Part shown: piece after piece, positions 1 to 64,000 of the stretch
How the letters are laid out: each line of letters begins with the position of its first letter
Position numbering within the stretch: the stretch's first letter is position 1
Source of the DNA: Thozetella sp. PMI_491
Lineage: Eukaryota > Ascomycota > Sordariomycetes > Chaetosphaeriales > Chaetosphaeriaceae
NCBI GenBank assembly: GCA_021432635.1
Contig: MU270095.1
Span: 124,001 to 188,000, forward strand
Length of the DNA stretch: 64,000 nucleotides
Direction: 5' to 3'
Notes under the pieces: model-generated
Seen by the model: only the letters and a program-made list of their open reading frames with translations
Databases searched by the model: none
Told to the model about the DNA's origin: nothing
Translations under genes and position numbers: made by a program

Positions 1-3000
1 AGGGCTGGTATAACTGAGACACTGCTCGAGCTCGAAGCCCAAAGTCTAAAACAGCCTGTCCAGATATATATCAACCACAAGCTCTCTGCCCTGAAGGAAA
101 AGGATGGCTACAATGATGATACCTTGGCGGAAGTTTCAAGTGCAATCTGTGAACGGGCCGACAACACTTTTCTCTGGGTAGCTCTCGTCTTCAAAGAACT
201 GGACTCTGCTGCCGGATGGCATGCTGTTCGGATTATCAATGAAATCCCTTCCGGCTTGTCAGAGCTCTATGATCGCATAATAACGAGAGTTGAAGAGGAT
301 AGCGGCCTAGACATGGAATACTGCAAGAATGTCCTGGTGGCAACTTGTCTTGCGAATCAACCTCTCTTCCTCTCCGAGCTTGCCGTCGTTGCTGGTTTAT
401 TGCCCACGATCCCCCCTCAGAAGATTGTCGAAAAGTGCGGCTCATTTCTCACCATTAACGAGGGAAGAGTCTATCCCATCCACCAGTCGGCCAAGGAGTA
501 TCTAATGGCAAACTACGAGTCGAAGCTTCAGCCGGCAGGGGTTGCCCGAGGACACGTGGATATCGGCAAACACTGCATCAATGCGATGTCATTAGCACTA
601 ACACGAAATATGTACTTCCTCGATTATGGGTTCCAGGAGGATGTCAGACCACCGGAGCGGGACCTACTAGCCCCACTACGATATTCCTGCCTCTTTTGGG
701 TCGACCACCTTTGTTTTCCAGATGGCGAGTGTTTGGAACGTGATCACGAGTTGGTAGATGACGGCCGGGTACACAGGTTTCTGGAGAATCACTTCCTCCA
801 TTGGCTTGAGAGTATAACTCTTTTAGGGGACCTTTCATCCGGATTACAGTCCATAAGGAAGCTTTTGCAAATTATCCAGGTATGTCTACAGCATAACAGC
901 TTATCTAATTACTGAATGTTCCTAGCTGCAACCGAATGCAAGCCATCTGCTTGAATTTCTGAAGGATGCCGAGAAGTTTATCCTCAGCTACGGATCGATT
1001 ATTGGACAGGCTCCTTTACAAATTTATGGGTCCGCACTCGTGTTCAGCCCAAGGATGAACGCAGTCAAGAAGGCGCAATGGTCCGAGAGGCTTCCTCATA
1101 TACACAAGGTTGAAGGTATCAGAGACTTTTGGGAAGCGCATCGGACTCTCGAGGGCCATAGCAAGGACGTCAACGCTATTGCATTCTCATTCGACGGCAA
1201 GATGCTTGCGTCGGCTTCAAACGATACAACGGTCCGGCTCTGGGATACTGCGATAGGCACCTCCCGAGAGCTCCGGGGGCATAATAGCTATGTTTACGCT
1301 ATTGCACTCTCACATGACGGCAAGATGCTCGCGTCGGCTTCGTGTGATAAAATAGTCCGGCTTTGGGATACTGCGACAGGGGCCTCCCGAGAGCTTCAGG
1401 GGCATAGTGGCTGTGTTATTGCTATTGCGTTCTCGCCCGACGGCAAGATGCTCGCATCAGCTTCAGACGATACGACAGTCCGGCTCTGGAATACTACAAC
1501 GGGCACCTCCCAAGAGCTCCAGGGACATAGTGACTATGTCAACGCTATTGCATTCTCATACGACGGCAAGATTCTCGCGTCGGCTTCGCACGATACAACA
1601 GTCCGGCTTTGGGATACTGCGACTGGCACCTCCTCCCAAAAGCTCCAGGGACATAGTAACCAGGTTAGTGCTATTACATTCTCACCCAACGGCAAGATAC
1701 TCGCATCAGCTTCACACGATACAACGGTCCGGCTCTGGGATACTGCGACCGGCACCACCTCCCGAGAGCTCCGGGGACATAGTAACCAGGTTAGCGCTAT
1801 TGCATTCTCGCGTGACGGCAAGATGCTCGCGTCGGCTTCGAACGATACAACGGTCCGGCTTTGGGATACTGCGACCGGCATCACCTCCCAAGAGCTCCAG
1901 GGAGATGGCGGCTGGGCTAGCGCTATTGCATTCTCGCGCGACGGCAAGATGCTTGCGTTGGCTTCGTTCGATACAACAGTCTGGCTCTGGGATACTGCAA
2001 CAGCCACCTCCCAAAAGCTCCGGGGGCATAGTAGCTATATTAACGCCATTGCATTCTCGCGCGACGGCAAGATACTCGCATCAGCTTCACGCGATACAAC
2101 GGTCCGGCTCTGGGATACTGCAGCAGGCAGCATCTCCCGAGAGCTCCAGGGGCATAGTGACTGTGTTCACGCTATTACGCTCTCACACGACGGCAAGATG
2201 CTTGCGTCGGCTTCAACCCATACAACGGTCCGGCTCTGGGATACTGCGATAGGCACCTCCCGAGAGCTCCGGGGACACAGTGGCTATGTCAACGCTATTG
2301 CATTCTCATACGACGGCAAGATACTCGCGTCGGCTTCAGACGATACAACGGTCCGGCTCTGGGATACTGCGACAGGCATCTCCTCCCAAAAGCTCCAGGG
2401 ACATAGTCACCAGGTTAGTGCTATTACATTCTCACCCAACGGCAAGATGCTTGCGTTGGCTTCATACGATATAACGGTCCGGCTCTGGAATACTGCGACA
2501 GGGACCTCCCGAGAGCTTCAGAGGCATAGTGGCCGGGTTATTGCTCTTGCATTCTCGCCCGACGGCAAGATGCTCGCATCAGGTTCAACCGATACAACGG
2601 TCCGGCTCTGGGATACAGCAACAAGCACCTCCCGAGAGCTCCGGGGACACAATGGCTATGTCACCGCTATTGCATTCTCGCCCGACGGCAAGATACTCGC
2701 GTCGGCTTCAGACGATACAACGGTCCGGCTCTGGGATACTGCGACAAGTACTTCCGAGAAGCTTCTTCTTGACACCATCCTTCACACCTTATCATTTGAT
2801 AAGACTGGATCCTATCTTAGGACTGAAATTGGAAACATTCGAGTCGACAAACTGTTAGACTCAAGCTTTCAGAATCTTTATCAGAAGCCTTATTATACAG
2901 GCTACAGTATTAGTTCAGATCAAAAATGGATTATGCGGGATTCGGCGAAACTCATGTGGCTGCCGGAGGAGTATCGGCCAGTCTCTGCTGTGGCACACAC

Positions 3001-3064
3001 GGCAATGACAATGGCATTTGGTTGCCGGACTGGCCAAGTTCTGATTTTAGAGTTCTTGCCATGA
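1..3064 (+). CDS. NACHT-WD40 NLR (HET-E/HET-D-like), 5' partial
   Basis: The gene is cut by the left window edge. Exons are <1..879 and 926..3064, with a 46-bp GT-AG intron in phase 0. The first about 290 residues match the region downstream of the NACHT ATPase core in fungal STAND proteins (RADNTFLWVALVFKEL, then a winged-helix-like stretch with CGSFL and IHQSAKEYL). From 1151 there are 13 WD40 units of 41-42 residues built on GHSxxVxAIAFSxDGKxLASASxDTTVRLWDTA, then one decayed unit and a non-repeat tail. In fungi this architecture belongs to HET-E/HET-D-type receptors that trigger incompatibility cell death; that role here is inferred. The N-terminal effector domain and P-loop lie outside the window. 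The repeats are nearly identical, which suggests concerted evolution. Confidence 0.9.
1151..2764 (+). repeat. Tandem WD40-coding repeat array, 13 units
   Basis: Thirteen in-frame units of 123-126 bp run head to tail. Framework positions are almost invariant, while two or three residues after GHS, the residue before DGK and the residue before DTT vary. Units 4-5 and 10-11 share the rare features SSQKL and AITFSPNGK, so a block appears to have been copied with a six-unit spacing. Because the period is a multiple of three, other frames stay open here; those are not genes. Confidence 0.9.
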
Positions 3065-3691
3065 ACAGTCACCTTGCAGTATTGTCAATTATTTTTTTTT
3101 TTTATTATCTTTGCCCTCTGAGGGTCGTATGGGCCATGTTATACTTATATTCCACATCATAGAACCATTCTCGAACATCCATGAGCGTCCCACGCCACAT
3201 TCCACCGCTCGGTGGCAAGTGTCAGCCACAGGTGTCCAGAAGTGGACCGTTCTTAAAGATGTTATCTAAAGCTTTTAGCGACACCCATTTCGCCTTTTAC
3301 AGTACTAGCGACTCTGTGACTAAGATAGCCCTTCCCAACGGCGATGCACCGATTCGGTCTTCTGTTGGTAGGAATACATTTTGACGCCGAACCAGCTTGC
3401 ATCGGCCGGGCATACGGGTGCGTCTCCGGGACTTCTTCCGGCGCCCGCGTCTCCATTTTCAGGTACGAACACCTGGGACCGTGCGGAGAGCGGGGAAGGG
3501 TGCGGAGAAAAGTGGTGTCCGGGGTCAAGGGTCTGTCAAATTAGCACCCCGGATGGCTGTCAATGCGACCGGGGGTGTCGTCTAAGTAAACATGACGAGA
3601 ACCCGCATCTTCGGGTCCTGGCTCTCTCTAGAGCTCCGAGCAGATGCAGTCCACTGCGTAGATCTGGCGATTGTTAGGTTGACGGCCCAAG
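3065..3691. other. Intergenic region after the NLR gene
   Basis: Holds a T-rich tract around 3090-3105, consistent with the NLR 3' UTR, and the promoter of the next gene. Short open frames overlap on both strands without family resemblance. Nothing else recognised. Confidence 0.5.
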
Positions 3692-5237
3692 ATGGTGCGC
3701 CTCGGTTTGACTCTTTCGTCCCTGGTGGCGGTCGTTGGCCTGCTAGCTGACCTCGCCATCGCGACCGGTCCTCTGAATGGCCTCCCCGTGCTTAATGGCC
3801 CTGTGCCTGTCATGCCTCAGGTTCTCGGGTCTAAGAAGCGCGTGGGAGAGTTCATCCACCCAGGGCTCTGGCATACCCACGATGATCTGGAGCGTATCCG
3901 GCTCGGGGTCGAGAACGGTCAGGAGCCGTGGAAGTCCGCTTACGCAAACTTCAGCAAGGATGCCTTCTCTCAGGCTTCGGTGAGCTGGGCCGCATAATTT
4001 GTGTTGTTTTTCGCAGGCTAATCAGGACTGCGGCCAAGTACGTCATGCAAGGCCCGAAGAGCATCATCTGCCGCGGGGGCTGCAACAACTACACGACGTT
4101 CAGCAACGACGTGCGGGCGGCCTACCAAAACGCCTTGATGTGGTACATCACCAAGAACCAGAGCCATTGGGACCGGGCCACCACCATCCTAGACGCCTGG
4201 GGGACGAATCTGACTTCCATCATCGGCACCGACACCTCATTGCTCGTCGGCCTGGAGGGAGACATGTTCGCCAATGCAGCCGAGATCATGCGCTGGGAAG
4301 GCGGATGGATCGAAGCCGGCGCCAAGGCATCCGGAGGAAGCGGGTTCTCTAACCAGCTCTACTGGTTGTTCGCACGGCAGTCCATCATCATTGGGCAGGC
4401 CAACTACGGCATGGTCAGCATCAAGGCACTGCTGTCCTTTGCGGTCTACCTCGATGACGTCTCGCTGGTAAGGCGGCACGGCTCCCGTGCCCTTTTCTGA
4501 ACCGACAAGCTGACTGTCCCAGTACAACTATGCGGTCTACGCGTTTCAGAACGACCTATGTGCAGGCATCTATGGGAACTTCCATCCCGACACTGGCCAA
4601 GGAGCTGAGACGGGTCGTGACCAGGGCCACGCTCAGGGTGCTCTAGGCTGGACTGCCGAGGCGGCCCGCGTCATGGAGTCGCAAGGGACCGACGTATATT
4701 CACTCGGCGACAATCTCCTTCTGAAAGCTGCCGAATATACCGCCAAATACAATCTCATGCACGACGTGGAGTACGATCCAAAGTTCTACAGATGTGAGGC
4801 CATCCTGATCAATGGACCATGGGCCGTCCCTTCGAATATCTCGAGGGGCGTTAGCGCTACAAAGCTGCCTCCAAAGGTGTATGACGTAAGTCAGCCAGTC
4901 TCTTCTATAGTGGCTATCACTAATTTATCTCAGATCTTGTACTATCAGTATGTCGTAAAGCGAGGCAAGTGTGCTCCGTACACGAGCAAGATGAAGCAGA
5001 CGATCGATTCGCTGGGTGGCGAGGGCAACCGTAAGTAATCATTTCGCAACACTTCATACGACACGATATCTAACGCTTATGGCAGCCGGCACCAGCAGTC
5101 CGGGTGACCACCCGAGCTGGGGAGACCTCATTTGGTCGTATCCTGGGAAAGGCGACTATCTGAACGACAACGGCAGAACCATTTGGGGAGGTGGTGTCAT
5201 TGGGCCGAATGGCACGGGCATGATAAATTCGGCCTGA
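3692..5237 (+). CDS. Secreted alginate-lyase-family protein
   Basis: Five exons: 3692..3979, about 4017/4026..4467, 4523..4885, 4934..5030 and 5086..5237. The last three introns are canonical GT-AG of 55, 48 and 55 bp and join in phase. The first residues form a signal peptide (MVRLGLTLSSLVAVVGLLAD). The mature protein resembles the alginate lyase superfamily fold (PF05426 type): HPGLWHTHDDLERIR, ICRGGCNNYTTFSNDV, NQLYWLFARQSIIIGQANYG and TGRDQGHAQGALGW. Known relatives cleave uronic-acid polysaccharides; the substrate here is unknown. Exon 1 and exon 2 cannot be joined in frame with any canonical donor/acceptor pair seen (offset of one base at about 3980-4030), so the gene may be frameshifted or its first junction atypical. 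Confidence 0.75.
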
Positions 5238-6058
5238 TCACCTGCAAAGTCATTCTTTGGTAACTAATTTATCTAAATAATTACCATAAAATTTATCCAT
5301 TTCGTGTGATAGTTCGCACTGTGTGCTATCATTCCTGAACTACATAACTTGGGATGCTTCTGCCAAGTACACTAACGCTGGTCGTACACGAAGTTCCGGG
5401 AACCTCGTTCACCGACGTTATGGCCGGAGCTTGGGACAAGTGATACTTGAAGCCTACAAAACGAGGACAGACTCCTTAGGTTTAAAATAACGAAGGGAAA
5501 AAAAAAGGGAGAAAGGAGGCAACAACCCGAGCTTCTAAGTTGTTTGACTGCCCATTTGAATATTTGTACCTGTAATCTAGGACATGGTGTCGAGCCCCTT
5601 TGGGACTAGCGCCTGCCTCCTTTGGCAGTATTCCCTCACCGCCCACCGCCCGGCCCGTTCTGCCGCCAGCCTCGTATAAGACCGCGCCCGCCCCAGCGTT
5701 CGCTCCGGTCCCTCCCCCGTACTCTCTACTTCCGCCCGTGTCAGTGGTTTCGGGGAAGTGGAAGCGCGGCCGAATCCTTACACTTCCGCTAGGGTGGGAT
5801 GCCGAGCGGGTACTTGTGCTTGCGAACGCTCGCCATTAGCTGCGGATGATATCTTTACTCTCCTGGGAGAGTAAGAGAGCTTGTCTGGTCTAATGAGGGC
5901 GGCTGAGGCAATGCAATCCGAAGTTGCATACATTCGGCTGACATATACGAACGGTTAAGAGCAAAGCAAAATGACTGGTGGAATCACATTAAACATTGTA
6001 GAAAAAGGATAGAGTAATGTAAAGAGTAAAGGTACACACTCCTAGGCGCTCCTGTCTC
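5238..6058. other. Intergenic region between convergent genes
   Basis: Two convergent 3' ends meet here. The left part is A/T-rich; 5600-5850 is a proline-codon-rich GC patch whose open frame has no recognisable family and no splice context. Nothing else recognised. Confidence 0.5.
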
Positions 6059-7229
6059 TTAGCTAGCTGTACCCGCAGCTCCGATATTTGCGCTCCCGAC
6101 AAAGACGACCTGCACTGCTGCGAACCTGCTCTCGTTGTCAGCCTCACGAACTCCTGGGAGACTAGGTGCTGGTATACTTGCGCAGCCGTAGCAGAAAAAA
6201 TCTCAACCAGTTTGCCATTGGTCAATAAGCCGAGGCCTAATGAGAAAAGTCCCGTAAATACACCACACATGGCCAGGCGCACAGTCATGTCTTGCAAAAA
6301 GTACAAAACCACGATAGATGCCACCGGTAGTAAGGAGGCGACAACGGTGCCGATGACAGCGGTGAATCGTACAAGTCCCGCCTCCGAATAGGACACCGTA
6401 TTGTCATCGCTACTTCCCTTTGTCCTGCAGGCTTCTTCGTCGGTGGCTAAGGGTTGTGGCTTCTGAAACAGTGATAAGCTCACGTCAAATCGCTTCACCT
6501 ACATATGCCATATGATACCCTCGAAAATTCGACGGCTAGCGTCTGGCAAATCTTACGTACCCTGAAGAAACGTCCTATGCAGTGATGATACCACCATACG
6601 AGGTGATCGCTGAAGAAACCTGAGAAAAAATTATCGCTTTCTCGAGGACCCAGAGATACGAGCTCCGAAATGGGACAACTCTCCCATATATCTCTATCGC
6701 TGCCGAAGAGAAGCACGTGGCCCATTTTTGGCATGCCCATCCACGTTTGCAGGAACTTCAAGTCTCTCTTATTAGGTGATCCTACGTTCGTAACCATATG
6801 CTGAAGGAGCAAGGTGTGGTCTGCAGGGCGCGATATCAGTCACCCCTTCACTTTAGCTTGAAGATTCGATAGGACCACCACATGAAATACTTTGAGTCAC
6901 CTACTATATTGATGCAACTTCTCTCGAATTGTCTGGAGCGTGATCCATTGCGCTGGATTGCCGCCTTCGGCTGATTCAGACTCGCTAATGCCTAACCAGT
7001 AATGGTTATAATCCATTCTCTTTGCGACAGCCGACTCAGCGTCCGCTCGCGCATATTGCTGGAGTGATTGCTCTAGCTCGCAGAGCTCAGCTTGGAGATG
7101 CAGCAGGGTTGTCCTATTGAGAGCTGCGAAGCGCCGGAAAATGGCGATTTCTGGGTGCGCACCCATAAAGTCCGCCAGCTGAGCGTAGCCTGCTTCTGGA
7201 TTTTCTTCTTGAGCTTGTACAGAGGCCAT
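6059..7229 (-). CDS. DUF6594 membrane protein
   Basis: Four exons on the minus strand: 7229..6905, 6820..6561, 6498..6182 and 6125..6059, coding for 322 residues. The N-terminus has the DUF6594 signature (GYAQLADFMGAHPEIAIFRRF, then LHLQAELCELEQSL). The centre keeps DLKFLQTWMG and GSDRDIWES. The C-terminus has the hydrophobic segments RFTAVIGTVVASLLPVASIV and VRLAMCGVFTGLFSLGLGLL, ending ATAAFAAVQVVFVGS. These look like two or three membrane spans near the C-terminus. The family is common in ascomycetes and has no known function. Intron 3 (6181..6126) must use a GC donor (GCAAGT) to restore the conserved ATAAFAAVQ; the other introns are GT-AG. Start chosen at the first ATG before the conserved block. 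Confidence 0.85.
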
Positions 7230-9860
7230 GGAGTGCGCTTGTTTGACCTAGTGGAGGGATAATTTCGTGTTTGTTAGTATGCGAAGAGAAATGCTGCGAC
7301 GAAGTTATCATATCCTCTCTGCATGGAGACGATGGTATTGTCGCTATTATGCCCCCTATGCTTTGGTGCCTAAATAAAAACCCAGCCTGCTTTCAATGTC
7401 GGGTCAGGCTGCAAGGTTGACAGAATCCACCGAAATCGTCCCAAGGCAAGGCTGCGGGAGCTATAGGTGATAGCCCACTTCAATGCAGGATAGACAGGGC
7501 GACAGAATAGACAGGGCGGCATGTACAGAAGAAGGTGCATCATTTGGCGGGGCTCGCTTCTGGTGCTGTTCACGCACTAAAATGCGAATCTTTCGCCTTA
7601 CTCGATGTGGCTAATAAGGTAGGCAGTCAAGGGCTCCAGTTGTACTCCGTACTTCCTAATAAACATCGTCTTTCGTTTAGGGAACAAGAACTAGGATGTG
7701 GAAGGCTCAAGTCGGGTACAGCGTGACAACGGGCGATAGGACTAGACTTATTACCCGCCTAGGTGGTTATACATACCAATGCTTGTAAAAAATAAAAATA
7801 AAAATAAAAAAGGAAGGGAGCGAGCACTTGCATTTGTTTGATCCGTTACACAGGCAACAATCAGAGTAAATTTACGGACCGGGGCTACCGAGGGTAGATG
7901 ACGAGCGTTGTCCGGACCTGACCCCGACACGACCGTCTTCGATCGGCCCGGTTCTTGAGAGGCAGCGGAGTATTCCAACGACCACAAAAAGCACGCTCAT
8001 GCCTCAACACCACACATGAAGCGTATTAACCGAGTCACTTCAGCCGACCTTTGCGTCTGGAACCCAAGGGCCAAATCACAGTCATCTCATAGTTGATAAT
8101 GAGGTACAAATATATAGCCCTTCGGTTCAAGTCCGATGTGTTCTGCAGGACGTTAAGTCGCGCAGGGTCTAAACCGGTAGACTACATGGAAAAATTAAGA
8201 GACCTACGTCACCGCTGTATGGCCTATTTGTCTGCTGCCCCGACCGGCGCGATGAGCATATTATGGGGGGTAGAGTGCTATACCAGTGTTCATCCCGCTA
8301 TTCCTTAGTAGCGACACCGTCGCACCGGAACATGAGCAGCATATTGCGGACCGAGGAACGGCCGAGAGGCTTAAACTGAGGTGCGTACTGGCCGGGCCGA
8401 GCAGCGCGGATGTTGAGTCCTACTCCAACCACCCCCAGGAAACCCGGAGGTGCCAGGGCCACGATGGACTTGAAACAGGCACTGAACTCATCTTGAACAT
8501 GGTCCCAGCTCCAGTTGGGGTCGCCTGTTTTGCATGTAATAGTTGTGACGCGATGAGCCATCCTATCGAACTAGGCCCGCTTCAGAATTGCAACGTCCCC
8601 AGGTTGTCATCCTCGATCTGAGTGGTTTCGGTGCAGACGTGAAAGGGGGGGCACCAGTCCGCCCTAACATGTGGCGAGCGAGACCGTGGCGGCGGTGTTT
8701 GGACGACGGTGTTTGGTCGAGGCCCAAGCCGCGGCCAAATGAAGGACACTTCCGTGTGTCCCAGCAGAGGCCCCTGGCTCATTGCGCTGGCCAATCGCAC
8801 GGCCGAGAAGGCCTGGCTTGGACAGTGGAGAACACCAACATGCGCGAGGCGTGCCTCATCGGTCGATTTACAGCCAAGGCCCTGCTGTCCCGGGTGGGCG
8901 AGGCTGAGGTTTGACAAGACAGGTCGGTCAGCGCACGCGGCGTTGCAACTGGCCCCCCCACCACCTAGAGTCCTTGTCCTAACGCAAGTCCCAGGGGCAT
9001 ACCACCACTCTAGCATCCCGTAATCGGAAGATGGGGGGAGTGGAGGTGTATGCAGAGCCATGAGAGCTTCCTTCGAGGTACTGGACTTTGGCCAGCACCA
9101 CCAGACGATCGCTCTCATGCCTCCTACTTCCTGTCATTTGGTCGCCTGTCCTTGCCCAGATCTCCAGACCATCATGCTCCTATCTCCAGTTCTCTTGGTT
9201 AGGCTTATTCTTAGGTCTCAAAGACGGCCGTGCAAGCTCTGTTTTGGCTGCCGGCCAGAGAGACGGTGGAGGGGATCTGGACAGACTGTTTGGATTACAT
9301 GTGTTTCCGATCCTGGCGTGGGAATAAACATGTTTTATGTAAATACAGCTTGTAGTTCCTCCAATTTGGTCACCCGCTTTGCTGGGGTCTGGCCTGCTGT
9401 CCTCATTGTCGGCGTCGCGGGCGGCGAGGCAACTCCCGCTGCTGTCGCAGCTTCTGCCTGCTGCTGTAGATCTCTAAAATTGGGATTCTGGCTACTCGCA
9501 GCACCGTTAAAATTGAAGAAAGCATTGATATGATTGGTCAAAATTCCCCGCCGAGGCGTGGAGGGGGTCAAGGGTATTAGGTGGGAAATCAAGGATTGCA
9601 GTGCCGCATCGTTTTCACCGACACGAGACCCGCTTGAAGCCTTGCCTTGCCTAACTGGGCCAGCAGGTCGTGCGGCAGCTGAATTAGCTGCGGCTTCCTG
9701 TCCTCAGGTGGGTCTCGTTCGACTAGCTGGCGGCCACCTACTAACAAGATGTATAAAGGAAGTCTCACTCATGTTCCTACCTTACGACTTCTTCCTTTCT
9801 TTACCTCCCTCCCCCTCCCCCCCAGTTGCGAGCTTATGAATCCACCTAAGACGTCCAAAA
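7230..9860. other. Long gene-poor interval
   Basis: About 2.6 kb without a recognisable gene. It holds an (AAAAAT)n-type microsatellite at about 7787-7811 and one copy of the motif TACTCCGTA at 7643-7651. Open frames between 8580 and 9600 overlap on both strands and show no family motif, signal peptide or convincing splice pattern. Confidence 0.5.
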
Positions 9861-11630
9861 ATGGCCCATCGCTGGAGTCACCTGCATCTTCTGGTCCTCG
9901 TTTTCGCTGTGTTCGCCCCAGCTGGCGGTACAGGCCTTAACGGAACAGGACCATTTCAGATTCACCCTGCTGCTAATATTACCGAATGTCTATTCTACGA
10001 TAACTACGTCATCCCAGCAAACTTACCTCTGCGTGTTGGCCCCTGTTCTGCCACTGACCAAAATGCCCTTTGGCAAATTACACCTAACGGCACCCGCTAC
10101 TTCTTGTCTTGTCTAGCCGACATTTGCACGAACTTGAACATCGGTCTTGTCCAGATACCTGATAAACGTTTAGTTCTAATCATGGCCACGGCCAACGGAC
10201 ACGATTTCAACCAGTATTGGGAGTTTACTGTACGCATTTGCTTCCAACTCAACTGCGCCTTCGTGATGCTACCCTGGCCCCCTCTGACTCCAGTTTGAAC
10301 TCTGACTCTTTTTTGGTGCAGGAGACTAGCCCGGGGAAGTGCGAAGTATCCTGCCGAGGGCTTCCCGGTGCCCTCCTTACAACCAATCCCCTTGATGCCT
10401 CGTTTGCCGGCGCCGTACTCGAGAACTATACCACTGCGGCGCCAAACGAGTCGACTTGGATTGTGGCCCCCTGGACTTCAACATTGAACTTGACTGCGTC
10501 AGCGCCGCCCGCCGAAGGGCTTCCCTCGACTCTGCCACTTATACTCGGCCTCTGCATTGGCATCGGAATTCCAATTCTAGCGGGCTCCGGATGGATTATT
10601 TACAGGAAATGCCGAGGCGAGCGCCTTTTCCCGTTCGGCCGGTTCAAAGCAAACCTCCATCCAAAGCCCTCCTCGGAGAGTCTAGCAAGCCTTGACCTAC
10701 CCGCCAATCTCCGACCAGCTAGTCCTTCGCTCGTCGCCACGAGTGCCAGGGGTGTACCCCAAGACCGTCTTCTCGAAGCCAGCCTTGTTTCCGATTCGAC
10801 GTTAGCGGGACCATCGCAACTCCTCCCGCCCAACGCAACAGTTCAGAGAACGAAAGATTCTCCTGTGTCCGTATCCTCCAAAGATCATGGCACCGTAGCG
10901 GGGACTCGAAGCTCTGGAGCGTCACGGGAAAGTATGGTATGTAAATGTACTATATCATTGCCTTGGTCTCTCAACAGCTCCTAATACTCAATTTAGGGCA
11001 ACAAAACTCCAGTCCTTTTTCTCGGCCCTGGAAAAGGTGCCGAAGAAGTTACAGCTATGGCGATTCTCGACTCGCAAGCTTCATCGGGAAATTGGATTTG
11101 CAAAGACATTGTCAAGGCCCTTAAAAAGGACTTGGAAATGGACACGAGCGAATCAGGTGAATTTATCACGTTTGACGGCCGACCGATTGTCCCCCTTGGC
11201 AAGGTCTTCCTTACGTTCAGATTTTCCAGAGGGTTGACGTTCCATCGGGATCAACCCTTTTTTGTCTATGACTCGTCTGAGTGGGAGGTCGTGCTGGGCT
11301 GGGACTTTATCTCGAAGAAAGAGATAATGTTGAAGAACGAAAGGGCACTAGTAGCACCGGTAGGCCCGCATAGACCTATCGGCCAGAGTAAGTTTTCCCA
11401 CTGTATGCATTTTATTCCCCTTATTTATACCGCAATTGTATTTCATGTCTAGTTCTCGATATTCTAACAAGTCCATAGGGGAGGAAAGGGCAGGCAGACG
11501 GAATACGAGGGAGAAAAGGGATGCAAAAGCCGCCCGGCTGAAGGAAGAACATATCAAAAAACAACAACAGCAGCAGCAGCAGCAGCAGCAGGACCAGCAG
11601 CAACAGGGCCAGCAGCAGCAGCAGCAGTAG
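9861..11630 (+). CDS. Single-pass membrane protein: QxW ectodomain and cytoplasmic retropepsin-like domain
   Basis: Four exons: 9861..10229, 10322..10936, 10997..11387 and 11479..11630, coding for 508 residues; all introns are GT-AG and in phase. Residues 1-24 are a signal peptide. The ectodomain has several N-glycosylation sequons and three spaced tryptophan motifs (NALWQIT, NQYWEF, ESTWIVAPW), suggesting a ricin-like beta-trefoil. A membrane span lies at about 194-215 (LPLILGLCIGIGIPILAGSG), followed by basic residues and a Ser/Pro-rich linker. Residues 329-458 resemble a retropepsin fold: AILDSQASSGNWI at the catalytic-loop position, then PIVPLGKVFLTF and VVLGWDFI. The canonical D-[ST]-G-A is DSQA here, so it may be a pseudoprotease. 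The tail is charged and ends in polyglutamine. The fold assignments are inference from motif pattern. Confidence 0.7.
11569..11627 (+). repeat. CAG-type trinucleotide repeat coding polyglutamine
   Basis: Runs of CAG/CAA codons, broken by one GAC and one GGC codon, code the Gln-rich C-terminus of the membrane protein gene and stop at TAG 11628-11630. Length variation between strains is likely. Confidence 0.85.
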
Positions 11631-12573
11631 CGACAACAATGGCAATAATAGCGATTGAAGAAAGGAAGGTTACTGTTTGGTAAGCGTACGAGATCTAGTA
11701 AAGCAATAAAGCAAACAAACTGTGTAAATCCGTATCGTGTATGAGTATCTATCTTATGTGTATTCCTAAGAGCTAATAAGCTCAGGAACGACTTTTATAT
11801 GCTCCCACTGATCACGTAATAAGAATCCACGTGATCAATGGGATCCTAATACTACAGAGCCTCCACAGCTCACCAGCGCTGCGAACAGCTATTCCAACAG
11901 TTACTGTTATAACACCTAGTATGCCGGGCGCTGCGGGAGGTTCTTTCCTAAGGGTGAGGGAAAAGGTATTCAGAGGCAATTCTTTCACACAGTGGACATG
12001 GTTGCCAATCCAGATGGTGGACTTAGACTGATTGCTGAAGAGCAGAGCTATAAGGAACCATGTAGGTAGCGAGGCGAGAATCAGAAAAAAAAAGCAATGC
12101 CTTCAGGGCCACGAAAGGAGAAAGAAGAGGACAGGGAAGGGGGGAACAAGAATTGCAAACGAGCACGGATACCCAATGAAAAGAGCGCACTGGTGGCCAA
12201 GTATACCGCGCCACCCGAACATATGACGTGTTTTTGCCCGTAATACGCAAGGCGGCTGTCGGTCGGTGGTGCAACTAGGTCCGCCAGCCGGGAGTTGGGA
12301 TGAGGAAGCCACAACCCCGGCTGAGGTGTACAGTACCTCAATCACTACCTACCTTAGGTACCTAGGTGTTTGGACTGCTAAAAACGACAGCCCGCGCCAG
12401 CTATTTTCGGCAGATTTAACATCAGGCTTAAGTGTTTTCCTGTAAACAAATGCAGCCAACCCTTCCTCGTTATTTCGATCCACTGGCCGGATTAGACAGC
12501 AATCACTGGTAATTACGGACAGACTGGCGTTCGACCATTTATTTCATTACCTAGGTTTCTACTATGAAGGTAC
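11631..12573. other. Intergenic region with inverted repeat
   Basis: Lies between convergent genes. Contains a 9-bp perfect inverted repeat (TGATCACGT at 11809-11817 and ACGTGATCA at 11829-11837) and, at 12345-12367, the palindrome-rich string ACCTTAGGTACCTAGGT. No gene recognised. Confidence 0.5.
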
Positions 12574-13900
12574 TCATTTCTCTGAAAACACCAAGACCTT
12601 AGTCTGATTCAAATTCACGTTGCTCAGCACGATCTGGCTTCCCTGCTGGCAGGCTTTCTTCCCAGACCAGATCTCCTTAACGGAATAGTCGGATAGGTTG
12701 GTTGAGTTGAGACCGGGCAATGTGCTGAGCGGGATGGTTATGTTCGCGCTCGACAGACCATAGTTCAAAGCCAAGACCACGTAGCGAGATTTTCCTGACG
12801 CAAGCGGCCCTCCCCAGACTTGAACCTTGTTCTCTGTCGAGAGATCCGGTAGGTAGTTGACGGCCACTCCAGCATCGTCTTGCGAGATGGCGATGATCTC
12901 TTTGTTCAGTAAGATGTCGAGGGACGTCTTGTTGATGGCATTTATGTTGGCGCCGATGATCAAAGGCGACTTCAAGGCAGCCCAGAATGATAAGTGAGTC
13001 TGCTCCTGGAACTGGTTCATGGTGCCGGTGCCGATCTCGAGCATGTCCATATCCGCCCAAGAGCCGGGCTTCTGAAACCGCGAGAGCTCTCGCATCTTTC
13101 GAATCATGGTGAGGACAGAGAGGCCAGCATAGCCTGTATTGAGGCAGTAAGCCGTTTTACACACCCCAGAGCTGTCGTCACCGAATGAGCTCTTGATGTC
13201 GCCAGACATGCGATAGGAATCAGTGAACTGGTCTGCCCAATACCAAGGGAATTGGTGGCCCCATTGGCAGAGAGAGTAGAAAATATCGCGACCAGTACGC
13301 CTCAAGGCGTCGCCCATGATGCGGAAGCGTTCCTGAGAAGAGTGTGTCCCCGCGTGGAAACCGCCGCAATTATCATACTTAAGATAGTCGATTCCCCAAG
13401 ACGCATATTGGAACGCATCGACTTCTTCATACCCATAACTTCCAGGGTAGAAGGCACAGTCGTATATGCCCGAGTCGCTTGTAAAGAGTCAGCCTAGTTT
13501 CAACTTCTGGCGCCAGTGCCATACCTATAGATCCCGAGTTTGAGGCCCAACCCGTGAACATAGTCGGCCAAGGACGCGATTCCGCTGGGAAACTTGGTCG
13601 TGTTGGCTTGTTGGCGGCCAGACGCGTCTCGCGTGAACGCCTGCCAGCCGTCATCCAGGTTTACATAAGTATAACCGGCGCCTGAGAGGCCTGAATCGAC
13701 GAGCGTCTGGGCACTTGATCTGATCAAGCTCTCGTTGATGTTGTTCTTGAAAGAGTTCCACGTATTCCATCCTTTGGAAAAGTAGTTACTTGTCAGAGGA
13801 GAACCCTTTTCCGACATGGTATGGCTTGCTCACCCATCTGAGGTTTCTTTGGGCTGACGCTAGCCAGACATGGCACCGCGAGAATAGCGAACAACAACAT
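12574..13900 (-). CDS. Secreted GH27 alpha-galactosidase
   Basis: Three exons on the minus strand: 13900..13834, 13771..13525 and 13477..12574, coding for 405 residues. The short first exon supplies the signal peptide (MLLFAILAVPCLAS) and splices ATG-G to GA-TGG, restoring the family N-terminus MGWNTWNSF. A start at 13817 would remove the signal peptide and read through the intron. GH27 landmarks: YVNLDDGW, the nucleophile motif YLKYDNC, CQWG, the acid/base region SYRMSGDI, and GSWADMDMLEIG. It hydrolyses terminal alpha-1,6-galactose from galactomannan or raffinose-type sugars outside the cell (family knowledge). The C-terminal beta-sandwich domain is present. Introns of 62 and 47 bp are GT-AG. 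Confidence 0.93.
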
Positions 13901-14378
13901 GACGAACGGCAGTTTCTGGGGGTGAAAGATTGACGATATTCCCTGCCCTGGGCCTGGATTCTAGGCAGCTTCTCGGCCCAGAAGCTACATACATGTATTT
14001 GGTGCGAGCGTGGCTGATCCTAGCCCGCAGGGGTAGGTAGTCTTTGCAGCTCATGCCTCCAAGATTGGCATCTGCAATGGCCGGCCCTGAGATTGCTCCG
14101 GCAGTACCAGATCATTCAAAGTTTGGGTTGTAATTCCAAAGCCCCGGGCCTTGTCCGGGGGGATGCGGGGTTGGCAGGGATTGGGATCGCTTCCCCAAGT
14201 TGGGGTTCGTCGTGATCTCCGGGCAATGCTCCTTTGGCCTGAGCCCACCTCTTCTGTGGACCCCCTCGACCCTCACCCCCTTAAGGTGCGGTAAGAACTG
14301 CACCATGGGGCTCGCTTGACACCATCTCGTCGTGTCGCGCATCCAGGAACTAGGATTGAGTCTCCCCGTACAGCTACG
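13901..14378. other. Divergent promoter region
   Basis: 478 bp between the divergently transcribed alpha-galactosidase and fasciclin genes. No gene; open frames here overlap on both strands. No specific regulatory site recognised. Confidence 0.5.
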
Positions 14379-15138
14379 ATGCATCTCCAAACGCTCTTGG
14401 CGGCCCTGTTCGTGGGCCTCACCTGCGCCGACGTACTGGATCGGCAGCCTCTGAGCTATGCTCCTACCCCCGAGGGAACTTACAGCCCCCCCAAGAACGC
14501 CAGTGTAACTACCCTGCTCGACTTTATCAAGTCGAGAGAGGACCTGAGCACCCTGGGTGCCGTCCTCGAAGGCAGTGCTGGTGAGTACTGAGATGTTTGC
14601 ATAATTACTCCGTATCACGCGTGAGGTTACTGAGCGCTCGCATCAGGCTTTGTGCAAGCTTTCGATACGTCTCCTACATGGTCATTCACCTTCTTCGCAC
14701 CATCCAACACGGCCTTCAATAACACAGGCGCATACTTCTCGACATTTGCGGCCACGCCCAAGGGAAAGTGGTGGCTAGGCAATCTCATGCAGCACCACTA
14801 CATCCCCAACTCAAAGCTAGCCATCAAGAACTTCAACGAGACATACACGCGCATCCAAACTGGCACGTTCTTGTTTGTTGGGACGCAGATTGTCAACGGA
14901 AAGCTCACCTTGAACAAAGTCTCGACCGTGACAGAGGGGGACATACAGATCACTAATGTGAGCACTGGTGTCCGTGGGAGCGCTCGCGGCGAATGCTAAC
15001 AGAGAGGCGTAGGGCGTCGTGCACATTATTGATCACCTGCTAGATCCGTCTGCGCAGATCTTCGAGGCCGATGTGGCCAAGACTAGCCAGGGCTTCATCC
15101 CAGGCAGCTGCTCCAACCCTGCCCTGCCTTATTGCTGA
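14379..15138 (+). CDS. Secreted fasciclin (FAS1) domain protein
   Basis: Three exons: 14379..14580, 14647..14957 and 15013..15138, coding for 212 residues. A signal peptide is visible (MHLQTLLAALFVGLTCA). A single FAS1 domain follows: TLLDFIKSREDLSTLGAVL, then FTFFAPSNTAFNNTGAYF, HHYIPNSKL and the terminal VHIIDHLLDPS. Four sequons suggest glycosylation. FAS1 proteins act in cell adhesion or at the cell surface; no GPI signal is seen, as the protein ends in a Cys-containing tail (SCSNPALPYC). The start at 14379 gives the signal peptide; an in-frame upstream codon would place charged residues before it. Introns are GT-AG of 66 and 55 bp. Confidence 0.88.
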
Positions 15139-16395
15139 GAGGTTCCTCGCCCATCGGAAAGGGGAGGCGGTAAATTATCCCGGCGTCAAATACACTGCAT
15201 AATATAATTATAAACAAGATAATTGCCCTCCCGTACCTCTCATCCCTTCCGTAAGCAACGGACTCGTGCTAGATCTCGTTCGAGTAACTTTGTCAAGCAT
15301 CGCCGATCATTCTAGCACTAGTTCTAGAGCCAAAGAGGTTCAAACACTTGGTGCTGTTTAAAGTCGACCTCAAGTGCTGCGTCACATCATTTGTTGAATT
15401 TTGAGCATCCATCTGGCAAGCTCTGCGCCGATTTGTGTAGGTACTGGGCTTTATGGCGGCAGCAGAGAACCTAACTCTATCCCGGGTTGTGTGGAGGTTT
15501 TGGGCCCTATCTGTGGCCGACTGCGACACCGATCCGTGGAAGTAGGTGAAACCCAAAATAGGTACCTAGTGATAGGATATGAAACACTATAGACCACCAC
15601 GATCGCGAATTCTGCCAGCCAGAGCTGCTCTTACTGTTCCATAGCTCCCAATTTTGGAGTTTCGCCCTCAATATCCTGGTCACAGATCCCAATCCCATCA
15701 TACATATCCCCTTGAAGGCACACCTTTTTTTTTCCACGTCGCTCAAAAGGGCTACCCAACTCAACGATTCGCCCGCCTTCCAAGACATAAATGCGATCAT
15801 ATGAAATGCTAGTCCGGAGACGGTGGGCAATACACAAGAGGGTCCTATCTTTGAATCCCTCAGAGATGGCATTTTGAATGTTTCTATCTGTCTCCATGTC
15901 AACTAATGATGTAGCCTCGTCACACAATGATCCGTGACTTGCGAATCAGAACGGTTGGAATAATAGCGCCTTGTAATTAACTATAAGGTGTACGGAGTAC
16001 AACCTGAACTGAGGTACAGTAACACAACGTGGGTCCACATAATCAGCTTCGGCATAAATCCGGCCAGATGCGTGCCCAAGATCTCTGCGGAAGTAACGAC
16101 CCACCCAATGGGTATGTGACGCACGAAGCGTTGGCGAAATACATGGCTGCGTATGAGCTGCGTGTGCGTGAACTTTTTCAATTTCTACGGGAGTGGATAT
16201 ATTCAAGTGTCTGACGGTAAGAGTAAAAGGGGTTCGGTGTCTGGATTAGCTACAAATCTAAGCTTACGAGCTTCCAGGGACTTGTTCTTAACCTTTCACT
16301 CCGTTGTAACAAAATAGTGCATATCACCTGACACCCGCGCGGCACTCGCATCATTTTCGAGCACCAGTAGACGAGAGCAGCCAAATCACCACAAG
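15139..16395. other. Intergenic region containing an ABC transporter relic
   Basis: Apart from the relic at 15640-15980 and a TACGGAGTA motif at 15991-15999, nothing is recognised. The right end is the promoter of the TPR gene. Confidence 0.5.
15640..15980 (-). pseudogene. Relic of an ABC-C (MRP-type) transporter, C-terminal NBD fragment
   Basis: Reading the minus strand, IRKSRIIVCDEATSLVDMET, DRNIQNAISEGFKDRTLLCI and AHRLRTSISYDRIYVLEGGR match the Walker B, D-loop, H-loop and C-terminal strand of the second nucleotide-binding domain of ABC-C transporters. Upstream, an in-frame stop (about 15982) removes everything before Walker B. No Walker A, signature motif or membrane domain is nearby. 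After GSPFE the sequence carries an A-run (RGKKK) and drifts from the family. It is a truncated, non-functional fragment, perhaps left by a deletion or a copied segment. Confidence 0.8.
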
Positions 16396-18057
16396 ATGGC
16401 CTCAGAGTATTACAATTTGGGTTTTCACACTCGACCAGTGGGAGCCAAGAACGATGAGGCCCAGACGTGGTTCAATCGCGGGCTGGTGTGGACTTTTGGC
16501 TTCAACCATGAGGAGGCGGTCAAGTGCTTCGAAAAAGCCATCGCGGCCGATGCCGGTTGCGCCATGGCATATTGGGGTCTCGCATACGCCCTAGGGCCCA
16601 ACTACAACAAGCCATGGGATTTTTTTGACGACCATGAGCTGGAGACGACGGTAGAGCGGGCTCACAAGGCCACCTCCAAAGCGGCAGAGGAGGCGAAGTC
16701 GGACGTGGAGAAGGCCCTTGCCCGCGCGCTCCTGGCACGGTATCCGCTCGCCGGCGGCGACCCGAGCACCTCCCGTGAGAAGACGTCGGTTTGGAACAAG
16801 GAGTATGCCGAGGCCATGGTCGTTGTCCACAAGCAGTATCCCGAGGACGCGGATGTCGCCGCGATATGTGCCGACGCCCTGATGAACTTGACGCCGTGGC
16901 AGCTGTGGGACATACGCTCCGGGAAGCCAGCAGAAGGAGCAAGGACCCTCGAGATCATAGAAACACTAGAGGGTGGCCTCCGTAGGGCGCCGAAACACCC
17001 GGGCCTCCTCCATCTCTACATCCATGCGATGGAGATGTCCAACCACCCTGAAGCTGCCCTCGGCGTGGCAGATACCCTCCGCGGTCTGGTGCCGGACTCG
17101 GGTCACCTCAACCACATGCCCACCCACATCGACATTCTCTGCGGAGACTACCGCCGCGTCATGTCTTCCAACCTGGAGGCCATGGTTTCCGACAGAAAGT
17201 TCCTCGAGCGTGACGGGGCAATGAACTTTTATACGCTGTATCGATCGCACGATTTCCACTTCCGAATCTACGGCGCCATGTTTGCGGGTTGCTTCCAAGC
17301 GGCTATCGACACGATTGGAGAGCTCGAGCTGTCGATCCCCGAAGCCTTGCTTCGGGTGGAGTCTCCGCCAATGGCTGACTGGCTGGAGAGCTTCGTCGCC
17401 ATGCGCGTGCACGTCCTCATTCGCTTCGGGCGCTGGGACGACATCATCAATCTTGAGCTCCCCGAGGACCAGAAGCTGTACTGCACGACGACAGCACTGA
17501 GACATTACGCCAAGGGCGTAGCATTTGCCGCCACGGGCAAGGTGGCAGAAGCAGAGCAGCAACAGGTTTTATTCCGCAAAGCGGTAGAGAAAGTTCCCTC
17601 TACTCGAACGCTTTTCAACAACACCTGCGCCGATATCCTCGGCGTTGCAAGCGCAATGCTCGACGGGGAGCTAGAGTACCGCCGTGGCAACTTCGACGCG
17701 GCCTTTGAGCACCTGCGAACGGCGATACAGCGCGAGGACGCTCTTCCATACGACGAGCCGTGGGGCTGGATGCAGCCCACCCGCCACGCGTATGGCGCGC
17801 TGTTGCTAGAGCAGGGCAGAGTGCAGGAGGCCGCCGACGTGTACAGCGCTGACCTGGGCTTCGACGATACCTTGCCCCGGGCGCTCCAGCACCGAAACAA
17901 CGTGTGGTCGCTCCACGGCTTCCACGAGTGCCTGCAAAAACTTGGCAGGGATGGCGAGGCCCGCATCGTCAAGCAACAGCTGGAGCTGGCGACCGCGCTG
18001 GCGGATGTGAAAATCACGTCTTCGTGTTTCTGCCGGCGCAAGTGCGAGAGCACGTAA
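16396..18057 (+). CDS. TPR-repeat protein, intronless
   Basis: One open frame of 553 residues beginning MASEYYNLGFHTRPVGAKND. It contains helical TPR-like repeats from the start (AQTWFNRGLVWTFGFNHEEAVKCFEKAIAADAG, then AMAYWGLAYALGPNYNKPWD) and again near the C-terminus (DGELEYRRGNFDAAFEHLRT and GALLLEQGRVQEAADVYSAD). Conserved blocks HPGLLHLYIHAMEMSNHPE and DSGHLNHMPTHIDILCGDYR carry several His residues. Such long TPR proteins are frequent in bacteria and scattered in fungi; the function is unknown. Unlike most neighbours it has no intron, which fits either a simple gene or past transfer. A short C-terminal Cys-rich tail (SCFCRRKC) is unusual. Start is the first ATG, with a good purine context. 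Confidence 0.85.
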   Translation: MASEYYNLGFHTRPVGAKNDEAQTWFNRGLVWTFGFNHEEAVKCFEKAIAADAGCAMAYWGLAYALGPNYNKPWDFFDDHELETTVERAHKATSKAAEEAKSDVEKALARALLARYPLAGGDPSTSREKTSVWNKEYAEAMVVVHKQYPEDADVAAICADALMNLTPWQLWDIRSGKPAEGARTLEIIETLEGGLRRAPKHPGLLHLYIHAMEMSNHPEAALGVADTLRGLVPDSGHLNHMPTHIDILCGDYRRVMSSNLEAMVSDRKFLERDGAMNFYTLYRSHDFHFRIYGAMFAGCFQAAIDTIGELELSIPEALLRVESPPMADWLESFVAMRVHVLIRFGRWDDIINLELPEDQKLYCTTTALRHYAKGVAFAATGKVAEAEQQQVLFRKAVEKVPSTRTLFNNTCADILGVASAMLDGELEYRRGNFDAAFEHLRTAIQREDALPYDEPWGWMQPTRHAYGALLLEQGRVQEAADVYSADLGFDDTLPRALQHRNNVWSLHGFHECLQKLGRDGEARIVKQQLELATALADVKITSSCFCRRKCEST

Positions 18058-18388
18058 ACGATAGAGAGCCGCAATGGGGACTTATAAATATGCACGTCGC
18101 AGTCTTGCAAATGGCTGCTACTGTGTTGCACTGGCAAAAGAGTGATGCTCATTTGATTCGCGATGATGCTCCCTTGTGAAACAGCATGCTTGTGCCATGA
18201 CCACCTAGCTAGACGACTACTTCTAATACAATGAGTGCCTCGTCTTGTAGCGGGCATAAACGCCCTTCCTGTGGCTGCATTCGCTGTCCACCCAGCCTTA
18301 GTCCCCGCGTTACGTATTAGGAGTCCCTCCTCTCCACCATGCAGTTTGATTAGAAAATACCATTTTTTACGTATTGCTATGGGTGACG
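18058..18388. other. Short convergent intergenic region
   Basis: 331 bp between convergent stops. No gene, repeat or regulatory site recognised. Confidence 0.5.
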
Positions 18389-19043
18389 CTATCCAAGCAG
18401 TGCGCCAATGAGCGCGGTGATGAACTGCGAGACGGCCGATACGAGCTAAGGAGAGACAAAGGGTTAGCTCGTGTTTTGCTTCTTCTTTCCATGAAGCATG
18501 GCTTACCGGCGCGACTTGGGCGATCAAGTCTCTTGTCTGGTTGGCGAAGTCCTTGGTGAGCAGCAGCTCGGCGTTGGCGAGCAGAGTCTTGAGGCCGTTG
18601 ATGGAGTCCGTCGTCAGCAGGCTGCTGAGCGACGAGACCAGTCCTCCGATGTCGATCTTGCCGAGGGCATCGATGACGGGGCTGAGCGAGCTGAGCAGGC
18701 CGCCGGCGCTGTCGATGATGCTGCGCGTCTCCTTGACGAACGGGTCGGCCAGCAGGTCGGCCAGGTTCGTGACGACGGCGTGCGTGTCGTTGAGGAACTC
18801 GGCGTTGAGGAACTGCTTGAGGCTGGCGAGCAAATCGCCCAGGTTCCCGAGGGCAGAGGTCAAGTCCTGCCGCGCCGCGAGCTCGCTCCGGGGCATCAGA
18901 GCCATGTCCCGGCTCTCCAGGGCGTTGAGCAGCTCCAGCGCCGAGAAAGAACCGAGGTCTCGGGAGAGCACGGCGGGTCGGGCGGTGGCAGACACCATGG
19001 TGACGGGCACCAGGGCGGCAGTGAGGAGCTGGAAGAAACGCAT
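18389..19043 (-). CDS. Secreted helical protein of unknown function
   Basis: Two exons on the minus strand: 19043..18507 and 18445..18389, coding for 197 residues. The GT-AG intron (61 bp) removes the frame that would otherwise run on; the spliced end reads LIAQVAPLVSAVSQFITALI and stops at TAG. The N-terminus is a signal peptide (MRFFQLLTAALVPVTMVSATA). The remainder is rich in Leu, Ala, Ser and Asp and looks like amphipathic helices (LGNLGDLLASLKQFLNAEFL, LADLLADPFVKETRSIIDS, LVSSLSSLLTTDSINGLKTL). It has no cysteine in the mature part. The hydrophobic end (ITALIGALLG) is short for a GPI signal. The family is not recognised. A surface-active or cell-wall role would be speculation. Confidence 0.75.
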
Positions 19044-20141
19044 GTTGACGGCCTTGGGGTGGGCGGTTTGCTGAGCAGGAAGGGGAGGGGACTAGGCACG
19101 AAGTGCTTTGGGAGAGCAGAGGGAGGAGCTGCGGTGGAAGGGGCTTGTGGATAGGGGGTTGTGAATTTGAAACGCGAAGAGGGGAGGCCATATGTTATAC
19201 TTGCCGTCATCTTCCCTAGTCCTACCGGTCGAGTATGGCCATGGACCTTTGGGGGGAGGACAGGACGGCGATAGAGCACGCTTTCGGCTCATGGTAGCTC
19301 ACATCTCCACCCGACCAACCAGCCCCTCCCGGCCGGAGCCTTGGCGGCATGGGGTCGGACTCGATTGCCGCATGATGGCAGATCCGAGGATGAAGAAAAC
19401 CCAACAAGAGAAAGAAAAAAAAGACTCTCCTTGTCAAAGCTCGGCCGGCCGGCTGGCTGGCTACAGGTTGAGGCCCACCTCGTCAAGCGCCCGAAGGTGG
19501 AGGAAGTAGGCACAGCTCCCCGCGGGGTCCCCGCATGTGCTTCCAAGGGCCAGGGGTTGGCCATGGTTACTATGCCCCCCAATAACACCCTTGTCTCCGG
19601 CCTAGGCGCTCACTGATCGGCCGCCCCACCATTTCGATCCTAAGACCTATAACACCTGAGTGGGCGGGTATAATCGAGCGGACCGAGCTTGACAGGTTGA
19701 CACATCTAAGGGGGTTGACGCCATGAGGGGAAAAGTAGGACACAGGATGCGGGGGTTCCCCTGTTGCGCGAGTGGCCCTACTGCCCCTACCGTCCAGCAA
19801 GGGTGGCGCACCTTTGAAACTCATAGCCCTCGAGAGGCTTACCTACCCTGGCTGCATACGTTATCAGCCATCTCTGTGCAGTGTGAGATGGTTGGCCCGT
19901 GTTCCGCTTGGAGATAGCCAAATCGTCGTCCAAAATGCAGTCCCAAATTACACGTTTCGACGGGCGCCGTAGCTCTTCCTGGGCAGTTTTTACGGCGAGG
20001 GAAGTGGCCATACCTTCTGGTGACTCTAGCTCTCCTCTTCTCGTGCAAGATCAAGAATCAGCAAACAAGAGACGCCATTGGGCCCCTTTACCGGCCGAGG
20101 CTCTCCATCATGACTCCCAACCTCAATGTCTCCATGCCACA

Positions 20142-20192
<51 letters not shown>

Positions 20193-20618
20193 ACCGTGCA
20201 GATCGATTCCCCCGAGCTTCTTTCCTAGTTGGGAAGGCTCACAGTCCCTCGGCACCAGGAGGGAGAAAGCTTGGCCATCTCTTTCCTTCTCCCCTGTCCC
20301 TGCAGCCGCCGACGTACCGACCTCGGCTGAGGGCTCCACTGGTACCTTGCGGTCTCTGGTCGTCGCCCAACAAAGTCCAATGCCTCGGAGGTGGGCTCGG
20401 CGCTCGTTTCTCCAGCTTCCAACCTATAGCAGAATCGTGGGGTCTTAATGCCACGGGCTTCTTGACTCCTCACCTGCCTGCAGGCTATTGCTTTGCAGGC
20501 CCCTGCGGCGTGGTTGTTGGCATTGACCATCTGGTTATAATCGAGCTAGATTCAACTGACGAGCTCTACCTCGTCAGCACCAGTCTTTGCCAAGCCTCAC
20601 GATTCCTCTCATATCGCC
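19044..20618. other. Intergenic region with long poly-C tract
   Basis: 1.6 kb between divergent secreted-protein genes, dominated by a 50-base C-run (20143-20192). Open frames here overlap in all six frames and are not supported. No transposon ends seen. Confidence 0.5.
20143..20192 (+). repeat. 50-base poly-C homopolymer
   Basis: An uninterrupted run of C, as read from the sequence. Its length may not be accurate because homopolymers this long are difficult to sequence. The opposite strand would be G50, able to form G-quadruplexes. Confidence 0.9.
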
Positions 20619-21357
20619 ATGCTTGTCCCCCGGTGCATCTTGTCCGTCCTCTCGCTGGCAGCGGCAGCAACAGCGACCCTGCATCACCAAGCTCACCATG
20701 TCGTCCAGCGCGATGGAACCACGGCGCCAGTAGCGGTTGCCACCACGAGTGCATCCATCAATGTTGCTCAGGTGTCGAGCTTCTTGTACGCAAACTCTCT
20801 TCGGTCTTGCCAAAGACAGCTAGCACTGACCACCTCGTCGACAGGAACGGATGGCTGTCCAAGAACCCCGTCACGCAGCAGTTCACGAGGCCGACTGAGA
20901 CGCTCGCAATCTCCGTGCCGGCGAGTCTCCAGGTGGCCATCATGACTGCGGTGCCGGCCACCGTCATCATCGAACTCATGAACCCCACGGCTCGCGCGAG
21001 CGTGGCCTCGGAGTTTGCAGCAGGGCACACCCCCTCCTGGTACCAGGTCAGTTATGCGCTATGGCGCACCATGCGCGAGATTGACGCAAGCTTACCCGTT
21101 TGGCAATGTCTCAGACACTTCCGCCAGACGTCAAGTCCTTCTTCGAGAGCATGGCTGCCCAGCTCTCCACAGGAGGCGGCATCTACACGGTAACGCCGAC
21201 GCCCACCGCCACGGCCGGTGCGGACGACAACCCAGGTGCTGCGGCTGCGTCATCGACGAGCTCTGCATATGCCGCGAAGGCGACGGGTCTAGACCGGGGC
21301 GTGTTGGCCGGGGTTGTTGGGCTTGCTGGCGTGCTCGGCGTCGCCATTGCCCTATAA
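20619..21357 (+). CDS. Small secreted, probably GPI-anchored protein
   Basis: Three exons: 20619..20785, 20845..21046 and 21115..21357, coding for 203 residues. The GT-AG introns (59 and 68 bp) join in phase, giving VSSFLNGWLSKNPVTQQF at the first junction and TPSWYQTLPPDVKSFF at the second. A signal peptide is visible (MLVPRCILSVLSLAAAATA). The centre (LAISVPASLQVAIMTAVPAT) and an Ala/Ser/Thr-rich linker precede a hydrophobic C-terminus (GVLAGVVGLAGVLGVAIAL) preceded by small residues, typical of a GPI attachment signal. The family is not recognised. Likely a cell-surface protein. Confidence 0.78.
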
Positions 21358-21743
21358 TTGAATGCACCCTATATCATTGTAATGAGCCATAGCAGCCAAT
21401 TCAAGTCAAGATAGTCGCTAGGCAATGTATTACCTGGAGAAGCAGAATAGCAAAATTCGAGATTCGTTGTCCAACGCGACTAGGTACAGTGAACTCAGAG
21501 CTTCAATGAACGGTAAAATTCAGCGTTGGCCACGTCAGCAATGAATATTGTAGGGTCGTCTGTCATGGTAGCCAGCAACAAAAGGAAGTACCAAGTACTT
21601 TGCTTCAAGGCACAATTTTTTACTCATTAAGAAACAAGGCTAGTCCAGCATGTATTCGGGTCAGTCTTGGACAAAGGCTACGTTACAACAGAGCATCTCG
21701 CTCCCATTCGAGACATCGCGTCCACCACACACACCCTCGGCTT
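21358..21743. other. Convergent intergenic region
   Basis: 386 bp of 3' flank between the GPI-type gene and the MpaB-like gene. Nothing recognised. Confidence 0.5.
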
Positions 21744-22643
21744 CTAATGAGGGACAATCTTCGCCTCCTTGTCGACTACCGAGCCCATCTTCGCCAACCG
21801 ATGCCTCATGTCGGCCAGGTAGTGCTTGACTGGGTATGTGCGGAGCTTCATCGGCAAGGCCGGGTATATGGCCCTGACCAAGGCCTCGTTGACCTTGTAG
21901 AAGGCGTGCTTGCGGCGGCTGACCTTCAGCCCGTAACCCTCCCGGATCCGCTCGGGCATCCACTCCACCGTGGTCAAGCGCACGAAGGGCATCAGGACGC
22001 GGAACTTGAGAGGCGCGTTTTTGAGCGAGAGCAGGTCACGCGCGACGGACCGGGCGTGGTCTGTGATCTCTAGGGTCGCGATCATACGGTCCCAGTACTC
22101 CCAGAAGTCGGCCCGGGTCCGCGGCCACATCTCAGGCGGCACCTTCAGGCTGCTGGCCACGATGCTGTACTCCCGGTACATCTGGTCGGCCTCGGCCTCG
22201 GGGACTGGCCCGAAGACGCGCTGGTAGACGTCCAGGCCGGTGGCGTACAGCGTCGCCGCCACCCAGAGCTGGAGGTCCGGGTCGTCAGCCTTGTAGGTAG
22301 TGCCGTCCGCGAGGGTTCCGGTCACGGGCGCGTGAGCCTTGTGGATCATCTCCACGATGGCTCGCTTCTCGTTCGGCGTGCCGAAGCCCATGCAGTAGAC
22401 ATAGGTAAGCGTTGTCCGGAGCCGGTCTTGCACCCGGTACGCAAAGTTGCTGTGCTCGTTCACACCGGCACCGACGCCCGGGCTGGCGACCTGGAGCAGG
22501 ATGGCGAGGGCCCCTCCTGCTAGCAAGATGCCTTCTTGCACAATTTTCTGCATGGCAGCCGGATGGAAGTCGTCCCGCAGGAAATCTTCCTTGCCGTAGG
22601 CTGCCGGCAGGTTCTCCTTTTCGTTAACAGTCGAAACAGACAT
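21744..22643 (-). CDS. MpaB/Lcp-family oxygenase-like protein (DUF2236)
   Basis: Single exon of 299 residues when started at the ATG of MSVSTVNEKENL (22643); an in-frame ATG at 22721 would add 26 mostly basic residues and is less likely. The family pattern of ER-bound oxygenase MpaB and latex-clearing proteins is clear: YRVQDRLRTTLTYVYCMGFG, then EMIHKAHAPVTGT, YKADDPDLQLWVAATLY, DVYQRVFGPVPEAEADQMYR and PPEMWP. Members of PF09995 bind heme and cleave or oxidise hydrophobic substrates. The substrate here is unknown and no biosynthetic cluster surrounds it. A hydrophobic segment near the N-terminus (GILLAGGALAILLQVASPGV) may associate with membrane. Confidence 0.85.
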   Translation of the reverse strand: MSVSTVNEKENLPAAYGKEDFLRDDFHPAAMQKIVQEGILLAGGALAILLQVASPGVGAGVNEHSNFAYRVQDRLRTTLTYVYCMGFGTPNEKRAIVEMIHKAHAPVTGTLADGTTYKADDPDLQLWVAATLYATGLDVYQRVFGPVPEAEADQMYREYSIVASSLKVPPEMWPRTRADFWEYWDRMIATLEITDHARSVARDLLSLKNAPLKFRVLMPFVRLTTVEWMPERIREGYGLKVSRRKHAFYKVNEALVRAIYPALPMKLRTYPVKHYLADMRHRLAKMGSVVDKEAKIVPH

Positions 22644-23978
22644 GGTGGGCAGCGGAAGGCCGGCAGTTTCTTGCTTCGTCCTTTTTTTAATGTTCCCGCG
22701 ACGATGGAGCCAAATAGTCAAGAACAGGAGACAAGGAATAAGTTTATCCTTTCAGATTTTGAAAATAGAGTTGAGTCAAGAGGTTTTCATTGCAACTGGG
22801 CTGAGTACAACGACCTTCGTGCTCACTCTCAGTCGTACGATCGGGTATCTCATCCACCAAGATCCAAAGCCTCGGCGTGTTTGGTGGGTTGAGACCATCG
22901 GGGTTTAGCAACGCCAGTCCTATACAAACGGCACCCAGTGAGTGCGACCAGGTGCCTCGGCTGGGGTATAGCCAATGAAGGACCAGGAATGTTAAACAAA
23001 CTAGTGACATGAGTTTAGCTGGGAGAGACATAGAAAACGGCTGTATCACTGTTAATGCAAGCCGGCAGGCATCTCCCCCCTGTGTTCGTGCTCCGCAAGG
23101 GGGCGGATACGAGAGGACAGCCAAACACCGACACCATAGTCTAATCTGTACTATTTTGGCCCTGCCACTCACTAGGGCTGGCAGTTCGCTGCCTAACGCA
23201 GGGAGTACCGGCTGGGGGCTAGACGCACATACGCCACAGAGCCAGGATGTGTGAAGTGGGTGATGAGGTGGTGTTTCGATCCCCAGCTCAAAGCCTCCCC
23301 AGTCCCTCTTGGGAACATAGACTATGCCTCGGCTTTGTAAAGGAGGGTAGCTGAGGTCACGGTGCTGCCCTCACCTGCAGGCGAGAAACGAGCCGTCTCA
23401 TTGGCTGGCGGCCGGCTCCCTCTGCTGGATTGGAGATGTCTAGGTTGAGGTTGGGGGTGGGGCCTCGGCATGCTCAGAATACCCCACGCCGCCTGGGGGT
23501 TTGGAGCCGTCAGTGCACAGGATGCAACCGTGGGGCAGCCCTGGCATGGCGCCAGACACGCCGATATGCTTGCTCTTTCTGGCGATTGGCCCTTGTCGAT
23601 CTCCCGGATCGCGGGGTGGGCAGTGGCGTAGCAATGCGGTGGCTGTCGTCCCTCTGGCACGTCTCTCACAGACCCAAGCAAGCTTTCCAGGCCTCCGGGT
23701 TTAGCAGGAAACAGCCCGCCCTCCACCTCTGCGCTTCGCTTGTGCTTCTCGGCAGATGGGCAGGGGTGCGTGAGACGCTGTCTAGGCAATGACTCCTTCC
23801 AACTGCCCAAAAAAGTCCCCATATTCCGAAATTAATCAGCGCCGAGCCAGCACGCACGCCCTTCGCGCTCGCTCGGTCCGACCAATGCTCGAGGGTCAAC
23901 TGCGAGTGCGAGATAAACCCAACAGGGTGTGCACCCCTGGTCAAACTGTTCCAGGCCGTCCTCGACCTCCCCCCCCCC

Positions 23979-24035
23979 AAGCCAACGCCGTTGTACGTCA
24001 TGGACGAGATCGACGCTGCCTTGGATTTCAGGAAT
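23979..24035 (+). pseudogene. 57-bp fragment matching SMC4 Walker B region
   Basis: Translation gives KPTPLYVMDEIDAALDFRN, which matches the highly conserved Walker B segment of the condensin subunit SMC4 as I know it. Neither the preceding nor the following SMC4 sequence is present: the match begins directly after ten C residues (23969-23978) and ends directly before another C-run (from 24036). It is an isolated coding scrap, not a gene. It may be filler DNA captured at a break or an assembly artefact. Confidence 0.8.
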
Positions 24036-24071
24036 CCCCCCCCCTTGCCCCCCCCCCCCCCCCCCCCCCCC
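24036..24071 (+). repeat. Interrupted poly-C tract
   Basis: About 36 bases, nearly all C, broken by TTG, directly abutting the SMC4-like fragment. A matching shorter C-run lies at 23969-23978 on its other side. Confidence 0.85.
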
Positions 24072-24510
24072 ACACGATCCCCAGGCCTAGTAGAGCGCGG
24101 GTGCGGGGACCCCAGGTTCTCGATCGTCCTACGAGCAGATAATCAATGAGGAGACAGAAGAGCATGTGCCAGAAAAGATTGCCAAGATGGCTCCCTCCGC
24201 ACACCAGACACGGCGTGCAGCCCCCCGGTTGGGAAGGCTGGATGCCCAATATCTACCCTCTAAGAGGTCACACCTCTGGGGTGGGCAAAGATTGGCCTCG
24301 CCTATGAGGGGGTTCCTTCTGGCTGTCGCAGTCTCCCACAGCTTCCCCTCTTGGCGGCGAGCGCAACTCGATCATGTGTAGGTATCTGAGAATTGGGGGA
24401 ACAGATAATTAAAGGATACACTACATAGCCCCGTTTGGGGAAGTCCCTTCTTCGCTCCTTGACACCGGGACATGCCAACTAGACCATCTCCTCGACGGTT
24501 CCCGCTCGTA

Positions 24511-25907
24511 ATGGACACTGACAAAGGACAATATTCCCGCGACGATGCCCCCAGCATCGAGTATGCGAAAAAGGCACGCCAGGCCAGCGGCAAGCTCGTC
24601 GACGTGGACTCCAAGAAGTCCAAGGAGCTCTATCCCGTCGGCGACTTCGGTCGGAGGCACCGGGGCATCTCGCTGGAGCATGTCGAGACGGTGAGCGACA
24701 AGTCGTTGGCCAAGCCTTCGAAGAAGCAGAAGATCAAGCGCCATTGCGGGCGGTTTTGGTGTTGCTATCTCATCGCCCTCATCATCTTCCTCGCCATCTT
24801 CCTACCGCTGTTGTGAGTGGTCTCCAGTCAGCAGTCCCTCGGAGTCGCCTTCCCATCATACTGACTCTGCGCCCGTTCAGCTTCCTCAAGATCATTCCTG
24901 CCGTCGCGCAGCTCGTGGTGAACAACACGCCACTCCCCATCAAAGGGGGCGCCATCTTGGCTTATTCGCCGACGGAGCTGCAGATCAGCTTGAGCTCCGA
25001 CCTGAACATCCCGGCCGGACTCACGGTTGACCTCGACACCATCGATCTCTACCTGTACAACACCAATGCCACCGTGTTCAGCCCGTACGCGAAGGTGAAC
25101 ATCCCTGGCCTGCGCGTCCACGGCGACACGCCCATCAACATCGACGAGGAGGTCGTGGGCATCACCAACGAGACCGAGCTGATCGGTTTCCTCAACGATG
25201 TCTTCGCCAGCCGCACGACGACGCTGAGCGCTCGCGGAAACACCACGGCGCATCTCGGCGCATTGAATGCGCACGTGACGCTTGACAAGAGCATCGAGAT
25301 CAACGCGCTGAACAACCTCGACGGGTTTGGCCTGAAGAACCCCCAGCTGATCCTACCCGCTGATCCCGATGGAACCAACATCATCGGCAATCTCTCGCTG
25401 CCGAACTGGTCCGACCTGACCCTCGGGCTGGGCAATGTCACCTTGAATGCCCTCGCTGGGGATCTCATCATTGGCAAGGTCTCTGTGTTCAACGTGCTGA
25501 TCCCGCCCGGCAACAACTCGCTGCCCTTCCGGGGCGAGATATTCCTTCCCGTTATCCTCAGCAACCTCGGGGAGGTCATAATGGCGAGCTCGGACGCTCT
25601 CAAGAGGGGTGCCATCGCCATCGGCGCCTCGGGTAACTCGACGATAGTGAACGGCGAGCACATCACGTACCTCGAGAGCGTGCTCAACACGAAGCACTTG
25701 GTGACCGAGATACCAATCCTACAGCTCCTGGGCGACGTCTTGGGCGGCCTCTTGAGTGGTAACAGCAGTTCTGGCCTTCTTGGGGCCATTGAGCAAGCTC
25801 TGAACTCCTCTGGACTTCTGGATGCTCTAGCGCCCTTCCTCAAGGGGCTGAATATTACGCAGGCGGATGAGATCTACAGGCGGGAAGTCTTGGGGGAACT
25901 AATCTAA
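24511..25907 (+). CDS. DUF3712-type membrane protein
   Basis: Two exons: 24511..24812 and 24881..25907, coding for 442 residues; the GT-AG intron (68 bp) lies inside the membrane span. The cytosolic N-terminus is charged (KKSKELYPVGDFGRRHRG, then KPSKKQKIKRHCGRFWC). One membrane helix follows (CYLIALIIFLAIFLPLLFFL). The long luminal part has LEA-like beta repeats typical of DUF3712: LQISLSSDLNIPAGLTVDLD, KVNIPGLRVHGDTPINI and NLSLPNWSDLTLGLGNVTLN. Many N-glycosylation sequons fit lumenal exposure. Relatives are found at the vacuole or cell membrane; the exact role is unknown. An in-frame ATG at 24472 would add 13 residues; 24511 has the better context. Confidence 0.85.
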
Positions 25908-26446
25908 AATATCTGACTAGTTGTCTTGCTGTTTAATGCAATGGAGTCATTTCTATGTTGACGCCCAATTGGGAATGCTGCGTGGATACCAGTTTTCTGA
26001 TGTAATTTGCTATGGATATCAACTTGAAGAAAATTCTACTTAAAATGCTCCTATTCAAGTCTCGCTATTAGAACTGATACCATCTCGAATATGTGGGTGA
26101 AATTTTGCGTAAAAATTCTTGCCCGGTGTGTCGTCATGTGTTCTCCTCAATCTGGCTTTGGGTTGTGTGTGCGGAGTAGCGAGGGCGGCCGCTGCGCCTC
26201 GGCATAAGCAGACTTGGGGAAGGGAAGAGATCTTCGCTCTCGCATTGGGTGGCCTCCTACGGGTTAGGATGCCTCGGCCCCCTTTGACCAGAGCGGATGC
26301 AGTCCGCCTGTGCCAAGTCTCATCCTCAACCAACAATTTGTTACGCGAGATCATTGTTACTGAAGGGAATTCAAAGATCCATTTTGTTGGCGTTCGTCTT
26401 CGGACACATTTCTAAGATTGTCGGACAGATATTACAAGTCAGCATC
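25908..26446. other. Intergenic region
   Basis: 539 bp: 3' flank of the DUF3712 gene and promoter of the cytochrome b5-domain gene. A/T-rich on the left. Nothing else recognised. Confidence 0.5.
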
Positions 26447-27100
26447 ATGGCATCAACCCAGCTAGAAACTAAATTTACTGAATCTCCCCTGCCGTTGCTA
26501 CAGGCTCCAAAAGACGATGCCGTATACAAAGACTTAGACGCTGCAGCTGGCCATGAGGCCTCGAACGGTCTACAGTCCTCAGCCACCGAGACGGAGAAAA
26601 CAGGAAGCTCAGGGCAGCCAGTTATGAAAGTGTTGACGCTGTTGGATGAGAAGAACCCTAAGCCAGTCACAGCAACTACAACACCACTCGACGACCACAG
26701 CACGAAACATGTTGAGGAAGCGACTCCACAGGCGCCACACAACCTCACATCTAGAGAGGTTGCCACGCACAGTAAACCAGACGACTTATGGCTCATCATC
26801 GATGGCGATGTATACGATGTGACCAAGTTTCGAGAGGAGCATCCCGGTGGCTCAAAAGGTAAACCTCATACGAGTTGGTTTTATTCAAACTGGCGGCTAA
26901 TAACTTTCGCAGTCCTCTCAGGAGTTGCTGGTAAAGATGCCACCAAGAAGTTCGACAAATACCACCGCCGCGCTATATTACAGCAACCTAAATTCGAGGC
27001 TCTTCGGATCGGCGTCATAGTACCAGACAGCACGAAGGCTGGCGGTGCAGATAAGACTTCCGCACCTAAGCGAGGACTCTTCGGCAAGTGGAGGTCATGA
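26447..27100 (+). CDS. Cytochrome b5-like heme-binding domain protein
   Basis: Two exons: 26447..26858 and 26913..27100, coding for 199 residues. The 54-bp intron is a multiple of three and lacks a stop, so the unspliced frame also stays open; splicing restores the family sequence [20 protein letters not shown]. The domain spans about residues 100-180: [36 protein letters not shown] with one heme-ligand His, and [10 protein letters not shown] with the second. The N-terminal 95 residues are low-complexity and charged. There is no membrane anchor, so it is probably a soluble electron carrier or regulatory b5 domain. The redox partner is unknown. Confidence 0.88.
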
Positions 27101-27795
27101 TGTTTTGAGGCTGGCGTGTTGCTTCATTAGACTCGAGAGCGGACAATTACACCAGGGCAGTTCAATTGCCAGGCGAGAAGAGCTGTCTCGTGGGCGGGCT
27201 TCCAGAGTTATACCCATGAACTTGCGCATGTGGCATTATGCAAACTATTACATCCTAGGACACTTGCTCGACTGTGTTGTGTCATTGTCACATGTTTCTA
27301 GACCAGGATAGGGGGGGGGGAACCGTCTAACGAGACAAAATATACATGGATCGCAAGCACACACTTGAACTGTGGCGGCACCAGGCACTTATTATACCTA
27401 AGTGGGCAGGGCCAGTACCATAACCACGGCTGAAGCCGCGAAGTTGGTCGAGTAAAGTGCCGGATTCGCAATATCGTGAAAGAAATCGCTCATCACTCGC
27501 CACCTTCAAACCTGCATCAAGCCTTCGCCCACCTAGTGCCGAATAGCTGCGCGGCAGCGCGTGCGGGATATGTACCATGGGAACCCCTCGTCGCCACCCT
27601 AGAGCGTCGTCATTTGGTCGGCCGTCTCAGGTCATTAGGGAGCGGTACCCTAGCCTGCCCCATCCCATCTCATCCGTTCTACAGCGAGTTGGCCGTAACG
27701 TGAAGCTTGGGCGGGCCGGTGAGGGCAGCGACTGCTTCGAGAGGCGGTATGCGTTCGCGATTTCATGCCCGTCGGGGAAGAGCGATGGGCCGTGT
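27101..27795. other. Intergenic region
   Basis: 695 bp between convergent genes. Contains a G-run at about 27311-27320. No gene recognised. Confidence 0.5.
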
Positions 27796-28231
27796 TCACC
27801 TCTTTGGCGGCGACGTCGGGGGAGGAGGCGGGTTGCTCGGCGCCCCGCGGGCTTGATTTCGGAGCTCGTCGACGAAGTGCTTCAGGAAGCCGTTGCCCTT
27901 CGCCAGGGATGGCTCTTCTGCCGAGCAAGCGCTATCAATATGCAATCCACGCGTCGCAGATTGGCGCGTGCAACTCACCCGTCGCCTCCCCTGGGCGCAA
28001 TGGCTCATTTGGGTCGCGCCCGTATCGATAGTCTTCGACGCGTCGGTGGATGCTGCGGACCCCACGATGGAATGTTGGGCTCCGGAGAATCTGTCCAGGT
28101 CAGCGAGAAGCCAAAAGAATCAGCGGACGAGGGGAAACGTCCGAGGTCGGTCGGCCTACCTGCTGCACAATCATGTTCTCCAGCTGCGAGTAGATCTGGA
28201 CGATAAAGTACCCAAACCCGGGGGGGGCCAT
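27796..28231 (-). CDS. Small Mrx7-like (DUF2697-type) protein, three exons
   Basis: Three exons on the minus strand: 28231..28160, 28090..27979 and 27917..27796, coding for 101 residues; introns of 69 and 61 bp are GT-AG and all phases fit. The spliced protein starts MAPPGFGYFIVQIYSQLENM, then IVQQILRSPTFHRGVRSIHR, RVEDYRYGRDPNEPLRPGE and a helical segment NGFLKHFVDELRNQ before a Pro-rich end. The ATG sits in a good context (GACCATGG). The RSPTFHRxVRxIH signature resembles the small fungal Mrx7 family of the mitochondrial expressome; I recall the pattern but cannot verify it. The gene is easy to miss because no single exon is long. Confidence 0.65.
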
Positions 28232-29041
28232 GGTCGCGGTGGGTTGGAGGCGTGCGCGAGGTCGACGATGTAGAGTTGACAGATCTGGAATGCTCGGATT
28301 TGCGCTTCGTAGTGGCAGCTGCCTACAAGTTTCTCGAATGCGCGGCGCCGTACGTGCCGGCCGCCCGGAGGGGCAGGCTTAGTCACGCCTTGTCGGCCGG
28401 CTTATAAACTGCCCCGAAATATAGCGCCCGACAAAAAGCTGGGCCACTTTACCGCCACCAACGAGAATCGAGAATCGCTTCGTCGATGCGCTGATAAATC
28501 GAGCATGGCTTATAGTAGTATATCGACATTTTGCCCAACACAGACTCTATAAAGCCACCACGAATTACGACAATATCGCCATAACCAATCATTCTAGGAA
28601 AGAGAAGAGGGTACGGCAGTATGGCTCAGCTCGAATCCAGGGTTAGGGTATCTGCTCTCCTGCGACTACTGGCACGCACACACCCTTGCCAAGCCTTCGC
28701 TCCCTTGAAGCAAGGCACATAGTGGCCCGTCATTAGTAGAACCGCCAAGCTAATAGCGTCGGCTTTTGGAATGTCAGCGTGGAATTCTATCCCAATCGCT
28801 GCCAATCTGTCTTCGAATATCTAGTACTTCGCATGCCTCGGGAATAGCTGTAACGGCCTCGGGGCCTTCGGTTGTCGATCTGCCCTTTCTTCCTCATCAG
28901 AGATAAACTGCCAATCCCCATTGCACGGTGTCCCTTGCCCTGCTCTGCTGCTCCGGTGCCACGAGATGATTGCTCCCAGCATTCCGTAGCACCTCGGACC
29001 TCTGCGTGTCGCCCACCTCGAGGAATCACTCGCTGTTCAAC
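28232..29041. other. Intergenic region
   Basis: 810 bp between divergent small genes. No repeat, RNA gene or protein gene recognised; the ends serve as promoters. Confidence 0.5.
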
Positions 29042-29295
29042 ATGAGAGCTTTGTGCCTGCTATCTCTTATCGTGCTCCTCCTGGGATACGCCAGCGCCGG
29101 GAAACCGCTACTGACGAATGAGGAGGTATTCGCCTGCTACGAGGACTGCCACAAGGAAGAACAAGGCTGCGAGCATTTGAGGAAACGAGAGTTTAAGAAA
29201 TGCACGAGAAACTTCAGTGAGTGACCGTCAATCTGGCCTGCGGTCAAACCGGGGACTAACTTGGATAAGAGCGATGTTACAATAAGTGCCGATAA
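29042..29295 (+). CDS. Small secreted six-cysteine peptide
   Basis: Two exons: 29042..29216 and 29270..29295, coding for 66 residues. The 53-bp intron has donor GTGAGT, branch-like CTAAC (29256-29260) and acceptor AAG, joining in phase 1. A signal peptide is visible (MRALCLLSLIVLLLGYASA). The mature peptide is about 47 residues and highly charged, with six cysteines spaced C-x3-C-x6-C-x10-C-x6-C-x3-C. Two CxxxC motifs on predicted helices suggest a disulfide-linked helical hairpin, as in alpha-hairpinins (inference). The second exon is essential: it supplies two of the six cysteines. The function is unknown; effector-like or antimicrobial roles are possible. An acceptor two bases later would give a shorter end with fewer cysteines. 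Confidence 0.65.
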
Positions 29296-29957
29296 CTGGC
29301 TTTGTACTGGGCGGCGGGAGGCTCGTGTGTACAGACAGACATTATCAGTATGACCACATCACACCATGAGCACAGAGATTGTCGCCTTCGACTATACCCG
29401 TCGTGTTTTTTTCAAAAGATCGCACGCGCCACTGGAAAAATTGCCAAGGTTGACCCTCGACCAACGACGCTCACCAAAATGCTGTCTCTGCACGAATCTG
29501 TCAAAATTGAGCGACTGTGCTGGAAACAGCTCAAGGACCATCGCCTCGGTCTAAACCACCCAAGCCCCATATGTAGACGCCTTTATGTGTCCTACCTCTG
29601 CTTTAGAATCCTGGTCTATTACAGGAGACCACCATGGCGAAAGCCAGTGCGGAATTTTGTGGATACACCCGCGCAGATGTCAGCTAGAAGGACCCTGATG
29701 AAAAATACTATGTAGAGTTAGCTGTGCCAGTGCAGTGCATATAGCTGTTGTAAGCCACCTATCAACCAAGCAAACATCACCCAAACGGCCCTCGGGATCT
29801 GCTTGTTGGGGGGAAAGAAGGACGAGATTGGATGAGCAGTGTTGGTATTGTGGATCTGCTGGTTAGACGAAACACGGTTAGTTGGCACTGGATAATTACA
29901 GAGGAATATTTTATTTAGACGCGAATCCTGCTGCTACTTGCAGTAATCTAAGTGTGA
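29296..29957. other. Convergent intergenic region
   Basis: 662 bp: 3' flanks of the cysteine-rich peptide gene and the ABCG gene. No further gene recognised. Confidence 0.5.
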
Positions 29958-32900
29958 TCAAGACTTCTCTACCTGATTGGCCGACGCCTTGTCCTTCCAC
30001 CTTGTTCTCACCACCCTTAGCAGAGCCCAGGCAATGAGCCGGTAGGCAACCACGCATCCAAGTAGGGACACAATGTTCACCACGCCGTTGTCGTTTAGGT
30101 TGTACAGGTCAAGAACCTGTTCTCCGTCCTTTATAAAGCAATCTCCATTGGGAAGCTTCTGTTCATCGGTGCAAGTAAAGACCACACCCTTGAATGCGAA
30201 CGGTGCAAACCCCCTGATAGCGTAGCGGATTGGGCTAAGATAGTTGAAGGCGACGAATAGCTCAGGCATATTGATGCTAAGAATTCCCGACATGACCTGG
30301 GCCACCGAGAGGAATACAGAAATCAGATTCACTGCGAAGCCGGTATGGCTGAATAGAGTGTTCTGTGGAGGTGTTAGTAAAATAGATACAAGTGTGTTTG
30401 CTCGAAGGCAACAAAGAGTGGGGGGGCAGGGTGCTTACAAACATGATACCCAGGCTCTCGCCACAGCTCACAATACCGAAACACGAGACCACTGCTACGA
30501 AGTACATCTCGGCCGTGCGCTGCAGACCGGCTGCCATGACGACGAGGACAGCGTAGACCAGGGAGCTGAAGATCTCGCCAGGCACCTCAAGAAGCGTATA
30601 CGTAGCCAGGAAGCCTTCCACGCCGTAGACACCGTCGTCCGATTCGCGGTAGAACACATCCCGCTCGATGGGATAGACGGCGACGTTCTGAAGCATGCCC
30701 ACAAAATACAGCGAGCCGATCTGCTGCGTGAGGCCAATGCGCGTCTGCACAGAATAGAAATCGTTATGCAGCGGAGCGAGGAAGAAAGTGAGAACGATAC
30801 CGAGCCCAATGGCCTGGAACGTTCGGGCGAGGATGAGGTCTGGCTGGCGCATTAGATTGATGGTGGCACGCCGAACGAGGATCTGCAGGCGCATAGATCA
30901 GTATCTGTTCTCACACCTTGAACTGAAAGGTGTGCGCTTACCGGGAAGGCGATCAAGAAGGAGGCGCGCTTGCGGACCAGCGCGCCAAGCTCGGCGGGTG
31001 TCGCTAGCGTAGCCTTGTTAAAGGACCTGCGAGGAGAGGGAATAAGAGCAACGGCGGCCGGCTGGACCTGCAGAGAACTAGAGGCTTCCGTGGACGACGT
31101 CTTGTCTGCGACAGATGAGGATGGTTCCTCGGCTATGTCCTCCAGCCGGCGTTTCTCCAGCAGATCGGGGACAGTGGAGCGAGCAACCTCGGACTCCCAG
31201 GCGCGGATGAGGCTCTCAGCCTGCTGCCGGCTCTCCTGTTCCCGGTCTGCCTGCTGCAGGTCAATGGTGATGACATCGAGCGCGAAGTCGGCGGGATTAG
31301 TGTGCTGTGGACACTCGAGCCCCTGGGCCTTGAGATATCCGAGCATCTCCTTGGTAGGACCGGAATAGACTGGCGAGCCCCCTCGGGCGAGTAGGAGCAC
31401 ATTGCCGAAGTGCTTGAACAGATCAGAGCGGGCTTGATGGATCGTCAGAATCAGGGTCCGACCTTCCTTGGCGAGCCCTTGCAGCACCTCCATGATAGAG
31501 CTGGCCGTGAAGGCATCTAGGCCGGAGGTGGGTTCGTCGAGCAGCAGGATACGCGGGTCGGTTAGGATCTGGACGGCGATGGTCACGCGGCGCTTCTCGC
31601 CGCCCGAGATGCCCTTGACGAGTTCGTTGCCCACGAGGTTATCGGCGCAGTCCTTCAGCCCCATCTTGAGCAGCACGTCTTCAGCCCGTTTCTTCTTCTC
31701 GGCCCCGCTCATCCAGGAAGGAAGCCTGAGGCCGGCAGCAAAGTGCAACGTCTCTCGGACAGTAAGAGACGGGAGTAGGGCGTCGTCGTCTTGACAGACA
31801 TAGGAACAAACGGAGCGGATAACCTCTCGCGAAGGCTCGGCGCCGTTAAACTTCAGCTTGCCGGAGGGCTGGTACCGACTGCTCAGGTTGTTCTGGAGCC
31901 TGAGGGCCATGGAGTTGAGCAGAGAGGTCTTGCCGCTACCCGATGGGCCCATGATGACGTTGAGAACGCCGGCTTGGAAGGTGGACGTCACTGGGTTGAG
32001 AATATTTTTGGTCGGAAGCTTCTTTCCATACTGCGAGCGCCGGTGGACCTTCAGGGCGAACTTCTCCAAGGAAACGTCGATGGTGCGCACCTCGGCGATT
32101 GACTGTGCTTTGAGGTTCTCCTTGCCAACGGAGAGATCCCCCTCGGACCGCTGGGCCCGGGAGATAGTCATCTCGACATTGACCAAGGTGAGGCCGATCC
32201 ACGCGAGGGCGTAGAAAAACACGGCGAAGCTGACGATGATGACGATCGGGCGCCAAGTCCAATCCATCGGGAAGCCAAGCGAATCCATGATGTACTGTCC
32301 GGTATACGAGGCACATGCCGGGTTTGACTCGCCGCCTTCGAACGGGCAATCGTAGAACGAGTTTTGAAACTCATTGGCCGAGAGCGCGCCCATCACGTAA
32401 TACTAACAGAAGGTCAGGGGAACGTACTGAAGTACGGGAATTCAGAAACCTGCTTACCCCATAGGCGACGTATCGAAGCCACCGCACATAGACCGGGATC
32501 GTGCTGACTTGGATGAAGAAGCCGCAGCACATGGTCTGGAGAGTAAAGCTGAGATTGGCGATCAGGCTGGCGCCCGGGAAGTTCCTCGAGGCGGTGACGC
32601 AGAGCATGGCGCAGGTTACGGACAGGTACTGGTTGATGAGGGTGATGCTGAAGTAGACGAAGTACTTGGATGGCTCGCGGTCGAAACCGGCCATGAAGTA
32701 GAAGATGACGCTGAAGAGGAAGGGAACCGGGAAGTCTTCAGTGAACAGCCTCGCCAAGCGCCTCGACAGAAGGAAGGGCAGGGCATCTGAGCAGCCCTCG
32801 CTGTGCTCCCGGTCAAAGGTGGGAATATCAATGGTGAGGCGGTAAATCTCCAGGATGAGAAATAAGTAACCCTGGAGCGCTGAGGTGGTGTAGAGCGCGC

Positions 32901-34290
32901 CTTCTCTTGACCGTATGCCGGCCTGGTCGCGCGGGAGGTTGAAGAAGATGTACCCGCAGATGACGCCCATGAGAATTGCCTGCAGAAGCGCAGCGGCCAT
33001 GCCCATGGGGTCTCGGATAGTTACCTTCAGGGTACGGTCGGTGAGAACCCGCAGCTGCCGCACGAAGCCGGCGTGCTGGTGGTGCAACACGGGAGCTGTC
33101 CTCGGCGTGCCTCCCTTCTCCGAGCCATATCTCCTGCTGACTTCTTCGGCCCAGCTGGTCTTGAGATGCTGCACGCGCGCACTTGTCTCCGCCTCGAACT
33201 CGGGCGTTCGGTTGTCGATGGCCGAGGTGTCGATGACGAACTCGGCCGGGTTGACGAACGGCGGCAGCTCATGGCCGAGCTGGGCGAACCACGGTAGGCA
33301 GGCGTCGACGGGCCCGGAGTAAACGGGGCTCCCCCGAGTGAGGAGAATGAGGTTATCGAATAGATCCCAGATCTCGGAACGCGGCTGGTGGATGGTGGTA
33401 ATGATGGTGCGGCCCTTGCTAGCCAGCGCTTTCAACGTCCGCACGAGCTGATACGCGCTCGTCGCGTCAAGACCAGTCGTGGGCTCGTCGAGGAAGAGGA
33501 CAGACGGGTTGGCGAGTAGCTGCACACCGATACTAACGCGTCGCTTCTCACCTCCGGAGCAGCCGCGGTGTTGGCTGTTCCCGATCCGGGTGTCGGCGCA
33601 TTCCTTTAGGCCGAGCTCGAGGATGACCTCCTCGACTATTCGGCTGCGGGCCTCTGCCGATGTAGACGGGGGGAGCCGGAGGTCAGCCGAGTATCGCAGG
33701 GTCTCCCGAACTGTGAGGGTCGGCAACAGCACGTCCTGCTGCATTACATATGCATGGCGGACCGTGTGCACGCCGAGGGCTCCGTTGAAGGTCGCGTAGC
33801 CTGTCTGGGAGAGGCGCGAGCTGGTTATGCGCTCGGCCATGGTGTTGAGCAAAGTTGTCTTCCCGGAGCCGCTGCCGCCGAGGATGGCTGTGAGCGAGCC
33901 GGGTGACAGGGCGGCGTCAACCGAGTGGATGAGGACCTTCTGCCGCGGCGGCTCCTCTCCGTCGCGGCGCTTGCGGACGGCATCCTTCCAGAGATCGCCG
34001 TAGGTGGCCGGGTTCAGGATGGATGGCGAGATGTCGACTGACACCGACAGATCGCGGATCTGCACATCGACCTCCTCAACGTCGTCTAGCGAGATGTTGT
34101 TGGCGTCGGCGAGGGAGAAGCGCCGGGTACGTCCGCGAGGCTGCTGGTGGTCCGGCGTGGGGTCCATCGAGGTGGCGATGGAGCTCGCCGGCTCGACCTT
34201 GTCCACGTCCGGGAGGTCGGCCGGGATGTACTTGTCGGAGTGGGCGTCGGACGGCGGGTGCGGCGGCCGGGCTGGGCCGTGCTCGTCCAT
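29958..34290 (-). CDS. Full-size ABCG transporter (NBD-TMD)x2
   Basis: Four exons on the minus strand: 34290..32458, 32402..30942, 30882..30439 and 30362..29958, coding for 1380 residues; three GT-AG introns of 55, 59 and 76 bp fit in phase. Each half has a complete ATPase: Walker A GGSGSGKT and GPSGSGKT, signature CSGGEKRR and ISGGEKRR, Walker B LFLDEPT and LLLDEPT, and H-loops TTIHQPRS and LTIHQARS. Each is followed by a membrane domain; the second has the usual extracellular cysteines before the last helix (VVFTCTDEQKLPNGDCF). The NBD-TMD order and WHITE-type motifs mark a pleiotropic-type exporter in the plasma membrane. The first NBD signature begins CSGG instead of VSGG. The substrate cannot be told from sequence. 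Confidence 0.93.
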
Positions 34291-35770
34291 GTTCGGTGCG
34301 GTGCCGGTCGTGCAGCCGTGGAAGAGAATGGGAAACGCTGCGCACGCGTCGAAGCGGGCCTCTGTTCTTTATCTCCCTTCCACTTGCGACCTCCGAAGCC
34401 AGGGTCGTATTCGTACCCACCAGGCTGCGGGTGCTGGGCACTCTTGGGCCAGGGTCGCTACACCGGGAACCAACGCCGGATGGTTGATGTCCCCTGGGGC
34501 CCCCCGGAACCTCGGGAGGGGCGGGCGCAGCTAGACATGTTTCTCGGCGAATGTGCTCTTCTAAAGCGCAAATTCGCGCGCAGTAGCCTGGCCGAGCCAT
34601 TGAAGCCAAGCAGCACACACATTCCTCTCAGCTTCGGCCAAGAGAGCGATGCTTAACCGCTTTTGGGGGCTTCGTTACGACTCGGTCCCAATGCGGATAG
34701 CCCCACGCCCGACCGTGGCACCTTCCACGTTTGCGAGCCGAGCTCCACAAGCAAGGGCGGCCACCCTATAAGGTAAGCTACGGTTTGCAAGACCCAGCAC
34801 CCCACAAGCTACTACTCTCCGTCACTTTTAAAGTTTCTGGTCTGTGCACCCCATGTAAAATTTCTCTGGCCCCGGCCGTCGTTCCTCCCCAAGGAGCACC
34901 TCAAAGAATTTCAAGATTGTTTGCGAAATTACCCCGCTGGCTCAGCCTGGGAGCCTTTAGTTTCTGGGGCCCCAAGTACCTTGGCCTTCCTGACTAGTGG
35001 AGCCCGAATGCTGCGCAGTCGTACGGAATACGGAGTAAGCACTCTCCCTCGAGTAACTCCCAGGGGTCTGTCTAGTCGCATCGCTTCTACACGTAAGAGG
35101 CACGTAGTCTCACTCAATCGCCCCTCTAGTGATCTAACTCGGCTCCGTACTTCGTGTAGTAAGAGATCGCCTCTCTATTGCAACCTTTGTCTCCACATTC
35201 GGGTCCTATCTGCGATGCATCGGGGATCCGGGGAGCACGCAGGTCGCGTTCGGGTTTGATATCACGCCTCAGCTGCCCTCAGGCAGCCTCAGTGTGTGTC
35301 TCGTGCAACACCTTCATTGGCCCACCGGCCCAACCATGTCCCATCACGACACAATCCCTCGAGTTTGCTGCAACTCCGGATGCATTTTATGCTCTTTTCA
35401 ATTATTCACACGGTCGCGCCCAAGGCACTCTTATGTGGCCCGACGCCGTGCGCTACCTTAGTACGGAAGGTGGGGGTAGAGAGGGAAGAGAGCATGGCCA
35501 AGGCATGTGACAGTACCTGCACGGTGAGGCCTGTCTTGTACACGAACCCACAACCAGCGTGCAAGCCTCCGCCCGGTGGCTACCTGCAAACCTCAGACTC
35601 GGCCGTCAACTGCGCTTTGGGACTTCTAGCATTCATTGAAGCCGGGGAACTGGCAATCATCATCGAGGCCGGTGCACATTAGAGACCTCGAATTCCTCGT
35701 GTTCAACCATCGCTTCGAAACAAGTCGAGGTCCAGATCCAAGCACCAGAGACTTGTCCTTTGCGGGGATT
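34291..35770. other. Intergenic region
   Basis: 1.5 kb. Contains the ABCG promoter and one TACGGAGTA motif (35029-35037). Open frames antisense to the ABCG N-terminus are shadows. No gene recognised. Confidence 0.5.
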
Positions 35771-36291
35771 CTACAGAGTGAATTCCAACCGATTTCCGGC
35801 ATAGTCTCGTGCGAAGAAGCGAGTGGGATATTCAACTCCCTTGGCACCTAGAGCGTGGGCACAGCGTGGATCAGCCATGGGGGCTTCGGCTAGCGCGCAG
35901 CAAGGCAGCCTCCGGGGGTTCAGAGACACTCCTCACCTGAGTTTTCACCACCTGGTTGGTCGCATTCCCTTGGTGCGCCCTCACCTCCGTCCTGGAGATG
36001 CTTGAAGACTCTCTCCTGCAGCTCCTTCAGCGCCTCGGCGCTCGGAATCTTGAAGCAGGGGTGCCGGGAGCTCTTGGCGGCGGCGGCCTCGAAATCGATG
36101 CTCCGGCCAAAGGCAACGTGGATCTGCTGCCCGCTGCTTCCGATATCAAACCAGGCAAGAGTTCCCCTTTGCAGGTGGGGCACCTCTCGCGCCGTGAGGC
36201 CCAAGGTGGTACCGTAGAAAGCGTTCGCCTGGTCCAGCGTGCCCTCAGGCACGACGAGGTTGACGTGGTGGAGCCCCGCAATGAGAGGCAT
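35771..36291 (-). CDS. VOC (glyoxalase/bleomycin-resistance fold) protein
   Basis: Two exons on the minus strand: 36291..35937 and 35847..35771, coding for 143 residues. The 89-bp GT-AG intron splits SG-AKG; without splicing the frame stops early and loses the conserved end GVEYPTRFFARDYAGNRLEF. The N-terminus is MPLIAGLHHVNLVVPEGTLD, followed by ANAFYGTTLGLTAREVPH, and QIHVAFG lies in the middle. The paired beta-alpha-beta-beta-beta pattern, with metal-ligand candidates His in LHHVN and QIHVAFG and Glu in NRLEF, fits the VOC superfamily. Members act as isomerases, dioxygenases or thiol transferases; the reaction here is unknown. Upstream in-frame residues before MPLIAG look unlike protein, so this start is chosen. 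Confidence 0.85.
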
Positions 36292-37463
36292 GGCGAGAGT
36301 TCGGCGGGGGGCGTAGTGCGTATGAGAGCGGCTGCGATGAGGTCGAGAAAGCAGGACGTTGGCGTCCTTCGGGCAGACAAGGGGCTTACGACTCAGGCAC
36401 AACGTAACAGGGCAAGCTGGGGTGCGGGGTTGTATGTATAATGCAGCTCAGGAGCTCCCTTCCTGAGTCCCAACTATCACTAGCCGGCCGATTGCCGGGG
36501 AGACGCTTGTCCGACTTCGGGCCGCCTAAACATTCTCCCTAGCCTGCAACCGTTCCCCTAGCACACCTACTTCGTACCTATCTAGTTAGCAGTTTATGTA
36601 GCACAATACAGTGTCGTCTCCTCTCGGGAGAAATTCGCCGTTCGGAATTAGCCCGCCTCGGATTAAAGTTAAGAGATGTCCCTACCGCCCTCCCCCCCTA
36701 GAGGCCGAGTTTCTTTGTCCCGCGGATTGAGCACAGCGGTACCATTAGCTACAAAACCATCTGGTCCACTACGAGCTGCTTGATCCACCGCGAGCCAGTT
36801 GGTGAATTGTAAGCCTAGCAGCAACGTTCGTCACCCGTTGTCCAGAATTCGGAGGTAAAGACGCTGCCATTTACAACATCTTTTGGATGAGCCAAGTCGG
36901 CATTTGATCACGTAGAATAAAGAAAAGTACCTATCTTGTCCTGGGCCTGTTTCGGCAAATAGAAGCCCATTGCAGTGGCAATTGATCACTCGGGGAGTTT
37001 GGGAGTTTCATCATCAGCGAGTAGTAGCCTACCTGTGGAAACTCGATGCACCGCGCCCGTGAAACAATGGCCGAAGGTCATGCGGAGGGCACGAGTCAGG
37101 GACTTAACCCCGCGTGCGGGTATGCTAGATGCTGCATGTCTCACTCTTTCCCACTCTTCCCATCCAAGCGGTTCGCTAGCTATGTGGCGTCTTCGGTGTA
37201 ACAATGCCCATTCAAAAGCCGACTATTGGCAATTGAGACAAACCGGTTTAATTACGGAGTATGCTCTCAGCACCAGATTAAGTCATGTTTAGGTCCGCAT
37301 ATGCAGCCACCTTTTTAACAGCTAGATCATTACGAGAGTATAAGAAAACTCATAGGTTCATATTTCTCACAGAATATAAGAGGCTAGAATCTCAAGTCTA
37401 GCGAATTGAAATATCGAATGGCTCATTCTCGTTTTATCGCCATCTGAAATGAGTGGGGGATGA

Positions 37464-37690
37464 AAGAAGAAAAAGAAAAAAAGAGGTTAGACAGACTGGC
37501 AAAACTGGCCCTTCCCCCAGCCCCCTTTGGGGGCAGGGGGAAGAGTCCCGAAGGCAATCCAGAACACTCCCGAGGGTGTTTTTGATACCACACTTCGGAT
37601 TCGAACCCAGGGGCTTGAACCCTCCATGTGGGAAGCTAGGCAGTGGTCAAACCCTGACCAGCCTTATGACTGAGCCAAGTATACTGCGCT
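37464..37690 (-). mobile_element. tRNA-derived SINE candidate
   Basis: On the minus strand a pol III A-box-like TGGCTCAGTCATAAGG (37677-37662) is followed by a perfect B box GGTTCGAATCC (37607-37597). The flanks do not fold as an acceptor stem or T-arm, so it is not a tRNA gene. Downstream lies a hairpin (37511-37543) and then T-runs (T7 at 37482-37476) that would end pol III transcription. This order (A box, B box, unrelated body, T/A-rich end) is that of a short tRNA-derived SINE. No second copy is seen in the window and no target-site duplication was identified. Confidence 0.45.
37511..37543. repeat. GC-rich hairpin inside the SINE candidate
   Basis: CTTCCCCCAGCCCCC and GGGGGCAGGGGGAAG flank a TTT loop; the two arms pair over 15 positions with a single mismatch. 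Confidence 0.8.
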
Positions 37691-38464
37691 TCTTATCATG
37701 GCCAAATCGAACCAAAACTGGGCCTTTAGCCCTGGTACAGGTTGTCAAGTGACAGCCAGGTGAAATAAGGGTATGCCTTTCGCAACGAAGCTCGTTGCGC
37801 TTCTTTCCTACTCAGCTACTTTCTTTCACGCCTTGCGTCCTTTCATACTCCTACCTTGCCTTACCGACCGTATCGTACCACACTTCTCCTGCTCCAGCTC
37901 CAGAGATTGTTGGTTCATATGGCAAGGACTGTCATAATTTTGCCGGCGTGGGTAGCGCTGGTGACGGAGGCGGAGGAGATATGTTCCCTTACGATCTGGC
38001 ATTGTACAAAGGCAGATATCCTACAGCAAACAACCACATCTAAGATGAGGCGGACGAATACTTAAGCGTGCCTCGGCAACAAGTAGTGAGTCTGTTCTCA
38101 TAGAGACAGCCAAGATGAAGGTATATTACAACATCTTGAGCGAAAATTAAGAAACAGAATATCCACGGCAAATTATGGGACAGGCCATCACGAAAATATT
38201 GTGTATTCTTACATCAAGAGCTTCAGCTAATACTAGCCTCTATCTCTTCCAGTACCAACAATGTGGTGCGTCTACCCATGTGCTTCAACCCCAACGTCAA
38301 GTCTACTACGATGGACTAGACCATGACCGGCAGTCTCCAAGGTAAACTACATGTAGTACTTCGTTGCACGCACTTGAGTTGCGCGACCGGCGTGCTGTCT
38401 CACGGCTGATTTCTACAAAACGCTGATCGGACAACCAGCACAACATAAACGGCTTACGTCTTTT

Positions 38465-40299
38465 CTAATACTGGATATCGTCTCCCGCATACAACTTTCC
38501 TTCCTTGCTTGCCTTGATACGGTTGAGCTGGACTCGCCTGACGTCTTTCTCCAGAGAAGCTGTCAGGTAGTAGCACAGCCAACAGCCGAAGAAACCGCCT
38601 GCGATGCAGGCAGTGCAGACTGAGTAAGGGACCCTGTAGGTCGGCCCGTACTTGGACTGGAAGATCTGGGGCCCGATGACGCCACCAAGCTGGCCGATCC
38701 CGCTCTGGAGGCCGAAGGCAAAGGCAGTTCCGGTCGTTCCCTTTAGGCTAGAAGACCGCCCTAACTTAATGTTAATAGGGTCCTTGTTAGTCGAGATAAG
38801 GTAACTCACATGACCAGAAGGGTATAGCAAACGAGTTGGATAAAGCAGAACCTGTCACACAGGCGAAATAAATAGCCCCCTTAGAATTAGTGCTGATGAA
38901 AATGGCAAATACTGCGACTTCGAAAAGGACAACTGAATATCGTTAGCCAAGTCTTTGTTTTGGGACCGGGTTGGTTCACTGGTTAAGGCGACAAGCGGGC
39001 GGGGGAACCACGCTCGCTTTAGCACCCAGGCGGCGATGGTGATCGTGATGATAGTTGCCGCGGCCGGCGGCTGTAACTTTCAGTCAATCATTCACGTCAC
39101 GATACCGTCAGTAGAGGATATTCATACGATCAAGAGTAGTATATTGTTCGGAGGGGCAGTAAACCCGAGATTAGTGACGATTGTAGGCTAACAAGGTCAA
39201 TAGCGTGTTCATATCGACAGCGAGGTTATTACTTACAAGAAACCAGGTGAGTCCGAATCCTCCAGTATTCATCAAGGTCTGGGTCAGACAAAAAGCCCAC
39301 AGCTTCGGGTCCTTGAATGTGTCCCAGGACTCCTTGGAAGAGAACGCTGCATCAGATGTTACGGGGGCGTTGCTGGCCAGGCGGAGCTCCACGAACTCTT
39401 GCTCTCGCGGGCTGAGCCACCTCATTGTCCTCTCGGACTTGGGATAATCAGGATAGAGAAGGTAGACGATGCTAGCGAATGCCATGGTAGCGACTCCTTG
39501 GATGAGGAAGACCCTAGAGAGCGTTAGCATGCGAGATAATCATTTCTGGGCGTTAAAGAGACGTACCACTGCCACGAACTGAGACCCTGCTTTCCGTCCA
39601 GAAACGAGATTCCATAAACGAGGATGGAGCCTACAATTCCCGCGAGGTTGAACACGCCGAAAAGCCACATCATGGGCTTGCCAAACTCATCACTCCGGTA
39701 CCAAGAACTAAAGTGAGTCATTAAACTCGGGAACAACCCCGCTTCGGCCAAACCGAGAAAGAAACGAGCTGCGAGAATCCCGGAAGTATTGCGGACAGCA
39801 GCGTGGCATGCTAGTACCAAGCCCCAGAGGAACATTATCCGCGTTTGGAAGTGACGAGGGGTCATCCTCTTCAGGAGAAGGTTACTCGGAAGCTCGAAGA
39901 CGATATAGGATATTTAGGAAGCGTCAAAATTTTATCGAACAAATAAATGGGAGATCCTTGATATACATAGTAGACAGACTGAACCCAGTTGTATTGGTCG
40001 CTCGACATACCGAGCTGAGTGAGTATATTCGTCGGCTTGCCGACCGAAAGGACTTTGACAGAAGCGGCATTATTAACATCGATTTGCTTGATCATGTAGA
40101 TAATTCCGCAGAGGAGCAATAGGCGGTAGTCAATCTTGCGCATAATCTTCTTCTCTTCCTCAGGGGTGAAGGTGGCCAGGAAGTTACCCCGGTAGTCGGC
40201 CGTCGGACTGGCATCGGAAGCTGCTTCCACAGTAGCATCGGCGGCATTCTTTTGGGTGCTCGTCTCAGAGGCAGGTGTCTCCAGGTGGTTTAAGGACAT
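38465..40299 (-). CDS. MFS permease, anion:cation symporter (Dal5/allantoate-like) family
   Basis: Seven exons on the minus strand: 40299..39967, 39892..39567, 39513..39237, 39187..39128, 39070..38980, 38932..38810 and 38760..38465, coding for 501 residues; all phases agree. Family motifs: IDYRLLLLCGIIYMIKQIDV in TM1, ELPSNLLLKRMTPRHF, RFFLGLAEAGLFPSLMTHFS, the cytosolic loop LLYPDYPKSERTMRWLSPRE, GLTWFLPTIVTNLGFTAPP and SSSLKGTTGTAFAFG. ACS-family members import carboxylates, vitamins or allantoate by proton symport; the substrate here is unknown. At the exon 1/2 boundary the only in-frame AG skips ISYIVFE, a conserved TM2 stretch; the expected acceptor reads TAA instead of TAG. The gene may be impaired. 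Confidence 0.85.
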
Positions 40300-40814
40300 T
40301 TTGGCGCGGATGAATCTCGCGTGTACGTGTCGAGCCTTTGTCCGTCCGAGGGAAGAAGCTGGCTTCTCATAGTATTATATACAGCAACATGGCCAGCACT
40401 CGCTACCACTTGGGTCCCCTCGTTAAAAGCCTTCTATAAGCTCCCAATATTCTAGTAGTGGCCCTTAGATGACGGCCCGCACTGTTTCCGGAGCCCTTGC
40501 ACGGAAATGGTATTCGGAGGGATGACGCAATTATCCCTAAACTTATACCATTATCAAACCGCAGGAGAAAGGGACAAGATGGAGAAGTTAGTATCCACAG
40601 TTATATTAGACAAGACATCTCCATCTCAAATCCGAGAGGCGAATTGGATCCGACTAGCTGGTTGGGCCCTGCTCGAGTCCTTTTTTATGTCATACGACGA
40701 GGGGTCTGGACCGACAGTCGGAGTTGGCTCCATGATAAAATTCCACCGTGACCCTACATTACTGATACCATTTAAGTGAGATCAATACCAGCAGCTATCA
40801 TATCCAACTCAAAG
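40300..40814. other. Divergent promoter region
   Basis: 515 bp between the MFS permease and the monooxygenase, which are divergently transcribed and could share regulation. A short open frame at 40507-40779 has no family resemblance. Confidence 0.5.
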
Positions 40815-42307
40815 ATGGTCCTGAGGGTGGCAATTATCGGCGGCGGCGTGGGGGGTCTGGCGGCAGCCATCGCTCTCAGGCAACATCCAGACGTCGACGT
40901 CCAAGTCTTCGAGAGGACTGCCGAGTTCCGCGAGCTTGGAGCTCTCATCGGGTTGTCTCCAAATGGGCTACGGACGCTGGAGAAGCTCGGGGTGGAGGAC
41001 GTCCTAACTGACGAGGTTGGTTGGCGGAGCCCCAACGGCGTGCCCATGTGTTTCCGGCAGGTTACCTCCTCTCGCACCCATGCCCCTGGCCACTAATCCA
41101 TTCCCCTGAGTAGGCACTACAAAACAAACGAGATCCTGAGCGAAGATCTTAATCATCACGTGCCTGACCGACGGCATCACTTTAGTCGCATGCACCGCGC
41201 CACGCTACAGCGGGCCATGCTCAAGAAAGTTCCAGCCGAAATCCTCCATCTTGGAAAGAAAGCGTTGTCGGCGGAGGTCGATGTGAGCGGCGCAACAGTG
41301 CACTTCCAGGACGGAACGTCTGTGACTGCTGATATCGTCGTTGGCGCCGATGGCATCAAATCAGTATGTTTTTGCTGCTTGAAGAGACCAGCTGGGTATG
41401 ACCTAACATCTGCAATAGACAATTCGATCCACGTTTATTCCCAACCACGAGCTCTCTTGGTCGGGTGATGCTATTTTTCGAACTACGTTTCCGTATTCCT
41501 TAGTTTCCGATATCCCGGACATCGCCCAGAACTCAACTCACTACCAGAGCCCACGCGCCTGGTTCTTCGGGACGAGGATCGGCGCCCAAGAGTTTGGCGT
41601 GACTTGCAGCTTCCATGTGGACGAGGCCGACCCAGAGGCCCGATTCAAGGACGTGGTCTGGAACGCGGCCGCTGAGGTCGATGATATCCGGGAGGTCTTC
41701 AAAGTCAGTTTGTGCGATAACCCCTTTGTGGACTCCTTCATATTGACCCGCTCCATAGGATTTTTATCCTCCAATCCCTACCATCATAGATAGGATCCCC
41801 AAGGGAACACTCCGGCGGTACGCCAACGTTGCCGGTGCCGAGCTAGACCAGTGGACCTTCGACGACCGAGTCACGCTGCTGGGCGACGCGGCCCATACCC
41901 ACGGTGGGGCGTACGCAGCTGGGGCCTCTCTGGCCATTGATGATGCGTACACACTGTACTTGGCCATTACGGCGGTTTTCGCAGAGGCCCAGCCCATCAG
42001 CGAACCCGTCTCTAGGTACCAGATCGGGCGTGCCTTGAGGCTGTATGAGGCGACGAGGAAGCCGCACGTCGCCAAGGTCTTGAAGGAAGTACATGCCGGA
42101 CGCAAAAGCGCCGCCGCTCGCTCTCAGAAGGTTCGGGAGACCGGCATCCCGGAGACGGATGAAGCCTTCGTGGCCCGGTTTGCTCAAAAAGGCGACCCTG
42201 TATGGCTGAATGAGCATGATGCCTCCACCGCTTTCCGGAAGGCACTTCTGCAAGAAGTGCAGGCTACACCAACAGCTGATGTAGAGGAGATTGTCGCTCG
42301 TCTCTAG
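40815..42307 (+). CDS. FAD-dependent monooxygenase (salicylate-hydroxylase-like)
   Basis: Four exons: 40815..41056, 41114..41363, 41419..41703 and 41759..42307, coding for 441 residues. The dinucleotide-binding motif is AIIGGGVGGLAAAIALRQ, with the FAD-contact DG in VVGADGIKS and GDAAHTHGGAYAAGASLAID near the C-terminus. These mark a class A flavoprotein hydroxylase using NAD(P)H and oxygen on an aromatic substrate. Intron 1 fits the conserved FRHYKTNE only with a GC donor (GCAGGT at 41057); the plain GT donor at 41061 shifts the frame. The other introns are GT-AG of 55 bp each. It is divergent from the MFS permease, so a catabolic pair (uptake plus hydroxylation) is possible but unproven. 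Confidence 0.88.
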
Positions 42308-43024
42308 AAGATATATTGACTAGGATGAATTAGATGCGCTATCACCATCTGCCTTCCCCATAGTATATTTCCTAGTCCCCTGGATAGACACAACAATATA
42401 AGCAGTAGCTCGAAATGTGTGTCAAGCGCACGGGCTCCTTAGGTCCAAAGCATCGGAACCGCTTGAGCTGACTGACAGCTTCCGAAAACGTTGGCCGCCG
42501 AAGCATGACTCGTTGTCCTAGTACACGTCAGCGGCCTGCAGTCGAAATCAGCTGGGCCACTAGTCCGGCCCTGACGTGTTAGCATCCGGATTTAATCAAT
42601 CGTATTGGGCAAGGCCAATAGTGTGTCGCGTCTAAAGGCAAACATTCAAGGCGTATAGGTTATAGAGTTGTTTATATGGCAAAAGGCGACCATTTTGGCA
42701 ACTCTTCCCCACGATAGTCTACAATCGCTTCTCTTGATCCGTCAAGGAGCTGATGAGACGGCCAAATACCATGGATGGCTTGCATCTGAAGCTTGACGAT
42801 CTGATCCATGTCCTCGGGTTCAGCCGTGCCGCCAAGACAGGCCCCAATCCGACGGTACTAGCGCGCCGCGAACACGATCTTAGAGCTAGCCTTGTTAATA
42901 GTTTGTAAAATGAGATTTGTGGCGTTGATGTTGAAAGGAGAATTATTTGAATTTATAAAACTAGAAGCATCTGCAGCTGCCACAATGTCTAGCAGTTTCT
43001 CACGTGTCCGTGCCGGCGATCGTC
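42308..43024. other. Intergenic region with an orphan open segment
   Basis: 717 bp. A minus-strand open segment at 42672-42857 looks protein-like (see its own entry). The remainder is A/T-rich with nothing recognised. Confidence 0.5.
42672..42857 (-). pseudogene. Possible orphan terminal exon
   Basis: After a TAG that could be an acceptor, the minus strand reads 61 residues without interruption: YRRIGACLGGTAEPEDMDQI, then VKLQMQAIHGIWPSHQLLDG and a C-terminus PKWSPFAI before TAA. The composition looks like real protein, but I do not recognise the family. There is no room for a full upstream gene before the divergent GH128 gene at 43025. It may be a relic or chance. Confidence 0.25.
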
Positions 43025-44102
43025 ATGAAGTCCCTCCTCCTCCAAATCGGGCTGTTGCTGTCGGCGGCATGCCCTGGGACTAGAGCCAGCCAGTCCTCTA
43101 AGCGTGGGCTCATCTTCGTCCCAAACTCCGACTCGCCGTCCGACAATGCGTTATGGGTGGGAAGCGGCCTGACGTGGTACCACAACTTTGGCTGGAGCCC
43201 TTCGGCCGAGTATGCCGATGTCCCGGCTTCGACGATTGAATTCGTGCCAATGCTCTGGGGGGCCGTGAATGACACCTCCTTCCTCCAGAACATTACGGCG
43301 TTGATAGACTCCGGATACCCGATATCTCATATACTCAGCTTCAGCGAGCCAGACGCATCTTGGAGCGCTGGCGGCTCGAACATGACGCCTTCCGACGCTG
43401 CCGAAGTATGGGTCAACAACCTGGTTCCTCTTCAGGAGATGGGCATCAAGATTGGACTGCCCGTTATGAAGGCACAGGACGATCCTCATACGTGGCTCGA
43501 CCCATTCGTCGGGAACTGCTCGGAGCTGCTGGAGAAGGAATGCACGTTTGACTTCATGTCGCTGCACTCGTACGGCAATTTCAGCTCGCTCGAGATGCGG
43601 GTCGATCTCTTCTCCGCCGCGTGAGTGACATCGAACGCCACGGAGCGTGACCTTGAACTCAATGCATTGAAGCTGACCAGGAAACAGATTTCCTGATACT
43701 CCGATCTGGATTACTGAGTACGGCTATGATCACCAAACTCTCAACGTCACGCAGGACTTCTTCAACCAGTCGCTTAGCTACCTAGACTCGACGGACATTG
43801 TGGAGCGATATGCTTACTTTGGGGCGTTCCGGAGTATTGTCAGCAACTTGGGTTATAACGCCGCATTCCTCGACCCCTACGGCAACCTCACCGACATTGG
43901 CTCGTGGTATCTCGGAGGCAATGCGACCGGCAACGCACCGATGCCGTCATTCTCGGGCTCAACAAGCTCATCCAATACATCATCGTCGACATCATGCACG
44001 TCCGTAACCCCATGTGGAAAGAAGAACGAGGGGCCTGTCGGCACGAAACTCGTCGGGGTTAAATACCTGGCAGTTTTCTTCCTTTTCTTCCTTGTTCTGT
44101 AA
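43025..44102 (+). CDS. GPI-anchored GH128 glycoside hydrolase
   Basis: Two exons: 43025..43620 and 43688..44102, coding for 336 residues; the intron is 67 bp GT-AG in phase 2. The signal peptide is MKSLLLQIGLLLSAACPGTRA. The catalytic core resembles GH128 (Asl1-type beta-1,3-glucanase): LTWYHNFGWSPS, EFVPMLWG, ILSFSEPD with the acid/base Glu, FDFMSLHSYGNF, and IWITEYGYD with the nucleophile Glu. Then AYFGAFRSIVSNLGYNAAFL, a Ser/Thr-rich linker with a cysteine pair (SCTSVTPC), and a hydrophobic end (VKYLAVFFLFFLVL) typical of GPI anchoring. It probably acts on cell-wall beta-1,3-glucan. An upstream ATG at 42985 is out of frame. Confidence 0.9.
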
Positions 44103-45241
44103 ATTTCTTTGTCCTCGGACCTAAAATGACCGGAACCGGCCATGAGAACCGGGAAAGTGTGTTGCACAGCATACATAGACAATCAAGGTACATAGGTATA
44201 TTTAAATCTTCCACCCATCGTTGTGTAAGTAGGTAGAATTTTTCCCATAATTGCCGGTCGTTGGTGGACATTATTTGAATCATTTAATTATGGCTAGTTT
44301 ACATATGCTGTTACACAAACTGGTTTCTGTTGCTGATTGAGCAGATACAAAATAAATTAAAATATGACCAGGTGAGCTCGAATTGAACTCGGAATTTTTC
44401 GACTATGTGTATGCATGAGGGACCATCCTATCAACGCGCGCTGCAGAGACCGCGTCGGTGGTGATTCAACCCATAGCAGGTTCGCAGCATGGCTATCACT
44501 CGGGTAACAGAGCGAGCCAAAAGCTGATGAGGCATCATCACAAGCTCTAGATTTTCAACACAGTGGGAGAGAGATCAGGGTAGTAGGCGCCGGCTCCGAA
44601 TCAGACAACCCTCGAAGCTAACTAAATTATTGCCTTTGTTAGCGTAGAATTCATCCACTTATCGCATTTGCATCCCCTTCCAGACCTCATCTCCTCTCCC
44701 GGACATTCTCTTACCCCGGCACCTGGTTCTGGACTTCTGTATCACTCGAGCAAGGACGTTCACGCTGGTCATATATGAGGTGCCTGGCTCCATCTGACGA
44801 GGTACTTCGTACGCGCTTGTGAAGATGGCAACCATACGTTGCACGCGATAATTGTACCATGTCCGTTCGACATGCGGTGATCCATCAGTCATCCCGCCAA
44901 CTGCTCCCTTAATTATCCGACCGTGTCGAAGTGTCTCTGAGGCGGTATGCCGTGGCTCTTAATATACTCCTGCTGGTTCTGGGACTTAAATTGCTGCATC
45001 TCAAGAATACACGAGGTATGCAGGTAGACCAGGGTCCACCATGCAAGAATATGGCGCGGAATGGAATGGTGATTCCCCGTCCTAGGTGCTCGGTGCGTAA
45101 CCGACTCGAATGCTGTGCCGTACACTACTACTCTCCACAATGCATAAGTACTACTGTCCGCAGTACATGAGTCCTGGCGTGCTCGGTCGCACCCTCGTTC
45201 CGTTTACCACACCACGGAACAGCGTGTCGCCACCCCGCAAC
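44103..45241. other. Intergenic region
   Basis: 1.1 kb. Contains a weak tRNA-like (pol III box) segment on the minus strand at about 44360-44470. No protein gene recognised. Confidence 0.5.
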
Positions 45242-45901
45242 ATGTCACCTCTTTTCGCGTCTCAGCGCCTCGTCTACAAAGCTCTGGAAGATACGCAAGC
45301 AGATTTGGACTTCGTCTTCAGCGCTTTCCAAGATGAGACTACCATTCACCCCGGGAGCATTGGCATTCCTAGGCCAATGACCCGCCAAAAGAGCAACGAA
45401 TTCGTCCGAAGAGTCGTAGAAAAGGCGCTACTCTTTGTCAAAGTTTGCCTTCCGCCTTCGGGGGCCACTGCTGGTCAGGACGACGGTGCAGACGTGGAAG
45501 TCGCCAGCTCCACGCCCGTAGGGTTCCTGGGACTATCGAGCTTCGGAGCCGGCAAGGAGCCCACGCTGCAGACCAAGGTTGGCCCGGTTTTCATCGCTCC
45601 CGAGCACCGTCGCAAGGGCTACGCCACTGAGGCCATGAACTGGATTATGGACTGGGCTTTTCTGCACAGCCGTATGCACCGCATGGCACTGGAAACTAGT
45701 GGCGCCAACGAAGGGGCTAACGCGCTGTATCGGGGGCTGGGCTTCGTCGAGGAAGGGCGTCTTCGGGAGGCGCACTACTTTGGGGGCAAGTGGCTGGACA
45801 TCGTACAGTTCTCGATACTGGAGTCCGAATGGAAAGCCTTGAGGGCGACTGAACGTGACGGAGTCATGGTAACGCAAAAAGATGCCCCTGGCGAGGATTG
45901 A
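45242..45901 (+). CDS. GNAT-family N-acetyltransferase
   Basis: Single exon of 219 residues from MSPLFASQRLVYKALEDTQA. The domain is of the RimJ/RimL type: RLVYKALED at the start, then PVGFLGLSSFGAG, the acetyl-CoA-binding motif A APEHRRKGYATEAMNWIMDW with R-x-x-G-x-A, and ALYRGLGFVEEGRLREAHYF. It transfers acetyl from acetyl-CoA to an amine; the acceptor is unknown. In-frame ATGs upstream (for example 45167) would add low-complexity residues, so 45242, next to the conserved start, is preferred. No targeting signal is seen; probably cytosolic. Confidence 0.88.
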   Translation: MSPLFASQRLVYKALEDTQADLDFVFSAFQDETTIHPGSIGIPRPMTRQKSNEFVRRVVEKALLFVKVCLPPSGATAGQDDGADVEVASSTPVGFLGLSSFGAGKEPTLQTKVGPVFIAPEHRRKGYATEAMNWIMDWAFLHSRMHRMALETSGANEGANALYRGLGFVEEGRLREAHYFGGKWLDIVQFSILESEWKALRATERDGVMVTQKDAPGED

Positions 45902-46555
45902 AGCATGATGTCCCACATAGGGAAATGCGATGTCTGATGAACTGGTAAATTTCTTCGAAAAGTAGGGAAAAAAAATAAGGAATCCCTAAAATAGTATTTG
46001 AACCCGAGGAACTTTCCTCCTATCATTCTCCATCTCGTTGCTGTCCCCGTTGCCTTCGCCGTTCCTGATGGTGAGTGCTGTGAAAACTTCTGCCTGGCTG
46101 AGGAGCGAGCGAGAGTCTGGGCAATGCCACCGGAGGAGGGTATTTTAATGGAGGGAAGATATTAAATATTGTATGTATCCATGGGGGCCATTGCCGAATG
46201 GGTTCTTTTCGACTTGAGGAATCATGTCTGCTAACCCGGCCTTATCCCCAGCTCTCCTTTTGATTGTTTACTTGAGGCTACCTAGGTCACTAAGAACCAT
46301 CTAGTCTTCGGCGACCAACCAGTTTATTCTGGCTGAGCAAAAGAAGAGGTTACCCGTGGCGAAAGCGATGAGAAAGGACTCTTGTTCAGTGTATTTCCAC
46401 GGTATGTTACGACTTAGTTGGCTAGGGCCGATATCTATGAGCAATATGTACTTGGAAAGAGGTATCCACCAGCTAGTCTTCTGACATAGCCATCATTGAC
46501 ATAGCCTCCTTCTCCCTGGCCACCACCAGAGACTCTCACCACATTCATTGCTACG
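45902..46555. other. Convergent intergenic region
   Basis: 654 bp of 3' flank between the GNAT gene and the lactonase-like gene. Nothing recognised. Confidence 0.5.
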
Positions 46556-47906
46556 CTAGCCCAGACTCTTGCCCGACTGCCCCTTGAGAGACCAACGCAC
46601 CCTCGCAATCTTGCCGATGCCGAAGAGCCACAGCTCATCGAGGTCCGGCCCTGCGAATTGGAGATTCTGAATGTAAAAATCGGTTTGTATCTTCACCAAG
46701 AGCTCCCCAAGCTCGCTGAGGACATCCACGCTGCGAGACAGTTAGCACGCTATTCGCCTTCTGCAACGCCTGTTCAACGTACCTGAAACCTGCCGCACCG
46801 AGGATGAAGCCGTTCGCCGCCACGTGGAGGCCGTCGTCGATGAAGTCCTCCGTAAAATAGATTGGCCGGCGGCTTGAGGGACGCTTGCCGGCCGGCGATT
46901 CAACGAGATCGAGGGCGTACACAGATCGAGGCCCCGTGGTGGAAACACCGTAACGAGGGATTGGCGTGGCCGGGTCGAGGGAGACATTTGCGATGCCGGT
47001 ATCCGATATGTACAGCGTCTTGCCGTCGGGCGAGAGGGCAATGCCGTTCGGCTGAGCGATGCCGGTATCAATGATGCTCACAGCGCCGGTGGACGGGCGG
47101 AACCGATACGTGTTCTGCCGCAGCACCGGCACGGCATCGGTCAGGCCCAACGCCCAGCCGAACCAGGGATCCGTGAAGAAGATGTCGCCGGTCTGCGGGT
47201 CGACCGTCAGGTCATCCGGGCTGTTGAAGAGTTGGCCGAAGTAGTTGTTGAGGATAGGCTTCACCTCCCGCGTCTCTGGGTTCAACGCGTAGAGCCCGGG
47301 CACCTGGCGGAACTCGCGTCCGTCAAAGGCAAAGTCGCCGCTGCCCGCGACCCAGTACACCGTTCCGTCGAAGAAGCGGCCCCCGTTCACCCCGCGAATC
47401 GGGGGCGACGTGGTGTAGTTCTTCAGCGTTGGTGGGTCATAGTTCAAATCAATAATACTCTGTGGGATCACGTCCGCCGATAGGGTCGAAACAATGATCG
47501 AATTCAGGGCAGGGACATAGACAGGGGCCTCATGGACGGCCTCGGCCACGTTGTCGAATACAATCTCGTAGGTAGGCTCAGGCCCCAGGATCTCGAGCCC
47601 GCGGTCCCGGTCAAAGACGACAAAGACAGATTGGTGCACGAGGTCGAAGGACGGGTCCGGCACGCTCGTTCCATTGAAGCTCGTGTTTGCGAGTGGAATG
47701 ACGCTGCCGTCGGGGATGCTCGGGCGGGAGAAAGGAAGGGGGAGCACAGCGGCATAGTGGTTGACGCAGGCTACCGACGCGTGGTCGAGGCCTGGGCAAG
47801 CCTGGGCCAGTGGCGGGGAGACCAGTGCGGTCTCCGCAACGAAGCCCGCGGTAAGAGGTGCCTGGGGGCCTACAGAACTTATGAGTGACTGTATCATTTC
47901 TATCAT
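46556..47906 (-). CDS. SMP-30/gluconolactonase-like protein
   Basis: Two exons on the minus strand: 47906..46783 and 46730..46556, coding for 432 residues; the 52-bp GT-AG intron (phase 2) joins AAGFS to VDVLSELGELLVKI. The six-bladed propeller pattern is clear: RGVNGGRFFDGTVYWVAG, LFNSPDDLTVDPQTGDIFFT, DPWFGWALG, GIAQPNGIALSPDGKTLYIS and DTGIANVSLD. Relatives are fungal lactonohydrolases and SMP-30 proteins, which use a divalent metal to open lactones. The Asn/Asp metal-ligand candidates lie in the SPDD and PNG turns. The N-terminus (MIEMIQSLISSVG) is not a clear signal peptide although the protein has sequons, so a missed upstream exon is possible. Confidence 0.87.
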
Positions 47907-49376
47907 TGGATCTGAATTCTAGTGTTGGGTCTGAAACAGATGGTGTGCGACTGGGCAAACGAACTCCGTCCGTTCCACGAGCCTCCCTATTATACTTTAT
48001 GTATATGGCTAGTCCTGCGCCTCGTAAGCCCGATTCCCTAACGGCATCGGCACTCGCTGTTGTTTGAGTATTCCTCGAGGTTATCAACCTAGCCTAAGTC
48101 CGGGCTAGTGCAAGGATCACGGCCACGGTGAGTTCCAGGGAGAGGAGCATGTGTCGGGATGCATGCCCGTCCTGTGAGTAGAACGCGGAGTTACGGGCAG
48201 TACTAAGCTTCTGGCACACTCCTCCGCGAAGGATCACTTGCCATCGCAGGCGACCTTAGGGATGTGTGGTGTGCACAGACTAGAATGGAAATATGGCTGG
48301 ATGCGGCGAAATAGCACTGTTGAGAACTTGCTGGGAGTAAGCGCACTATAGAGCCACTACTCGATGACGTGCCTTGTTCTCGAGTAGTTACACGCAAATC
48401 AGTTGATTTAACTGGCATGGAGGCGAGGTACACAAACCCGCGGGATAGTAGAGCATCACAGATCGGACCGGATCCTATTGGCTGGGTACTGCCCAGTGCT
48501 GATGCTATTCAAACAGCCCCATGACATCCGCTGATGAGTAAATTGGCCGCTGGCAGAGGTCAGGAGGTATTGGCGACAGAGAAGGAAAGTCACGAGGGCT
48601 CATTAAAACCCCGAACGGAGACTAGGATTCCCCCCGCGGTGATCTCATACAGGTGCAGGCACCGGATCAGCAGTGATATCCCGGCCGTGCTCCGGGAGGG
48701 CTCCTCCCCGGAGGCTGGCTACCAATATAAGCCGCGCATCTACCCGTCGCGGAGTGGGTTCCTGAGGCTAACCTACGGCTCCATCGATTCTCCATCTTTT
48801 GGGAACCGAGCTGTGGCATTCGGCTCTGCTGTTCTGCGCCGCTGGCTCTCGGACGCCGAATCGGCGACTCGACAGAGATGCTCGGCCGGTTGCCGATCGG
48901 ATTGGCGTTGGACACACTAATAGCCGGGGACGCGGGCCGAGACGCTCGGCATCTGGATCGAGCTGAAATGAGCATGCCTTCCCGGACTTTGATCCGGACA
49001 TCAATGTACCCACTGCCAAGCGTGTCGATCCTTTCAGTCGGGGCCGGCAAGGCCACACAGGGCGAGCAGGGCAAGTTTGGAGCAAAAATGTGTGTTGTAT
49101 AAGGTACAACGCGAAGCTATCGTAATGTCCGCTTTTGAGGGGTGAAAGCCGATGTTGCCAGATGCTTCATCTCCGCATGTCCCAAGCTTGCAATCCTCTA
49201 GTCTTGCGGTACAGCGATGCGCAATAGAATCTGAAAATCCATCCGACGTGTAGGGGGCTCATCCAACCCAACCCATATTAGAGCCATGCATTACTAAATA
49301 TCGGATACTACATAGGACGGCGACTGGCGCCTGCCTGCTCCCCTTCTCCTTCGTAGACCTGCCTCCCCAGGGGGGC
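47907..49376. other. Intergenic region
   Basis: 1.5 kb between the lactonase promoter and the 3' end of the kinase gene. Open frames at 48534-49109 overlap on both strands and lack motifs. Nothing recognised. Confidence 0.5.
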
Positions 49377-52127
49377 TCAGAGCCGGAGATCTTTTACAAT
49401 CTGGTCCGCCGTCGCCTTGTACTGCCACGTGTTGCCCCTGACCCTCTTAAACTGCACGCCGTGGAGGCTGACGATGGGGACCTTGACAACTAGCACCTCG
49501 AACTCGATATCGCCGTCGTCCCCCTGCTCGATGCTGGGCGTGTACGTGCACATGAAGCCGCCCTTGACCTCGTGGTAACTGATGCCGAGCTGCTTGAGCA
49601 CCCGCTTGATGTCGGCACGTATCGCCGGCAGAGGCTTGGTCGATGTGGTCGATACGCTGAAGATGCCCTTGAGAAAGACGGGCTTGGCGAGGTCTGGGTC
49701 GGCAGCCGAGTCTAACCTCTCGTCTGAGCCGCTGTCGTCGACTATCGCTTCCTCGTGTTCGTCTCTCCGTGTGCGCCTGGACTCGCGCCGGCGGTCATCG
49801 CGGTCTCGCCTCTCGTCGTCCTGGCGGTCGCTATCATAGCGGCTGCCATTCCGCTTCTCAGCGTCGCTCTTGTCGCTCTTTTCACCCTTGTCGCCCTTCT
49901 CCGCCCGGCTTGGCTTTTCAGCGCCACCGCTCATCTCGGCGTCAGTTTCCTCCTTGACCGGCTGCTGTTGCTCCCGTTCAGCCTCGCGCTTCGCCCGACG
50001 TGCCTGGATGCTCTCCCGGCGCGCGTGGCCGAGCGACTTCGCGCGCATCGACATGGACCCCCTCGCGATCTCCGGCTTGACCTCGGGCTCGCGGCGCCGG
50101 TCGCGGGTGGAGAGCCGGCGGAAGAGACCAGCCATATTGCCCTCCTTCTTCACTGGCACCATATCCGGTGAGAGGAGGCCGTTCTTGATGGGCGGTCGTG
50201 GCTGGTCCTCGCTGTGTGCTCGGGCGCGGTGGCGCGTATCGTCGTTCGTGTGCGCCGCCTTGGGCGCTGAGATCTCGATCGTCGGCTCAGGCTCCGGCCG
50301 CGAGGCCGAGGGGGGCTTGGAAGGGGACGGTGGCGGCTTAGTCCGCGACGGAGTAGCGGGCTCCTTGCGGTCATGCTCGCGGTCACGCTCCAGCTTCTCC
50401 CGCACCAGGTAGTAGATGGAGATGAGGGGGTGGAAGGCGTTCAGAGGGTCAACGCCGAGGGGGAGGCCCTCGGTGCTAGCGGTAGCAGTGAGGGTGTCCT
50501 TGCTCGTTACCGAGTTGCGCCGCCTGTAGAAGGACGAGAACGCCCGCTTCTTCTCGACGTCGCGCGGCGGCGGCACTACCTCGGTCTCTTCCAGCTGCCG
50601 AACCGCCTCCTTGTACCGGTTCGACTCGATGATCTTCGTGAGGGTCGCTTCGATCGAGTCGGAGTTGCCGAAGTTGAAGCCCACCATGTTCGATATGACT
50701 TCGGGGTCTAGCGGTAGCGTGAGGGGCTCACGGGCGGGGAGGTAGTTCTCGGGAGGTGCCCCGAAGCCCTTGATCATCCATGGGTGGTTGAGCACCTCAA
50801 CCATGTTGGCTCGCTTCGTCGGGTCGACGACCAGCATCCGGGAGATGAGGTGTTTGCATTCTGGAGCACGTGGTCAGCGGGCCGCACGGGAGGAGGGCCA
50901 GCAGCAGTGGGAGGGGGGAATGGGATAAAGTACCTGAGGAGAGCCAATTCGGATAGTCGACAGAGCCCTTCTTGATCTTAGCATGCAGAGTGGGCATATA
51001 CTGATCGTCGAACGGCACCTTGCCGCAGACGAGCACGTAGATAACAACGCCGAAGCTCCAGATGTCGACCTCGGGGCCCGTGTAGGGTTGGGCTTGGAGG
51101 AGCTCTGGGGCAGCAAAGTAGAGACTACCGCAGAAGGTCTTGAGGCGGTCGCCCCGGGGACTGAAGAGGTTGCTGAGACCGAAATCGATGATCTTGATGT
51201 CATTGTTCTTGCTGATGAGGATATTCTCGATCTTGAGGTCCCGGTGGACGATGCTGTTCCGGTGGCAGTAGTCGACGGCGCTGGCGATCTGCCGGGCGAA
51301 TCTCCTCGCGTTCTTCTCCTTCAGTTTGCCGTGGGATATGATATAGTCCAGCATCTGGCCGCCATTGACGTACTCGAAGAGCATGTACCAATGCCACCGG
51401 GTGCGGACGTTATCGCGCAGTGCGCAGATGTGGGGGTGGTGTAGCACGTTGACCAGCGCGGCCTCCCGTGCGTTTCGGATCTCCCTGGCCTTATCCGAGG
51501 CATCGCGCTCCTCCTTGCTTGTCCGTCCGTCGTCTTGTGATACCCGTTCGATGATCTTGCACGCCACCTGCAGCGCGGGGGAAGGGGGTCAGCGTCCGGC
51601 ATGGTCTCGTATACCAAAGTGGAGCAGTGCGTGGGAGGAGGTCGTGCACACCGACGTGGCCAGGGGGCGAGACAAGCGTCCCGGAGGCTGGGCCACGACG
51701 GAGGGGAAGGGGAGGGAGGAGAGAAAACGAAAGTCGTGGGAGTGCGAGGGAGGGCGGTGCTTACCTGCTCGCCGGTCTCTAGGTTCTTTGCCAGCTTGAC
51801 CTTCCCCATGCTGCCCTGGCCAATGGTCTTGATGAACTCGTAGTTGCCCGACTGCGCGGGGACGACATGGCGGTACTTGACCTGCGACTTTGAGCGCGAT
51901 TGACTGCTGCGGCGAGAAGGCTCCGCGGCGGTAGTGGCGGCCGTCCTGGACGATTCGGGTCGAGATGAGGTGGCCGTGGCCGTGGCCGACGACTGCACGC
52001 GGCTCGAAGACTCGGCACGGGGCGCGGGCTCGGGTCGTGAGGAGGTGGGCGGGCGCCTGGGGGTGCGCACCGACTGTGACCGTATGGGCACGTCGGCGGC
52101 ACCGCCAGGAGACAGTGCTGTCGTCAT
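49377..52127 (-). CDS. kin1: Kin1/MARK-type serine/threonine kinase with KA1 domain
   Basis: Three exons on the minus strand: 52127..51765, 51567..50934 and 50860..49377, coding for 826 residues. Introns of 197 and 73 bp are GT-AG and in phase. A Ser/Arg-rich N-terminus precedes the kinase domain: glycine loop [30 protein letters not shown], the metal-binding DFG in [10 protein letters not shown], and the APE motif FAAPELLQ. After the C-lobe ([10 protein letters not shown]) comes a long charged, disordered linker rich in Arg, Asp and Glu. The C-terminus has a KA1 membrane-binding domain ([36 protein letters not shown]). Fungal Kin1 regulates polarity, septation and exocytosis at the cell cortex. 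MTTALSPGG is chosen as start. Confidence 0.92.
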
Positions 52128-54882
52128 GATAGGAGGGAGAGGCAGAAGGAGACGCCGTGGATTGAATGCGGGAGGCAGGTAGCACGCGGTTTGTAGGCAG
52201 GGAGACGGGACTGTGGGTTGAGGGAGGTGACGGTGCGGATTGACGAGGGTGGAGGAGGGGCGTTGGTTTTTGAAGACCCCAGCCCGTCGAATTTGGGCTG
52301 CACTGGGGGCAAGGCCGGGGTGGCTCCCCAGCGGCGACCTACCTACTCCAAGTGACAAGCCCCTGAAGCCGCCTCTTTGTTCCGCTTACTTTTTTTTGGC
52401 CCTTTGCATTGCCTGCCCAAGCTCCGAGCCGGGTGCACCTCTGTTTAGCATTGCCGTATGAGAGATCCTGCCTAGATAGCTCTTTTTTTTGCCATATTTT
52501 CCTCCACATGACCAGCCGTCGGGGGCGCGTTGCTCACGCTCTCGCAGCATATGTGCATCATGGGTGGCAGCTTTCGATGCATTGACGACATTGGAGGTCG
52601 TACCCGACACTTTGCCAGGATCGGAGCTCACTAGTCGCGGGTCTACAGTAGCACCACATTAACCATCTTTTTTGCTGCCCCAGTGGGGCCCCCTCTCTTC
52701 CCGTAGAGAGGCTCGCTGGTCGTCGTGGTTTCATCATGCTTTGTCCAATGGCAGGGGACCTGCCAGCTCACCCGCGGCTCGAGTAGCGTGGTAGATATAC
52801 CATCAAGGTCGGTCGCAATGGGAGAGAAGGGGAAGGGTTAAAAAAAAAAGGCTAGGTATTCGAGGCGCAAGCCAGGATCCAGGGCGGCACGGCCTTGCGA
52901 GAGGGGAACACCAAGTCTAAGTCTGCCCTGCCTAGCAAAGTCACGACGACGACTCTAGGACTACTCCATGTGGCACCCACACCTCCTCATTATCCTTACT
53001 CTCCTTGGCCACGCGGGCTCCGTCGAGAGAGAGCTTCGAGGAGGATCCAACTTCGGGACCCAAAACTAGCCCTTGATAGGCGCATTTGGAGGCGCAGGTA
53101 GCACATGATTTGGTTGGTCGATCCCAGCGCCAGCACGGGCGAGCGCAAAGTGAGCTTTCGGCTGCACACAGCATCTTGCCTGGCACCACCAGCTAGCATC
53201 CTCCGGGGAAAGGCGTCCGCCCTTGCACATCCCCATCGAAGCCGGCCCTAGGGAGTCAGGGCCTGCTGGTGAACGGTCATCAGTTCGAAGTGGCTGCCCC
53301 AAGCTGAACAAGCCCCTAATTAGGAGGAGGCGGGGCCCCTTCCAGGATGACCGTCAGACGGCGCTGGGTGCGAGAGCAGCCGAGCGCGTGCCGACGGCTA
53401 GCCGTCTCCAAGCGTGCATCGATGAGACGTACGACACTCTCATGGAAGGTTTTTTTCCCTTCTTCTTCTGCCTGTGCGGTTCGCCGGCCGTAACGATCAA
53501 GGCCACGAGCCCACAAGTGCAGAGCTGAAGAAGCATCAGGGATGTGGTCACTGGGCCAATTGGGGGCGACCAGCGGCCGCTTGCCTGTGTGCTCCGTCTC
53601 CTCCATGCCATGGCACTGCGTTGGTGGCGGCCGGCACCCAATCGTCGCCAGCCAGCTCTGCAGCAAGACCCTAGCGACTCGTCATTCCAAGGTTACCCAG
53701 CTCACATTCTCGTCTCGCCCTCCCCCCTCCCCCCTTTTCACTTTCGTCCGTACTTCCACAGTCCCTTCGAGCGTAGGGGCAGAGAGTGCAACCCAGCTGG
53801 CCATGACAGCCACATGCACATGACAGGGCGAACGGCGCGAGGGCAGCCATTCCAGAACACCTGCGCTGCCAAGCCCGCGGCCGCTATCATCCTTACTATT
53901 AGCTCATCCTTGTGCACAGGACATTGCCCGCATCCTCTGTAGTCAGCACTGGGACAGGCATCAGGAGCCACCAAGGGGTTCGGGGTCGAGGGGGGTGAAG
54001 AACTGCCTTCTGGAAGCCCCGTCATCACTCTGCAGGTCGGCTGGTTTATTGAAGCAGGACCCGGATCTGCGCGCGCTTCTGCCTTTCGAAACGACAGAGC
54101 ATCGGGAGGATAGTATCTATGAGATCATAAGGTCGCAGGTGGGATGGGGATAGAACAAGGCACCAAGACACCACAGACACCAAGAACCCCCCCCCCCCAT
54201 CCAAAGGCGCGGATGGCGGGGTGTGGGTGCCGGGCAGGAACGTCCTAATAGATCCCAGGTCTTCGGGATGGACGAGGAGCCTATAGCACCTTAGGCTACC
54301 TTGCGTTCTAAAGCCGACGGTGGTGCCGCTCCAGCGCTCGGCTCGGCTCCTCTGGGCGGACGTTCGACCCCAATTGGGAACAAGCAGTAATATGCATTTG
54401 TCTCTTTCTCTCGCAGACCCTACCACAAGTCGGTCAGATCTAGATGTCGTAATATGCATCCCGGCCGTACCCTTACCCCAGAAAAGCTCAATGGCGCGGG
54501 TATGTAGGGAGAGATTGCGGAGGATGACGAGCCCTTCCCTTTTTTCGGAGGGTACGAAGTACTTCCCTCGTAGCTGCTCTGGGCCAAAGGATGGCGAAAG
54601 CTTGAGATAAGCGGCTGATCCCCACACTTGGCCAGTGCGGGCAGTGATTGATCTTTCTCGTCCTCGCGGCGCGGCAGAAACCCTTTCACTCACCCCCCAC
54701 TAGGCCGCTCTGGAACACCACCTGCCCAGTCTGAGCCCTTCCGCCAGTGGCCGCGCGCTAAATTTAGGCCCCGGTCGCGACGGAAGCTCTGCGATCACCA
54801 GGTCAAGTCACCTGTGAAAAAGCTCACCTCCCGCCTCTCGCCGGATTTTCACCAACCCGCTCCTCGGGCCTCCCCCGTCTCC
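52128..54882. other. Long divergent intergenic region
   Basis: 2.8 kb between the kinase and GPATCH1-like genes. Contains a C-run at about 54188-54199. Long open frames (for example 54046-54693 minus) have no motif or family resemblance and are probably chance in GC-rich DNA; long 5' UTRs or promoters are the simplest reading. Confidence 0.5.
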
Positions 54883-57114
54883 ATGTCCTACAAGAGGTCC
54901 CGTGCCACCTACGAGGCTGATCTCATCGAGCAACAATCCCCTTTCGTCCTCTTTGGCACCCCCCTTCCGCCCTTGGACCCCGAGGTTCGTGACGATGGCT
55001 CCTACGTGCCCTTGTGGAAGCAGGAGGTGAGGGACGAGAGGGGGAGGAAGCGCCTGCACGGCGCCTTCACCGGAGGATGGAGCGCAGGGTAAGGAAACTC
55101 CCCTTCCGGCGGCCCCCGCCCCGGGCACAGCCCCGGTTCCGCCGCGGCTCGACTGACCGTACCGCATAGCTACTTCAACACGGTCGGCTCCAAGGAGGGC
55201 TGGACGCCTTCGACCTTTGTCTCATCGCGGACCAACCGCCGCAAGGATGCCCCGAACGCGCCGCAGCTGCGCCCCGAGGACTTCATGGACGAGGAGGACC
55301 TCCGCGAAGCCGAGGAGTCGAGACAGATCCAGACCAGCGATGCCTTCGCCGGCTTGGGATCCACCGACCGGGATGCGGCGAGGGCCACCGGCCTGCTGGG
55401 GCTCTTCCGGATCGAAGGCCAAACCATGGGCGTCAAGCTACTAAAGAAGATGGGCTGGAAGGAGGGACAAGGCATCGGGCCCAAGGTCCGCAGGAAAGCT
55501 CGCCTCGAGATGCGGACGGCAGCCGGAGACCCCGCCGAGACTTTCCTGTTTGCGCCTGAGGACGTAGCCATGATCGCATTCGTCAAGAAGACGAACCGGA
55601 AGGGCCTAGGATTCGCTGGGGAGGCGAGGCTTGCCCCGCTGAGCTCGTCCAGGAGAAATCTCGGCGGCAGCGAGGAAGACGACGAGGAGGACGATGACGA
55701 GGATGAGGACAATCGCGGCGGCCCAAAGTTCACAATCGGCTCTCTTTCTAAGAAGAAGAGCGCGAAGAGCAAGGGGGGCATGGGGATCGGCGTCCTGAAC
55801 GACACCGGCTCCGACGACGAAGACCCATATGAGATAGGACCTCGGATATCCTATAACCGTGTGATCGGCGGGGACAAGAAGAAAAAAAAGAAGCTGGCAA
55901 CAGCGGTGAACCCGGCACTGAAGAACAAGCCAACCTTCATCTCGAAAAAGGCGGCGCTGACCAAAGTCGGCCTGGGGGTGCGCAAGTGCCACGACGGGAG
56001 GCTTCCCTTGGACGGCTTCGTCTTCGGCAAAGACGCCGACGCTCTTACATCAGCGATCAATTCCGAGGGCAAATACCCTCCGCCGAAGATCCCTCCAGAC
56101 TGGAAACCGGCTAAGCAGCCGACGGGAGCGGCAGAGTCTACGTCGGAGCCCTACGTTTCTACAGCAGACGTGGCGAAGGCGTCCGCGCTGGACCCGAAGG
56201 CGCGGGCTGCTCTACTCGGCGAGAAGCAGCTTCCCGGAAAGTCGGTCTTCGACTTCATGTCCCCCGCGGCGCGGCAGCAGCTGGCGCAGGCCACCGGCCG
56301 CACAGATCTGCCTGAAGCCAAGGGCGAGATCCCGAAGGAATATGCCCTCAGCGAGGAGGAACGTCTTCAGCAAGTCCTCGACCAGGCACCACGGATCGAC
56401 AAGCAGACTGCCGTGGCAGCCATGTCGCGCGGCACGGGGGCCGGGGCTCCTTACGTGGACAACGAGGAGAAACGCGCCCGCTACCGGGCCTACCTGGAGT
56501 ACTCGGCCGGCTTCCGGAAAGACCTGCCGTCACGGCCGCCCAAGACAAGCAACGATGATTGGCTGCGGGAGCTCCACGAATTCGCGAGCTGCGCCCGCAT
56601 CTTCAAGCCTATGACGGGCAGCATGGCGAGCCGCTTCACCACGTCGTCTTCCGGCAACACCCTTGCCTCCGGCTCCTCGGCCGACGTCAAGACGGAGCTA
56701 GTCTCACGGCCGCCGCCGAAGCCCCAGGACCCCGCCGAGGAGGCGGCCAGGCTTGGGATGTTCGGCCCCATGACGCGGTCGGCGGCCGACTTCTTCCCGG
56801 TGCGCCTATTGTGTAAGCGCTTCAACGTCAAGCCGCCGGAACACGTCCAGCCGGAGCAGGACTATGCTGCCGAAGGTGCGCGGCCGGAGCCATCGTCGTC
56901 CCGGTTCGCCTCGGCTGGATATTACCAGGAACGGCCGGCCCGGCTGAATGACGCGGGACCGAGCGAAGAGCCCTCCGAGCAGGCACGGCCGCCGCCCAAG
57001 GAGGTCGTAGCGATAGACTCAAGCAAGAACGAGGCGCTCGAGGGCAAGAGAGCCGGCGAGGACGTCTTTAAGGCGATCTTTGGCGACAGCGACGACGACG
57101 AGGAGGATGAATAG
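54883..57114 (+). CDS. GPATCH1-like G-patch protein
   Basis: Two exons: 54883..55088 and 55170..57114, coding for 716 residues; the 81-bp GT-AG intron splits [13 protein letters not shown]. The N-terminus is the DUF1604 block typical of G-patch protein 1 ([20 protein letters not shown], then FFGT-like [20 protein letters not shown]). The G-patch lies at about residues 154-178 ([20 protein letters not shown]) and would activate a DEAH-box helicase in the spliceosome. An acidic stretch ([13 protein letters not shown]), a SURP-like region with [20 protein letters not shown] and an acidic C-terminus follow. It is nuclear by family. MSYK is preferred over the in-frame ATG 23 codons upstream because the family begins there. 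Confidence 0.9.
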
Positions 57115-58144
57115 GGCGTTGCTACCAGCTCTACACATACCTACATGTCGAGGTAGGTAGATAGGTACTTGCACATGCATCCGCCTAGCTAGCTTCACCT
57201 GGTTCCCTTAGCTTGCCTCTAGACGCCTTAGCCCGGCAGATCGAAGGCTCCACCAAACTGTGACGATAATGTAACTCTGTATAGATGCAGCATACCCGTG
57301 GCACGGCGGGAGCGGTCAGAGGCCTATCACCGTGGTGTCTTTTGTGTCTCCCTCGAAGCGCTTCGCGCCCCTCCGGGCCCGTCACTTTGCATGCCGCTCA
57401 TGCGCTCCTCCGTTGGTGATGCTCTCCCGCTGGGGGTCCTCGTCTAGTGTGATTGGCCCCTGCGCAGGCGGTTATCCTGCCAGTAAGCGAGGGCCATTTC
57501 GGCGCGAGCGCATGGGGCACGGGCAGCCATTGGCCTAGACCCATGGGTCCCTTGGCGCTGAGACCGCTGCAGAAGTGCTGGCTCAGGGGGGGGGAGAGGG
57601 AGGGAATGGCGGAAGGAAGTTCGAGGGCGGCCGGAGCAGCGGTTCCCCCATTGCCTGCGAAGGGGGACAACGTCCGCCTCCGCCCTGCTCACTCTCTCAC
57701 TCCGCGTAGATGAAATTAAACAATCACACCCAACACACTCGACCCCGGGAGGAAATTGAACTATCCGCCAGAGCCCACGCCTCGGTCCATATTTCTGTTT
57801 TAAACACCCCAATGCATTGAGCCGATACCCGCAACGGTATTTTTTTCTTCCCTCTGTTAGACAATCGGGGCAGCGACTCTTGTTAGGGGTTATATTCTAT
57901 TTGCTCTCTCCGCGGCTGTCAACCAGGGAAACGCCTCGCCAATTTCCATGCTCCTGTAGCAATCAGCCTCTGCACACGACCTCTGCCTCCTTCCGCTCCC
58001 GCCTCTCCTCTCGCCCCTCCCCTTTCGTCCATTCGACACAGCCGGGCAGCCTCCTCCATCTGCCCTCCCGAGCCTCGAGCCAACTTCCCCAACCAGACCG
58101 CTCCGACGACGACGGCTCGTTGCACGCCGACGCGCGAAGACCAA
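57115..58144. other. Intergenic region
   Basis: 1.0 kb. Holds the GPATCH1-like 3' flank and the 5' region of the WHI2-like gene. A pyrimidine-rich stretch at about 57950-58110 suits a leader or promoter. No separate gene recognised. Confidence 0.5.
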
Positions 58145-60053
58145 TTGGATCCGGAGGACCTCCAGCCCCAACGATCGCACGCTCGTAGCACCGCCGCCGC
58201 CGTCACGTTGTCCGAACCGCACGAGGCCAGCAGCTCGTCCCCCGGGCTCATCCCCCCCAAACGACGCAGCGTGGAAGAGGAAGCAGGCCTGGACGCCGAG
58301 CCCCGCCTCACCGCCGTCGTCGACGACGATCAGCTCCTCATCGCCAGCTCGCACCCGCCCCAGTACCCGGCCTCTGAGGCGTCCGCCAGCAGCTCTCTCC
58401 GGCCACCGCCGCCCTTCTCGTCCCTCTTTGCTGCCTTCGACCCGAACGTCGCCGCGTTCGCCGTCCTCGAGCCGCCCCTCGAACCCTACAAGGCCGCCGT
58501 CTGCGAGGAAGCACTTGCCGGCGAGGACCCATCCGCCTCTGCGCCGTCGACATCTGCCGCCGCCGCACCCGCCTACGCGCCATCCCCCCAGGAAGTCGTC
58601 CCGGGCCCGTCCGCCACCGCGTCCCAATTTCAGGACGAGACCAAGCGCGCCCTTCCGCGTGACACCAAGGGAGAGTCCTCTCGGTCCGCCAAGGACGACG
58701 ACGCAGAACCGCCGCCGGCCTACTCGGAGGGCGACAGTCCCCTCCTCTCCTTTACATATCTGATGGCTGCTGCCGGAGGAGCTGCGAGTATTATTACTCA
58801 AGTGCAGCAAGGCGGTCCGCCCATCAACGCTCTCGGAGGTGAGCCCCCTTGTACTCTCGTGTTGCTCCGGCGGGAGGACGGAGGTTGCATACAGGAGGAA
58901 GCTAACCGCTCCGTTTAGATGTCGCGGCCGATGAGACAATTACAATGGACCTTCGGTAGGATTCTTGGACATGCCCTGAGACCATGGTAGAAACCCATTC
59001 TAACGGATGGATAGGGGCACACGCTTTACACTCTCAAGAGATGAGCTGCTGACACTCCCCGAATTCGTTCTCCTCTCTCTCTTCCCCAACGGCCTCTTCC
59101 CCGAGGGCCACATGGGGGGCTTCGCCGATGGCGACGCCGTGCAAGTCGATGTGGGTAGCACCGATCTCATACAGAGCCTCGCTCCCCCTTCCCCCAGGTT
59201 CCCTCGCACTCCTTCACGCCAGCAGCGTGCCAGCCGGGCCGCGCTGGTGCAATGCCCTACGCTGCCTAATCTGAGCGCAGCGCACATCCGCAACGTCCTC
59301 TCCAATCTTGATATATACTTAGCTGACACTTATTCCTCGTGCGCGCAGTACGACCCCGCGTCGCTCCAGTACATGCTGGACTTCTTCCGCAACGTGGCGC
59401 AGAGCATCCCCACCGACGGCAGCGCCGCGGCCAGCCAGGACGGCGACAGCGTCGTGCCGCTCGAGCCGGGTGCCAGCCGTGATGACAGCAGCAAGCGGGC
59501 CGGCATCATCGTCCTGCGCGAGGACTTGGACTTCTACGCCATCCCCCCCAAGCAGGGCATCGACCAGCCCGAGATGATTGATGTCAAGCGCGCGGCCGCC
59601 CGGGCTCTGCTTAAGCAGGACGGCATCTTCAGCGGTCTCAAGAAAAGCGACGAGCCCGGCACGACCGAGGCCCACCTGATCGAGATGCTGACGGCAGGGT
59701 GCGTGGTCCCCCTTTTACCTAGCTTTCCTCCCCGTCGCCGTGCCCGGCAACGCTAATTCTTGTACAGTGGATTCAACCATGATGACCAGTGGGGCCACCG
59801 CGCCGGCGAGCCAAACAAGGCCGTCATCTGCAGCTTGGCCCTAGCCCGGCTCCGCTCGGACATCCGTGGCAACGAGATGGGCAGCAACGCCGTGGGCATG
59901 GCGCAGAAGCTCCTATTGTTCTGGAGGAAACCGGCCCGCCGTTGCTGGTGGGAGGGTGTTGAGCTGGAGAATGTCGAGGGCGTCGAGGGCAAGCTCAAGG
60001 TCTGGATCCGCCGGGTGTGGACACTGGAGATGAGCGTCATCGGCCTGCGTTAG
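58145..60053 (+). CDS. WHI2-like BTB-domain regulator
   Basis: Five exons: about 58145..58838, 58919..58955, 59015..59150, 59349..59698 and 59768..60053, coding for about 500 residues; introns of 80, 59, 198 and 69 bp are GT-AG and in phase, including a 37-bp microexon. The N-terminal half is Ser/Pro/Ala-rich and disordered. The BTB-like core reads RGTRFTLSRDELLTLPEFVL, LSLFPNGLFPEG, then VDYDPASLQYMLDFFRNVAQ, with GIIVLREDLDFYAIP and the C-terminal LLLFWRKPARRCWWEGVE. Yeast Whi2 works with Psr phosphatases in stress response and TORC1 control; family assignment is from pattern. No in-frame ATG exists at the 5' end (58145 is TTG), so the true start lies in an unrecognised upstream exon or the model is incomplete. 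Confidence 0.82.
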
Positions 60054-60781
60054 TCTAGCGGGGCTTTGTTTGAGCAATGACGGCAGATACGGCGAGCGCG
60101 CTGGCATGGAATCTAGAAGTTTTGGCTGTGATGATACCAGAGGATTGAGATGGCAAGAGGAGAGATCAGCAAAGAACGGAACGGGCCGAGACGGTCTCAG
60201 ACGATGAGCATGGGCATTGGGGTGCAATATACGCCCGGTGCATTCTTTCTTTTGTTGTATAGGTTAACCACTTTCCCGCCCCTTTTTCAGCGGAGTCCTT
60301 CCTTAGGGTTCGCTCAGGAACGCTCGGCTACTAATAACCTGTTGTGCTGGGGACGAGCAAGCACCCGACAGGCTGTCGATTAGTTAGGCTACGAGGGGAC
60401 TCGCAATTGAATGTTGATATCTTGGCCTCGGCCCGATGCGCGGGCAGCTTCTATGCATAAACCTGGTGTGCCCACTTCGTGATTGCGCAAGGCCAGGGGG
60501 CCGAATGTGCTGCGCCGGCGCCAGCTAGTCCTGAGACACTCGGATGTTGCTCCGAGCCCTCCTCCACCGGCATCCGTCAGCGGAGGTGCTCCGAGGCCGG
60601 CATCGGACGGGACTCCGCCCGACGTCTAAGTGGGTATTTCCGAGAAGCTTCTCCAAGTATTCGGGGGAGGGGGTTGCACTTGGAATAAATTCTCACGACT
60701 GATAAGGCATCTGCGTCGCTCGTTGTACTTTTCACCCTCCTCCGGAACCGTTCACGCCGTGATACGCGCCCGTCTCTCACC
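60054..60781. other. Intergenic region
   Basis: 728 bp: WHI2-like 3' flank and the aldolase promoter. Nothing else recognised. Confidence 0.5.
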
Positions 60782-61726
60782 ATGGCCTTCCCCAAAGTCC
60801 CCCCCAGCGGCATCTGGGCGCCGGCCGTGACCATGTTCAACCCGGAAACGGACCAGCTAGACCCCGAATCGCAGTCCAAGTACTACGCATACCTGTCCAA
60901 GACTGGGCTCTCAGGACTTGTCATCCTCGGCACCAACGCCGAGACATTCCTCCTCACGCGCGAGGAGCGCAAGGAGCTCGTGGCGCTCGCGCGCGCCGCC
61001 GTGGGGCCTGACTTCCCCATCATGGCGGGTGCGAGCGGCCACTCGACCCGGCAGGTGCTCGAGTTCATCGCCGACGCCGCCGACGCGGGTGCCAACTACG
61101 TGCTGGTCCTGCCACCCGCCTACTTCGGCAAGGCGACCACGCCGGCCGTCATCGATGCCTTCTTCGCCGAGGTGGCCGAGAAGAGCGCCCTGCCGGTGGT
61201 CATATACAACTTCCCGGGCGTCTGCAACGGCGTCGACCTGGACAGCGCCACCATCGCGGGGCTCGCCAAGAAGCACGCCAACATCGTCGGCGTGAAGCTG
61301 ACATGCGGCTCCGTGGCCAAGATCACGCGCCTGGCGGCCGAGCTGCCGGCTGACCAGTTCGCTGTCTTTGGCGGCCAGAGCGACTTCCTACTGGGCGGGC
61401 TGGCGGTCGGCAGCGCCGGTTGCATCGCCGCGTTCGGCAACGTGTTCCCCAAGTCGATCGTGCACATCTACCGGCTGTGGAAGGAGGGCAAGACCCAGGA
61501 GGCGCTCACGCTGCACCAGAAGGCGGCGCTAGCGGAGCAGCCGTGCAAGAGCGGCATCGCAAGCACCAAGTACGCCGCCAGCCTGTTCACAGCGCCCAAA
61601 GCAGGCATCGAAGGCGCCGAGGCCAAGTTTGCGCCACGCCGACCCTATCTGCCGCCCGGTGAGGCGGCGAAGAAGGAGGTCAAGGAGGTCATGGCCGAGT
61701 TGGCGGCCATCGAGGAGTCCTTGTAG
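60782..61726 (+). CDS. DHDPS/NAL-family class I aldolase
   Basis: Single exon of 314 residues. TIM-barrel landmarks: WAPAVTMFNPETDQLD, GLVILGTNAETFLLTREER at the usual GTTGE position, MAGASGHSTRQ, the catalytic tyrosine Y142 in VVIYNFPG and the Schiff-base lysine K172 in IVGVKLTCG, then VFGGQSDFLLGGLAVGSAGC. Members condense or cleave pyruvate-type keto acids (dihydrodipicolinate, 4-hydroxy-2-oxoglutarate, 2-keto-3-deoxy sugar acids). Fungi make lysine by the aminoadipate route, so a catabolic aldolase is more likely than lysine synthesis. GTNAE in place of GTTGE is a deviation at the substrate loop. The start (ACCATGG) is clear. Confidence 0.92.
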   Translation: MAFPKVPPSGIWAPAVTMFNPETDQLDPESQSKYYAYLSKTGLSGLVILGTNAETFLLTREERKELVALARAAVGPDFPIMAGASGHSTRQVLEFIADAADAGANYVLVLPPAYFGKATTPAVIDAFFAEVAEKSALPVVIYNFPGVCNGVDLDSATIAGLAKKHANIVGVKLTCGSVAKITRLAAELPADQFAVFGGQSDFLLGGLAVGSAGCIAAFGNVFPKSIVHIYRLWKEGKTQEALTLHQKAALAEQPCKSGIASTKYAASLFTAPKAGIEGAEAKFAPRRPYLPPGEAAKKEVKEVMAELAAIEESL

Positions 61727-61743
61727 TAAGCCGTGGGTTAGGT

Positions 61744-61848
61744 NNNNNNNNNNNNNNNNNNNNNNNNNNNNNNNNNNNNNNNNNNNNNNNNNNNNNNNNN
61801 NNNNNNNNNNNNNNNNNNNNNNNNNNNNNNNNNNNNNNNNNNNNNNNN
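61744..61848. other. Assembly gap (105 N)
   Basis: Undetermined bases, immediately followed by 14 G residues (61849-61862). The gap probably reflects failure to read through a G/C homopolymer, so its true length is unknown. Confidence 0.95.
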
Positions 61849-62904
61849 GGGGGGGGGGGGGGTTGCACAGTGGTAGATGCGATCGCTTACTTCGAGCACC
61901 TTGCCAGGGAAGCGTGTCAGGGTTGCAGACATGCTATTCGATAGAACGAAGCACATATCTAGATGTCTAGAGTGTCGTAATAGAACGAGTGTGAACCTAC
62001 CATGAAAAAAAAGAGACTAGATTTCGGAACGGCTCTTTGCCGGAATGGTGTGGAAGGTGGTAAACGCAGTAATCCTGCCGCCCCCAAACCCTGTGGATGT
62101 GTGTCGACGCTCTCCGGGCTCGACAGAGTGAGCAACATGACCGTGGTTCGGCAAGTCATCATTGTACACTCTGCCTGCTTTGCTGTGAATAGGAGCAGGT
62201 ATGTAGACGCTCCAGGTACACCTGGTGCAGGCTACGGCGTTGGCCGCTCTGCCTGCTGTGGAAGACGACGGCGTCCCTTCTGGCACACGATCGCTGCAGG
62301 TAGGCTCGGCCGATGCTGATGGAAGGCTTCCACCACACACCCACACCCACATGTACACGACATAACATTCACACGGGTCATCTTCGTCGGTTGAGTCGTT
62401 GCGGCTGACCATTCCTTTTTTTTCTCCCCTTCAATTCGAGTAGCTCGGGGATCCAAGCTGTTTCGTTCCGGCCAGCTCGATCCCGGCCTAGCCCTTCCCC
62501 CCCCCCTGCTGCGTCGGGGGTGAGGCGCCGCGGCAGTACATACATGATCAGGATCGACAATGGGCTTTCTCCGCGACTCTATCTGCCTGACCAGACTGCC
62601 GGTAGGCCTGCAGCGTCCAATACGAGCAGGGCTGCGGCTTCCAGGGACCTTTTAGCGCCCGGCCATAGGACCGTAGTTCGGGTAACAGCGGCCGGTTGGG
62701 CAGAGCACGCGGTGGCTGCTAGCCAGCAGCAGATGACAGGTAACTTGGCGTAACTTGGCCCCATTCCCTGTTGATTCCCGGGATGGTGGAGGTAGGCGTA
62801 ACTGCATACCTACGGCGCAGAAAAGTCCACTGTCGGGGATGCCGTGTGTCCTGTCTTTTGAGACCATATAGCCGAGGAGTGCAGCAGCTCCGGGCCATCG
62901 CAAG

Positions 62905-62947
62905 ACTGCACACGCGCGCGTGCACACACACGCAAACACACTCGCAC
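62905..62947 (+). repeat. CA/CG dinucleotide-rich stretch
   Basis: Alternating purine-pyrimidine sequence such as CACGCGCGCGTGCACACACACG; able to adopt Z-DNA and prone to length change. Confidence 0.7.
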
Positions 62948-62999
62948 GTCGCCAACGTTCGCGTGGTGTGATTCTCTCAAATCCCCCTCCCGTCCCCTT

Positions 63000-63076
63000 C
63001 CCCCCCCCCCCCCGGGCCGCCCCCCCTTTCCCCTCCCCTCCCCCCCCCTCCCCCCCCCCCCCCCCTCCTCCTCCTC
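63000..63076 (+). repeat. C-rich polypyrimidine tract
   Basis: Several C-runs of 7-15 bases separated by T, GGG or TTT, ending in CTC repeats, about 540 bp upstream of the Clr5 gene. The complementary strand could form G-quadruplexes. Confidence 0.85.
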
Positions 63077-63610
63077 GGTAGAAGGCTGACAGGCGCCCCG
63101 AGAAAGATAAGAGGTCGAAGACCCCTGTCGGGTGGGTCCATTGGCCGTCTATAGATGGCAAGTTGTGATGGTGGGCATCCCTCGCGCTTGTGTAACGGTT
63201 CCCCTCCGCCGCACTCAATCTTCTCTTTCCTCGGCCCCAAACTCTTGTACCAAGGCGTCTCAGCAAACCTGGCGAATAGACGGTCCTTTACCAGACACTG
63301 TCACATCATGCCCTTGTGGCCGGCCCTGCCAGGCAACCAGGAACAAAAATGAAACCCTGGACGGGCAGACGGCCTGACAGTCTCGACTTTTGCTGCTAAT
63401 TTGCCAAGATCCGAGTGCGCCTAGTACTACCCTGCCGAGAGTTTATTATACCCTCCGACCCCGGGACTGCCCCCCCTTCCCCCAGCTTCGCTTCTTTCCC
63501 CCTCCCTCCAAAGGCAGCCCCGGGGCTCGCGGACCGGATCTGCCCTCGTCGGCGACCACAGACCCGTGAGCCGTTCACGACGCCGCACCGCGCCGCATAG
63601 CGCTGCGACC

Positions 63611-64000
63611 ATGGACGATCCGACCAAGAAGAAGTGGGCGTCCCATGCCGATTGGGGAGTCTACAAGCAGACCATTATTAATCTATACGCCGAGAAGGAG
63701 CTGGAGGAGGTGATGGAGATCATGGAGAAAGACCACAACTTCTATTCAACGTACGCCCCCGCCGTCGCCTCCTGCTCGACAGCGCTGACCCAGACCCCGC
63801 AAACAGGCGCAAAATCTACAAGACCAAGATCAAGGAGTGGGATGTGGGCAAGCGCCTCAACGACGACGACATGCTGGTCATCCTGCACCTCCGCGCCCAG
63901 CGCGAGGCCGCCAGCAAGCAGTCCGAGTTCTGGCTGATGGGCAAGCGTGTCAACGAGCAGAACATCCGCCGCTACCTGAAACGAAAGCCGCAGATCCTCA
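63611..64000 (+). CDS. Clr5-domain protein, 3' partial
   Basis: Exons 63611..63750 and 63807..>64000; the 56-bp GT-AG intron joins FYST to RKIYKTKIKEW in phase 2. The N-terminus carries the Clr5 domain of ascomycete proteins: WGVYKQTIINLYAEKELEEV, then MEIMEKDHNFYSTRKIYKTK with the terminal IKEWDVGKRL. The downstream helical region (DDMLVILHLRAQREAASKQS, FWLMGKRVNEQNIRRYLKRK) runs off the window. Clr5 is named after a fission yeast factor acting in silencing of mating-type genes; the filamentous-fungal proteins are mostly uncharacterised nuclear candidates. The ATG follows a purine-good context (GACCATGG). Confidence 0.88.

Follow-up and report, generated by a model that had tools for sequence, protein, structure and literature searches.

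Retropepsins are obligate dimers in which each chain supplies one catalytic residue, and putatively membrane-embedded retropepsin-like proteins have been described from bacteria and mammals, according to the account in PMC4140852. As that text describes them, SASPase (ASPRV1) and rickettsial APRc resemble the protein reported here in carrying a retropepsin-like catalytic domain on such a membrane protein; APRc differs from it in having a DTG motif, three predicted spans and a protease domain predicted to lie outside (PMC4140852). In Bacillus subtilis, the membrane protein SpoIIGA is described as carrying an aspartic-protease domain on its cytoplasmic side and as being switched on by SpoIIR, but it is bacterial, has five spans, cuts pro-sigma-E and has a large extracellular loop described as dispensable (PMC13174948). 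The trigger of SpoIIGA was placed in the cytoplasm by a 2026 abstract (PMC13174948). SpoIIGA is likened here by description and not by sequence, and may serve as the nearest, though imperfect, working analogue of the sensor proposed below. To our knowledge, neither SASPase nor APRc has a lectin-like ectodomain. One survey of early-diverging fungi reports A28 retropepsins of unknown role, whose presence might be explained by domestication or by transposons that were incompletely masked (PMC8778642). We recognised no description of the architecture below in searches of the open-access literature on fungal retropepsin-like or receptor-like proteins.

The window analysed here is a stretch of 64,000 nucleotides from Thozetella sp. 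PMI_491 (MU270095.1, positions 124,001 to 188,000; C81:124001-188000 in our numbering), and searches of its own genome covered 72.3 Mb in 157 contigs. A forward-strand gene was modelled at positions 9861-11630 from splice signals and reading frame, without RNA. It starts with the ATG at 9861, ends with the stop codon at 11628-11630, and has four exons encoding 508 amino acids. The gene limits given in the first-pass annotation coincide with the start and stop codons of this model, and its order of signal peptide, glycosylated ectodomain, single span, linker, inner module and polyglutamine tail was matched by the gene model and by hydropathy. The features, in window coordinates, are as follows.

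9861..10229, plus strand: exon 1, residues 1-123, with the signal peptide and the first two ectodomain lobes; open frame, donor GTACGC
9861..9929, plus strand: signal peptide by prediction, residues 1-23; the hydropathy windows begin at residues 7-10, with the cleavage site placed by eye
9930..10229, plus strand: exon-1 part of the ectodomain, residues 24-123; weakly Ricin_B_lectin-like, below the curated cut-off
10230..10321, plus strand: intron 1, phase 0, GTACGC/AG
10322..10936, plus strand: exon 2, residues 124-328; 205 open codons
10322..10522, plus strand: remaining ectodomain, residues 124-190; Cys 130 and 134, sequons 158, 165 and 179, Trp 169
10523..10603, plus strand: membrane span, residues 191-217, followed by basic RKCRGER; hydropathy up to 2.12
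10604..10936, plus strand: cytosolic linker, residues 218-328; order-promoting residues low (0.23), by composition only
10937..10996, plus strand: intron 2, phase 0, GTATGT/AG; same place and phase in the L002 and L003 models
10997..11387, plus strand: exon 3; the retropepsin-homologous domain is residues 329-458 (10997..11386)
11069..11080, plus strand: catalytic-loop position D353-S-Q-A356, from alignments A1-A3
11288..11299, plus strand: hydrophobic-hydrophobic-Gly motif V426-V-L-G429; Gly invariant in alignments A1 and A2
11388..11478, plus strand: intron 3, phase 1, GTAAGT/AG; same place and phase in the L002 and L003 models
11479..11630, plus strand: exon 4, coding a basic tail rich in K, R and E and the stop codon
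11568..11631, plus strand: tandem repeat of CAG type that encodes the polyglutamine end of the protein

We read this gene as encoding a dimerisation-coupled single-pass surface sensor, with a predicted lectin-like domain outside and a retropepsin-type domain inside whose proteolysis would be weak or absent, and give this reading a probability of about 0.45. What can be taken from the DNA itself is the gene model, the topology signals, the retropepsin homology, the kept Asp, the Gln in place of Gly, and the shared introns.

Hydropathy gave two hydrophobic segments in the protein, one within residues 7-28 (the signal peptide) and one at residues 191-217 (the span). Sequons at residues 27, 39, 76, 158, 165 and 179 are placed outside and those at 294 and 330 inside, and the six ectodomain cysteines are Cys 43, 62, 84, 89, 130 and 134. 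The signals of a type I membrane topology, as put forward earlier, are supported by this analysis.

Residues 24-190 matched Ricin_B_lectin (PF00652) at E 0.0085 in a scan of 24,736 Pfam models, the weak match covering residues about 41-123. Exon 1 and residues 30-123 gave E values of 0.024 and 0.01, respectively, both below the cut-off, and the family was not listed in the Pfam scan of the whole 508 residues. Against the PDB, the single sequence listed was a Ricin B lectin entry (E 0.2). HH comparison of the ectodomain with seven ricin-B-like domains of the same genome, of which two scored below the Pfam cut-off, gave a score of 32.2 (probability 60%), which was reached by none of 60 shuffles (maximum 21.6). 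Trp 71, 120 and 169 would end three lobes, and the spacing of Trp and Cys in the first two resembles that of PF00652. Of the QxW-type ectodomain called in the first-pass annotation, a weak beta-trefoil-lectin signal was recovered, but the exact QxW motif was present in one lobe of the three (Q118-Y-W120) and the score was 16.7 bits against a curated cut-off of 29. By prediction, the ectodomain is probably lectin-like. Single-sequence search of the genome gave no convincing ectodomain paralogue; beyond the ectodomain itself it listed L006 and L007, which were judged to be chance matches from their E values (0.01 and 0.2, respectively) and, for L006, also from its frames.

The exon-3 domain alone had no Pfam match at E values up to 10, and the PDB sequences listed for it included no retropepsin. 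Searching its own genome with the domain retrieved L002 (E 1.6e-12, loop LDTGC) and L003 (E 1.8e-8, loop LDTQC), and searches with these two added L034 (contig C2, loop DTGN) as well as two broken copies, L035 and L037. L002 lay just under the cut-off for Asp_protease_2 (E 1.3e-4, 23.0 bits, cut-off 24.3), and L003 gave E 0.11. When the genome was searched with PF13650, 15 places were listed at E values of 1 or below, and the gene at 9861-11630, L002 and L003 were not among them. Neither L002 by itself nor the four-member profile A2 retrieved a retropepsin from the PDB. HH comparison with a profile of 12 retropepsin-like domains of the same genome, Ddi1 included, gave a score of 38.4 (probability 89.6) for the exon-3 domain, and no shuffle of 60 reached that score (maximum 18.0). 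The four family members taken jointly scored 71.1 (probability 97.7), again with none of 60 column shuffles reaching the score (maximum 16.6).

Profile A3 has 11 rows with Ddi1 left out: four from the family (the exon-3 domain, L002, L003 and L034) and seven that come from four further genes. The best 15 of the 32 PDB matches listed for A3 were Ddi1-type entries (E 9.2e-6 to 6.3e-4; 3s8i first), SASPase (0.0051 to 0.097) and Ty3 protease (0.014). There were eight Ddi1-type entries, two of which are named otherwise (UBA domain-containing, ubiquitin family) and were taken for Ddi1. In the alignment of A3 to DDI1 homolog 1 the catalytic loops were in register. The domain is thus homologous to retropepsins by transitive evidence at the level of sequence, through its relatives and the profile; against PF13650 (clan AA, family A2) the homology was likewise found by that route, and no Pfam score over the curated cut-off was obtained. 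The retropepsin-like module that had been proposed for the cytosolic side held up on the HH shuffles, the relatives in the genome and the first place of Ddi1 in the PDB search with A3. L008, taken to be the genome's own Ddi1-like gene, has a canonical DTGA loop and, by eye, a UBA-like end, whereas the 508-residue protein has DSQA, one extra residue after the loop and a membrane span. NCBIfam gave two weak unrelated matches for four proteins and PHROGs gave none for three proteins. As expected for a fungal gene, none of 99 pattern matches in viral_contigs and none of 48 in genome_contigs was confirmed as a relative.

The loop of the 508-residue protein reads L-D-S-Q-A, with Asp and Ser kept and Gln in place of Gly. 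The departure from D-[ST]-G-A noted in the first-pass annotation is real and lies at residues 353-356. LDSQA does not follow the hydrophobic-D-[ST]-G consensus of clan AA, family A2, while the downstream hydrophobic-hydrophobic-Gly motif is present (V-L-G429). The suggested check on the loop aspartate found Asp in 11 of the 11 rows of A3, seven of which come from four genes found with PF13650, a model that itself favours Asp. The third loop position is Gln in the 508-residue protein, L003 and L035 and Gly in L002 and L034, and the four aligned family members carry an extra residue after the loop relative to the remaining seven domains, also fungal, in A3. Elsewhere in the genome, domains of L012, L014 and L015 have the loop variants DLGS, DFGS, DTCS and DTAS. 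The same Gln change stands in three members, which disfavours a purely private decay of the loop. Gln may have been gained once, gained twice, or gained and then lost again to Gly in L002, since the tree did not resolve how the 508-residue protein, L002 and the L003 and L035 pair are joined.

Because the loop Gly is Gln, proteolysis would be weak or absent and binding or scaffolding is more likely; the kept Asp and Ser would still allow cleavage. The protein may instead act as a signal-transducing protease, in which the ectodomain would receive a signal and the cytosolic dimer would cleave a substrate or itself, a possibility that we consider unlikely but the strongest of the alternatives. Asp353, Ser354 and the hydrophobic-hydrophobic-Gly motif are what such an enzyme would keep, and the Gln form also occurs in L003, whose modelled frame is open, so that it may be a working variant. 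There is also a reported membrane-embedded aspartic protease, SpoIIGA, that cleaves pro-sigma-E when SpoIIR is present (PMC13174948). On the other side, Gln at the third position of D-[ST]-G falls outside the family A2 consensus as given in PMC4140852. The precedent is weakened in that SpoIIR is described as acting on the cytoplasmic domain and not as a secreted signal (PMC13174948), and the text of PMC4140852 treats the place of SpoIIGA among retropepsins as not universally accepted.

In the tree, the gene at 9861-11630 formed a clade with L002, L003 and L035 (support 97/93), within which L003 and L035 were paired (93/92). Measured from the common fork, its branch was 1.35, compared with 0.39 for L002, 0.68 for L003 and 0.90 for L035, and was thus 1.5 to 3.5 times longer; this could reflect a relaxation of constraint, the gain of a new role or a stem that the tree does not resolve. 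L035 (C5) and L037 (C8, about 7 kb from L002) are broken relatives of the family with in-frame stops. Three forward frames of the 1.5 kb upstream of L002, L003 and L034 were scanned for hydrophobic segments (19 residues, mean hydropathy over 1.6), and none of the three had one. The membrane architecture was therefore seen in one of the four own-genome members with an open domain exon. L003 starts with MGNLLTR, which resembles an N-myristoylation start, so this second member of the family may be membrane-bound as well.

A retropepsin module recently captured behind a membrane protein could also be drifting, or the span could merely anchor it, with no receptor role in either case. The long branch, the broken relatives in the same genome, the microsatellite-like polyglutamine end and the single occurrence of the architecture would suit such a gene. 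Its four exons are nevertheless all open and bounded by GT/AG splice sites, the protein retains the catalytic Asp together with the GNW motif and the DGRPI stretch, and the long branch may in part be the stem of the unresolved fork, and we regard this account as improbable.

In the gene at 9861-11630, in L002 and in L003 alike, the domain is immediately preceded by a phase-0 intron and immediately followed by a phase-1 intron, the L002 and L003 models also having been built from splice signals without RNA. The exon upstream of the shared phase-0 intron has 72 residues in L002 and 127 in L003. The retropepsin exon would therefore expect an upstream coding exon, which here is the exon of span and linker. 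The last exons of the L002 and L003 models are also basic and Q-containing, like exon 4; with the L002 tail as query, L003 was retrieved at E 0.001 and the tail of the 508-residue protein was not retrieved. The sole Met of exon 2 is its last codon (Met328), so translation of exon 2 from a start codon requires that it be joined to exon 1. Since the introns flanking the domain match those of L002 and L003 in place and phase, a single predicted transcript of exons 1-4 is supported, and an artefact of two genes read as one was judged unlikely from the shared introns. Two genes or transcripts, that is, a secreted or membrane protein from exons 1-2 and a soluble retropepsin from Met328, are very improbable: L003 also has a Met just before the same intron and the modelled relatives have no detected span, but a start at Met328 would leave a first exon of one codon, compared with 72 and 127 residues in L002 and L003, and no stop interrupts the frame between the span and the intron.

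The gene was also considered as part of a live retroelement, and this was rejected because no RVT_1 was near it among the matches listed and the model has introns. None of the at least 35 RVT_1 matches listed was on C81, C58 or C2, and the one on C8 among the matches listed was about 640 kb from L002. No reverse transcriptase of the same element, as an LTR-retroelement protease would have, was found, and the gene model has three introns. In the genome, 33 of the at least 35 RVT_1 matches listed have in-frame stops, mainly TAA, a pattern that suggests repeat-induced point mutation. Together with the introns and the gene content, these interrupted reverse transcriptases are consistent with a filamentous fungus. 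The earlier statement that retropepsin folds usually come from retroelements or Ddi1 proved too narrow for this genome, in which the multidomain retropepsin-like genes L009, L012, L013 and L014 have no reverse transcriptase near them among the matches listed. L013 (C1) is one open frame with a J-domain-like start, by eye, and two retropepsin-like domains with DTGA and DSGS loops; L009, L012 and L014 likewise have two retropepsin-like domains per frame. In L011 (C88), one open frame joins what looks by eye like a protein-kinase-like region to a downstream retropepsin-like domain whose loop is DTGS.

The Pfam scan of the window covered 20 frames (17 of the 76 frames of at least 150 amino acids, and three shorter ones). 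At 926-3061 on the plus strand, an open frame of 712 amino acids contains 13 WD40 stretches in a tandem array of units of about 123 bp (12.7 copies, 80% matches), as is characteristic of STAND/NLR genes in fungi, HET-E for example; the 304-residue frame preceding it had no Pfam match. Two frames at 5992-7244 on the minus strand matched DUF6594, one its end and the other its start (each with E about 4e-18), and no paper naming DUF6594 together with fungi was found in the open-access literature. Two adjacent ABC transporter frames, PDR-like by a weak PDR_CDR match, lie at 30855-34368 on the minus strand.

The preferred reading, a sensor whose output depends on pairing, can be set out as a sequence of steps. 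A secreted lectin-like ectodomain with its span would have been joined to a module of retropepsin exon and basic tail exon, the same module that in the relatives would stand on N-termini with no detected span. The ectodomain would bind an extracellular or cell-wall glycan, and ligand or clustering would alter the pairing of the cytosolic domains, which would dimerise in the manner of retropepsins. Since retropepsins are obligate dimers, a single span with a retropepsin domain on its inner side would couple lateral association to a cytosolic output. The dimer would then mainly bind or display partners, with catalysis weak or lost. Against a receptor stand the exon-3 domain with no direct Pfam or PDB retropepsin match, the long branch, an ectodomain below the cut-off and an architecture seen once.

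The more specific proposal, that this is a eukaryotic single-pass receptor in which a lectin-like ectodomain controls the dimerisation, and hence the activity, of a cytosolic Gln-variant retropepsin-type domain, is doubtful on present evidence. If true, it would mean outside-in signalling through a retropepsin, for which we know of no established precedent now that the trigger of SpoIIGA is placed in the cytoplasm. A retropepsin under a single-pass span would offer a simple route from receptor clustering to a cytosolic output. The family also provides a natural series at one loop position, with Gly in L002 and L034 and Gln in L003 and the 508-residue protein, which asks what this position does.
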